Origin: an uncultured Flavobacteriales bacterium
GTDB taxonomy: Bacteria > Bacteroidota > Bacteroidia > Flavobacteriales > BACL11
Reading direction: 5' to 3'
NCBI GenBank assembly: GCA_950069165.1
Contig: CATMIT010000003.1
Span: 1-40,719 of the forward strand
DNA length: 40,719 nucleotides
Positions within the stretch are counted from its first letter, which is position 1. Each line of letters starts with the position of its first letter. Positions 1 through 40,719 of this stretch are shown here, one piece after another. The translations under genes were made by a program, and so were the position numbers. Under the pieces are notes generated by a model, which was given only the letters and a program-made list of their open reading frames with translations, had not been told where the DNA came from and searched no databases.

Positions 1-443
1 TAAAAGGAGCAAGAATTTGGCAAGGAGCAACTAATTCACTTCACAAAGAAATGAAAAATGTAGGGTTTTTACGCATCCGTATTGATTGGATAGAAGCTTG
101 TTTCTCAAAAAATGAAGTGGATGAAATCTGGATTACTTTCCCGGATCCTCAATTAAAAAAAAGAAGAGGGACAAAACGCTTAACGCATCCAAATTTTCTG
201 AATAGATATAAAAACATACTTAAAAAGGAGGGACTCATTCACTTAAAAACAGATAGTCAGTTTTTACATGGTTTTACTTTGGGAGTGATTGCTGGGGAAA
301 ATCATTTTTTGGAAGACAGTACGAATGATCTATACAATGATGCGATTAAAAGAGAGCACATGGAAATCAAAACCCATTATGAGCAAATCTATTTGAATAA
401 AGGATTGCCCATTACATATTTGAGGTTTAGGCTGAATTATTAA
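1..443 (+). CDS. trmB: tRNA (guanine-N7-)-methyltransferase, 5' truncated
   Basis: The enzyme methylates N7 of G46 in the variable loop of tRNA, using S-adenosylmethionine. The reading frame is open from base 3 to the left edge and reads KGARIWQGA before the first ATG at 51. The ORF-track start is therefore internal, and the SAM-binding N-terminus lies outside the window. Visible family motifs are the catalytic-core DEIWITFPDPQ, the following KRRGTKRLTHP and, later, HLKTDS. The C-terminus appears complete. The stop codon overlaps the start of the next gene (TAATG), so the two are probably translated together. Recognition rests on these motifs, and the family is well conserved. Confidence 0.95.
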   Translation, partial: KGARIWQGATNSLHKEMKNVGFLRIRIDWIEACFSKNEVDEIWITFPDPQLKKRRGTKRLTHPNFLNRYKNILKKEGLIHLKTDSQFLHGFTLGVIAGENHFLEDSTNDLYNDAIKREHMEIKTHYEQIYLNKGLPITYLRFRLNY

Positions 444-763
444 TGGAAGATAATTTCTTTAATAAAGTATATGAGGTCGTTAGGATAATTCCAATAGGAA
501 GAGTAACTTCCTATGGCGCTATTGGTAAATATCTTGGGAGTGCAAAGTCTGCCAGAATGGTGGGTTGGGCGCTTAATAAATGCCCCAATGATGTGCCAGC
601 ACATAGGGTTATAAATCGTAATGGTTTGCTTACAGGAAAAGCGCATTTTAATGGAATTAATCTCATGCAACAACTCTTGGAAAATGAAGGAATTGTAGTA
701 GAAGAAAATAAAGTAATTAATTTAGAAAATAATTTTTGGGACCCATCAAAAGAATTGCTTTAA
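443..763 (+). CDS. MGMT-fold alkyltransferase-like protein without the active cysteine
   Basis: This 106-residue protein consists only of the DNA-binding domain of O6-methylguanine-DNA methyltransferase (RIPIGRVTSYGAIGKYLG, then the RVINRNG region). True methyltransferases have the acceptor motif PCHR; here it is PAHR, around residue 53, so alkyl transfer is not expected. Alkyltransferase-like (Atl) proteins with PWHR or PAHR instead bind O6-alkylguanine, flip it out and hand the lesion to nucleotide excision repair. That role is inferred from the family. The start overlaps the trmB stop by one base. An upstream promoter was not seen, so it is probably read from the trmB promoter. Confidence 0.88.
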   Translation: MEDNFFNKVYEVVRIIPIGRVTSYGAIGKYLGSAKSARMVGWALNKCPNDVPAHRVINRNGLLTGKAHFNGINLMQQLLENEGIVVEENKVINLENNFWDPSKELL

Positions 764-787
764 TTCAATCTAAAAAACTTATCTTTG
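755..787 (+). promoter_or_regulatory. Bacteroidota-type promoter in front of mrp
   Basis: The exact -7 element TATCTTTG lies at 780-787 and TTG lies at 755-757, separated by 22 bp. This fits the flavobacterial consensus TTG-N17-23-TAnnTTTG. The -33 part overlaps the last codons of the preceding gene. The mrp ATG at 805 is 17 bases past the -7 element, giving a very short leader. Confidence 0.6.
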
Positions 788-804
788 CATTCTTAAACTT
801 CACA

Positions 805-1926
805 ATGAAGCTTACCAAACAACAAATAGAAGAAGCCTTATCACACATTACATTGCCTAATGAGGAGAAAAATATTGTGGAAAGTGGGGCGATAAAAAAT
901 ATTCAAATTTTCGGAACTGATGTGGAGTTGGATGTAGAGATAAAGAATCCTACTTTGCAATACAAGAAAAAAGTGGAAGTGGATTGTATGAAAGCAATAC
1001 ACGATTATGCCTATGAAAAATCTGCTGTAAAAATAAATTTGATTATCAACGCTCCTGAAAAGGTAACGCAAATAAAAGGAAATCCTATTCCTAATGTTAA
1101 AAATATCATTGCCGTATCTTCAGGTAAAGGTGGGGTAGGCAAATCAACCATTGCCGCAAACTTGGCTGTAGGATTAACCCAGCTTGGCAATAAAGTTGGG
1201 GTAGTTGATGCAGATATTTACGGTCCATCTATGCCCATGATGTTTGATTTGGAAGGGGCTGTTCCGCAAGGAATAGATGTAGACGGTAAAACAAAAATGA
1301 AACCTCTTGAAAGTTATGGAGTAAAATTGCTTTCTATTGGCTTTTTCGCACAAAGCCAGCAAGCAGTAGTTTGGAGAGGCCCCATGGCATCAAAAGCATT
1401 AAACCAACTTATTTGGGATGCACACTGGGGAGAGCTGGATTACTTAATTATTGATTTGCCACCAGGAACAGGAGATATTCATTTATCTTTGGTACAGTCT
1501 ATTCCTTTAACTGGGGCTATTGTAGTTAGCACCCCTCAACCCATTGCTTTGGCTGATGCCAGAAAAGGGGTGAATATGTTCCAAATGGAAAGTATTAATG
1601 TACCAGTTCTTGGAATTATTGAAAATATGGCTTATTTCTCTCCTTTGGACATGCCTAATAAAAAATATTATATCTTTGGAAAAGAAGGGGCAAAAGAATT
1701 GGCAGAGCAATTGAATATCGAATTATTGGCAGAAATCCCAATTGTGCAATCGGTAAGAGAGGCCGCAGATGCTGGCAGACCCGCTATTTTGCAAATCGAC
1801 AGTCCAATTGCAAAATCATTTCTAACTTTGGCAAAAAATGTAGTTGCAATGATTGATAAAAGAAATACCAAAATAAAACCAACCCAGGCCGTAAAAACAA
1901 CTCATTCAAGGGGTTGTTCAAATTAA
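805..1926 (+). CDS. mrp: Mrp/ApbC-family iron-sulfur cluster carrier ATPase
   Basis: This is a P-loop ATPase of the Mrp/NBP35 family that carries and transfers [4Fe-4S] clusters to apo-proteins in the cytoplasm. The start is placed at ATG 805 (MKLTKQQIEEAL), 23 codons inside the listed ORF, because the upstream part overlaps the previous gene and the promoter. That gives 373 residues. The N-terminal ~90 residues form a MIP18/DUF59 domain. The ATPase follows, with the deviant Walker A SSGKGGVGKST at about residue 108 and DADIYGPSMP after it. The family CxxC is not obvious in the C-terminal half, and a single Cys is seen near the end (SRGCSN). The NifU-type gene that follows supports a Fe-S assembly role. 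Confidence 0.93.
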   Translation: MKLTKQQIEEALSHITLPNEEKNIVESGAIKNIQIFGTDVELDVEIKNPTLQYKKKVEVDCMKAIHDYAYEKSAVKINLIINAPEKVTQIKGNPIPNVKNIIAVSSGKGGVGKSTIAANLAVGLTQLGNKVGVVDADIYGPSMPMMFDLEGAVPQGIDVDGKTKMKPLESYGVKLLSIGFFAQSQQAVVWRGPMASKALNQLIWDAHWGELDYLIIDLPPGTGDIHLSLVQSIPLTGAIVVSTPQPIALADARKGVNMFQMESINVPVLGIIENMAYFSPLDMPNKKYYIFGKEGAKELAEQLNIELLAEIPIVQSVREAADAGRPAILQIDSPIAKSFLTLAKNVVAMIDKRNTKIKPTQAVKTTHSRGCSN

Positions 1927-1936
1927 AAAGAAAATT

Positions 1937-2191
1937 ATGGGAATAATTACAGACAGGGAACTACTTAGTAAAATTGAAGGAGCATTGGATGAGATTCGGC
2001 CTTACCTTGAGGCAGATGAAGGGGATATTAAACTAATTGAAGTGACAGATGATATGGTGGTTAAAGTAAAACTTATGGGAGCTTGTAGTAGTTGTAATGT
2101 GAGTATGATGACCATGAAATCAGGGGTGGAACAAGCCATCAAAAGGGCTGTGCCAGAAATAAAAGAGGTAATAGACATTACTTCTTTATAA
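1937..2191 (+). CDS. NifU C-terminal-domain protein (Fe-S scaffold)
   Basis: This 84-residue protein is a free-standing NifU C-terminal domain. The core GACSSCNVSMMTMKSGVEQAI contains the CxxC pair (residues about 55-58) that in Nfu proteins binds a labile [4Fe-4S] cluster at a dimer interface before delivery to targets. It starts 10 bases after the mrp stop, so the carrier and scaffold genes are almost certainly co-transcribed. It ends 2 bases before the convergent nadE, and I see no terminator hairpin between them. The closest well-known name would be nfuA/nifU-like; I give no symbol because the domain architecture is shorter than NfuA. Confidence 0.92.
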   Translation: MGIITDRELLSKIEGALDEIRPYLEADEGDIKLIEVTDDMVVKVKLMGACSSCNVSMMTMKSGVEQAIKRAVPEIKEVIDITSL

Positions 2192-2193
2192 TT

Positions 2194-3009
2194 TTACTTC
2201 AATTCTTCTGGAATAGTACAAACCGGAATTTCCTTCATTTTATGCAAATTTACTTTTCTTAAATGTCTGTAAATTTTCAACACTTCCTTTTCTCTTTCCG
2301 ACAAACCATTTTCTTCTAATGAAAAATCCATAGCCCATTCCAGTTCTGGATAAGTAGCTCCAATTTGCTCTTCATCTGTTCTGTTGTCATTCCATAAGCC
2401 ATCCGTTGGAGCTGCAGTTTGTATGGCTTCAATAATAGTTAACTGTTTACCCAATGTAAAAATTTCCGATTTTGTTAAATCGGCAAGGGGGCTCAAATCA
2501 ACCCCACCATCTCCATTTTTTGTAAAAAATCCAATTCCAAAATCCTCAACTTTATTACCCGTACCAAGCACCAAATAGTTATTCAACTGAGCAAAATAAT
2601 AAAGGGTAGTCATTCTGATTCTGGCGCGAGTATTGATAAGGGCTCTCTCGGAAGTTTCTTCTGTTTTACTTTTAGGCAATAGCGCTATAAAAGAATCAAA
2701 AAGTGGAGTGAGGTTTATTTCCATTGCACTTACATTAGCATAGTCGTTTTTCAGCCATTTTAAATGATTGATTGCTCTTTCTACTTGTGTGGCACTTTGG
2801 TGTATTGGCATTTCAATACAAAGTAAAGGGAGTTCGGTTTTTGCACCCAATACAGAAGCTACGGCAGAATCAATTCCTCCCGAAATACCAATTACAAATC
2901 CTTTTGTTTTCGATAAGTTAGAATATTGTTTGAGCCAGCTAACAATATGTTTGATTATTTTTTCTTCTTGCACAAAATATGTTTTCGCAAAAGTAATTAT
3001 TGTTTTCAT
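2194..3009 (-). CDS. nadE: NH3-dependent NAD+ synthetase
   Basis: The enzyme amidates deamido-NAD to NAD+, the last step of NAD biosynthesis, using ATP and ammonia. The ATP-pyrophosphatase loop GISGGIDSAVAS is at about residues 42-53, and GTGNKVEDFGIGFFTKNGDGGVD, followed by PLADLTKSE, is typical of the family. There is no N-terminal glutaminase domain, so the enzyme is ammonia-dependent. The listed ORF starts at 3120, but its first 37 residues are basic, lack family resemblance and overlap the divergent gldB. ATG 3009 (MKTIITFAKTYFVQEE) gives 271 residues, the normal length. Only 31 bp separate this start from gldB. Confidence 0.94.
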   Translation of the reverse strand: MKTIITFAKTYFVQEEKIIKHIVSWLKQYSNLSKTKGFVIGISGGIDSAVASVLGAKTELPLLCIEMPIHQSATQVERAINHLKWLKNDYANVSAMEINLTPLFDSFIALLPKSKTEETSERALINTRARIRMTTLYYFAQLNNYLVLGTGNKVEDFGIGFFTKNGDGGVDLSPLADLTKSEIFTLGKQLTIIEAIQTAAPTDGLWNDNRTDEEQIGATYPELEWAMDFSLEENGLSEREKEVLKIYRHLRKVNLHKMKEIPVCTIPEELK

Positions 3010-3027
3010 TAAAACTAAATAGATTCT

Positions 3028-3035
3028 TAATTTTG
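3028..3035 (+). promoter_or_regulatory. -7 element in front of gldB
   Basis: TAATTTTG at 3028-3035 is an exact TAnnTTTG match. It lies in the 31-bp space between divergent nadE and gldB, and the GTG start of gldB is only five bases further on. A TTG at the usual distance was not found (the nearest is 25 bp upstream). If the element is used, the transcript would begin at or next to the start codon. Confidence 0.5.
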
Positions 3036-3040
3036 CAAAT

Positions 3041-4039
3041 GTGAAAGTATCCAAATTATTTTTCTTATTTCTTGTTGTAGTCCTTTGTGTTTTTGTTTTC
3101 AGAAACAACAAGTCTGACACTGCAAAAACGAAAGCAATAAAAATTTATCGATTTGAGCAAACTCTTTTTACAACCGATAGCATTAAAATTAAGGATGATA
3201 TTCTGGAATGGGAAACAGAGCTTGGTTCTTTTTTCGAGAGTTTTAATCAGGAAATTTTAAGAACAAATTCCCAAAGCGCAGGATATAGAGATGAAATTTT
3301 ATCATTTGTTTACCATCCAGACATGAGAGAGGCATACGATACGCTAATGAAAAAATATCCGAATGTAGATTTTTTGGAAAGGGATTTAGCAGATGCTTTT
3401 GACAGATACAAACATCATTTTCCTGAAAGAAAAGCACCAAGAGTCATTACTTATTTTACTGGTTTCAACTTTGGAGTGGTTACAAATGACAGTATTCTCG
3501 CTATTGGCTTGGATTATTTTCTGGGTAAAGACTGCTGTTTTTACAAGCGACTAAGTTTCCCAGAATACATGCGTTTTAAAAATCAGAAAAAATTTATTTT
3601 GCCTTACTGCTTTGAGGCAATTGCTAATAATGAGTTTGGGGCCTTTGATAGGGGAAATGACTTTTTATCTCAGATGATTTATAAAGGGAAAATCATGTAT
3701 TTTTTGGATGTAATGTTACCTCAGCTCCCGAAAGCCGATAAACTCAGATTTAGCAAAAAACAAATTGCTTGGTGTGAGGATAATGAGCAATCTATTTGGG
3801 CTTATTTTATTCAAAACGACATTCTTTTTTCTACCGATATAAAGCAGTATAATAGTTACATCAACTATTCGCCTTTTGCAAAAGGAATGTCAAACAAATC
3901 TCCAGGAAGAATTGCCTATTGGCTAGGATGGAAAATTGTGAACGAATATATGGAAAACAATACGAGCGTTACTTTAATAGAATTAATGCAAAACACAAAG
4001 CCCCAAGAAATTTTACAACAATCGGGCTACAAACCTTAA
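3041..4039 (+). CDS. gldB: Gliding motility protein GldB
   Basis: GldB is a cell-envelope protein required for gliding in Flavobacterium; its exact function is unknown. The sequence shows an N-terminal hydrophobic segment (residues 4-20). The mature part carries family-like stretches: IYRFEQTLF near residue 35, VITYFTGFNFGV in the middle and RIAYWLGWKIVNEYM near the C-terminus. Its neighbour is gldC, as in Flavobacterium johnsoniae. The start is GTG; no better start exists downstream before the signal sequence. GldB is described as a lipoprotein, but the only early cysteine (C16, in VVVLC) does not follow a normal lipobox, so here the protein may be held by an uncleaved N-terminal helix. Length 332 residues is normal. 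Confidence 0.88.
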   Translation: MKVSKLFFLFLVVVLCVFVFRNNKSDTAKTKAIKIYRFEQTLFTTDSIKIKDDILEWETELGSFFESFNQEILRTNSQSAGYRDEILSFVYHPDMREAYDTLMKKYPNVDFLERDLADAFDRYKHHFPERKAPRVITYFTGFNFGVVTNDSILAIGLDYFLGKDCCFYKRLSFPEYMRFKNQKKFILPYCFEAIANNEFGAFDRGNDFLSQMIYKGKIMYFLDVMLPQLPKADKLRFSKKQIAWCEDNEQSIWAYFIQNDILFSTDIKQYNSYINYSPFAKGMSNKSPGRIAYWLGWKIVNEYMENNTSVTLIELMQNTKPQEILQQSGYKP

Positions 4040-4045
4040 AGAATA

Positions 4046-4384
4046 ATGATGAAAAAATCAAAAATTAGTTTTGAAATTGAGCTAAACGAAAACAACATTC
4101 CGCAAAATATTCAGATGAGCAGTACAGATGGACAGCTAAAAAAGGTAGAGGTAAAATCTTTTTTAATTTCGGCTTGGGATAAAAAAACAAATGAAACTTT
4201 ACGAATTGATCTTTGGACAAAGGACATGATGGTAAGTGAGATGCTGATTATGTATCATCAAACGCTACTCTCAATGGCAAGTTCACTAGAAAAAGCCACT
4301 AATGAAACCAATCTAGCAGATGCGCTAAGAGATTATTGTGCATTTTTTGGGGAGCAGTCAGGAATAATAAAAGCTAAGAAGTAA
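4046..4384 (+). CDS. gldC: Gliding motility protein GldC
   Basis: GldC is a small protein that supports GldB; in Flavobacterium johnsoniae its loss gives partial motility defects (family knowledge). The 112 residues have no signal peptide or membrane segment and begin [20 protein letters not shown]. The central [15 protein letters not shown], followed by a helical [10 protein letters not shown], is typical of GldC. It starts 6 bases after the gldB stop, and ATG 4046 or ATG 4049 would both serve. Its last 11 bases overlap the convergent engB, so the two transcripts must be complementary at their ends unless something stops them; no hairpin is visible. Confidence 0.9.
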
Positions 4385-4979
4385 AAAGAAGATTCGTATT
4401 TTCAATAAAGTCAAGAATTTCCTTACTTCCTTTTCTTTTAGGCACTGACGCGAAAAAAGTTTGAGGTATCTCTTCCCATTGTTTTAGCATCTCAGTTTTG
4501 TAATTTTCTATATTTTTTTTAAGTGCAGTCTTGCCTAATTTATCAATTTTTGTAAAAATCATAAGAAAGGGTATTTGCTTTTCGCCCAACCACTTCATAA
4601 ATTCCAAATCAATTTTTTGGGGCTTGTGTCTGCAATCCAAAAGCACAAACAGGCACATTAAATTCTCCCTATATTCCAGATAATTAAAAATAATTTTTTG
4701 AAATTCTTGCTTTTGTGTTTTAGAAACGGTAGCATAGCCATAACCAGGTAAATCCACCAAATACCACTCTTTATTTATTAAAAAATGATTGATAAGTTGT
4801 GTTTTCCCGGGCTTTCTTGAAATTTTAGCAAGGTGTTTTTTATTTGTAATGAGATTAATAATGGACGACTTGCCAACATTTGATCTGCCAATAAAAGCAT
4901 ATTCTGGCATATTTGCTTTTGGGCAATGGGTATAATCCGTATTACTGATAATAAAATCGGCACTTTTTATCTGCATCAC
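4374..4979 (-). CDS. engB: Ribosome biogenesis GTPase EngB (YsxC/YihA)
   Basis: EngB is an essential GTPase for assembly of the large ribosomal subunit, and is often listed as a division-linked GTP-binding protein. Its G motifs are clear: G1 GRSNVGKSS (about residues 31-39), G3 DLPGYG (about 76-81), G4 TKID (about 142-145) and a G5-like SVPKRKGS. The 201-residue length is normal. It is the second gene of a reverse-strand pair, 6 bases after the alpha/beta hydrolase. The start may be 4979 or the next ATG, one codon later. Its end overlaps gldC by 11 bases. Confidence 0.95.
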
Positions 4980-4985
4980 AAAATT

Positions 4986-5744
4986 TTAGAAATGATTACC
5001 CATCCAATCAATGGTAATTTCGCTAAACTTTTCAGGGTGCTCCCACATTGGCGAATGCCCACATTTGTCAATCCAGAAAAGTTCGGAATTAGGGAAAAGA
5101 CTATGAAATTCCTCAGCAACATGTGGGGGGGTTACCTTGTCTTGCTTTCCCCAAATAAGGCAAACAGGCATTTTAAAGTTAGGGATATCTTCAGCCATAT
5201 TGTGTCGTATTGCCGATTTTGCAAAAGCAAGTAATCGGATTACGGAATCTCTTTTATTTGCTATATCAAATACTTTATCTACCAATTCTTTAGTAGCAGT
5301 TTTCGGATCATAAAACACTTCTTCTGTTTTTATTCTTATATACTCATAATCACCTCTTCTAGGAAATGAATCCCCCATTGCTTTTTCGTACAAACCAGAA
5401 CTCCCTGTTAGCACCATACCCTCTACCTTTTCTGGATATTTTTTAGAAAAAACAAGGGCAATATGTCCTCCCAGTGAATTTCCAACTAGTACGGCTTTCT
5501 TTAATTTCTTGTGATTCATAAAATCATTAAGATATTCTGCCAAATACTTTATAGAAGTTTTCAGCAAGGGGACTTTAAAAAGTTTTAAATCAGGAGCAAG
5601 AACTTTAAATCCGGCATCAGCTACTACATCTACCATAGTTCCAAAATTATCTACCCCGCCCATAAGACCGTGTAATAAAATTAGAGGGACTCCTTCCCCT
5701 TTTTCAATATATGTGAATTCACCTTCTTTTTTTATCATCTTCAA
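4986..5744 (-). CDS. Alpha/beta-fold hydrolase
   Basis: This 252-residue cytoplasmic hydrolase has the usual parts: an oxyanion-hole HGLMGG near residue 25, the nucleophile elbow GNSLGG (serine near residue 90), an acid in WGKQDKVTPP and the catalytic histidine in CGHSPMWEHPE. The substrate cannot be deduced, since the family includes esterases, C-C hydrolases and haloperoxidases. It has no signal peptide. It leads a two-gene unit with engB and lies upstream of, and divergent from, the dcw operon. As I recall, a hydrolase at this place is common in flavobacteria, which would suggest an ancestral arrangement rather than transfer. Confidence 0.85.
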   Translation of the reverse strand: MKMIKKEGEFTYIEKGEGVPLILLHGLMGGVDNFGTMVDVVADAGFKVLAPDLKLFKVPLLKTSIKYLAEYLNDFMNHKKLKKAVLVGNSLGGHIALVFSKKYPEKVEGMVLTGSSGLYEKAMGDSFPRRGDYEYIRIKTEEVFYDPKTATKELVDKVFDIANKRDSVIRLLAFAKSAIRHNMAEDIPNFKMPVCLIWGKQDKVTPPHVAEEFHSLFPNSELFWIDKCGHSPMWEHPEKFSEITIDWMGNHF

Positions 5745-5852
5745 TATTTTTCAACAGTTGCAAAGTAAAGAAATTTTATTTGATAGGAGTATTGAATATT
5801 TATTCTTCTGAATACCATTTGAGAAACAGAGAAAATGGATAAAGTTTTCAAC

Positions 5853-5880
5853 AAAGTGGTAAAATGTGGTAAAATGTGGG
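5853..5880 (+). promoter_or_regulatory. Candidate MraZ operator: three direct repeats with 10-bp period
   Basis: AAAGTGG (5853-5859), AATGTGG (5863-5869) and AATGTGG (5873-5879, followed by G) repeat every 10 bp, with taa between each pair. MraZ binds direct repeats of TGGG separated by 5 bases in E. coli and AAAGTG[G/T]N3 repeats in mollicutes; this array fits both descriptions. It sits 38 bp upstream of the mraZ start and just in front of a possible -7 element, TATATTTA (5891-5898). Binding here should repress the operon. Autoregulation is inferred from the family. Confidence 0.8.
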
Positions 5881-5890
5881 GCATTTATAA

Positions 5891-5898
5891 TATATTTA
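5891..5898 (+). promoter_or_regulatory. Possible -7 element of the dcw operon
   Basis: TATATTTA differs from the TAnnTTTG consensus only in the last base. It lies 11 bp downstream of the MraZ boxes and 19 bases before the mraZ GTG. The expected -33 region would fall inside the boxes, consistent with repression by promoter occlusion. The assignment is tentative. Confidence 0.4.
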
Positions 5899-5917
5899 CA
5901 CCCATTAAAAAAGAAAA

Positions 5918-6397
5918 GTGATTAATCTGATAGGAACATATGAATGTAAGTCTGATGCAAAAGGTCGTATCATGCTTCCCTCCGCTCTAAAAAAACAATT
6001 ATCTCCTGTGATGCAAGATGGTTTTGTAATAAAAAGAAGCGTTTTTAATAATTGCTTGGAGATGTATCCAATGAAAGAATGGAATACAATGGCAGCACAG
6101 GTGAATCAATTAAATCGGTTTATAAAGAAGAATATTGATTTTATACGCTCGTATATGTCAGGATTAAAAATAGTAGAAGCAGATGGAAATGGTAGAATAC
6201 TTATCCCAAAAAACCTAATTGTTTTTGCTGGAATTGACAAGGAAATTGTGCTAACTGCATCCGTAAATGTCATTGAGATTTGGGATAAGCAGCAGTATGA
6301 AGACACCATAAAATCAACATTGAAAGACTTTGGAAAATTAGCGGAAGAAGTAATGGGGAATCAGTCACATGTAAAGAGGGAGGATGATGTATCATGA
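5918..6397 (+). CDS. mraZ: Division/cell wall cluster transcriptional regulator MraZ
   Basis: MraZ is a ring-forming DNA-binding protein with two AbrB-like halves that regulates its own operon. Both halves keep the DxxxR signature: DAKGR near residue 14 and DGNGR near residue 91, each followed by the strand-forming RI(M/L)(L/I)P. The 159-residue length is close to normal. The start is GTG at 5918 (MINLIGTYECKSDAKGR), which places the fold at residue 1, and there is no earlier in-frame candidate with family resemblance. The gene overlaps rsmH by 14 bases. A matching operator array lies directly upstream. Confidence 0.95.
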   Translation: MINLIGTYECKSDAKGRIMLPSALKKQLSPVMQDGFVIKRSVFNNCLEMYPMKEWNTMAAQVNQLNRFIKKNIDFIRSYMSGLKIVEADGNGRILIPKNLIVFAGIDKEIVLTASVNVIEIWDKQQYEDTIKSTLKDFGKLAEEVMGNQSHVKREDDVS

Positions 6398-7280
6398 GCC
6401 GGTTTTACTAAGTGAGAGTGTGGAGGGGCTTAGTATAAATCCCAACGGAATTTATATAGATGTAACATTTGGTGGGGGTGGACATTCGAGAGAAATTTTA
6501 AAAAATATTAGCACAGGGAAGTTGTATGCTTTTGATCAAGATACAGATGCTAACAATAATATTTTAGAAAATAATAATTTCAAATTATTGAATACTAATT
6601 TCAGAAACATTAAAAACTTTTTAAGATTGGAAGGGGTAAATAAAATTGATGGATTGTTGGCGGACTTAGGTGTTTCTTCTCATCAATTTGATATTTCAGA
6701 AAGAGGATTCTCCACTCGATTTTCAGGACCATTGGATATGCGTATGAATCTCAATTCTGAATTGGATGCCAAGCATATCATTAATAATTATTCAGAAGAA
6801 GATTTAGCAAAAGTATTTTTCGAATATGGTGAACTTAGAGAATCAAGAAAAATTGCCAAAACCATTGTTACAGCTAGAAAGGAAAAACAGATTCTAACCA
6901 CTAATCAGCTTTTAGATTGCATGCAGCATTTAACCATTGAGAGAAAAAGAAATCAGTTTTTTTCAAGGGTTTTTCAATCCATACGAATTGAGGTAAATGA
7001 TGAAATAGGAGCATTAAAAGCAATGCTAAATGCAGCAACTGACTTATTAAAAGTTGGCGGTAGATTATCGGTAATCTCCTACCATTCATTGGAAGATAGA
7101 TTGGTAAAGAATTTGGTAAAAAAAGGAAATATAGAAGGAAATCTGCAAAAAGATTTTTACGGAAATCCTTTCAAGAAATTTAAAGAAATCAGTAAAAAAG
7201 TAATTATTCCTTCTGAAAAGGAAATAAAAAACAACCCAAGAGCAAGAAGTGCAAAGCTAAGGATTGCTGAAAAAATATAG
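6384..7280 (+). CDS. rsmH: 16S rRNA (cytosine1402-N4)-methyltransferase
   Basis: RsmH (MraW) methylates N4 of C1402 in the decoding centre of 16S rRNA. The 298 residues begin with YHEPVLLSE, followed by the SAM-binding loop VTFGGGGHSREIL, DGLLADLGVSSHQFD, and GPLDMRM. The C-terminal VISYHSLEDRLVK and NPRARSAKLR are diagnostic. The start is ATG 6384 or the following ATG at 6387; both overlap the end of mraZ. The next gene follows 1 base after the stop. Confidence 0.96.
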   Translation: MMYHEPVLLSESVEGLSINPNGIYIDVTFGGGGHSREILKNISTGKLYAFDQDTDANNNILENNNFKLLNTNFRNIKNFLRLEGVNKIDGLLADLGVSSHQFDISERGFSTRFSGPLDMRMNLNSELDAKHIINNYSEEDLAKVFFEYGELRESRKIAKTIVTARKEKQILTTNQLLDCMQHLTIERKRNQFFSRVFQSIRIEVNDEIGALKAMLNAATDLLKVGGRLSVISYHSLEDRLVKNLVKKGNIEGNLQKDFYGNPFKKFKEISKKVIIPSEKEIKNNPRARSAKLRIAEKI

Positions 7281-7281
7281 A

Positions 7282-7611
7282 ATGAGAAGTAAAAAAGCGC
7301 AAGAGCAAAATATTATTACCCAAATAATTAGAGGAGATTTTCTTTCTAAGAAGGAGAATCAGGAACACCTACCATTCATCCTATTTGTTGTGCTTTTAAT
7401 CATCATCAATATTACCCTTTACTACAATGCTGAGCATCTCGCCCGAAATATTGATAAAGCAGAAAAAGAGTTATATGAATTGCGAGTGGAATACATTACT
7501 ACAAAGTCGGAATTGATGGGTAAATACAAAAGATCAACAATTGAAAATACAGTGGTAAGTATGGGTTTAAAATCATCACTAATAGCTCCAAAAATTATTG
7601 AAGAAAACTAA
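7282..7611 (+). CDS. ftsL: FtsL-like cell division protein
   Basis: This is a short bitopic membrane protein at the position of ftsL, between rsmH and ftsI. The start is taken at ATG 7282 (MRSKKAQEQNII), 1 base after the rsmH stop, rather than 7264, which lies inside rsmH. That gives 109 residues. A basic cytoplasmic tail of ~35 residues is followed by one membrane helix (LPFILFVVLLIIINITLYYN) and a periplasmic coiled-coil-like segment (AEHLARNIDKAEKELYELRVEY). Sequence similarity to E. coli FtsL is weak, so the call rests on topology and synteny; Bacteroidota have their own FtsL-like family. The stop overlaps the ftsI start (TAATG). Confidence 0.85.
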   Translation: MRSKKAQEQNIITQIIRGDFLSKKENQEHLPFILFVVLLIIINITLYYNAEHLARNIDKAEKELYELRVEYITTKSELMGKYKRSTIENTVVSMGLKSSLIAPKIIEEN

Positions 7612-9695
7612 TGAATAAACAGAAAGGGAATATAAACTGGCGATTGATTTTTCTGTATTTTTTTATGATTCTTTTTGCATTTATCATTTTATCTCAGGTT
7701 TTTGTAATCCAACAATTAAAAGAATCATTTAGTCAGAACCAACCCGAGTTTATAACGGTTGAGGCGCCAAGAGGAAATATTTTCTCTGATGATGGAAGTC
7801 TGCTTGCGATATCTATGCCTCTTTATGATGTGCATATTGATTTTCAAACAATAGATAATGACACTTTTCGCAAGTACATTTCTGCCTTAGCCAAGAAATT
7901 GGAAAATTTATTTAACGATAAAACTGCTTTGGCTTATGAAATTGAGTTTCGAAATGCAAAAAAGAACAATGAAAGATATTATTTTCTTAAAAAAGAAATG
8001 ACTTACAATAAAGTAAAACAACTAAAATCTTTCCCAATTTTTAAGATGGGTCAATTTAAAGGAGGGCTAATTTGTGAGAGAAAAGAAAATAGAGAAATAC
8101 CATTTCAACTGTTAGCAAAACGAACAATAGGATATGAAAGGCAGGGGATAAAGCCAATAGGAATTGAAGGAGCTTATAACCAAATTTTGAAAGGGGAAAA
8201 CGGTAAAAAGTTAGTACAAAAAATTTCTAAAAAGGTTTTGATGCCAATCAATTCTAATGCGAATGTATTGCCAAAAGCCGGAGATGATGTAATAAGCACT
8301 ATCAATATTGATTTGCAGGATGTTGCTGAACGGGCATTAATAAATGCACTTGAGAAACATAAAGCAGAATTTGGTTGTGTGGCTGTGATGGAGGTGAAAA
8401 CAGGAAAAATAAAAGCAATTGCTAACCTCAGAAGATTAAAAGAAGGATTGTTTATTGAAGATTACAACTATGTGATAGGGGAACATTCCGAGCCTGGCTC
8501 TACCTTCAAATTGGCTTCTATTTTGGCTGGATTGGAAGATGGATTTTTCAAATTATCAGATAGTGTAGATACCGAAAATGGCAGGTGTAAATTTTTTGAC
8601 AGAACCATGATTGATTCCAAAAAAGGGGGTTATGGAAAAATAACAATTGGGGAAGCTTTTGTAGTATCATCAAATGTTGGGATTTCCAAAGTTATAAATA
8701 ATGCTTATGCCAAACAACCAGAAAAATTTGTAGATAGATTATACAAATTTCAACTAAACACTCCACTTAATATTGAGATTCCAACTCCAGAAAACCCTAA
8801 AATAAAAACACCAAAAAGTCTTGATTGGTCAGGCACCACTTTGCCTTGGATGTCCATTGGTTATGAAGTGAGTTTGACACCGCTTCATCTGCTGACATTT
8901 TATAATGCAATAGCAAATAAAGGGCGAATGGTAAAACCACTTTTTGTAAGCGGCTTAAAAAGAAATGGAAAATTTATTGAAGTATATAATACAGAAGTTA
9001 TCAATCCTGCAATTTGTGCCAGAACAAATATCGAGCAAATTATCCCTTTAATGATACAAGTAGTGGAGAGAGGGACAGCAAAAAACATAAAAAGCAAACA
9101 GTATAGTATTGCCGGAAAAACGGGTACTTGTCAGCTTAATTATTGGAAAAGAAAAAAAGGAGAGAAAAAAAGCTATCAAGCATCTTTTGCAGGATTTTTT
9201 CCAGCAGATAATCCAAAATATTCATGTATTGTAGTGATAAGTAACCCGACAGAAAACGGCTTTTATGGCGCAAAAGTGGCAGCACCCGTATTTAAGGAAA
9301 TTGCAGATAAAGTTTTTGCATCTGACTTGGAATTGCATGAAGTGTTTACCGCCCAAAAAAACACAAGTTCGCCTTATACCAAAAACGGAAACAATTATGA
9401 TGCACAAGTTGTTTTAAGCGAGCTAAATATTCCTTTCCAAGCTGATAAAACCAATTGGATAATTGCTAGTGCTAAGCAAGATATTATTGAGCTAAAAACA
9501 CGGAAAATAGAAGAAGATTTAAAAGATGGCTTTATTCCTGAATTAAGAGGAATGGGGATTCAGGATGTGCTTTTTCTTTTGGAAAACAATGGGCTTAAAG
9601 TTCATTTTTCAGGGAAAGGAACAATAAAAAATCAAAGTTTAAAAAAAGGAAAACGATTTAAAAATGGAAGTGAAATAATTTTGGAATTAGCATGA
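7611..9695 (+). CDS. ftsI: Class B penicillin-binding protein, septal transpeptidase (FtsI/SpoVD type)
   Basis: This periplasmic transpeptidase cross-links septal peptidoglycan. The 694 residues comprise an N-terminal membrane anchor (about 11-32), a dimerisation domain starting around EAPRGNIFSDDG, and the transpeptidase domain with STFK (nucleophile serine near residue 296), SSN (near 354) and KTGT (near 501). A PASTA-like C-terminal domain (PELRGMGIQDVLFLLENNG) follows from about residue 640. C-terminal PASTA domains in this protein are usual for Bacteroidota and Gram-positive bacteria and absent from E. coli FtsI. It partners with FtsW, encoded downstream. Its stop overlaps murE (ATGA). 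Confidence 0.95.
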   Translation: MNKQKGNINWRLIFLYFFMILFAFIILSQVFVIQQLKESFSQNQPEFITVEAPRGNIFSDDGSLLAISMPLYDVHIDFQTIDNDTFRKYISALAKKLENLFNDKTALAYEIEFRNAKKNNERYYFLKKEMTYNKVKQLKSFPIFKMGQFKGGLICERKENREIPFQLLAKRTIGYERQGIKPIGIEGAYNQILKGENGKKLVQKISKKVLMPINSNANVLPKAGDDVISTINIDLQDVAERALINALEKHKAEFGCVAVMEVKTGKIKAIANLRRLKEGLFIEDYNYVIGEHSEPGSTFKLASILAGLEDGFFKLSDSVDTENGRCKFFDRTMIDSKKGGYGKITIGEAFVVSSNVGISKVINNAYAKQPEKFVDRLYKFQLNTPLNIEIPTPENPKIKTPKSLDWSGTTLPWMSIGYEVSLTPLHLLTFYNAIANKGRMVKPLFVSGLKRNGKFIEVYNTEVINPAICARTNIEQIIPLMIQVVERGTAKNIKSKQYSIAGKTGTCQLNYWKRKKGEKKSYQASFAGFFPADNPKYSCIVVISNPTENGFYGAKVAAPVFKEIADKVFASDLELHEVFTAQKNTSSPYTKNGNNYDAQVVLSELNIPFQADKTNWIIASAKQDIIELKTRKIEEDLKDGFIPELRGMGIQDVLFLLENNGLKVHFSGKGTIKNQSLKKGKRFKNGSEIILELA

Positions 9696-11155
9696 AATCT
9701 TTAAAAGAGATACTTTATAAAGTAGAAATTATTAATGTAGTTGGCACCACCGATTTACCTATTTCCTCTGTGCATTTTGATTCCAGAAAAGTAAAAAAAC
9801 AAAGCTTATTTGTAGCGGTAAAAGGGACAATAACGGATGGTCATGAATATATCTTACAAGCCATAAAAAATGGTGCAACCGCCATTGTAGCAGAACAACT
9901 CCCTTCTAAAACTGAAAAAAATATCAGCTACATTATTGTAAAAAACTCTAGTAAGGAATTAGCAGTAATAGCTACTAATTATTTTGAAAATCCATCCGAA
10001 AAGTTAAAACTTATTGGGGTAACAGGAACAAATGGAAAAACAACCATTGTTTCTCTTTTATTCAATCTGTTTTTAGGGATGAATAAAAAGGTCGGAATGC
10101 TTTCTACAATTAATAATAAGATAAATAATGACACTATTGAAAGCACCCATACAACAGCAGATGCAGTTGAAATAAACCAGCTTTTATCTCAGATGGTTTC
10201 TGATGGATGTGAGTATTGTTTTATGGAAGTAAGTTCGCATGCAATCGACCAGAATCGTATTGTAGGACTTGCTTTTGATATCATGGTTTTTACCAATATT
10301 TCTCACGATCATCTAGATTACCATTCCACTTTTAATAAATATATAAATGCTAAAAAGAAAGTATTTAATCAGTTAAATTCTAATGCCATTGCTCTTGTAA
10401 ATAATGATGACAAGCACGGTATAAATATGCTAAGAGATACAAAAGCAAAAAAGCAAACTTATTCCTTAAAAAGCATGTCCGATTTTAAATGTAAAATTCT
10501 GGAAAATCAGTTTGATGGAATGCTTTTAAGCATTAATAATTTCGATTTATGGACTAAATTAATAGGAGAGTTTAATGCTTATAATGTTTTGGCAGTTTAT
10601 GCTGTTGGCGTTTTGCTAGAAACAGATGAAGAAAAACTCCTTGAAGGTATTAGTATGCTAAGTTCAGCAAAAGGGAGGTTTCAGAGTGTAAGAAATAAGG
10701 AAGGCGTAACGGCAATTGTTGATTATGCCCACACACCAGATGCGCTAAAAAATGTGCTTGGCACCATAAATAAAATAAGGTCAGGGAATGAAAAACTAAT
10801 TACTGTGCTTGGCTGTGGGGGAGATAGAGACAGGACAAAGCGACCAAAAATGGCAGCAATAGCTTGCGATTTAAGTACCCAAGTTATTATTACTTCCGAT
10901 AATCCCAGATCAGAAAATCCAGAGGATATTATCTCAGATATGATGGCAGGACTCAATCCTGTTCAGAAAAAGAAAACTTTGCTAATAAGCGATAGAAAAC
11001 AAGCCATCAAAACAGCTTGCACAATTTCAGAAAAAGAAGATATCATATTGGTAGCTGGCAAAGGACACGAAAAATACCAGGAGATAAAAGGAGTAAAATA
11101 TCCTTTTGACGATATGGATGAAATAAAAGAATCTTTAAACCTAATTAAAAGCTAA
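9692..11155 (+). CDS. murE: UDP-MurNAc-tripeptide synthetase, meso-diaminopimelate-adding
   Basis: MurE adds the third amino acid to UDP-MurNAc-L-Ala-D-Glu in the cytoplasm. The Mur ligase features are an N-terminal [17 protein letters not shown], the ATP loop [10 protein letters not shown] (near residue 109), [21 protein letters not shown] and [10 protein letters not shown]. Substrate choice is indicated by DNPRSEN near residue 403. DNPR marks meso-DAP-specific enzymes, so the wall should be of the DAP type. It is 487 residues long, a normal length. It overlaps ftsI by 4 bases and mraY by 1. murF, which often follows murE, is not in this cluster. Confidence 0.97.
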
Positions 11156-12393
11156 TGTTATATTACTTATTTGACTACCTACAAGAAGCGTATAATTTTC
11201 CCGGAGCGGGCGTATTTCAATATATTTCCTTTCGTTCGGCCATGGCAGTAATCACTTCCCTTTTGGTGTCCATGGTTTTTGGTGGAAAAATCATCAATTT
11301 GATACGAGAAAAACAAATAGGGGAACAGATAAGGGAATTGGGATTAGAAGGTGAAAAGCAGAAAAAAGGAACGCCAACAATGGGAGGGTTAATCATTATT
11401 GCTGCAATCCTGATTCCTACACTACTTTTTACAAAACTCGAAAATATCTACATTATCATCATGATTATCTCTACCCTTTGGATGGGCGTAATTGGCTTTA
11501 TTGACGATTATATAAAAGTGTATCGTAAAGACAAGCAGGGGTTAGCCGGACGATTCAAAATATTAGGGCAAGTTGGCTTGGGAATTATTGTAGGGCTTAT
11601 CATGGTATTTCATGCTGATATTGTTGTAAAAGAACAATTAGCGGACTCCCAAATAATTACCGAAACAAATATATCTATTGCAAACGAATATGGATTTGAG
11701 CAAGAGGCAAAACAATCCACAAAAACAACCATTCCATTTGTAAAAAATAATGAATTTGATTACAAAATACTTACAAACTGGATGGGTGACATAGCGCCAA
11801 TTGCATCCATGATTTTGTTTATACTTATCGTGATTTTGATTATTACAGCAGTATCCAATGGTGCAAATATGACGGATGGTTTGGATGGCTTGGCAACAGG
11901 AACTTCCGCCATAATAGGAGCTACTATTGCGGTATTTGCTTATGTGTCTGGTAATATTATGGCAGCCGATTATCTCAATATTATGTACATCCCAAATACT
12001 GGAGAGTTAGTGATTTTCATGGCATCTTTTGTGGGGGCTTGTGTGGGATTTTTGTGGTACAATTCCTATCCAGCACAAGTGTTTATGGGCGATACAGGAA
12101 GTTTGTCTCTCGGAGGTATAATTGCAGTAGCAGCAATCCTTATCCGAAAGGAATTATTGATACCGATTTTGTGTGGAGTTTTCCTAATTGAAAATCTTTC
12201 GGTTATTCTGCAAGTAGGTTATTTCAAATATACCAAAAAGAAATATGGGCAGGGAAAAAGAATATTCAAAATGGCGCCTTTGCACCATCATTTTCAGAAG
12301 TTGGGTTATAACGAAAGTAAAATTGTTACGCGTTTTTGGATAGTAGGTATCATGTTGGCAATACTAACTATTGTGACGCTAAAATTAAGATAG
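11155..12393 (+). CDS. mraY: Phospho-N-acetylmuramoyl-pentapeptide-transferase
   Basis: MraY is the integral membrane enzyme that makes lipid I from UDP-MurNAc-pentapeptide and undecaprenyl phosphate. About ten membrane helices are visible. Diagnostic motifs are GTPTMGGL (about 73-80), GFIDDYIKV (about 118-126, the catalytic aspartates), [14 protein letters not shown] (about 236-249), [12 protein letters not shown] and the cytoplasmic [12 protein letters not shown]. At 412 residues it is about 50 longer than E. coli MraY (360), owing to a hydrophilic insert around residues 160-205 (after VKEQLADSQ), which appears common in Bacteroidota. murD begins on the base directly after its TAG stop. Confidence 0.96.
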
Positions 12394-13719
12394 GTGGAAA
12401 AACAAATAGTGATTTTAGGTGCAGGGGAAAGTGGAGTGGGGGCAGCTATTTTAGCAAAGAAAAAGGGGTTGAAAGTTTTTGTTTCAGATAGTGGAATAAT
12501 AACTAAGGAAAATAAAAAAGTTCTTTCAAATAATGAGATAAAATGGGAGGAAGGTAAGCACACAATGGAAAAAATTCTGCAAGCAAAAGAAGTAGTAAAA
12601 AGCCCGGGAATTCCAGACGATATAGACATTATTCAAGCCATAAAATTGGCAGGAATTTCTGTTGTTTCAGAAGTGGAGTTTGCTTTTAGATACACCAAAG
12701 CAAAAGTGGTTGCCATAACAGGAAGCAATGGCAAAACCACTACTACTCTGCTTGTTGGCCACATCCTAAAAAAAGCAGGATTGGATGTGCTCATAGCTGG
12801 GAATATTGGTGTTGGTTTTGCTAGAGAAATTGCTAATAGAGATTATAGTTATATCGTTTTGGAACTGAGCAGTTTTCAATTGGATGGCATCAAAGAATTT
12901 AAGCCAAATGTAGCGATTATTCTCAACATTACTCCTGATCATTTAAACCGATATGAAAATGATTTTAGCAAATATATAGCATCAAAGTTGCGCATAACAA
13001 TGAATCAGCAAAAAGAGGATGTGCTTATTTATAATAGGGATGACAAACAGATAAAAGCTAACTTAAAAACAAAAGCAAAAGCGATACCAATTTCTATAAA
13101 TAAACAGATAGCAGGGAATGGCGCTTTTTATAAAAACAACAAAATTAATATTAACCTAAACAACAAAAAAATGACAATTCAAGAACTAGCATTACAAGGA
13201 AAACACAACATTTATAATTCAATGGCAGCAGCAATTGCCACAAGAATACTGGATATAAAAAATGATATTATCAGGCAAAGTATGCTCGATTTCCAGAACA
13301 TTGAGCACCGATTGGAATATGTGCTTACTGTTCATGGAATAGATTTTATAAATGATTCAAAAGCAACTAATGTAAATGCGGCTTGGTATGCTTTGGAGAG
13401 CATGACAAAACCAGTTATTTGGATTGTAGGAGGAGTGGATAAAGGAAACGATTATGATGAGATTTCGGAGATAGTAAAAAGCAGGGTGAAAGCCATTATT
13501 TGTTTAGGAGAATCAACCAAGAAAATACAAAAATATTTTAACAAAATAGTGGGTAAAATTGAAACGGTAAGCAGTATGGAAGAAGCAGTAAGGTCATCCT
13601 ATCAATTAGGTGATAAAGGAGATGTGGTGTTATTATCTCCAACTTGTGCAAGTTTCGATATGTTTGATAATTTCGAGCACAGAGGGCAAGAATTCAAAAA
13701 TCAGGTTAGGAAATTATAA
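12394..13719 (+). CDS. murD: UDP-N-acetylmuramoylalanine--D-glutamate ligase
   Basis: MurD adds D-glutamate to UDP-MurNAc-L-Ala. The N-terminal Rossmann part (IVILGAGESGVGAAILAKKKG) binds UDP, the ATP loop is AITGSNGKTTTT (about 107-118), then LELSSFQLDG and ILNITPDHLNRY. FINDSKATNVNAAWYAL and VWIVGGVDKGNDY complete the family pattern. The start is GTG immediately after the mraY stop, and no alternative start gives a full Rossmann motif. It is 441 residues long. ftsW starts on the very next base after its stop, so translation of mraY, murD and ftsW is tightly linked. Confidence 0.96.
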   Translation: MEKQIVILGAGESGVGAAILAKKKGLKVFVSDSGIITKENKKVLSNNEIKWEEGKHTMEKILQAKEVVKSPGIPDDIDIIQAIKLAGISVVSEVEFAFRYTKAKVVAITGSNGKTTTTLLVGHILKKAGLDVLIAGNIGVGFAREIANRDYSYIVLELSSFQLDGIKEFKPNVAIILNITPDHLNRYENDFSKYIASKLRITMNQQKEDVLIYNRDDKQIKANLKTKAKAIPISINKQIAGNGAFYKNNKININLNNKKMTIQELALQGKHNIYNSMAAAIATRILDIKNDIIRQSMLDFQNIEHRLEYVLTVHGIDFINDSKATNVNAAWYALESMTKPVIWIVGGVDKGNDYDEISEIVKSRVKAIICLGESTKKIQKYFNKIVGKIETVSSMEEAVRSSYQLGDKGDVVLLSPTCASFDMFDNFEHRGQEFKNQVRKL

Positions 13720-14853
13720 ATGGATACCGTTCTAAAAAACATAAAATTAGAAGGGGACAGAACCATTTGGGTAGTGGTTTTCTTTCTGTGTATTTTCTCG
13801 GTGATTGTAGTATATAGTGCTGTAGGCATTGGCGATATTTTTAGCCATTTACTAAAACTAAGCATTGGCATAGGTGGCATGTATGTCATTCACAAATTAA
13901 AGTTCAAATACTTTTCTCGGCTTGGAGTTTTAGGGTTTTGGTTTTCGATTGCACTGCTTATTTTAGTGATGGTTATTGGGGTGAGTATTAATGGGGCTTC
14001 TCGTTGGCTTTCTATTTCAGGGCAAAGGTTTCAGCCATCCGATATTGCAAAGCTTTCTATTATATTATATACAGCTAGGCAATTAAGCAAACAAAGGGAT
14101 TTTTTAGGAGAATTTAAAGGAGTAATATGGTATATTTTAATGCCAGTTCTTCTAATTTGTATGCTGATTCTTCCTGCCAATTTTTCGACTGCTGCACTTG
14201 TTTTTGTCAATGGTTTGGTGCTGATGTTTATTGCAAAAATTAATTTGAAATATATTTTAGGAATTGTTGGAATAGCACTTTTTGGAGGATTATTATTATA
14301 CGGCACAGCCAAGTATGTGCCCCTAATGGGGGAGATTATGCCCCGTTCCACAACTTGGGTAAACAGAATTGATGGCTTTTTCTCCCCATCAGAAAATTAT
14401 AATTTGGATGAAGGATATCAATCCTATCAAGCAAAAATAGCAATACACAATGGAGGAATATTCGGGCAAGGACCAGGGAAAAGCGTGCAAAGGTATTTTC
14501 TGTATTCCAGCCATTCTGATTTTATTTATGCCATAATGGTGGAAGAATACGGAATGATAATAGGGGCATTTTTACCAATTTTACTTTATATGATTCTCTT
14601 TTTTAGGGCTGTAAAAATTGCAAACAGAAGTGAAAGTCAGTTTGGCGGATTAATTGCTTCTGGCTTGGCTTTTTCTTTGGTATTTCAAGCCATGATAAAC
14701 ATGGCAGTTGCAGTAGGGATAATGCCGGTAACTGGGCAAACTTTGCCCTTAATTAGTATGGGAGGAACTTCCATTTTATTTACCTGCATTACCATTGGTA
14801 TTATACTTAGCGTAAGCAGGGATTCAACCGACAGAAATTATGAAGCAGTTTAG
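13720..14853 (+). CDS. ftsW: Septal peptidoglycan glycosyltransferase FtsW (SEDS family)
   Basis: FtsW is a SEDS-family membrane enzyme that polymerises glycan strands from lipid II at the septum together with the class B PBP. The 377 residues contain about nine to ten membrane helices. Family motifs are NGASRWL (about 88-94), QPSDIAKLS, the long periplasmic loop with GEIMPRSTTWVNRIDGFF, YQAKIAIHNGGIFGQGPGKS, HSDFIYAIMVEEYG, and near the end PVTGQTLPLISMGGTS. It overlaps murG by 14 bases. Rod-type RodA is the main alternative, but the dcw position favours FtsW. Confidence 0.95.
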   Translation: MDTVLKNIKLEGDRTIWVVVFFLCIFSVIVVYSAVGIGDIFSHLLKLSIGIGGMYVIHKLKFKYFSRLGVLGFWFSIALLILVMVIGVSINGASRWLSISGQRFQPSDIAKLSIILYTARQLSKQRDFLGEFKGVIWYILMPVLLICMLILPANFSTAALVFVNGLVLMFIAKINLKYILGIVGIALFGGLLLYGTAKYVPLMGEIMPRSTTWVNRIDGFFSPSENYNLDEGYQSYQAKIAIHNGGIFGQGPGKSVQRYFLYSSHSDFIYAIMVEEYGMIIGAFLPILLYMILFFRAVKIANRSESQFGGLIASGLAFSLVFQAMINMAVAVGIMPVTGQTLPLISMGGTSILFTCITIGIILSVSRDSTDRNYEAV

Positions 14854-15943
14854 AGTAATAATTAGTGGAGGAGGAACGGGAGGGCATATTTTCCCAGCGC
14901 TTGCTATTGCAAAGGCATTAGAGAAAAAAGTGAGCAATATTGAGATTTTATTTGTTGGAGCAACAGGGAAAATGGAAATGAGTAAAATTCCAGCAGAAGG
15001 ATATAAAATTAAAGGCTTATGGATAAGTGGTTTGCAAAGAAGGATTACCATTAAAAATTTATACTTTCCATTTAAAGTAATTAGTAGTTTGCTAAAAGCG
15101 AGAAGAATAATCAAAAAATTTAAGCCAGATATTGCAATAGGAACTGGCGGATATGCAAGTGGCCCATTACTTTATGTGGCAGCTAAAAAAAATATTCCAA
15201 CATTGGTGCAAGAGCAAAATTCATATCCGGGAATTACCAATAAAGTACTTTCCAAAGTGGTAGATAAAGTTTGTGTGGCTTACGATAATATGGAACAGTT
15301 TTTTCCAAAAAATAAAATCATTTTTACCGGAAACCCAATTAGGCAAGATGTATTGGAATTTGCCAGTAAAAAACAGCTGGGTATTTCTCATTTTAATTTG
15401 GAAGAAAATAAAAAAACAGTACTTGTAATTGGAGGTAGTTTAGGGGCAAGAACCATCAATGAGGCAATTGATGAAAACATATCTTTTTTTGTAGAAAACA
15501 ATTTGAATTTGATTTGGCAAACGGGCATTAGCTATCAGAAAAAAGCAGAAAAAAGCGTAAAAGAAAAAGCAGTAAAGGGAATAAACGCATATACTTTTAT
15601 AAAAGAAATGGATAAAGCTTATGGGGCAGCCGATATTATCATTTCAAGAGCTGGGGCAATTGCCATTTCTGAGCTCTGTTGTATTGCTAAGCCTACTATT
15701 TTAATTCCTTCTCCAAATGTATCGGAAGATCATCAAACAAAGAATGCACAAGCGGTCGTTAATAAAAAGGCAGCACTGCTGGTGAAAGACAATGAGGCAG
15801 GCAGTAAATTAGTTAATTGTTTGCAGGAACTGTATGACGATACTGTAATGCAGAAAGAGTTAATAAGAAACATCAAGAATTTGGCAGTAATGGATGCTGC
15901 TGACAAGATTGCAAATGAAGCATTGATTTTAAGTAAAAAATGA
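14840..15943 (+). CDS. murG: UDP-GlcNAc:lipid I N-acetylglucosaminyltransferase
   Basis: MurG is a peripheral membrane glycosyltransferase that turns lipid I into lipid II at the inner face of the membrane. The N-terminal glycine-rich loop ISGGGTGGHIFPALAIA (about 7-23) and GTGGYASGP (about 101-109) contact the lipid acceptor. The C-terminal half has VIGGSLGARTINEA and the nucleotide-binding ISRAGAIAISELC (about 268-280). At 367 residues it is of normal length. It overlaps ftsW by 14 bases and murC by 4 (ATGA). Confidence 0.97.
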   Translation: MKQFRVIISGGGTGGHIFPALAIAKALEKKVSNIEILFVGATGKMEMSKIPAEGYKIKGLWISGLQRRITIKNLYFPFKVISSLLKARRIIKKFKPDIAIGTGGYASGPLLYVAAKKNIPTLVQEQNSYPGITNKVLSKVVDKVCVAYDNMEQFFPKNKIIFTGNPIRQDVLEFASKKQLGISHFNLEENKKTVLVIGGSLGARTINEAIDENISFFVENNLNLIWQTGISYQKKAEKSVKEKAVKGINAYTFIKEMDKAYGAADIIISRAGAIAISELCCIAKPTILIPSPNVSEDHQTKNAQAVVNKKAALLVKDNEAGSKLVNCLQELYDDTVMQKELIRNIKNLAVMDAADKIANEALILSKK

Positions 15944-17337
15944 ATTTAGATTTATACAAACATATTTATTTACTAGGTATAGGAGGCATAGGCATGAGTG
16001 CCTTGGCAAGGTATTTTAATGCACAAGGAATACAGGTGAGTGGCTATGATAAAAGCAAAACCACACTTACAGAAAAATTAGAAAAAGAAGGTATTGCTAT
16101 TCATTATAAAGATGATATAAGTCAGATAAGTGATGAGGTAAAAGAGGCAAAATTCGCAGAGATTTTGGTGATTTACACCCCAGCTATTGATGAGAATAAT
16201 ACTGAATTTCATTTTTTTAAAGAAAAAGGAATAATCCCTTTAAAGCGTTCAGAAGTTTTGGGAATAATAACGCGCCAAAGTTTTACTATTGCTATTGCAG
16301 GAACCCACGGGAAAACAACAACAGCTGCACTACTTACCCATATTTTGAAAAATTCTGAAATTGATTGTACTGCTTTTTTGGGTGGAGTTAGTAAGGATTT
16401 TAATAGTAACCTTATTTTAGCCGAAAAAGGAAATATTGTAATTGTGGAAGCGGATGAATACGATCGCTCTTTCCTTTCGCTTTATCCTGATGTGGCAGTT
16501 ATTACTTCTATAGATGAGGACCATTTGGATATTTACGAAAATAAAAAATCATTGGAGATTGCCTTCCAAAAATTTGCTTCCCAAGTAAAACAAAAAGGAT
16601 TTTTGTTGGTGCAAGCTGGCGTACAAACAGAATTTGAAAAACCAGAAGAGGGGGCTTTAGTGTCCTATTCCGCCACGGAAAAGGCAGATTATTATGCTTC
16701 CAATATTGGCATCAGCAACAATAAAACAAAATTTGATATTGGGGTTTTAGATATTCTTCCCGGGATGGCTTATAAAAAAAAGATAACCAACTTACTGATA
16801 GATATGCCAGGAAAACACAATATTGAAAATGTGTTAGCAGCATCTGCTGTGGCTTGTTTTTTGGGGGCAACTTGCGACAATGTTGAAAAAGCAATTGGTT
16901 CTTTTAAGGGGATAAAAAGAAGATTTGAAATTCATTTGCATAATGATAAGATGACATTTATTGACGATTATGCCCATCATCCTAAGGAAGTAAAAGTGAC
17001 TATACAAGCTGTAAAAGAGTTGTATGAAGGAAAGAAAGTCATGGTAATTTTCCAGCCTCATTTATTTTCCAGAACGCAGGATTTTGCAGATGAATTTGCC
17101 GAGAGTTTATCCCTATCAGATGAACTTATTTTGTTAGAGATTTATCCTGCCAGAGAAAAACCAATTGATGGAGTTACCTCACAAATGTTGGCTGAAAAGT
17201 GCACCATAAAAAATGAAGTTTGTAGCAAAGAGCAACTACTAAGCGTTCTTGAAAAAAAGGATTTTGAGGTGTTACTTACAATGGGAGCAGGGGACATAAG
17301 CACAATGGTTCAGCCTATAAAAGAATTTTATAACTGA
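15940..17337 (+). CDS. murC: UDP-N-acetylmuramate--L-alanine ligase
   Basis: MurC attaches L-alanine to UDP-MurNAc, the first peptide step of wall precursor synthesis. Visible are the N-terminal YLLGIGGIGMSALARYF, the ATP loop AGTHGKTTTAA (about 119-129), VEADEYDRSFL, SIDEDHLDIYEN and the C-terminal FIDDYAHHPKEV (about 343-354). IFQPHLFSRTQDFADEF near residue 370 is typical. Length 465 is normal. MurB, which often follows murC, is missing here. The stop overlaps the ftsQ start (TGATG). Confidence 0.97.
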   Translation: MNLDLYKHIYLLGIGGIGMSALARYFNAQGIQVSGYDKSKTTLTEKLEKEGIAIHYKDDISQISDEVKEAKFAEILVIYTPAIDENNTEFHFFKEKGIIPLKRSEVLGIITRQSFTIAIAGTHGKTTTAALLTHILKNSEIDCTAFLGGVSKDFNSNLILAEKGNIVIVEADEYDRSFLSLYPDVAVITSIDEDHLDIYENKKSLEIAFQKFASQVKQKGFLLVQAGVQTEFEKPEEGALVSYSATEKADYYASNIGISNNKTKFDIGVLDILPGMAYKKKITNLLIDMPGKHNIENVLAASAVACFLGATCDNVEKAIGSFKGIKRRFEIHLHNDKMTFIDDYAHHPKEVKVTIQAVKELYEGKKVMVIFQPHLFSRTQDFADEFAESLSLSDELILLEIYPAREKPIDGVTSQMLAEKCTIKNEVCSKEQLLSVLEKKDFEVLLTMGAGDISTMVQPIKEFYN

Positions 17338-18059
17338 TGAAAAAAGCATTTGAAATATTAAGCTGGCTTATGCTAATAGCTGTCATTGTATTGCTGATGG
17401 CTTTTTCGGTAAAAAACCAACAGCTAGTGGAATGTCAGAAATTTGAGGTTATGGTTGCAAGCAGTGAAAACCATTTTATAAACGATAAAATGATTAATGA
17501 ACTATTAAGCAATATAAACTTGCATCCATTAGGGAAAACGAGAGCAGAAATAGCAATGGATGAAATTGAAAAAAGCATTGGAAATCATACCTCCATTAAA
17601 GAGGTAAATGCCTACTTTGATATTGCTGGAAATGTATTTGTTGAGATTTTACAAAGAAGTCCAATAGCAAGAGTGGCAACCGAAAACAACTCCTTTTATA
17701 TTGATGAAAACGGCAAGCGTATGCCACTGTCAAAAGTGTATACTGCCCGCAGGCTTGTTATTACAGGAAAAGTAAATTTTCAAGAAAAAGGAGAGCTCTT
17801 TTTATTGGCTAAATTCATTAATGAGAATCCGTTTTGGAAAGCACAAATTATGCAAATTCATACAGAAGAAAATGGGGATTTAATACTAATACCAAGAGTT
17901 GGCTATCAGCAAATAGTATTTGGAAAGCCGATAAATATAGCTACTAAATTCAGTAAGTTAAAGTTGTTTTATGAAAAAGGAATTTCAGAAAGAGGATGGA
18001 ACAACTATTCACATATCAACTTAAAATTTAAAAATCAGATTGTTTGTACTAAAAAATAA
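17337..18059 (+). CDS. ftsQ: Cell division protein FtsQ
   Basis: This bitopic membrane protein links early and late division proteins. The 240 residues show a short cytoplasmic tail, one membrane helix (about 9-23, LSWLMLIAVIVLLMAFSV), and a periplasmic part with POTRA-like features: IEKSIGNHTSIKEVNAYFDIAGNVFVEILQRSPIARV, then FYIDENGKRMPLS. The pattern of conserved periplasmic residues and its place between murC and ftsA identify it, although FtsQ sequences diverge strongly. It is 5 bases from ftsA. Confidence 0.92.
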   Translation: MKKAFEILSWLMLIAVIVLLMAFSVKNQQLVECQKFEVMVASSENHFINDKMINELLSNINLHPLGKTRAEIAMDEIEKSIGNHTSIKEVNAYFDIAGNVFVEILQRSPIARVATENNSFYIDENGKRMPLSKVYTARRLVITGKVNFQEKGELFLLAKFINENPFWKAQIMQIHTEENGDLILIPRVGYQQIVFGKPINIATKFSKLKLFYEKGISERGWNNYSHINLKFKNQIVCTKK

Positions 18060-18064
18060 AAAAT

Positions 18065-19330
18065 ATGGAAAATAATTCGCCAATAATTGTAGGGCTGGAT
18101 ATAGGAACAACCAAAATAAGCGTGATGGTTGGCAGAAAAGACCAATTCGGAAAGTTGGAAATTTTAGGAATGGGAAAAGCCATTTCAGGAGGAGTATTAA
18201 GAGGTATTGTGGCCAATATCGATAAAACCGTAGAGTCGATAAAACTGGCGGTGGAGGAAGCCGAGCAAAAATCAGGAGCCGAGATTGATGAAGTTTATAT
18301 TGGCATTGCCGGCCAACACATCAAAAGTTTACAGCACAGAGGTGAAATGGTAAGAGATGATATTGAAAATGAAATTACCATTGACGATATGGAAAAGCTC
18401 AGGGAAAATATGTTCAAACTGGTAACCGTTCCTGGGGAGGAAGTAATTCATGTTATTCCCCAGGAATATACAGTGGATGGAGAAGATGGCATACAAAACC
18501 CTAAGGGAATGGCGGGTATTAAATTAGAGGCAAACTTCCATATTATTACGGCACAAGTTGCGGCAGTGCGCAACATTATAAGGTGTGTAAAAAAAGCAGG
18601 ATTAAATGCCAGGGAACTTATTTTAGAACCTTTCGCTTCCGCCATAGCAACCCTTGATAATGATGAGTTAAATGAAGGAGTAGCACTGGTTGATATTGGT
18701 GGAGGAACTACTGATGTGGCTATTTTTTTGGATGGTATTATTCGGCATACGGCAGTAATCCCTTTTGGAGGAAATATTATTACAAAAGACATTAAAACAG
18801 GGCTATCTATTTTAGAAAAACAAGCTGAACTCTTGAAGGTGAAATTTGGTTCGGCAATGCATACAAGCGATCAAGATAATGTAATGGTTTCCATCCCCGG
18901 ACTAAGAGGCAGAGAGCCAAAGGAAATATCTATTAAAAATCTGGCTGAAATAATAAGCGCTCGTATGAAAGAGATTATCGATTTGGTGTATCATGAAATA
19001 AAAGTTTCAGGTTTTGAAAATAAACTAATGACTGGAATTGTGCTAACTGGTGGCGGCTCACAGCTGAGAGCCTTGCCGCAACTAGTATCTTACATTACTG
19101 GCAAAGATGTAAGAGTAGGATTACCAAATGAACATTTAGGAAAGGAATCGCACGGAAAAGTAACAAGTCCAATGTATTCAACAGGTGTTGGGTTGGTGTT
19201 AAAAGGGTTTGAAGATTTGGAAGCCCATCTTGTAGGGAAAGACAAGGAAGATGACAAACCAACGCCAGGAGGAATATTAGTCAGATTAAAAGAACTATTA
19301 GCAGAATTTTTTGAAGAAGATGTAACATAA
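18065..19330 (+). CDS. ftsA: Cell division protein FtsA
   Basis: FtsA is an actin-like ATPase that tethers FtsZ filaments to the membrane and recruits later division proteins. It has VGLDIGTTKISVMVG (phosphate-1, about 8-22), EVYIGIAGQHIKS, VALVDIGGGTTDVAIF (phosphate-2, about 205-220) and GIVLTGGGSQLRALP (adenosine loop). The last ~20 residues, ILVRLKELLAEFFEEDVT, can form the amphipathic membrane-targeting helix. Its 421 residues are normal. The ftsZ start is 37 bp downstream, with only an A/T-rich spacer between. Confidence 0.96.
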   Translation: MENNSPIIVGLDIGTTKISVMVGRKDQFGKLEILGMGKAISGGVLRGIVANIDKTVESIKLAVEEAEQKSGAEIDEVYIGIAGQHIKSLQHRGEMVRDDIENEITIDDMEKLRENMFKLVTVPGEEVIHVIPQEYTVDGEDGIQNPKGMAGIKLEANFHIITAQVAAVRNIIRCVKKAGLNARELILEPFASAIATLDNDELNEGVALVDIGGGTTDVAIFLDGIIRHTAVIPFGGNIITKDIKTGLSILEKQAELLKVKFGSAMHTSDQDNVMVSIPGLRGREPKEISIKNLAEIISARMKEIIDLVYHEIKVSGFENKLMTGIVLTGGGSQLRALPQLVSYITGKDVRVGLPNEHLGKESHGKVTSPMYSTGVGLVLKGFEDLEAHLVGKDKEDDKPTPGGILVRLKELLAEFFEEDVT

Positions 19331-19367
19331 AAAAACAATCAATTATTAACTATAAAAACAATTAATC

Positions 19368-21038
19368 ATGAGTGAAAATGAAAGTTTATTCGAATTTAAC
19401 CTGCCGAAAAACCGATCCTCTATTATAAAGGTGATTGGAGTTGGTGGTGGTGGCGGTAATGCTGTTAATTACATGCACAAAAATGGCATTGAGGGTGTGG
19501 ATTTTGTAGTCTGTAATACAGATGCACAAGCCTTGGATAAAAGTGATGTTCCTACTAAAATACAATTAGGAGCAGAACTTACAGAGGGACTTGGTGCGGG
19601 TTCAAACCCTGAAATGGGTCGAAAGGCAGCAGAAGAAAGTATTGACAAAGTAAAAGAACTTTTGGATTCCAATACAAAAATGTTATTTATTACAGCTGGA
19701 ATGGGAGGAGGAACCGGAACTGGTGCAGCCCCTGTAATTGCTGAGGCGGCAAAAGAAAAAGGCATCCTAACTGTTGGAGTGGTAACCATTCCTTTTTCAA
19801 CAGAAGGAGGGAATCGGCATAAATATGCAATGCAAGGACTAAAAGAGCTCAGAAAATATGTGGATACGCTTTTGGTTATTAATAACGACAAGCTAATTGA
19901 AATTTATGGCAACTTAACTTTTACTCAGGCATTCGCAAAAGCCAATGAAGTGCTCAATACTGCAACCAAAGGTATTGCAGAAGTAATATCACAACATTTG
20001 CTGGTAAATATTGACCTTAATGATGCCAGAAGAGTATTGGAAAATAGTGGAACAGCCGTAATGGGGCAAGCAACTGCCTCTGGAGAGAATAGAGCCATTG
20101 AGGCAGTAAAAGGGGCGCTTGATTCCCCACTTCTTAATGATAATAACATTAAAGGAGCCAAGCAAGTACTTTTGAAAATTGTAACTGGTGATGGAGAGGA
20201 AGAAATTAGAATGATGGAACTTTCGGATATCAAGCAAAAAATTCAGGAGGCAGCTGGTTGTGAGGTAAATATTATTGAAGGTATAGGGATTGATCCTGAA
20301 TTAAATGGGGAAGTATGTGTGACTGTAATTGCTACTGGCTTTAATGTAAAGGTGATAAAGGATGATGTTACCGTTACATTAGATGGAGAGGCAAATATTG
20401 ATGATGTATTAAGCCAAGAAAAAGAGCAAGAAGTAATATCTCCTACAAAAGAGGATAAAGTACAGCACACTATTTTTGATAATACAGAAGAATTAGATAC
20501 AGAAGTTGAACTAGAATTGGAAATAGAAGCACTAGAAAAAGAAGTAGAGATTAAAGAAGAGGAGCAAACAAAAGAGGTAGAAGAAGTAGAATTAAATACT
20601 GAAGAAGTAGAATTATCTACTGAAATAGAGCTGGATGTAGAACCTCAGCCAGTTGTTATTGATTTGGAGGATGAGGTGGAATTACCTGATGAATTAATAC
20701 CAACATTAAAACAAGAAGAGGAAGCTACTGAAATAGAATTGGATGTTGAAAGTGAAGCAATAAATGAAAGCGAATCCCTTCCGGTAAATTTAGAGATACT
20801 AACTAATAAATCAAGGGAAAGAGAAGATAGATTAAAGAATATTTCTATGAAGCTAAGGACACCTTCTGGCTTAACTGCATTGGAAGACGAGCCAGCATAC
20901 AAGCGCGACAATGTGGACTTGGAGGAAACGCCTCATTCCTCAGAATCGGAAGTTTCTAAATATACCTTAACGGAAGGGGAGGATAACAAAACGGAAATAA
21001 AACTAAATAATTCGTTTTTGCACGATAATGTAGATTAG
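19368..21038 (+). CDS. ftsZ: Cell division protein FtsZ with long acidic linker
   Basis: FtsZ is the tubulin-like GTPase that forms the division ring. The GTPase core covers roughly residues 20-330, with VGGGGGNAVNYM, the tubulin signature AGMGGGTGTGAAPVIAE (about 109-125) and NNDKLIEI. A glutamate-rich unstructured linker of about 180 residues follows and includes short repeats (EEVELNT, EEVELST, EIELDVE twice). The C-terminal peptide EIKLNNSFLHDNVD is the Bacteroidota form of the conserved tail that binds FtsA and other partners. The total of 556 residues is longer than E. coli FtsZ (383) because of the linker. A strong terminator follows 32 bp after the stop, so ftsZ ends the operon. Confidence 0.97.
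   Translation: MSENESLFEFNLPKNRSSIIKVIGVGGGGGNAVNYMHKNGIEGVDFVVCNTDAQALDKSDVPTKIQLGAELTEGLGAGSNPEMGRKAAEESIDKVKELLDSNTKMLFITAGMGGGTGTGAAPVIAEAAKEKGILTVGVVTIPFSTEGGNRHKYAMQGLKELRKYVDTLLVINNDKLIEIYGNLTFTQAFAKANEVLNTATKGIAEVISQHLLVNIDLNDARRVLENSGTAVMGQATASGENRAIEAVKGALDSPLLNDNNIKGAKQVLLKIVTGDGEEEIRMMELSDIKQKIQEAAGCEVNIIEGIGIDPELNGEVCVTVIATGFNVKVIKDDVTVTLDGEANIDDVLSQEKEQEVISPTKEDKVQHTIFDNTEELDTEVELELEIEALEKEVEIKEEEQTKEVEEVELNTEEVELSTEIELDVEPQPVVIDLEDEVELPDELIPTLKQEEEATEIELDVESEAINESESLPVNLEILTNKSREREDRLKNISMKLRTPSGLTALEDEPAYKRDNVDLEETPHSSESEVSKYTLTEGEDNKTEIKLNNSFLHDNVD
20580..20750 (+). repeat. Short repeats coding the FtsZ linker
   Basis: Two 21-base units (20580-20600 and 20601-20621) encode EEVELNT and EEVELST and differ at only three or four bases. 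Units at 20622-20642 and 20730-20750 both encode EIELDVE. The region is a low-complexity acidic linker, probably expanded by slipped-strand duplication. Confidence 0.75.
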
Positions 21039-21070
21039 TTTTGTTTAATAGTTTTTGATTGATTGTTATA

Positions 21071-21093
21071 AGCCCTCTTTGGAGGGCTTTTTT
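21071..21093 (+). terminator. Rho-independent terminator after ftsZ
   Basis: AGCCCTC (21071-21077), loop TTTG and GAGGGCT (21082-21088) form a perfect 7-bp stem followed by a T run up to 21093. It ends the dcw operon. The stop of the convergent reverse gene at 21092-21094 lies at its edge, so it mainly serves the forward transcript. Confidence 0.92.
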
Positions 21094-21928
21094 ATTTCAC
21101 TATAATAATAATTGCCGATTTATCCAGGCTAAGTTGCATGACAACAGGATATTTTGTTTTGCTATCTACTAACTCAATTCGGCTGGTGTTAGGAGGAGAT
21201 GTCCCCAAACCAATGGCTTTTATCTCAATTGTATTTTCGCCTTTTTGTAATTTGTATTTTATTTTTTTACGTTTTCGTTTTGTTTCATATTCGTTAAGAA
21301 TAATCTTCCCATTGATGATTAGCTGAATTTTATCACCATCCTCCTCATTTGCATCCCAGAGGTAAAGTGTAAGTTTTTCACTCTCCCAATTAAGCACAAA
21401 ATCATCCCCGTCTTTTAGTTGTTTGGTCTGCAAAACAGTAGGCCTTTTTTCTTCAAACTTTTCTATCCTCTTTTTTATCTTCTTTATTTTTTTCTCCAAT
21501 TTCTCTTTTTCCATAAGCAGAATTTTACCACTTGCGCAAGTATCATTATTAGCAAACAAGCCCACAAACTCCCCCTCCAGGCGTTTGTTTCCCAATCGTC
21601 CTTTGATATACAAATTGGCGTGAATAAAACAGAAAGTACTTAAATCTGCTTCCGAGCTTGTGCTAAGTATTTGTGTTTCCTGCAATTGGAAAGATTTATC
21701 CTTTTTGAAATAAATGCCACTGAGATCACTTTTAGTCTCATCAGGGTTGCCTATATTGGTAAGGGAATAACCATTTACCACTCCATTTTCCTCATTAAAA
21801 TGAATACTGAAACTTATGGCAGAATTGTTAGGCAATAATAAAGTTCCTAAATAATTGAACTTTGTAGTTTGTTGTGCATTAGCAAAACCAATAAATAAAC
21901 TAAAAATAATGAAAATGGACTTTTGCAT
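21092..21928 (-). CDS. Secreted protein of unknown function
   Basis: I do not recognise this 278-residue protein. It has a clear signal peptide (MQKSIFIIFSLFIGFANAQ, cleavage probably after NA-Q) and no lipobox or further membrane segment. Residues ~20-145 look beta-rich and resemble the secreted intake domains common in Bacteroidota. Residues ~145-170 form a highly charged helix (LEKKIKKIKKRIEKFEEKRP), likely a coiled coil. The rest, from about DGDDFVLNWESEKLTLYLWDANEEDGDKIQL to the C-terminus, looks like a second beta-sandwich containing LQKGENTIEIKAIGLGTSPPNTSRIEL. There is no type IX sorting domain that I can see. It is monocistronic and divergent from the small membrane proteins. TAGTTTTG on the reverse strand lies 4 bases before the ATG. 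Confidence 0.8.
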   Translation of the reverse strand: MQKSIFIIFSLFIGFANAQQTTKFNYLGTLLLPNNSAISFSIHFNEENGVVNGYSLTNIGNPDETKSDLSGIYFKKDKSFQLQETQILSTSSEADLSTFCFIHANLYIKGRLGNKRLEGEFVGLFANNDTCASGKILLMEKEKLEKKIKKIKKRIEKFEEKRPTVLQTKQLKDGDDFVLNWESEKLTLYLWDANEEDGDKIQLIINGKIILNEYETKRKRKKIKYKLQKGENTIEIKAIGLGTSPPNTSRIELVDSKTKYPVVMQLSLDKSAIIIIVK

Positions 21929-21993
21929 GGTGCAAAACTATTAAAGAAAAGGCAATTTACTATGCTAAGCATAATACTTTATTTTAAATGCTT

Positions 21994-22001
21994 TATTTTT
22001 G
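21994..22001 (+). promoter_or_regulatory. -7 element before the small membrane protein genes
   Basis: TATTTTTG matches TAnnTTTG exactly and lies 29 bases before the first ATG of the three-gene group. No TTG is visible at the usual -33 distance. Confidence 0.45.
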
Positions 22002-22030
22002 TATCGTTAGTATTCAAAACATTTTGAATT

Positions 22031-22336
22031 ATGCGAAAACTAATACTGCTTTTAATTACACTTACTATAATAACAAATGTAAGTTATGCTTCTTTTCCTG
22101 TTACAAAACCTGAAGAGGTTCCAGATAATATGCCTTGGTATTTGCAAATCCTAGTTGGTTTTATTTTCGCAACACTATTTGCAATTGTTTACTATTTTTA
22201 TAAAAAATATAAAAGTTATAATTTAATTGAGGATGATAAAATAAGAGTAAGAAAGAAAACAAAATTTCAAATTACTATTGCTTTAATCGTACTTGGGTTT
22301 TTAATTCTTGGTATGTCAGCAATGTCTATGAATTAG
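22031..22336 (+). CDS. Small membrane protein, paralogue 1 of 3
   Basis: This is a 101-residue protein of unknown function. It begins with a signal peptide (MRKLILLLITLTIITNVSYA) and the mature N-terminus SFPV, which it shares with the next two genes. Two membrane helices follow (LQILVGFIFATLFAIVYYFY and IALIVLGFLILGMSAM), separated by a strongly basic loop (KKYKSYNLIEDDKIRVRKKTKF). The three genes lie head to tail with 3 and 11 bases between them. They share the export signal at both protein and DNA level but differ downstream, which suggests duplication followed by divergence. No catalytic motif is seen. Confidence 0.8.
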   Translation: MRKLILLLITLTIITNVSYASFPVTKPEEVPDNMPWYLQILVGFIFATLFAIVYYFYKKYKSYNLIEDDKIRVRKKTKFQITIALIVLGFLILGMSAMSMN

Positions 22337-22339
22337 AAA

Positions 22340-22660
22340 ATGAAAAAACTAATACTAATTTTAATAACGCTAACTACACTTACAAATGTGAGTTATGCTT
22401 CTTATCCTGTAACTGAAAGCCTACAAACTGAAATTATTGAAAACGCTACCATCCTCAATACGCCTGAGTCTTCTCTGTACATGATTTTGGGATTCTTTGT
22501 TGGGTTCTTTAGTTGGTTTCTCCTGCTTTTACCTCTTTTATTGTTGTTTGTTCCTAATAAAAGTTTCAGAATTGGGATTATTTCTGGCTTTTTGGTTATG
22601 CTTATTTTACTTGTATTCTTTTTAGGTGGTATTGGTTTTGGTTCTGTGATGGGGGGATAA
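22340..22660 (+). CDS. Small membrane protein, paralogue 2 of 3
   Basis: This 106-residue protein starts with nearly the same signal as its neighbours (MKKLILILITLTTLTNVSYA, then SYPV). Two helices follow (SLYMILGFFVGFFSWFLLLLPLLLLFV and IGIISGFLVMLILLVFFLGG), and the C-terminus is glycine-rich (GGIGFGSVMGG). The loop between them is only a few residues (PNKSFR), unlike the basic loop of paralogue 1. Function unknown. It is three bases downstream of paralogue 1 and presumably in the same transcript. Confidence 0.8.
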   Translation: MKKLILILITLTTLTNVSYASYPVTESLQTEIIENATILNTPESSLYMILGFFVGFFSWFLLLLPLLLLFVPNKSFRIGIISGFLVMLILLVFFLGGIGFGSVMGG

Positions 22661-22671
22661 AAAAGAAAACA

Positions 22672-22989
22672 ATGAAAAAATTACTCTTACTTTTAATTAC
22701 ACTTACTACATTTGTAAATGTGAGTTATGCTTCATTCCCTGTTGTTGCTAGTTTTGAAAATAAATTATCTACAAACATTCCGATTGGAGAGATTTTAGGA
22801 CCTTTGTTTGGTCTTACTCTACTGGTTACGGCATTTTATATTTTTAATCGATTTTTTAGAAAAGGTAATACTGTAAGAAGATGGATGTGGTAAAATTTTT
22901 GGTTATTACTTGGTTCCCTTGTATTGTTATTGATCTTAATTTTCGGTATAGTTATTGCAATTTATGGCGGTGGTGTTAGTGGTGGGTAA
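22672..22989 (+). pseudogene. Small membrane protein, paralogue 3 of 3, interrupted by TAA
   Basis: The frame opens with the shared signal (MKKLLLLLITLTTFVNVSYA, then SFPV), one membrane helix (EILGPLFGLTLLVTAFYIF) and a basic stretch (NRFFRKGNTVRRWMW). It then meets TAA at 22891-22893. In the same frame the sequence continues for 31 codons as a typical second helix and a glycine-rich end (WLLLGSLVLLLILIFGIVIAIYGGGVSGG) before a second stop at 22987-22989. The full length, 105 codons, matches its paralogues (101 and 106). A nonsense mutation in a once intact gene is the simplest reading. A functional 73-residue short form or a sequencing error cannot be excluded. Confidence 0.75.
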
Positions 22990-22994
22990 TAACA

Positions 22995-23026
22995 AAAAAT
23001 CCCCACCAATAATGGCAGGGATTTTT
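22995..23026. terminator. Bidirectional terminator between the small proteins and groEL
   Basis: AAAAATCCC (22995-23003) pairs with GGGATTTTT (23018-23026). A 14-base apical part can extend weakly (CCA with TGG). The A and T runs on both sides make it usable for the forward small-protein transcript and for the reverse groESL transcript, which ends at 23050. Confidence 0.8.
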
Positions 23027-23049
23027 AATAAACATCTAACGCAATGGGT

Positions 23050-24681
23050 TTACATCATTCCTGGCATACCGCCACCACCCATAGGAGGCATAGCTGGTTC
23101 GTTTTCAGGAATATCAGCAATTACGCATTCAGTTGTAAGCAACATTCCCGCCACTGATGCCGCATGCTCTAAAGCAATACGAACTACTTTTACTGGGTCA
23201 ATAACCCCTGCTTTGTAGAGGTTTTCGTATTTTTCTGTTTTGGCATTAAAACCAAAATCTTCTTTTCCCTCTTTTATTTTAGCAACCACTACCGAGCTTT
23301 CCACACCAGCATTTTCTACTATTTGTCTTAGTGGCTCTTCCACTGCTCTTTCAATAATGCTGATACCTGTTTTCTCATCTTCATTTTCAGCTTTTACTTT
23401 AGAAAGCGAATCAGCAGCCCTTACAATAGCCACTCCACCACCTGGAACAATTCCTTCTTCCACAGCAGCTCTGGTTGCAGCTAATGCATCATCTACTCTG
23501 TCTTTCTTTTCTTTCATTTCAATTTCAGATGCAGCCCCAATGTACAACACCGCAACTCCACCAGCTAATTTAGCCAATCTTTCCTGTAGTTTTTCTCTAT
23601 CATAGTCAGAAGTGGTGCTTTCAATTTGTGCTTTGATTTGGTTTACTCTTGCTTTAATATCCGATTTGTTTCCTGCTCCATTTATAATGGTTGTATTGTC
23701 CTTATCAATTATAATTTTTTCAGCTCCTCCCAACATTTCAATAGTAGTTGCATCCAATTTAAAACCTCTTTCTTCCGACACTACAGTTCCTGATGTAAGA
23801 ATTGCGATATCTTCCAACATGGCTTTTCTTCTATCTCCAAACCCTGGCGCTTTAACGGCTGCTACTTTTAGGGACCCTCTTAGTTTGTTTACTACCAAAG
23901 TAGATAATGCTTCTCCATCCACATCTTCTGCAATAATTAAAAGTGGTCTTCCATCTTGTGCGGTTTGTTCCAATATTGGCAATAAGTCCTTCATTGCCGA
24001 TATCTTTTTGTCATAAATAAGGATATAAGGATTTTCCAGTTCGGTTTCCATTTTGTCGGCATCCGTAATAAAATAAGGAGAAAGGTAACCTCTGTCAAAC
24101 TGCATTCCTTCCACTACTTCCACAGTGGTTTCCGTTCCTTTTGCTTCCTCCACAGTAATAACCCCCTCTGTTTTTACTTTTTTCATTGCTTCCGCAATAA
24201 GTTCACCAATGATGTTGTCATTATTGGCAGAAATTGCCGCTACTTGCTCAATCTTCTCATAGCTATTTCCCACTTCTTTTGATTGTTTTTTAAGGTCAGC
24301 AACAATAGCCGCTACTGCTTTGTCAATTCCTCTTTTTAAATCCATTGGGTTCGCGCCAGCAGCTACATTTTTAAGTCCTGAACTAATTATTGCTTGTCCT
24401 AAAAGCGTTGCGGTAGTAGTACCATCTCCTGCCAAATCTGCAGTTTTTGATGCTACTTCTTTTAGCATTTGTGCACCCATGTTTTCGATAGGGTCTGCCA
24501 GTTCAATTTCTTTTGCTACAGTTACACCATCTTTTGTAATGGATGGTCCTCCAAATTTTTTGTCAATAATTACATTTCTTCCTTTTGGACCTAATGTAAC
24601 TTTTACTGCATTTGCAAGGGCATCTGCCCCTCTTTTAAGAGCATCTCTTGCCTGTGTGTCAAATGTGATTTCTTTTGCCAT
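23050..24681 (-). CDS. groEL: Chaperonin GroEL (60 kDa)
   Basis: GroEL is the ATP-driven folding chamber, working with the GroES lid in the cytoplasm. The 543 residues begin [39 protein letters not shown], contain GDGTTTAT near residue 86, and end in the characteristic flexible tail [12 protein letters not shown]. It lies 27 bases downstream of groES. Expression should follow the groES promoter, which here has a sigma-54-like candidate and tandem repeats upstream. Confidence 0.98.
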
Positions 24682-24708
24682 TTCATTTATTTTTTAGTTT
24701 ATTATTAA

Positions 24709-24990
24709 TTATCCGATTATTGCAAGTATGTCCGATTCCTTCATGATAAGGTAGTCCTCTCCATCATATTTAAGTTCGGTTCCAGCATATTTTCCATACA
24801 ATACTAAATCCCCTTTTTTTACAGTAATAGGATTGTCTTTTGTGCCTTTCCCTACAGCCACAATACTTCCTTTTTGTGGTTTTTCTTGTGCGGTATCAGG
24901 AATAATAATTCCAGAAGCTGTTTTGGTTTCTGCTGCAGATGGGTGCACAAGCACTCTATCTGCAAGAGGTGTAATTTTTGTTTTAGTCAT
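24709..24990 (-). CDS. groES: Co-chaperonin GroES (10 kDa)
   Basis: GroES forms the heptameric lid of the chaperonin. The 93 residues show the family pattern: [40 protein letters not shown], where the mobile loop ([11 protein letters not shown], about residues 20-31) binds GroEL, then [33 protein letters not shown]. It is the first gene of groESL. The leader between 24991 and 25152 holds promoter candidates and a three-copy repeat. Confidence 0.98.
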
Positions 24991-25022
24991 TTTTTATTTT
25001 TTTAATTTAAAATTTAGTTCTG

Positions 25023-25050
25023 CAAACTATAACTGCATAAAGCGTGCCAA
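25023..25050 (-). promoter_or_regulatory. Candidate sigma-54 (-24/-12) promoter of groESL, overlapping a sigma-A-like -7
   Basis: On the reverse strand TTGGCACG (25050-25043) is followed, after CTTT, by ATGCA (25038-25034). This matches the sigma-54 consensus YTGGCACG-N4-TTGCW at all but one base, and GG and GC are exactly 10 bases apart, as required. A housekeeping-type element, TAGTTTG (25029-25023), one base short of TAnnTTTG spacing, overlaps downstream, with the same TTG as a -33. Either or both may drive groES, whose ATG is about 33 bases past the expected start. The match is seen; use by sigma-54 is inferred. Confidence 0.6.
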
Positions 25051-25059
25051 ATGGGGCAA

Positions 25060-25151
25060 TGTGTAAGTTTGTCAGTTTTATTAGTGTTACTGTGTAAGTT
25101 TGTCAGTTTTATTAGTGTTACTGTGTAAGTTTGTCAGTTTTATTAGTGTTA
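25060..25151. repeat. Three tandem 31-bp repeats upstream of groES
   Basis: Copies lie at 25060-25090, 25091-25121 and 25122-25151. They are identical except for the final base. Each contains TTTGTCAGTTTT, which on the groES strand reads AAAACTGACAAA. The array fills the gap between the secG stop and the groES promoter. On the forward strand each unit also carries an exact TAAGTTTG (-7 type). There are no variable spacers, so it is not CRISPR. A binding-site array for an activator is a plausible role. Confidence 0.95.
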
Positions 25152-25152
25152 A

Positions 25153-25488
25153 CTATTGCTCTTCCTGTATAGGAGTGCCGACAGGCAAGTTCGGTATTTG
25201 CTGTGGCACAAGCGACTGATCGATTTGCTCTTGCATTATTGATTCTGGCTCATCTGTGTTTGTTCTTGGAATAGCAAAGTTAGAAAGCAAGCTAAGCGAA
25301 ATAAGTGCTATTGCCAATGTCCAAGTTGCTTTTTCCAAAAAGTCAGTGGTTTGTTTAGCGCCCATCATTTGGCTTGCCCCACCACCAAAAGTAGAAGAAA
25401 GTCCGCCTCCTTTTGGGTTTTGCACTAGCACAACTAACACCAGTAGAATACAGCAAATAATAATAAGGATTGCAAAAATTGTATACAT
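25153..25488 (-). CDS. secG: Preprotein translocase subunit SecG
   Basis: SecG is the small membrane subunit of SecYEG that aids protein export. The 111 residues start with a membrane helix (MYTIFAILIIICCILLVLVVLVQ). The cytoplasmic loop NPKGGGLSSTFGGGASQMMGAKQTTDFLEKATW, a reliable family signature, follows, then a second helix (LAIALISLSLLSNFAI). The tail is acidic and proline-rich. It is one base downstream of the TPR gene, at the end of the miaB-lptE unit. The groES leader starts 2 bases after its stop. Confidence 0.95.
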   Translation of the reverse strand: MYTIFAILIIICCILLVLVVLVQNPKGGGLSSTFGGGASQMMGAKQTTDFLEKATWTLAIALISLSLLSNFAIPRTNTDEPESIMQEQIDQSLVPQQIPNLPVGTPIQEEQ

Positions 25489-25489
25489 T

Positions 25490-26197
25490 TTATTTTTCTT
25501 TTAAGTCGTAAATTAATTTTATTTGGTTTGCAAAGGAACCACTTTTTTGTGGATATTTCAAACTTAATTTCTCATAAGCTGCTATGGCCTTTTTGTAATG
25601 CCCCTGTTCTAGATATACCCTTGCCAAAGTTTCGGTTACAATCTCCTGATTTTCTATTAAACTTTGCTCTGCCGATTTCGAAGGCGAGAAAAATTCTTCT
25701 CTTTTTGGCTTGTTGATCCTTGGCTCTTGCTCAATAAATTTGTTAATCAAATTTTCACTGCTTTGCTGTTTTCTGTCAATCTTTTTAACTTTTGTAAGTG
25801 CAAGCCACTCTGCAAAAGAATGGGTTTCATTTTCGGTGAATTCTAGTGGTTTGCCAATTTCCAATTCTTTTTCTGGGGTTGCTGTTTCTGGTTTTTGCTC
25901 TATCTTTACCATTTCTTTTTCAGCAGTTGGTTTCTCAATAATTTCCTCAGCAACTTTCACATTTTCAGTAATAAGATTGAAAAGTAGTTTCCTATTCCCA
26001 GCATAGGCAGCTGCCTTTCTGAGTTGAGAATTATAACTAATGCTATCGGTATTGTAAAGCCCTTTGGCGTAGAGAAGTTGCATGCTGGTGAAATAAGGAA
26101 ATGCCTGCAAACTAATGCGCATATCGGCAATTTCTGCTTTTCCAATATCCATTGGATTTTGTATATTTTCTATGAGTTTTTCGTTTCGCATTACCAA
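25490..26197 (-). CDS. TPR-like protein linked to lptE and secG
   Basis: This 235-residue protein has no signal peptide. Its C-terminal third shows a tetratricopeptide-like helix pair (ETLARVYLEQGHYKKAIAAYEKLSLKYPQKSGSFANQIKLI). The N-terminal ~70 residues are helical (AFPYFTSMQLLYAKGLYNTDSISYNSQLRKAAAYAGNRKLLFNLI), resembling a repeat found in Bacteroidota proteins at this location. The middle is charged, low-complexity sequence rich in Glu, Lys and Pro. It probably mediates protein contacts; a partner cannot be named. It overlaps lptE by 7 bases and precedes secG by 1, suggesting an envelope-export theme. Confidence 0.8.
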   Translation of the reverse strand: MVMRNEKLIENIQNPMDIGKAEIADMRISLQAFPYFTSMQLLYAKGLYNTDSISYNSQLRKAAAYAGNRKLLFNLITENVKVAEEIIEKPTAEKEMVKIEQKPETATPEKELEIGKPLEFTENETHSFAEWLALTKVKKIDRKQQSSENLINKFIEQEPRINKPKREEFFSPSKSAEQSLIENQEIVTETLARVYLEQGHYKKAIAAYEKLSLKYPQKSGSFANQIKLIYDLKEK

Positions 26198-26697
26198 TTC
26201 ACCACTGCTTTGTTGAAAATATCTTCTGCCAATTCGTTTGTAATCTGTTCGATTAAATCTTCTTCAACATCTGCTAAACTTTGGCTACTAACATAATCGG
26301 CATAACGAGAAAATTTTTGCTCAAAATTTTCGCTTTCATCTTTTGTATTTTCAAACTTTACTTTGACCACAATGGTTAAGCGGTTTTGTGCTGCCTGCTC
26401 ATTGGCTTGAATAGCAATGGGCTTTATTTCATATTTTACAATTTCTCCACTAAAATTTAAATCGCCTTCATCTGCTTCCAAGCTAAGGTTGGTTTGCTCC
26501 AAAAAATAATCTTTCAGCCGTTCGGTAAACACCTGGCTAAGGGTAGGCTGAATAGTAGCTGCACGGTTTGGAAAATACTGTACCGAAACCGTTTTCACAT
26601 CCGGCGAAATGGATGCGCCAGTAAAAGAATAAAAGCCACAAGAGCTTAAAAAAACCATACTAAAAACAACTGCTATTTTGCTACATAATTTAGGCAT
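26191..26697 (-). CDS. lptE: LptE-like lipopolysaccharide assembly lipoprotein
   Basis: LptE is the outer-membrane lipoprotein that plugs the LptD barrel and helps insert lipopolysaccharide. The 168 residues begin with a lipoprotein signal ending in the lipobox LSSC (Cys 20), then GFYSFTGASISPDVKTVSVQYFPNRA, the usual start of Bacteroidota LptE. VFTERLKDYFLEQTNLSL and, later, GEIVKYEIKPIA with NRLTIVVKVKFEN match the beta-alpha fold of the family. E. coli LptE similarity is low, so the call rests on the general pattern and gene order. It overlaps the upstream regulator gene by 1 base and the TPR gene by 7. Confidence 0.88.
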   Translation of the reverse strand: MPKLCSKIAVVFSMVFLSSCGFYSFTGASISPDVKTVSVQYFPNRAATIQPTLSQVFTERLKDYFLEQTNLSLEADEGDLNFSGEIVKYEIKPIAIQANEQAAQNRLTIVVKVKFENTKDESENFEQKFSRYADYVSSQSLADVEEDLIEQITNELAEDIFNKAVVNW

Positions 26698-27869
26698 TAC
26701 AAATCAAATTCTTTAATTTTTCTATACAATGTTCGTTCTGAAATCCCCAACTCTTCTGCCGCATATTTTCGCTTTCCTTTGTGTTTTCCCAAAGCCCTTT
26801 CAATCAATATTTTTTCTTGCTGAAAAAGGGATAAATTTTGCGAGACTTCAATGGTTTCTCCAGAATTTTTATTTGGCAACAAAGTTACATTTCCATCCGT
26901 CATATCATCAAATACTTTTGCAGAAGTTCCATCTGTTTGTCCTTGTTTTTGCATCAAATCCACAGTTATTTTCTTTAAATCCGTAAGATCTTTTTTCATA
27001 TCAAAAAGCACTTTGTAAAGAATCTCTCTTTCGGATAGCTCTCCGCTATTTTCTCCTTCAAAAAGCACAGGCATTTTCTGCTCAGTTGTACTTTTCGGAA
27101 TATAAGTATTCAAAGTATCGGCCGTAATATTTCTTTCTTTTTCAATAACTGAAATTTGCGCCACAAAGTTTTTCAGTTGACGGATATTTCCTGGCCAAGG
27201 GTAATTTTTTAGCATTTCCATAGCATCCTCACTAAGACGGATAGGAGGGGTGTTGTATTTGTCGGCAAAATCGGCTGCAAATTTTTTGAAAAGCAAATGT
27301 ATGTCTTCTTTACGATTTCGTAAAGCAGGAATTTGAATACTAACAGTATTCAAGCGGTAAAATAAATCCTCTCGGAATCTTCCTTTTCTAAGGGCCTCTT
27401 GTATATTCACATTGGTAGCCGCCACAATCCTTACATCTGTTTTTTGTGCTTTGGAAGAGCCTACTTTCATAAATTCACCACTTTCCAAAACACGCAACAA
27501 TCTTACTTGTGTAGATAATGGTAATTCTGCAACTTCATCTAAAAAAATAGTACCACCATCTGCCACTTCAAAGTATCCTTTTCTGGAATCGTGCGCGCCA
27601 GTAAATGCCCCTTTTTCATGTCCAAAAAGTTCCGAATCAATAGTCCCTTCTGGAATTGCGCCACAGTTTACAGCCACATAATTGTTGTGTTTTCTTTTGC
27701 TATTCTGATGAATTATTTTTGGAATACTTTCTTTTCCCGTTCCGCTTTCGCCATACACAAAAACAGAAATATCGGTAGGGGAAACTTGCAAGGCTACATC
27801 AATTGCACGAATTAGTTCAGCATCATTACCAATTATTCCAAATCTTTGTTTTGCCTGTTTTGTATCCAT
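26697..27869 (-). CDS. Sigma-54 interaction-domain (bEBP) transcriptional activator without receiver domain
   Basis: This 390-residue AAA+ activator opens sigma-54 promoters by ATP hydrolysis. Features in order are Walker A GESGTGKE (about 40-47), the sigma-54-contacting loop GAFTGA (about 87-92), Walker B GGTIFLDEVAELP (about 105-117), the arginine-finger region RFREDLFYRLN, sensor II WPGNIRQLKN, a ~100-residue linker and a C-terminal Fis-type helix-turn-helix (KRKYAAEELGISERTLYRKIKEF). There is no N-terminal receiver, GAF or PAS domain, so it may be controlled by a partner, by amount or by nothing, as with PspF. It is 1 base downstream of miaB and part of the miaB-secG unit. A sigma-54-like promoter lies in front of groES at the end of the same run of genes. 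Confidence 0.93.
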   Translation of the reverse strand: MDTKQAKQRFGIIGNDAELIRAIDVALQVSPTDISVFVYGESGTGKESIPKIIHQNSKRKHNNYVAVNCGAIPEGTIDSELFGHEKGAFTGAHDSRKGYFEVADGGTIFLDEVAELPLSTQVRLLRVLESGEFMKVGSSKAQKTDVRIVAATNVNIQEALRKGRFREDLFYRLNTVSIQIPALRNRKEDIHLLFKKFAADFADKYNTPPIRLSEDAMEMLKNYPWPGNIRQLKNFVAQISVIEKERNITADTLNTYIPKSTTEQKMPVLFEGENSGELSEREILYKVLFDMKKDLTDLKKITVDLMQKQGQTDGTSAKVFDDMTDGNVTLLPNKNSGETIEVSQNLSLFQQEKILIERALGKHKGKRKYAAEELGISERTLYRKIKEFDL

Positions 27870-27870
27870 T

Positions 27871-29319
27871 TTATATTACTTTTCCTTTGAGTGTTGCGGC
27901 TGTGCAGTCCTGAATCTGTACTTTTACATAAGTTCCTTTTTTATGTTTATTTTTAGCAAAAACAACTACTTTATTTTGCCTTGTTCTCCCATACAATTTT
28001 TCAGCAGATTTTTTGGAAGTTCCCTCAATCAAAACCTCATAAGTTTTGCCGATAGTTTCCTTATTTCTAAGTAAAGAATGCGCCATTTGTTTTTCAATTA
28101 TTTCGGTCAATCTTTTTTGTTTTATTTCCTCTGGGACATTATCTTTCCATTTCCTTTGCGCTGGAGTATTTGGTCTTTCAGAATACTTGAACATATAGCC
28201 AAAATCAAAAATTACTTTATCCATTAAACCCAAAGTATCTTTGTGGTCAATATCACTTTCAGTGCAAAATCCAGAAATCATATCCATGGAAACAGCACAA
28301 TCGGGCAAAATTTCGTGAATCTTTTCTATTCTTTGCAAATATTCTTCTTTGGTATAACCTCTGTTCATTTTTTTCAAAATATGATTGCTTCCAGATTGAA
28401 CAGGCAAATGAATGTAGTTGCAAATGTTGTCATATTTCGACATTATATGTAACACATCATCTGTCATGTCTTGCGGGTTAGATGTTGAAAATCGAATCCT
28501 CAATTTCGGACTTACCTTAGCAACTAATTCCATTAATTGAGCAAAACTCACACTCTCTTTTTGCTTTTTTTTATTTAAATTTTTGAACTCTTTTTTTAAT
28601 CCACCTCCATGCCAAAGGTAGGAATCTACATTTTGCCCTAAAAGGGTAACCTCCCTGAATCCATCCGCAATCAATTGCTTGCATTCCTTTACTATACTTT
28701 CCGGATCTCGGCTTCTCTCTCTGCCTCTTGTAAAAGGCACTACACAAAAAGTACACATATTATCGCAACCTCTAGTAATAGAAACAAAAGCCGTAACCCC
28801 ATTTCCGCCCAAACGAACAGGGCTAATTTCAGCATATGTTTCTTCTTTTGAGAGGATTACATTTACCGCTTTTCTGCCGTCATCCACTTGTTTTATAAGG
28901 TTAGGTAAATCTCGGTATGCATCTGGTCCTACCACAATATCTACTAACTTTTCCTCTTCCAAAAATTTTTCTTTTAACCTTTCGGCCATACAGCCCAAAA
29001 CACCGACAATCATTCCTGGGTTTTTCTTTTTCTTAATGGAATTATAGACTTGCAATCTTTTTCTTATCGTTTGTTCGGCCTTTTCTCTGATTGAGCAAGT
29101 ATTTACAAATACCAAATCAGCCTTTTCAATATCCTTTGTAGTTGAAAATCCTTCTCCAGAAAGTATGGAGGCTACAATCTCAGAATCGGAGAAATTCATC
29201 TGGCAACCATAACTTTCTATATACACTTTTTTACTGTCATTTTTAGCAGTAGAAAGCGATAATGATTCACCTTGTCTTTTTTCGTCTATCTGTTTTTCTA
29301 TCAAATTCTCAAAATCCAT
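27871..29319 (-). CDS. miaB: tRNA-2-methylthio-N6-dimethylallyladenosine synthase
   Basis: MiaB is a radical-SAM enzyme that adds a methylthio group to i6A37 of tRNAs reading UNN codons. The N-terminal MTTase domain has three cluster cysteines in YGCQMN (about 37-42), [11 protein letters not shown] and [10 protein letters not shown]. The radical-SAM motif is [22 protein letters not shown] (about 177-198). [21 protein letters not shown] and a C-terminal TRAM domain (about 410-482) complete it. Its length of 482 residues is normal. It heads the reverse-strand run miaB-activator-lptE-TPR-secG, with a good promoter at 29339-29371. Confidence 0.96.
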
Positions 29320-29338
29320 TTTCTTTATTTTCGGGCAG

Positions 29339-29371
29339 CAAAGTTAAATAAAAAATCTGTCAAACTGACAA
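29339..29371 (-). promoter_or_regulatory. miaB promoter with overlapping inverted repeat
   Basis: On the reverse strand an exact -7 element TAACTTTG (29346-29339) lies 22 bases downstream of TTG (29371-29369), within the known spacing. The inverted repeat TGTCA-AAC-TGACA (29358-29370) sits in the spacer and reaches the -33 TTG, an ideal place for a repressor. The AAACTGACAA half is the same 10-mer found in the groES repeats. The promoter is well supported by sequence; the operator is inferred. Confidence 0.6.
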
Positions 29372-29436
29372 TGTGGCAGAATTTCAATTTTCTTATATTA
29401 TTTATAATATAATGGATGTGTCAGTAAAAATTGGAT

Positions 29437-29468
29437 TTGGATAAGTTAAAAAAACTTTATTTTCTTTG
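29437..29468 (+). promoter_or_regulatory. Candidate topA promoter
   Basis: TTG (29437-29439) and TTTCTTTG (29461-29468) are 21 bases apart. The -7 element differs from TAnnTTTG at one base. The topA ATG lies 30 bases further. TGTCAGT (29419-29425), a partial copy of the motif in the groES repeats, lies upstream. An AT-rich inverted repeat TATATTA-TTTA-TAATATA just before it may bend or melt the DNA. Confidence 0.45.
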
Positions 29469-29498
29469 CACAAAATTTAGAAATCAAATAATTAAGGT

Positions 29499-31814
29499 AT
29501 GAGTAAGAATTTAGTAATTGTAGAATCGCCAGCAAAGGCAAAAACTATTGAAGGATATTTAGGAAAAGATTTTTTAGTAAAATCTAGCATTGGGCATATA
29601 CGGGACCTTCCGAAAAAAGGAGGAATGGCAATTGATATTGAAAATGGGTTTAAGCCAAAATATATTATTTCGGAGGATAAAAAGAAAGTAGTAAGCGAAT
29701 TAAAGGCGGCAGCCAAAAAAGCAGAAGTAGTTTGGCTTGCTACAGATGAGGACCGAGAAGGGGAAGCAATTGCTTGGCATTTGACAGAAGCTCTTGGTTT
29801 GGATAAAAGCACGACTAAAAGAATTGTCTTTCATGAGATTACAAAAAAGGCAATAACACATGCGGTGGAAAATCCTAGGCAATTAGACCAAAACTTAATT
29901 GACGCTCAACAAGCGCGTAGGATTTTAGACAGATTGGTGGGTTTTGAGTTATCTCCAATTTTGTGGAAAAAAATAAAACCAGGACTCTCGGCAGGGCGTG
30001 TGCAATCGGTTGCCTTAAAACTAATTGTAGAAAGAGAAAAAGAGATAATCAACTTTAAAAGCGTTTCTACATTTAGAGTATCAGCAGAATTCAGAACTAA
30101 TGATGGGAAGCAATTTAAAGCAGAACTTCCCAAACGATTAAATACCATAAAAGAGGCACATGAATTTTTGGAGAAATGCAAGTCAGCTGAATTCAAAATA
30201 GAAAATATTGAAAAGAAGCCTTCAAAAAGATCTCCTTCTGCCCCATTTACTACTTCAACTCTGCAACAAGAAGCTTCAAGGAAATTGGGTTTTTCGGTAA
30301 CACAAACCATGATGGTTGCACAAAAACTATACGAATCAGGAAAAATTACCTATATGAGAACCGATAGTGTGAATCTTTCACAAGACGCACTCTCATCTGC
30401 TGCAACTGCAATTAGCAATTCTTATGGAGAAATTTATGCCAAAAGGAGAACTTTCAGTACAAAAATAAAGGGTGCACAGGAAGCTCATGAGGCCATACGC
30501 CCAACCGATATGAGTAAAAATATAATTGATGGGGAAAGCGCACATCAAAAACTATATGCACTTATCTGGAAAAGAACAATTGCTTCTCAAATGGCAGAAG
30601 CGCAAATAGACAGAACCATTGCCACAATAAGTGTTTCTACTACTGATGAGCACTTTATTGCAAAGGGGGAGATGATTACTTTTGATGGTTTTATGAAAGT
30701 ATATTTGGAAGGAAAAGATGATGAAACAGAAAGTGAAAAAGGAATGCTTCCTTCATTAGAGTTAGGTGCTTTGGTTGGGGCTGATGAAATTTTAGGACTA
30801 GAAAGGTTCAGCAAACATCCGCCAAGATATGCAGAGGCGAGTTTGGTAAAAAAATTAGAAGAATTAGGAATAGGACGACCATCCACTTATGCCAGCACAA
30901 TTACTACTATTCAAAACAGAGAATATGTTACAAAACAAACAACAGAAGCTAAGCAAAGGGAAATTCGGGCAATCATTGTGAAAAACACTGAACTGAAAGA
31001 AGAAAAACGACAGGAGAATTATGGAGCAGAAAAGGGTAAATTATTTCCAACATCAGAGGGAACTGTGGTTTGCGATTTTCTGGAAGAGAATTTTAATAAT
31101 ATCATGGATTATGGTTTTACCTCCTCTGTGGAAAGCGAATTTGATGATATTGCAGAAGGCAAGAAAGTTTGGAATGAAATGATAGCGGATTTTTATGGTC
31201 CTTTCCACCAAAAAGTATTGGAAGTGGATGAAACTGCCGAAAGAGCATCTGGTGAGCGACTTTTAGGAGAAGATCCAAAAAGTGGTGACAATGTGTATGC
31301 AAGAGTTGGAAGATTTGGGCCAATGGTGCAAATTGGAGAAATGCAACAATCGGATGATGCACCAAAACCAAAATACGCTTCCATTATTGGGGAACAAACC
31401 GTTCAAACCATTACTTTAGAACAAGCTTTGGAACTTTTCAGATTACCGAGAGTAGTTGGAGAATTTGAAGTAGAAGAAGTGGTTGCCGCTATTGGAAGGT
31501 TCGGTCCTTATTTAAGGCATAAAGGCAAATTTACTTCCATCAAAAAAACGGATGAAGAAGATCCTTTAACGATAAAATTGGATAGAGCAATTGAACTCAT
31601 CAAAATAAAAATTCAAGCTGATAAAGATAGGTTGATTAATAATTTTGAAGGCGAGCCACTTATTCAAGTTTTGAATGGAAGATACGGCCCATTTGTGCAA
31701 GTTACTCCTGAAAAAGGTAAGAAAATTAATCTTAAAATACCGAAAGATACTGAGCCAAAAAGTTTAAATAGAGAAGATTGTTTATCTTTGCTGAAAGAGC
31801 AAAAGAAAAAATAA
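29499..31814 (+). CDS. topA: DNA topoisomerase I (type IA)
   Basis: This enzyme relaxes negative supercoils by nicking and passing one strand. The TOPRIM domain begins NLVIVESPAKAKTIEGYLG and carries the metal-binding DEDREGEAIAWH (about 83-94). The DNA-gate domain holds the catalytic tyrosine in ITYMRTDSVNLS (near residue 285) and GRPSTYASTI. The C-terminal part, instead of zinc fingers, has repeats with GRFGPMVQIG, GRFGPYLRHKGKFTSI and GRYGPFVQV, the usual Bacteroidota arrangement. Its length of 771 residues is normal for the phylum. The next gene is 6 bases downstream in the same frame. Confidence 0.97.
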   Translation: MSKNLVIVESPAKAKTIEGYLGKDFLVKSSIGHIRDLPKKGGMAIDIENGFKPKYIISEDKKKVVSELKAAAKKAEVVWLATDEDREGEAIAWHLTEALGLDKSTTKRIVFHEITKKAITHAVENPRQLDQNLIDAQQARRILDRLVGFELSPILWKKIKPGLSAGRVQSVALKLIVEREKEIINFKSVSTFRVSAEFRTNDGKQFKAELPKRLNTIKEAHEFLEKCKSAEFKIENIEKKPSKRSPSAPFTTSTLQQEASRKLGFSVTQTMMVAQKLYESGKITYMRTDSVNLSQDALSSAATAISNSYGEIYAKRRTFSTKIKGAQEAHEAIRPTDMSKNIIDGESAHQKLYALIWKRTIASQMAEAQIDRTIATISVSTTDEHFIAKGEMITFDGFMKVYLEGKDDETESEKGMLPSLELGALVGADEILGLERFSKHPPRYAEASLVKKLEELGIGRPSTYASTITTIQNREYVTKQTTEAKQREIRAIIVKNTELKEEKRQENYGAEKGKLFPTSEGTVVCDFLEENFNNIMDYGFTSSVESEFDDIAEGKKVWNEMIADFYGPFHQKVLEVDETAERASGERLLGEDPKSGDNVYARVGRFGPMVQIGEMQQSDDAPKPKYASIIGEQTVQTITLEQALELFRLPRVVGEFEVEEVVAAIGRFGPYLRHKGKFTSIKKTDEEDPLTIKLDRAIELIKIKIQADKDRLINNFEGEPLIQVLNGRYGPFVQVTPEKGKKINLKIPKDTEPKSLNREDCLSLLKEQKKK

Positions 31815-31820
31815 AGAATC

Positions 31821-32972
31821 TTGTATAATTTATCTTCCCATTTTCTTCCCATTGAAGATGATTTGCTTGCAGAAAGCTGGCAAACCTCTCAGATTGGGCA
31901 TTGTATAGCCAAACATACTTCCACCGTCTTTCCTGAAATAAGTAATGAAAAGATTGCTTTTTTCTCTGTCCCAGAATATGAAGGAACGGATAATAATGGC
32001 GATAATCATTCTGCAATCCGAGAAGAGTTTTATAGCTTGCATTTTGACATGCTTCCTCCTTTGGCTGATTTAGGTACTTTGCAATTAATGCCAACCAAAA
32101 AGGAATCCTTCAAACAAATTGAAAAAGTTTGTGCTTGCTTGCTTGAAAACGGAATCATTCCTTTGATAATTGGTGGAGGGCAAGATATTTCTTATGCCAT
32201 CTATAAAGCCTATGCTTCAATCGGAAAAATCATTACTTTCACTTCTGTCGATAATGCTTTCGATTTAGGTACAGAAGAGGATAAAATTCATTCCCATTCC
32301 TATTTAAGCAAGATGATTGCTTATCAACCCAATCATTTGTTTAATTATTGCAATATTGGCTATCAGTCTTATTTTGAAAGCCCTGCTGCCATTGAAATGC
32401 TCGATAAAATTCATTTTGACACTTTTAGACTAGGTTATGTAAAAGCCAATTTGTTTGAGGTAGAACCTCTTATGCGTAATACTGATTTTTTAAGTTTTGA
32501 TTTATCGGCTATTACATCTTCTTATGCTTCTGCCAATGTGCATGCTAGCCCCAATGGCTTTGATGGAGCCGAAAGTTGTAGTATTATGCGTTATGCTGGT
32601 TTGAGTGATAAAGTTACCGCTTGCGGTATTTTTGAATACCACAGGGAGTTAGATTTAGGAAATCAAACAGCAAAACTAATGGCGCAAATGTTTTGGTATT
32701 TTTTGGATGGCTTTAAGCAAAGAAAAAACGAATTAAATCCTAACCTAAATGAATGCACAAAATACACTGTTTCTTTTGATGACGGAGTGAATGAGGTGGT
32801 GTTTTATAAAAGCAATAAAACCGGAAGATGGTGGATTGGTGTTCCTTTTTCCACTTCTGAAAAAGAAAAAAAAGATAATTATTTTGTAGCTTGTTCCTAC
32901 CGAGATTATGAGCAATCTAATCAAGGAGAACCACCAGAAAGGTGGATAAAAACTTACCAAAAGCTGAATTAA
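31821..32972 (+). CDS. Arginase-fold protein (formimidoylglutamase-like) with lost metal ligands
   Basis: The 383 residues have the ureohydrolase fold, and databases usually label the Bacteroidota family formimidoylglutamase. Active members bind two manganese ions through GGDH, DAHxD and DxDxxDP. Here the corresponding segments are IIGGGQDISYA, TSVDNAFDLG and FDLSAITSSYA, so most ligands are gone and hydrolysis is unlikely. The substrate-contact and C-terminal regions are well kept (FNYCNIGYQSYF, SPNGFDGAESCSIMRYAGLSDKVTACGIFEY, NQTAKLMAQMFWYFLDGF). The start is TTG 31821, six bases after topA; no ATG lies nearby, and the N-terminus matches what I recall of homologues. A regulatory or scaffolding role is possible. 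It precedes the type IX secretion genes. Confidence 0.82.
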   Translation: MYNLSSHFLPIEDDLLAESWQTSQIGHCIAKHTSTVFPEISNEKIAFFSVPEYEGTDNNGDNHSAIREEFYSLHFDMLPPLADLGTLQLMPTKKESFKQIEKVCACLLENGIIPLIIGGGQDISYAIYKAYASIGKIITFTSVDNAFDLGTEEDKIHSHSYLSKMIAYQPNHLFNYCNIGYQSYFESPAAIEMLDKIHFDTFRLGYVKANLFEVEPLMRNTDFLSFDLSAITSSYASANVHASPNGFDGAESCSIMRYAGLSDKVTACGIFEYHRELDLGNQTAKLMAQMFWYFLDGFKQRKNELNPNLNECTKYTVSFDDGVNEVVFYKSNKTGRWWIGVPFSTSEKEKKDNYFVACSYRDYEQSNQGEPPERWIKTYQKLN

Positions 32973-33063
32973 ATGTTTTCAGTTTCTTCTGATTTTTTAC
33001 CTATTAAATAAAAAATGTCTATTTTAGCGACCGTAAAACTTATAAATAACGATAAAATTGAAT

Positions 33064-33969
33064 ATGAAAAGAACGATATTATCTCTGTCTTTTTTGCTGA
33101 TTGCAGGGCTTGTTTTTTCACAGCAAGACCCTCAGTTTAGTCAAAATATGTTCAACAAATTAGCCAATAACCCTGGCTATGCGGGGAGCAATCAAGCTAT
33201 TTGTGTAACAATGCTTCACCGCTCACAATGGATGGGCTTTGAAGGTGCACCAACTACACTTAATTTGAGTGTGGATGCTGGCATCCCTGCTATTCATGGA
33301 GGAGTAGGGCTTAATATTGTAAAGGACAATATTGCGGCATTTAGCAATTTAGGATTACAATTAACCTATGCTTACCGAACAGATTTAGGAAATGGACAAA
33401 TGGGGGCAGGACTATCTTTAGGGATGTTTCAAAGTGGTGCTGACGGAGGTTGGTTTGATCCAGCTCAATCTGGTGATGCGGTAATCCCAACTGGTGATGA
33501 AAAGGGTTCTGCTATGGATTTTGGATTTGGCGTTTATTATAACACACAAGATGTATATATAGGTCTCTCCACTTCTCACTTTACCGAGCCAACAATTGAG
33601 TGGTCAAATAGCCAAATGGAATTAGCAAGACATTATTTTCTTATTGCTGGTTATGCGCATGAGTTAAATCCTATGTTTACGCTTAATCCTTCTATTTATT
33701 TAAAATCGGATGGTGCTTCCTCCCAATTAGATATTAACACCAATGTATTGTACAATAATAAGCTATGGGGAGGCGTTAGTTACAGGTTAGATGAAGGATT
33801 AATTGCCCTTTTAGGAATGCATATAACGGACGATTTAAAATTTGGTATAGCATATGATGTTGTAATGTCGGAGATACAAAATAACAGTTTAGAATTTATG
33901 TTGGGATATTGTTTCCAGGTTTCCTACGACAGACCTATGAAAAGTTACAAAAACCCAAGGTTCTTATAA
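33064..33969 (+). CDS. porP: PorP/SprF-family type IX secretion outer-membrane protein
   Basis: PorP/SprF proteins are outer-membrane barrels that work with the gliding motor and secretion complex. This one has 301 residues, a signal peptide (MKRTILSLSFLLIAGLVFSQQ) and the family start DPQFSQNMFNKLANNPGYAGSNQAICVTMLHRSQW. A run of beta-strands with alternating glycines follows (HGGVGLNIVKDNIAAFSNLGLQLTYAYRTDL), ending RPMKSYKNPRF. The start is ATG 33064; the listed TTG at 33058 adds two residues only. Its position directly before gldK matches porP-porK-porL-porM-porN of Porphyromonas gingivalis. Flavobacteria often carry many sprF-like copies, so the exact orthologue is uncertain. Confidence 0.9.
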   Translation: MKRTILSLSFLLIAGLVFSQQDPQFSQNMFNKLANNPGYAGSNQAICVTMLHRSQWMGFEGAPTTLNLSVDAGIPAIHGGVGLNIVKDNIAAFSNLGLQLTYAYRTDLGNGQMGAGLSLGMFQSGADGGWFDPAQSGDAVIPTGDEKGSAMDFGFGVYYNTQDVYIGLSTSHFTEPTIEWSNSQMELARHYFLIAGYAHELNPMFTLNPSIYLKSDGASSQLDINTNVLYNNKLWGGVSYRLDEGLIALLGMHITDDLKFGIAYDVVMSEIQNNSLEFMLGYCFQVSYDRPMKSYKNPRFL

Positions 33970-34043
33970 ATTGAAAAAAAATAACAAATCATTATGCGTT
34001 GTAAGAAGATGTATGATGATTTTTAAAATTAAAGAGTAATCAT

Positions 34044-34062
34044 TTTCGCTTGAGGAGCGAAA
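34044..34062 (+). other. Hairpin in the gldK leader
   Basis: TTTCGCT (34044-34050) and AGCGAAA (34056-34062) form a 7-bp stem around loop TGAGG, 14 bases before the gldK ATG. There is no T run after it, so it is not a normal terminator. It may stabilise the 5' end after processing or affect gldK translation. Confidence 0.55.
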
Positions 34063-34076
34063 CAAAAATAAAAACT

Positions 34077-35381
34077 ATGAAAAAAATATTATTTTTTGGA
34101 TTAATTATTACGATTTTAAGCAGTTGCGGTAATTCTGGTAATGGCGAACTAATTGGAATCCAAGATAGAGCTATTTGGCAACCAATGGATCCTTACGGAA
34201 TGGTTTTTATTCCACAAGGTAGTTTTGTAATGGGTCCCTCTGACCAAGATGTACCTTTTGCTAATGTAACTGCTGCAAAAATGGTTTCTGTTGGAGCTTT
34301 CTATATGGACGAAACAGAAATAACAAATAATGAATATCGACAATTCACCAATTGGGTAAGGGATTCAATTGCTCATAGGATTCTTGGAGATGCAGGCATA
34401 GAAGGGCATTTGATTGAAGAAGATGAATATGGTAATTTCATAGAGCCAGCACTTATTAATTGGAAAGAAAAAATTAGATGGGATGATATTGAAGTGAGAG
34501 AAATACTGGAAGAGGAAATGTATTTACCTGAGCATGAAAGATTCAATAGAATGAGAGAAATTGATACTAGAAAGCTTATCTATGCGTATCAAGAAATGGA
34601 TTTGAAAAAAGCAGCACAAAAAGCAAATAGAGAAAATGATGCTACTGGAAAAAGAGACCGTTCCGTATTCTTAAAAGATGTTGAGGTAAGTATTTTCCCA
34701 GATACTCTTGCTTGGATGCACGATTATACTTATTCCTTTAATGAGCCAATGACAGATGAGTATTTTTGGCATCCTGCTTTTGATGACTACCCAGTGGTGG
34801 GAATCAATTGGAATCAAGCAGTTGCCTTTACTAAATGGAGAACACAAATGATGAATAGTTTCCTTAGAAGAAATAACGAACCAACACTTCCTGATTTTAG
34901 ATTACCAACAGAATCGGAATGGGAATATGCCGCTAGAGGTGGAATGGATTTATCGCCATATCCTTGGGGAGGACCGTATACCAGAAATCATAAAGGATGT
35001 TTTTTAGCTAATTTTAAACCACTTAGAGGAAATTATACAGCAGATGGCGGTTTGCGTTCAGTGAAAGTGGCAAGTTATAATCCTAATGCTTATGGCTTGT
35101 ATGATATGGCTGGAAATGTTTCAGAATGGACTTCAAATACTTTTGATGAATCTGCATTTAGCTATGCACATGATATGAATATGGACTATACTTTAACTGC
35201 TGAGGATTCTGATTCAGAAGTATTGAAAAGAAAAGTAATTAGAGGGGGTTCTTGGAAAGACATATCCTACTTTATACAAACTAGTACAAGGGATTTCGAA
35301 TACCAAGATACAGCAAAATGCTATATTGGATTTAGATGTACTGTGGATTTCTTAGGAAGGGATAAACAAGATTTTGAATAA
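34077..35381 (+). CDS. gldK: Type IX secretion/gliding lipoprotein GldK (PorK)
   Basis: GldK is an outer-membrane lipoprotein that with GldN forms the periplasmic ring of the type IX secretion system. The 434 residues have a lipoprotein signal ending ILSSC (Cys 17), followed by NSGNGELIGIQDRAIWQPMDPYGMVFIPQGSFVMG. A formylglycine-generating-enzyme-like (FGE/SUMF) domain follows, with FYMDETEITNNEYRQF, GINWNQAVAFTKWR, FRLPTESEWEYAARGG and YDMAGNVSEWTSN, ending FIQTSTRDFEYQDTAKCYIGFRCT. The listed start TTG 34050 lies before the signal; ATG 34077 is used. It is the first gene of gldKLMN. FGE activity is not expected in GldK. Confidence 0.95.
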   Translation: MKKILFFGLIITILSSCGNSGNGELIGIQDRAIWQPMDPYGMVFIPQGSFVMGPSDQDVPFANVTAAKMVSVGAFYMDETEITNNEYRQFTNWVRDSIAHRILGDAGIEGHLIEEDEYGNFIEPALINWKEKIRWDDIEVREILEEEMYLPEHERFNRMREIDTRKLIYAYQEMDLKKAAQKANRENDATGKRDRSVFLKDVEVSIFPDTLAWMHDYTYSFNEPMTDEYFWHPAFDDYPVVGINWNQAVAFTKWRTQMMNSFLRRNNEPTLPDFRLPTESEWEYAARGGMDLSPYPWGGPYTRNHKGCFLANFKPLRGNYTADGGLRSVKVASYNPNAYGLYDMAGNVSEWTSNTFDESAFSYAHDMNMDYTLTAEDSDSEVLKRKVIRGGSWKDISYFIQTSTRDFEYQDTAKCYIGFRCTVDFLGRDKQDFE

Positions 35382-35408
35382 AAATAAATTAAATTAAAAA
35401 ACGAAAAA

Positions 35409-36056
35409 ATGACAATAAAGGAATTAGCAAATAAACCGGGATTTAAACTGTTTATGTCTCGTTTGTATGGGTGGGGTGCTTCTTTAGTAATCCTGGGAGC
35501 TTTATTTAAAATAGAACATTATCCAGGAGCAAGCATAATGTTAGGTTTAGGGTTAGGCACTGAAGCAGTAATCTTTTTCTTTTCCGCTTTTGAAACACCA
35601 AAGGAAGATCCAGATTGGAGTTTAGTTTATCCTGAATTGGCTTATATGAAAGACCCTGACAAAATAGGCACACCTGCTCAGCAGTTAGACAAAGCACTAG
35701 AAAGAGCTAAAATTGAAGATGAGTTAATTGAAAGCTTAGGAGATGGGCTTAGAAAATTTGGCGAAACGGCAACAAAGTTAAACGAAACGGTTGAGGCAGC
35801 TGGCGCTATTTCTGAGTACAATCAGCAAATACAAGAGGGTGTGAAAAATATGAACGCACTGAATTCATTATATGAATTACAATTACAAACTTCTTCACAG
35901 CAAATGGAAGCATCCACCCAATTCTTACAAAATTTGAGCACTTCCATTGAAGACTCAAAGCGTTTCCAGCAAGAAGTTGGTAAATTAGCAGAAAACCTAT
36001 CGGCACTTAACAAAGTGTATGGTAATATGCTAAATGCAATGAATCCGAATAAATAA
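35409..36056 (+). CDS. gldL: Type IX secretion motor subunit GldL (PorL)
   Basis: GldL sits in the inner membrane and forms with GldM the proton-driven rotary motor of gliding and type IX secretion. The 215 residues start with two membrane helices (LYGWGASLVILGALFKIEHYPGA and IMLGLGLGTEAVIFFFSAF). The family signature with conserved acidic and basic residues in the membrane region is GALFKIEHYPGA and TEAVIFFFSAFE. A long cytoplasmic helical part from about residue 90 contains coiled-coil segments (LLQ-like heptads near YELQLQTSSQQMEAS). It lies 27 bases from gldK and 20 bases from gldM. Confidence 0.96.
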   Translation: MTIKELANKPGFKLFMSRLYGWGASLVILGALFKIEHYPGASIMLGLGLGTEAVIFFFSAFETPKEDPDWSLVYPELAYMKDPDKIGTPAQQLDKALERAKIEDELIESLGDGLRKFGETATKLNETVEAAGAISEYNQQIQEGVKNMNALNSLYELQLQTSSQQMEASTQFLQNLSTSIEDSKRFQQEVGKLAENLSALNKVYGNMLNAMNPNK

Positions 36057-36076
36057 AAATTTTAAGAAAAGAATAA

Positions 36077-37789
36077 ATGGCAGGCAATCACCCCAGTGAG
36101 TTAAGTCCCCGGCAGAGGATGATAAATATGATGTATTTAGTGCTAACAGCACTACTTGCACTTAATGTATCAAAAGAGGTATTGGAGTCTTTCTTTGAAG
36201 TGAATAAAGGTATAGAAAGAACCACCACGAACTTTTTTTCAAAGAATGTAGAAACGTATTCTGATTTTGATAAAGCAGCAAAGAATAATCCAGAGAAATA
36301 TAAAACTGTTAGAGATAAAGCATACGAGATTAAGGAAATGTCTAATGACCTTATTATGCTAATTCAGGAGATGAAGTATGATTTAGTATATCGCACTGAT
36401 AAGCGAGAAGTTTATCTTGGGGAAGATTGGGAAATTTTTGATGAAGAAGGGAAATTAAAGGAGGAGACACTAATTGAAGATATAAAATTTGAAGAATTGA
36501 CTTTAACTCAAAAGCATCAGAAAATTGGATGGTTACAAAATAAATCAGATAGAAGTACTTCTGGAGATTTGTTTTGGCCAAAAGGCAAAAAGGACAATAG
36601 AGCTAAAAAATTAAAAGATGAAATTATCAAACTTGGTGATTTTTTAATGGAGGTTTCTGGAGACAACAAACAGTTAGTAAAAAGTATTGAATCATCTACT
36701 GATGTTAGCGATAGAAAAAGGAAAAAGAAGAAAATAAGCTGGGAAGAGTATTATTTTTATGATATGCCAGCGGTTGGCGCTTTAACATTACTATCTAAGA
36801 TGCAATCAGATGTAAGAAATGCGGAAGCTAATGTTATTGATTTTCTAAAAAAAGACATAGATGCAAAATCGTTAAAATTTACTTCTGCTGAAGGAATTGC
36901 AATTCCAGAAAGAAATTTTGTTTTAAGAGGAGATAGTTTCAAAGCAGAGATTTTTATTACTGCAAAAAATGAGAGTCAGAATCCTGATATTTATGTAGGG
37001 GAATACGATAGTATAGGTGGTGGAGAATATCAAATGATTGGGGATTATGAGATAGTAAAAGTTAAGAATGGAAAAGGTTTGTTTGCAACAAGAACTACTT
37101 CAGAAGGAATAAAAAAATGGGGAGGATTGATCGCTATGAAAACTGAATCAGGGACTAAATACTATCCTTTTGGTGGCGAATATTTAGTGGCCTCAAAATC
37201 TGTTGTAGTTTCTCCTATCAATATGAATGTGTTTTATTTAGAGGTAGATAATCCTGTAAAAATATCTGTTCCTGGGTTTGCTGCTACTGATATTACTGCC
37301 TCCATGTCAAATGGAAATTTAAGGGCAACAAAAAAATCGGTTGGAGAATACATTGCACGACCTACAAAAAAAGGAAAAGCTAGGGTTACTTTATTTGCAA
37401 CTATTGATGGGAAAAGAACAAAAATGGGGGCAGTTGAATTTAGAGTAAAAGAGGTGCCGCCACCAAAACCACTTATTGGTGGAAAATCAGAAGGGGTAAT
37501 TGAAAAGCAAAGAATGTTAGCTGCCGGGGGTATACAAGCCAAGCTAGAAGATTTTGATTTTAAAGGCGTTAGATATAAGGTTGTTGCTTATTCTTTTACC
37601 ACTGTCTATAAAGGAGATCAGGTTACAGAAACTGTAAACGGACAAAAATTTACTACTAAAATTAATGCAATTATAAATAATACAAAATCAGGTAATACTA
37701 TTACAGTATCTAATATTATGGCAAGAAGAACAGATGCTAAAGGTACAGCAACCAGATCATTACCTCCACTAGTTTTAAAAATTAAATAA
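36077..37789 (+). CDS. gldM: Type IX secretion motor subunit GldM (PorM)
   Basis: GldM spans the periplasm from the motor to the GldK-GldN ring. The 570 residues begin AGNHPSELSPRQRMINMMYLVLTALLALNVSKEVLESF, with a single membrane helix at about 17-34. A helical domain and several periplasmic beta domains follow (for example VSPINMNVFYLEVDNPVKISVPGF and ITASMSNGNLRA, with KVVAYSFTTVYKGDQ in the last domain). Known GldM/PorM are about 515 residues; the extra length appears in the charged stretch at roughly 110-190 (EIFDEEGKLKEETLIEDIKFEE and WPKGKKDNRAKKLK), suggesting an insertion in the first domain. Confidence 0.95.
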   Translation: MAGNHPSELSPRQRMINMMYLVLTALLALNVSKEVLESFFEVNKGIERTTTNFFSKNVETYSDFDKAAKNNPEKYKTVRDKAYEIKEMSNDLIMLIQEMKYDLVYRTDKREVYLGEDWEIFDEEGKLKEETLIEDIKFEELTLTQKHQKIGWLQNKSDRSTSGDLFWPKGKKDNRAKKLKDEIIKLGDFLMEVSGDNKQLVKSIESSTDVSDRKRKKKKISWEEYYFYDMPAVGALTLLSKMQSDVRNAEANVIDFLKKDIDAKSLKFTSAEGIAIPERNFVLRGDSFKAEIFITAKNESQNPDIYVGEYDSIGGGEYQMIGDYEIVKVKNGKGLFATRTTSEGIKKWGGLIAMKTESGTKYYPFGGEYLVASKSVVVSPINMNVFYLEVDNPVKISVPGFAATDITASMSNGNLRATKKSVGEYIARPTKKGKARVTLFATIDGKRTKMGAVEFRVKEVPPPKPLIGGKSEGVIEKQRMLAAGGIQAKLEDFDFKGVRYKVVAYSFTTVYKGDQVTETVNGQKFTTKINAIINNTKSGNTITVSNIMARRTDAKGTATRSLPPLVLKIK

Positions 37790-37796
37790 TTTTATC

Positions 37797-38669
37797 ATGA
37801 AAAATCTTATTTTACTATTTATTTCGTTCTTGATGATTTCCATAACAGGAAATGCACAAGATATTTTAGATGGCGCTTACGATCGTAAGACAACTTATGA
37901 AAATAGAAAAGTGCAACCCTATCCGCATTTAAGACAAGCAGATGTAATGTGGTCTAGAAAAATTTGGCGCGAAATTGATTTGCGTGAAAAAGTAAATCAT
38001 CCTTTTTATTATCCTGCTATTCAGCCAGGGAATAACCAACCAAACGATAGAAGAAGTTTGATAGATGTAATAATGGATGCAGTAATTGAAGGAAGTATTA
38101 CTGCTTATGCCAATGCTATTTATGATGATGAGTTTAAGGTGGAAATGACACAAGAGGATATTAAAAAGATTGGAGGAGCTAGGGAAGAAATAATGCAGAT
38201 AATCGATTGGTCCAGTGATGTAGAAGATGCAGTAACAGACACATTAATAAAGGTTGCATTTGACAGAACAACAGTAAAAAAATGGAGAATAAAAGAAGAG
38301 TGGTATTTCGATAAGCAAAGATCCGTTATGGATGTAAGAATTATTGGAATTTGCCCAATGCAAGAAGGAAAAGATGAGATTACTGGTGAGCCAACCGGCT
38401 TTTTCGACCCTCTATTCTGGGTATATTTTCCTGATGCACGGCCAATTCTTGCCAATGCGGAGATATTCAACTTGATGAAAAATGATGCAGAAAGAAGGAC
38501 TTATGATGATATTTTCTGGAAAAGAATGTTCTCCTCCTACATCATAAAAGAATCGAATGTGATGGATAGAAAGGTAAATGAATACATGATTGGCTTAGAT
38601 GCCATCTTAAAATCAGAAGAAATAAAAGCAGAGATTTTTAATATTGAACATGATTTGTGGGAGTATTAA
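37797..38669 (+). CDS. gldN: Type IX secretion/gliding protein GldN (PorN)
   Basis: GldN is the periplasmic partner of GldK in the ring around the outer-membrane translocon. The 290 residues have a signal peptide (MKNLILLFISFLMISITGNAQ), then DILDGAYDRKTTYENRKVQPYPHLRQADVMWSRKIWREIDLREKVNHPFYYP, which is diagnostic, as is KKWRIKEEWYFDKQRSVMDVRIIGICPM and RRTYDDIFWKRMFSSYIIKESN. It is 7 bases from gldM. A strong terminator starts 22 bases after its stop, so the porP-gldKLMN run ends here. Confidence 0.96.
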   Translation: MKNLILLFISFLMISITGNAQDILDGAYDRKTTYENRKVQPYPHLRQADVMWSRKIWREIDLREKVNHPFYYPAIQPGNNQPNDRRSLIDVIMDAVIEGSITAYANAIYDDEFKVEMTQEDIKKIGGAREEIMQIIDWSSDVEDAVTDTLIKVAFDRTTVKKWRIKEEWYFDKQRSVMDVRIIGICPMQEGKDEITGEPTGFFDPLFWVYFPDARPILANAEIFNLMKNDAERRTYDDIFWKRMFSSYIIKESNVMDRKVNEYMIGLDAILKSEEIKAEIFNIEHDLWEY

Positions 38670-38690
38670 AATCTGTTTATAAGGCTAATG

Positions 38691-38720
38691 AAAACCCCTT
38701 CTTGCTAAGGGGTTTTTTTT
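38691..38720 (+). terminator. Rho-independent terminator after gldN
   Basis: AAAACCCCTT (38691-38700), a 6-base loop (CTTGCT) and AAGGGGTTTT (38707-38716) form a perfect 10-bp stem with T residues through 38720. It separates the type IX secretion genes from galE. Confidence 0.95.
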
Positions 38721-38743
38721 ATGTAAATAAATTGTAAAACTTC

Positions 38744-38751
38744 TATCTTTG
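38744..38751 (+). promoter_or_regulatory. -7 element in front of galE
   Basis: TATCTTTG exactly matches TAnnTTTG and ends four bases before the galE ATG at 38756. No TTG at the usual -33 spacing is present; one lies only 9 bp upstream. Transcription starting 4-7 bases past the element would give a leaderless or nearly leaderless mRNA. Confidence 0.55.
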
Positions 38752-38755
38752 TAAA

Positions 38756-39748
38756 ATGAAAATAATAGTAACAGGAGGTGCAGGCTATATTGGGAGCCAT
38801 ACTGTTGTCGAGCTTATTGCGGTAGGATTTCAGCCGATAATTGTAGATAATCTTTGTAATTCTGACGTAAGTAATATTCAGGGGATAAAGGAAATTACAG
38901 GAGTTGACGTGCAGTGGTATAATGTGGATTGTAGTATTGAGAAGAAGTTAGTAGAGGTGTTTGAAAAAGAGGAGGGTATTATTGGAGCAATTCATTTTGC
39001 TGCCTACAAATCGGTAGAAGAATCGGTGCGTGAGCCAGAAAAATACTATAAAAACAATATTGGCTCCTTAGAAGTGTTATTAGAACAAATGAAAAAGCAC
39101 AAAGTGAATAATCTTATTTTTTCTTCTTCTTGTACGGTTTACGGAACCCCTGATATTTTGCCAGTTACTGAAAGTTCTCCATTCAAAAAGGCAGAATCCC
39201 CTTATGGAGAAACAAAGCAAATGTGTGAGAATATTTTACAAAAGTCAGATGTTAAAAGTATTTCTTTAAGATATTTTAATCCTATTGGCTCCCATTTTTC
39301 TTCTCTTATTGGCGATTGCTCGGCTGATAAACCTTGTAATCTTATCCCTATTATTTGTGAGGTTGCAAAAGGAGTAAGAGAAAAATTAATTGTAAATGGA
39401 GATGATTATAATACCATTGATGGCAGTTGTGTACGCGATTATATTCATGTAGTTGATTTGGCAAAATCCCATGTAAGTGCACTCCATTATTTATTAAAAA
39501 ATCCTAAGAAAGATGTTTTCAATATTGGTACAGGAAAAGGATTGAGCGTGATTCAGGCGATAAGTTGTTTCGAAAAAGCAAATGATAAAAAAATAAATTA
39601 TTCGATTGGTCATAGAAGAGATGGAGATGTAGAAGAAATTTATTCGGACAATGCTAAGGTAGAAAAACTACTAAATTGGAAAGCAGAAATTTCTGTGGAA
39701 ACTGCAATGAAAGACGCTTGGAATTGGGAAAAAATGAAAGTGAAATGA
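38756..39748 (+). CDS. galE: UDP-glucose 4-epimerase
   Basis: GalE interconverts UDP-glucose and UDP-galactose (often also the GlcNAc forms) using bound NAD+. The 330 residues have the NAD-binding [10 protein letters not shown] (about 6-15), [19 protein letters not shown], the catalytic SSSCTVYG serine region and Y-x3-K in [11 protein letters not shown] (about 143-153). [23 protein letters not shown] and [11 protein letters not shown] follow. It overlaps wecB by 4 bases (ATGA), so they form one unit, most likely the beginning of a surface polysaccharide or lipopolysaccharide sugar locus continuing outside the window. Confidence 0.95.
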
Positions 39749-40719
39749 AAAAGGTATTGATTATTTTTGGCACAAGACCAGAAGCCATTAAAATGGCGCC
39801 AGTAGTTAAAGCATTTAAAAAGAGTGATGATTTTGAAACAAAAGTGTGTGTTACTGCACAGCACAGAGAAATGTTGGACCAAGTATTGGAGTTCTTTGAG
39901 ATTATTCCTGATTATGATTTGGATTTGATGAAGCCCAATCAGAATTTGTATAATTTGACTGGGGAAATTATTAATGGGTTAAAACCTGTTTTAGAAGAAT
40001 TTAATCCTGATTTTGTATTTGTACATGGAGACACAACAACAACAATGGCGGCAAGTATTGCTGGGTTTTATTCTGGCGCAAAAGTATGTCATGTTGAGGC
40101 AGGACTAAGAACTTTTAATAAATACGCCCCTTTCCCAGAGGAAATAAACAGAAGTATTACTGGAAGAATTGCTGATTTTCATTTTGCACCAACTGAAAAG
40201 TCCAAGCAAAATTTATTAATGGAAAATATTTCTGAAGAGGGAATTTTAGTTACAGGAAATACAGTGATTGACGCCCTTTTAGATGGAATAGAAAAAGTAA
40301 AAAGCATTGATAATGAGCAAATAAATATGCTTAAATATTTAGTAAATCCTGATAAAGATTTAATTCTGGTAACTGGGCATAGGAGAGAAAATCATGGGGA
40401 AGGTTTCTTAAATATCTGTAAAGCACTGAAAGAAATTGCATCACAGAACAATGTGCAAATTATTTATCCTGTTCATTTGAACCCAAACGTACAGGATCCA
40501 GTAAATAAGATTTTATCTGCAGTAGAAAATATAGATTTGATTGCTCCACTTCCTTATGAAGCATTTTTGTGGTTGATGGAAAAATCAAAGTTAATTATTA
40601 CCGACAGTGGAGGGGTTCAGGAAGAGGCACCATCATTAGGGAAGCCAGTGTTAGTAATGCGTGAAACTACTGAAAGACCAGAAGCAGTTGAAGCAGGAAC
40701 AGTAATTTTGGTAGGTACT
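39745..40719 (+). CDS. wecB: UDP-N-acetylglucosamine 2-epimerase (non-hydrolysing), 3' truncated
   Basis: WecB converts UDP-GlcNAc to UDP-ManNAc for surface polysaccharide synthesis. It is missing from the ORF track because the frame runs off the right edge; 325 codons are visible of about 375. The frame starts [20 protein letters not shown] and shows [63 protein letters not shown] and [30 protein letters not shown], all family signatures. The start ATG 39745 overlaps the galE stop. Confidence 0.95.

Follow-up and report, generated by a model that had tools for sequence, protein, structure and literature searches.

Introduction

Within the Bacteroidota, promoters of the sigma-54 type are already documented in front of chaperone genes. 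In the related Flavobacterium psychrophilum (F. psychrophilum), mapped sigma-54 starts with -24/-12 motifs precede GroES-GroEL, DnaK, and GrpE-DnaJ (PMC9723704). The regulon described there (SM4) is wide, taking in Lon, HtpG, ClpB, and gliding genes, and the organism has three PF00158 proteins, none of which is assigned as the activator (PMC9723704). A motif study across the Bacteroidota predicts that GroEL, GroES, GrpE, DnaK, and DnaJ are under sigma-54, most strongly in the Flavobacteriia; this cluster is a promoter-motif statistic over genomes, given in the available text without an activator, a binding site, or a link to gene order (PMC12316311).

Activators of the PspF/HrpRS type combine an AAA+ domain containing GAFTGA with a Fis-type helix-turn-helix and have no N-terminal sensor. 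Such sensorless sigma-54 activators are controlled in trans (PMC7057263). Enhancer sites usually lie 100-150 bp from the promoter and require looping (PMC7057263), and FleQ is known to act from promoter-proximal sites (PMC6120874).

Here we describe a groESL locus in a 40,719-nucleotide stretch of DNA ("the window") from an uncultured Flavobacteriales bacterium. The original prediction, made from the letters alone, placed a candidate sigma-54 promoter in front of groES and suggested that the chaperonin operon may be wired to a neighboring activator gene.

Results

On the minus strand of the window, groES (24709..24990; Pfam Cpn10, 5.9e-34) and groEL (23050..24681; Pfam Cpn60, 2.4e-78; TIGR02348 above its cut-off) lie downstream of an operon of conserved gene order, miaB-activator-lptE-TPR gene-secG (25153..29319), that leads into groESL. 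This order is kept in the Flavobacteriales, where groES-groEL follow the block, and in several other Bacteroidia; in the Bacteroidales, groES is not placed after secG. As in the window, a sigma-54 regulator gene of F. psychrophilum adjoins lptE, with its start 3.3 kb from the groES start (PMC9723704).

The promoter upstream of groES, read directly from the sequence, is TTGGCACG-CTTT-ATGCA (25034..25050, minus strand). Without its last A, the element occupies 25035-25050. Its -24 GG and -12 GC are exactly 10 bases apart, as in the sigma-54 pattern TGGCAC-N5-TTGC, and a single base differs from the consensus TTGGCACGNNNNTTGC, as the original prediction had it. This is the top sigma-54 consensus match of the window, for which a first-order Markov simulation gave a chance expectation of about 0.12 sites per 40.7 kb (at most one mismatch, GG fixed). 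A looser count, allowing up to three mismatches, was uninformative, with 36 matches in the window against 41.7 expected. Pattern searching of the 1.46-Mb genome returned seven sites with at most one mismatch, and only those of groES and dnaK are both intergenic and at the head of a gene. Since the column of the mismatched A is about equally A, T, or G among relatives, this base is no deviation within the family. The element ends 44 nt ahead of the groES ATG; the distance of about 33 bases given earlier counts from position 25023, the edge of a TAGTTTG sequence (25023-25029) that roughly coincides with the predicted sigma-54 transcription start, at about 25023.

Comparison of groES leaders revealed that the promoter is conserved. 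TGGCA occurs within 110 nt of the groES start in 27/30 family leaders (0.7 expected); among the other Bacteroidia, 47/49 leaders contain TGGCA (2.0 expected). When the family leaders were aligned on TGGCA alone, so that the -12 bases played no part in the anchoring, all 27 carried TG-N-A as the -12 element at the exact sigma-54 spacing. GG-N10-G(C) is kept in relatives; in 27/47 of the other Bacteroidia leaders, the -12 element reads GA, not GC. Three family leaders (L087, L088, and L097) have lost TGGCA before groES despite the presence of rpoN and the activator. In the groES leaders L044, L051, L061, and L066, we also noted a terminator-like hairpin, TGCCAGC...GCTGGCATTTTTT, which occupies the secG-groES gap of many Flavobacteriaceae-like relatives and itself holds TGTCA and TGGCA.

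The leaders also bear on the alternative that groESL has an ordinary sigma-A promoter of the Bacteroidota type, built on TAGTTTG, and that the sigma-54 match arose by chance. The -7 box consensus, as given in the F. psychrophilum report, is TAnnTTTG (PMC9723704). It is resembled by TATAGTTTG at 25023-25031, and TAGTTTG is retained in L070. However, the spacing in the window is TA-N3-TTTG or TA-N-TTTG, a misfit to TAnnTTTG, and L071, a congener like L070, reads TAATTTT. No conserved TAnnTTTG box emerged from the leaders, since it occurs in 1/27 family and 3/47 other Bacteroidia sequences, while TGGCA-N7-TG is nearly invariant. A sigma-A promoter as the source of groESL transcription is therefore very improbable. 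Its conservation led us to reject chance as the origin of the sigma-54 site.

The genome contains one intact rpoN, which encodes a 445-aa RpoN with activator-interacting (AID), core-binding (CBD), and DNA-binding (DBD) domains. With rpoN present and the -24/-12 bases conserved, two of the objections foreseen in the original prediction fall away, and its interpretation is supported. The activator gene (26697..27869, minus strand) is the sole strong match to PF00158, the other matches being weak and to other AAA+ ATPases. It lies between 1.7 kb (3′ end) and 2.9 kb (5′ end) from groES, in agreement with the distance of under 3 kb first proposed. The lack of any other strong sigma-54 activator in the genome strengthens its link to groES. 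Among 52 family genomes, rpoN was detected in 43, and exactly one strong sigma-54 activator was found in 45. Family genomes lacking rpoN or the activator are mostly incomplete assemblies, yet two that are 95-96% complete lack the activator.

Chaperonin genes are commonly controlled in bacteria by HrcA and CIRCE, and this general pattern would favor the same control of groESL here. However, HrcA was found in 0/52 family genomes, and inspection of the groES leader by eye revealed no CIRCE inverted repeat, leaving this form of control with practically no weight. In Bradyrhizobium, the nif-linked groESL3 is an extra groESL copy under sigma-54 and NifA. In contrast, the window's groES is the only one detected, and its control is conserved across a class. 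Bradyrhizobium groESL3 had been offered as the known parallel; it is indeed a groESL operon under sigma-54, but not the closest one, as sigma-54 control of groESL is documented within the phylum (PMC9723704, PMC12316311).

The activator has, in order, an AAA+ domain containing GAFTGA, a lid, a linker, and a Fis-type helix-turn-helix (Pfam Sigma54_activat, 3.8e-67; HTH_8). With the motifs GESGTGKE, GAFTGA, and GGTIFLDE, and an AAA+ domain that begins at residue 12 of 390, leaving no N-terminal sensor domain, it has the features of a sensorless enhancer-binding protein of the PspF/HrpRS type. The nearest solved structures are NtrC-type AAA+ domains, FleQ, and PspF. It is not a PspF orthologue, as it scores 273 bits against TIGR02974, whose curated cut-off is 444, and it further differs from PspF in its conserved EREILYKVLFDM-type linker helix and its proposed targets, the cytosolic chaperones. 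Across 45 activator sequences, nearly all of them from Bacteroidota, this helix, EREILYKVLFDM..DL.DLKK (residues ~280-305), is conserved, and the recognition helix, GISERTLYRKI, hardly changes. The linker helix may be where a trans-acting inhibitor docks.

Upstream of the -24 element, groES leaders carry a 15-bp dyad, roughly CTGNCA-N3-TGNCAG. In the window, three minus-strand copies of CTGACAAACTTACAC stand 10, 41, and 72 bp from the groES promoter: a proximal copy, the predicted activator-binding site (25061..25075), a second copy 31 bp farther upstream (25092..25106), and a third another 31 bp upstream (25123..25137). These copies lie in a perfect 3.0 x 31-bp tandem repeat (25060..25151; Tandem Repeats Finder, 100% matches) that fills the secG-groES gap and has a unit of about three helical turns. 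Since the two closest congeners, L070 and L071, carry a single dyad without the tandem repeat, the triplication is either recent or an assembly artefact.

The position of the dyad is phased. Each of the 27 TGGCA-bearing family leaders places the dyad either 10-11 or 20-22 bp from the promoter, with no intermediate values; the two classes are a helical turn apart, and the gaps are in phase for a 10.5-bp period (R = 0.94). Dyad scores of at least 8/10 were obtained for 17/27 family and 40/47 other Bacteroidia leaders, compared with 1.3-1.4% in simulations. The half-site TG[ACT]CA is present in 27/27 family leaders (3.1 expected) and in 42/47 of the others (5.7 expected). Among the 42 to 43 half-site leaders of the other Bacteroidia, 33 have a TGTCA whose end is exactly 11 nt from the -24 element on its upstream side. 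Searched genome-wide with two mismatches, the dyad pattern gave 179 sites against 122 for a reversed control. By itself, this pattern lacks the stringency to delimit a regulon and has to be combined with the -24/-12 element.

Scoring also places a further dyad copy, CTGCCACATTGTCAG (29365..29379, minus strand), at the miaB-activator operon promoter, 18 bp ahead of a sigma-A -7 box, TAACTTTG (29339..29346, minus strand). Upstream of miaB, the dyad scored at least 8/10 in 26/27 loci and at least 9 in 23 (shuffle frequency of 9: 0.0007), mostly 15-19 bp ahead of the -7 box and thus over the -33 region. Because the dyad covers this region of a sigma-A promoter, its position suggests that the activator represses its own operon.

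The same promoter type stands before two other chaperone operons, both in the window's genome and in that of the relative G344. Ahead of dnaK, the window's genome carries CTGACTATCTGTCAG, a gap of 31 bp, and TTGGCACACTTATTGC, and ahead of grpE-dnaJ it carries CTGACAAATTGTCCT, a gap of 10 bp, and CTGGCAAAGTAATTGCA; dnaJ, downstream of grpE, was recognized from its first residues, MAKRDYYEVLG. We scanned all 1.92 Mb of G344 with a matrix trained without that genome's own site, using ATG-only ORFs to define intergenic gaps. The groES match led the intergenic list with 22.9 bits, grpE came next with 13.3, and dnaK took fourth place with 13.0. The third match, before a rhodanese-like gene, has no properly placed dyad and is probably due to chance, and the dnaK dyad of G344 is one base out of register. 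The gene for the large Clp ATPase has no site in its leader in the window's genome or G344; in the former, judged by its N-terminus, this 851-aa protein resembles ClpC and not ClpB. Neither G000 nor G344 yielded HtpG.

These sites also help to weigh the alternative that a genuine sigma-54 promoter is accompanied by a dyad of some other regulator, with the neighboring activator serving other genes or having no specific site. A gap of 10-22 bp to the -24 element is unusual for an enhancer-binding protein and far shorter than the customary 100-150 bp (PMC7057263), although FleQ is a known example of activation at short range (PMC6120874). FleQ itself carries a REC domain and serves flagellar targets, whereas in the window's system the spacing is quantised in helical turns. 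Against another regulator, the genome has no second strong activator, the dyad recurs in 26/27 genomes at the promoter of the operon that encodes the activator, it accompanies the sigma-54 promoters of dnaK and grpE, and the activator's recognition helix hardly varies. We consider ownership of the dyad by another regulator unlikely, and favor the neighboring activator as the protein that would bind it.

GroEL is normally essential, so that a basal supply of groESL is needed. This need could be served by read-through from miaB-activator-lptE-TPR-secG, which would provide most groESL expression, with the sigma-54 promoter adding only a stress-induced part. The genes are tightly ordered, and no minus-strand terminator-like site was found between secG and groES or elsewhere within 24500-29600. 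However, many Flavobacteriaceae have a T-tailed hairpin in the secG-groES gap, and the Bacteroidales separate groES from secG. A predominance of read-through is thus possible but on balance doubtful; it would be compatible with a sigma-54 promoter controlled by the neighboring activator, which we continue to prefer.

Two further regions of the window drew attention. At 22031-22960 (plus strand), three successive frames for small membrane proteins have near-identical N-termini (KLILxLITLT..TNVSYAS); they appear to be a tandemly duplicated gene, the third copy of which looks interrupted. At 33058-38669 (plus strand), judged by translations only, a PorP/SprF-like gene stands ahead of genes resembling gldK-L-M-N, a gliding/type IX secretion cluster.

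Discussion

Together, our results favor a model in which a true sigma-54 promoter drives groESL and the neighboring activator binds the phased dyads, as part of a sigma-54 system for chaperones. We put the probability of this reading at roughly 0.8. In the model, sigma-54 RNA polymerase would be held at the groESL promoter as a closed complex. The activator (26697-27869) would bind CTGNCA-N3-TGNCAG dyads 10-11 or 20-22 bp (one or two helical turns) upstream of the -24 element, or three turns upstream at dnaK, would contact the sigma-54 holoenzyme from there, and would open the promoter through its GAFTGA loop and ATP hydrolysis. Under stress, the same pair would also drive dnaK and grpE-dnaJ. 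By occupying the dyad that overlaps the -33 region of the miaB-activator operon's sigma-A promoter, the activator would most likely repress its own operon. Lacking a sensor domain, it is probably controlled in trans; our guess is that chaperone availability may be what is sensed, perhaps via the conserved linker helix. The promoter and its conservation, the single sigma-54 and activator, the phased dyads, and the further chaperone targets are read from sequence, whereas dyad binding by the activator, self-repression, and chaperone sensing are inferred.

If the same sigma-54 and activator drive dnaK and grpE-dnaJ, sigma-54 would be the chaperone (heat-shock type) sigma factor of a lineage without HrcA. 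From the promoters found, sigma-54 probably acts as the heat-shock (chaperone) control in this Bacteroidota bacterium with a small genome. Compared with F. psychrophilum, where the regulon is wider, we found in the window's genome one sigma-54, one activator, and three chaperone operons; the F. psychrophilum report, in its accessible part, describes no dyad (PMC9723704). We tentatively propose, while thinking it somewhat less probable than its opposite, that sigma-54 of this family has been reduced to a dedicated heat-shock factor, with one sensorless activator encoded in the groESL operon region, phased promoter-proximal dyads, and hardly any targets besides the GroE and DnaK chaperone operons. 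In this proposal, the activator would repress its own operon and be switched by the availability of chaperones, forming a feedback loop without HrcA, and the enhancer of this strain would have been triplicated recently in helical register.

The groESL promoter is of a kind already known in the phylum. The proposed assignment of activator to dyad and the reduced system of one sigma factor and one activator look new: in the open-access literature, outside which most subscription journals lie, we found no description of the dyad or of this activator's targets, and no report of the activator link, the phased dyad, the dyad at the activator's operon, or the one-sigma, one-activator reduction.

Chaperone induction in Bacteroidota that lack HrcA is poorly described, and one candidate activator and one putative binding site can now be named for it. 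The locus would also offer a clear example in which sigma-54 serves cytosolic protein folding and an activator works one to three helical turns upstream of the -24 element instead of from 100-150 bp away.
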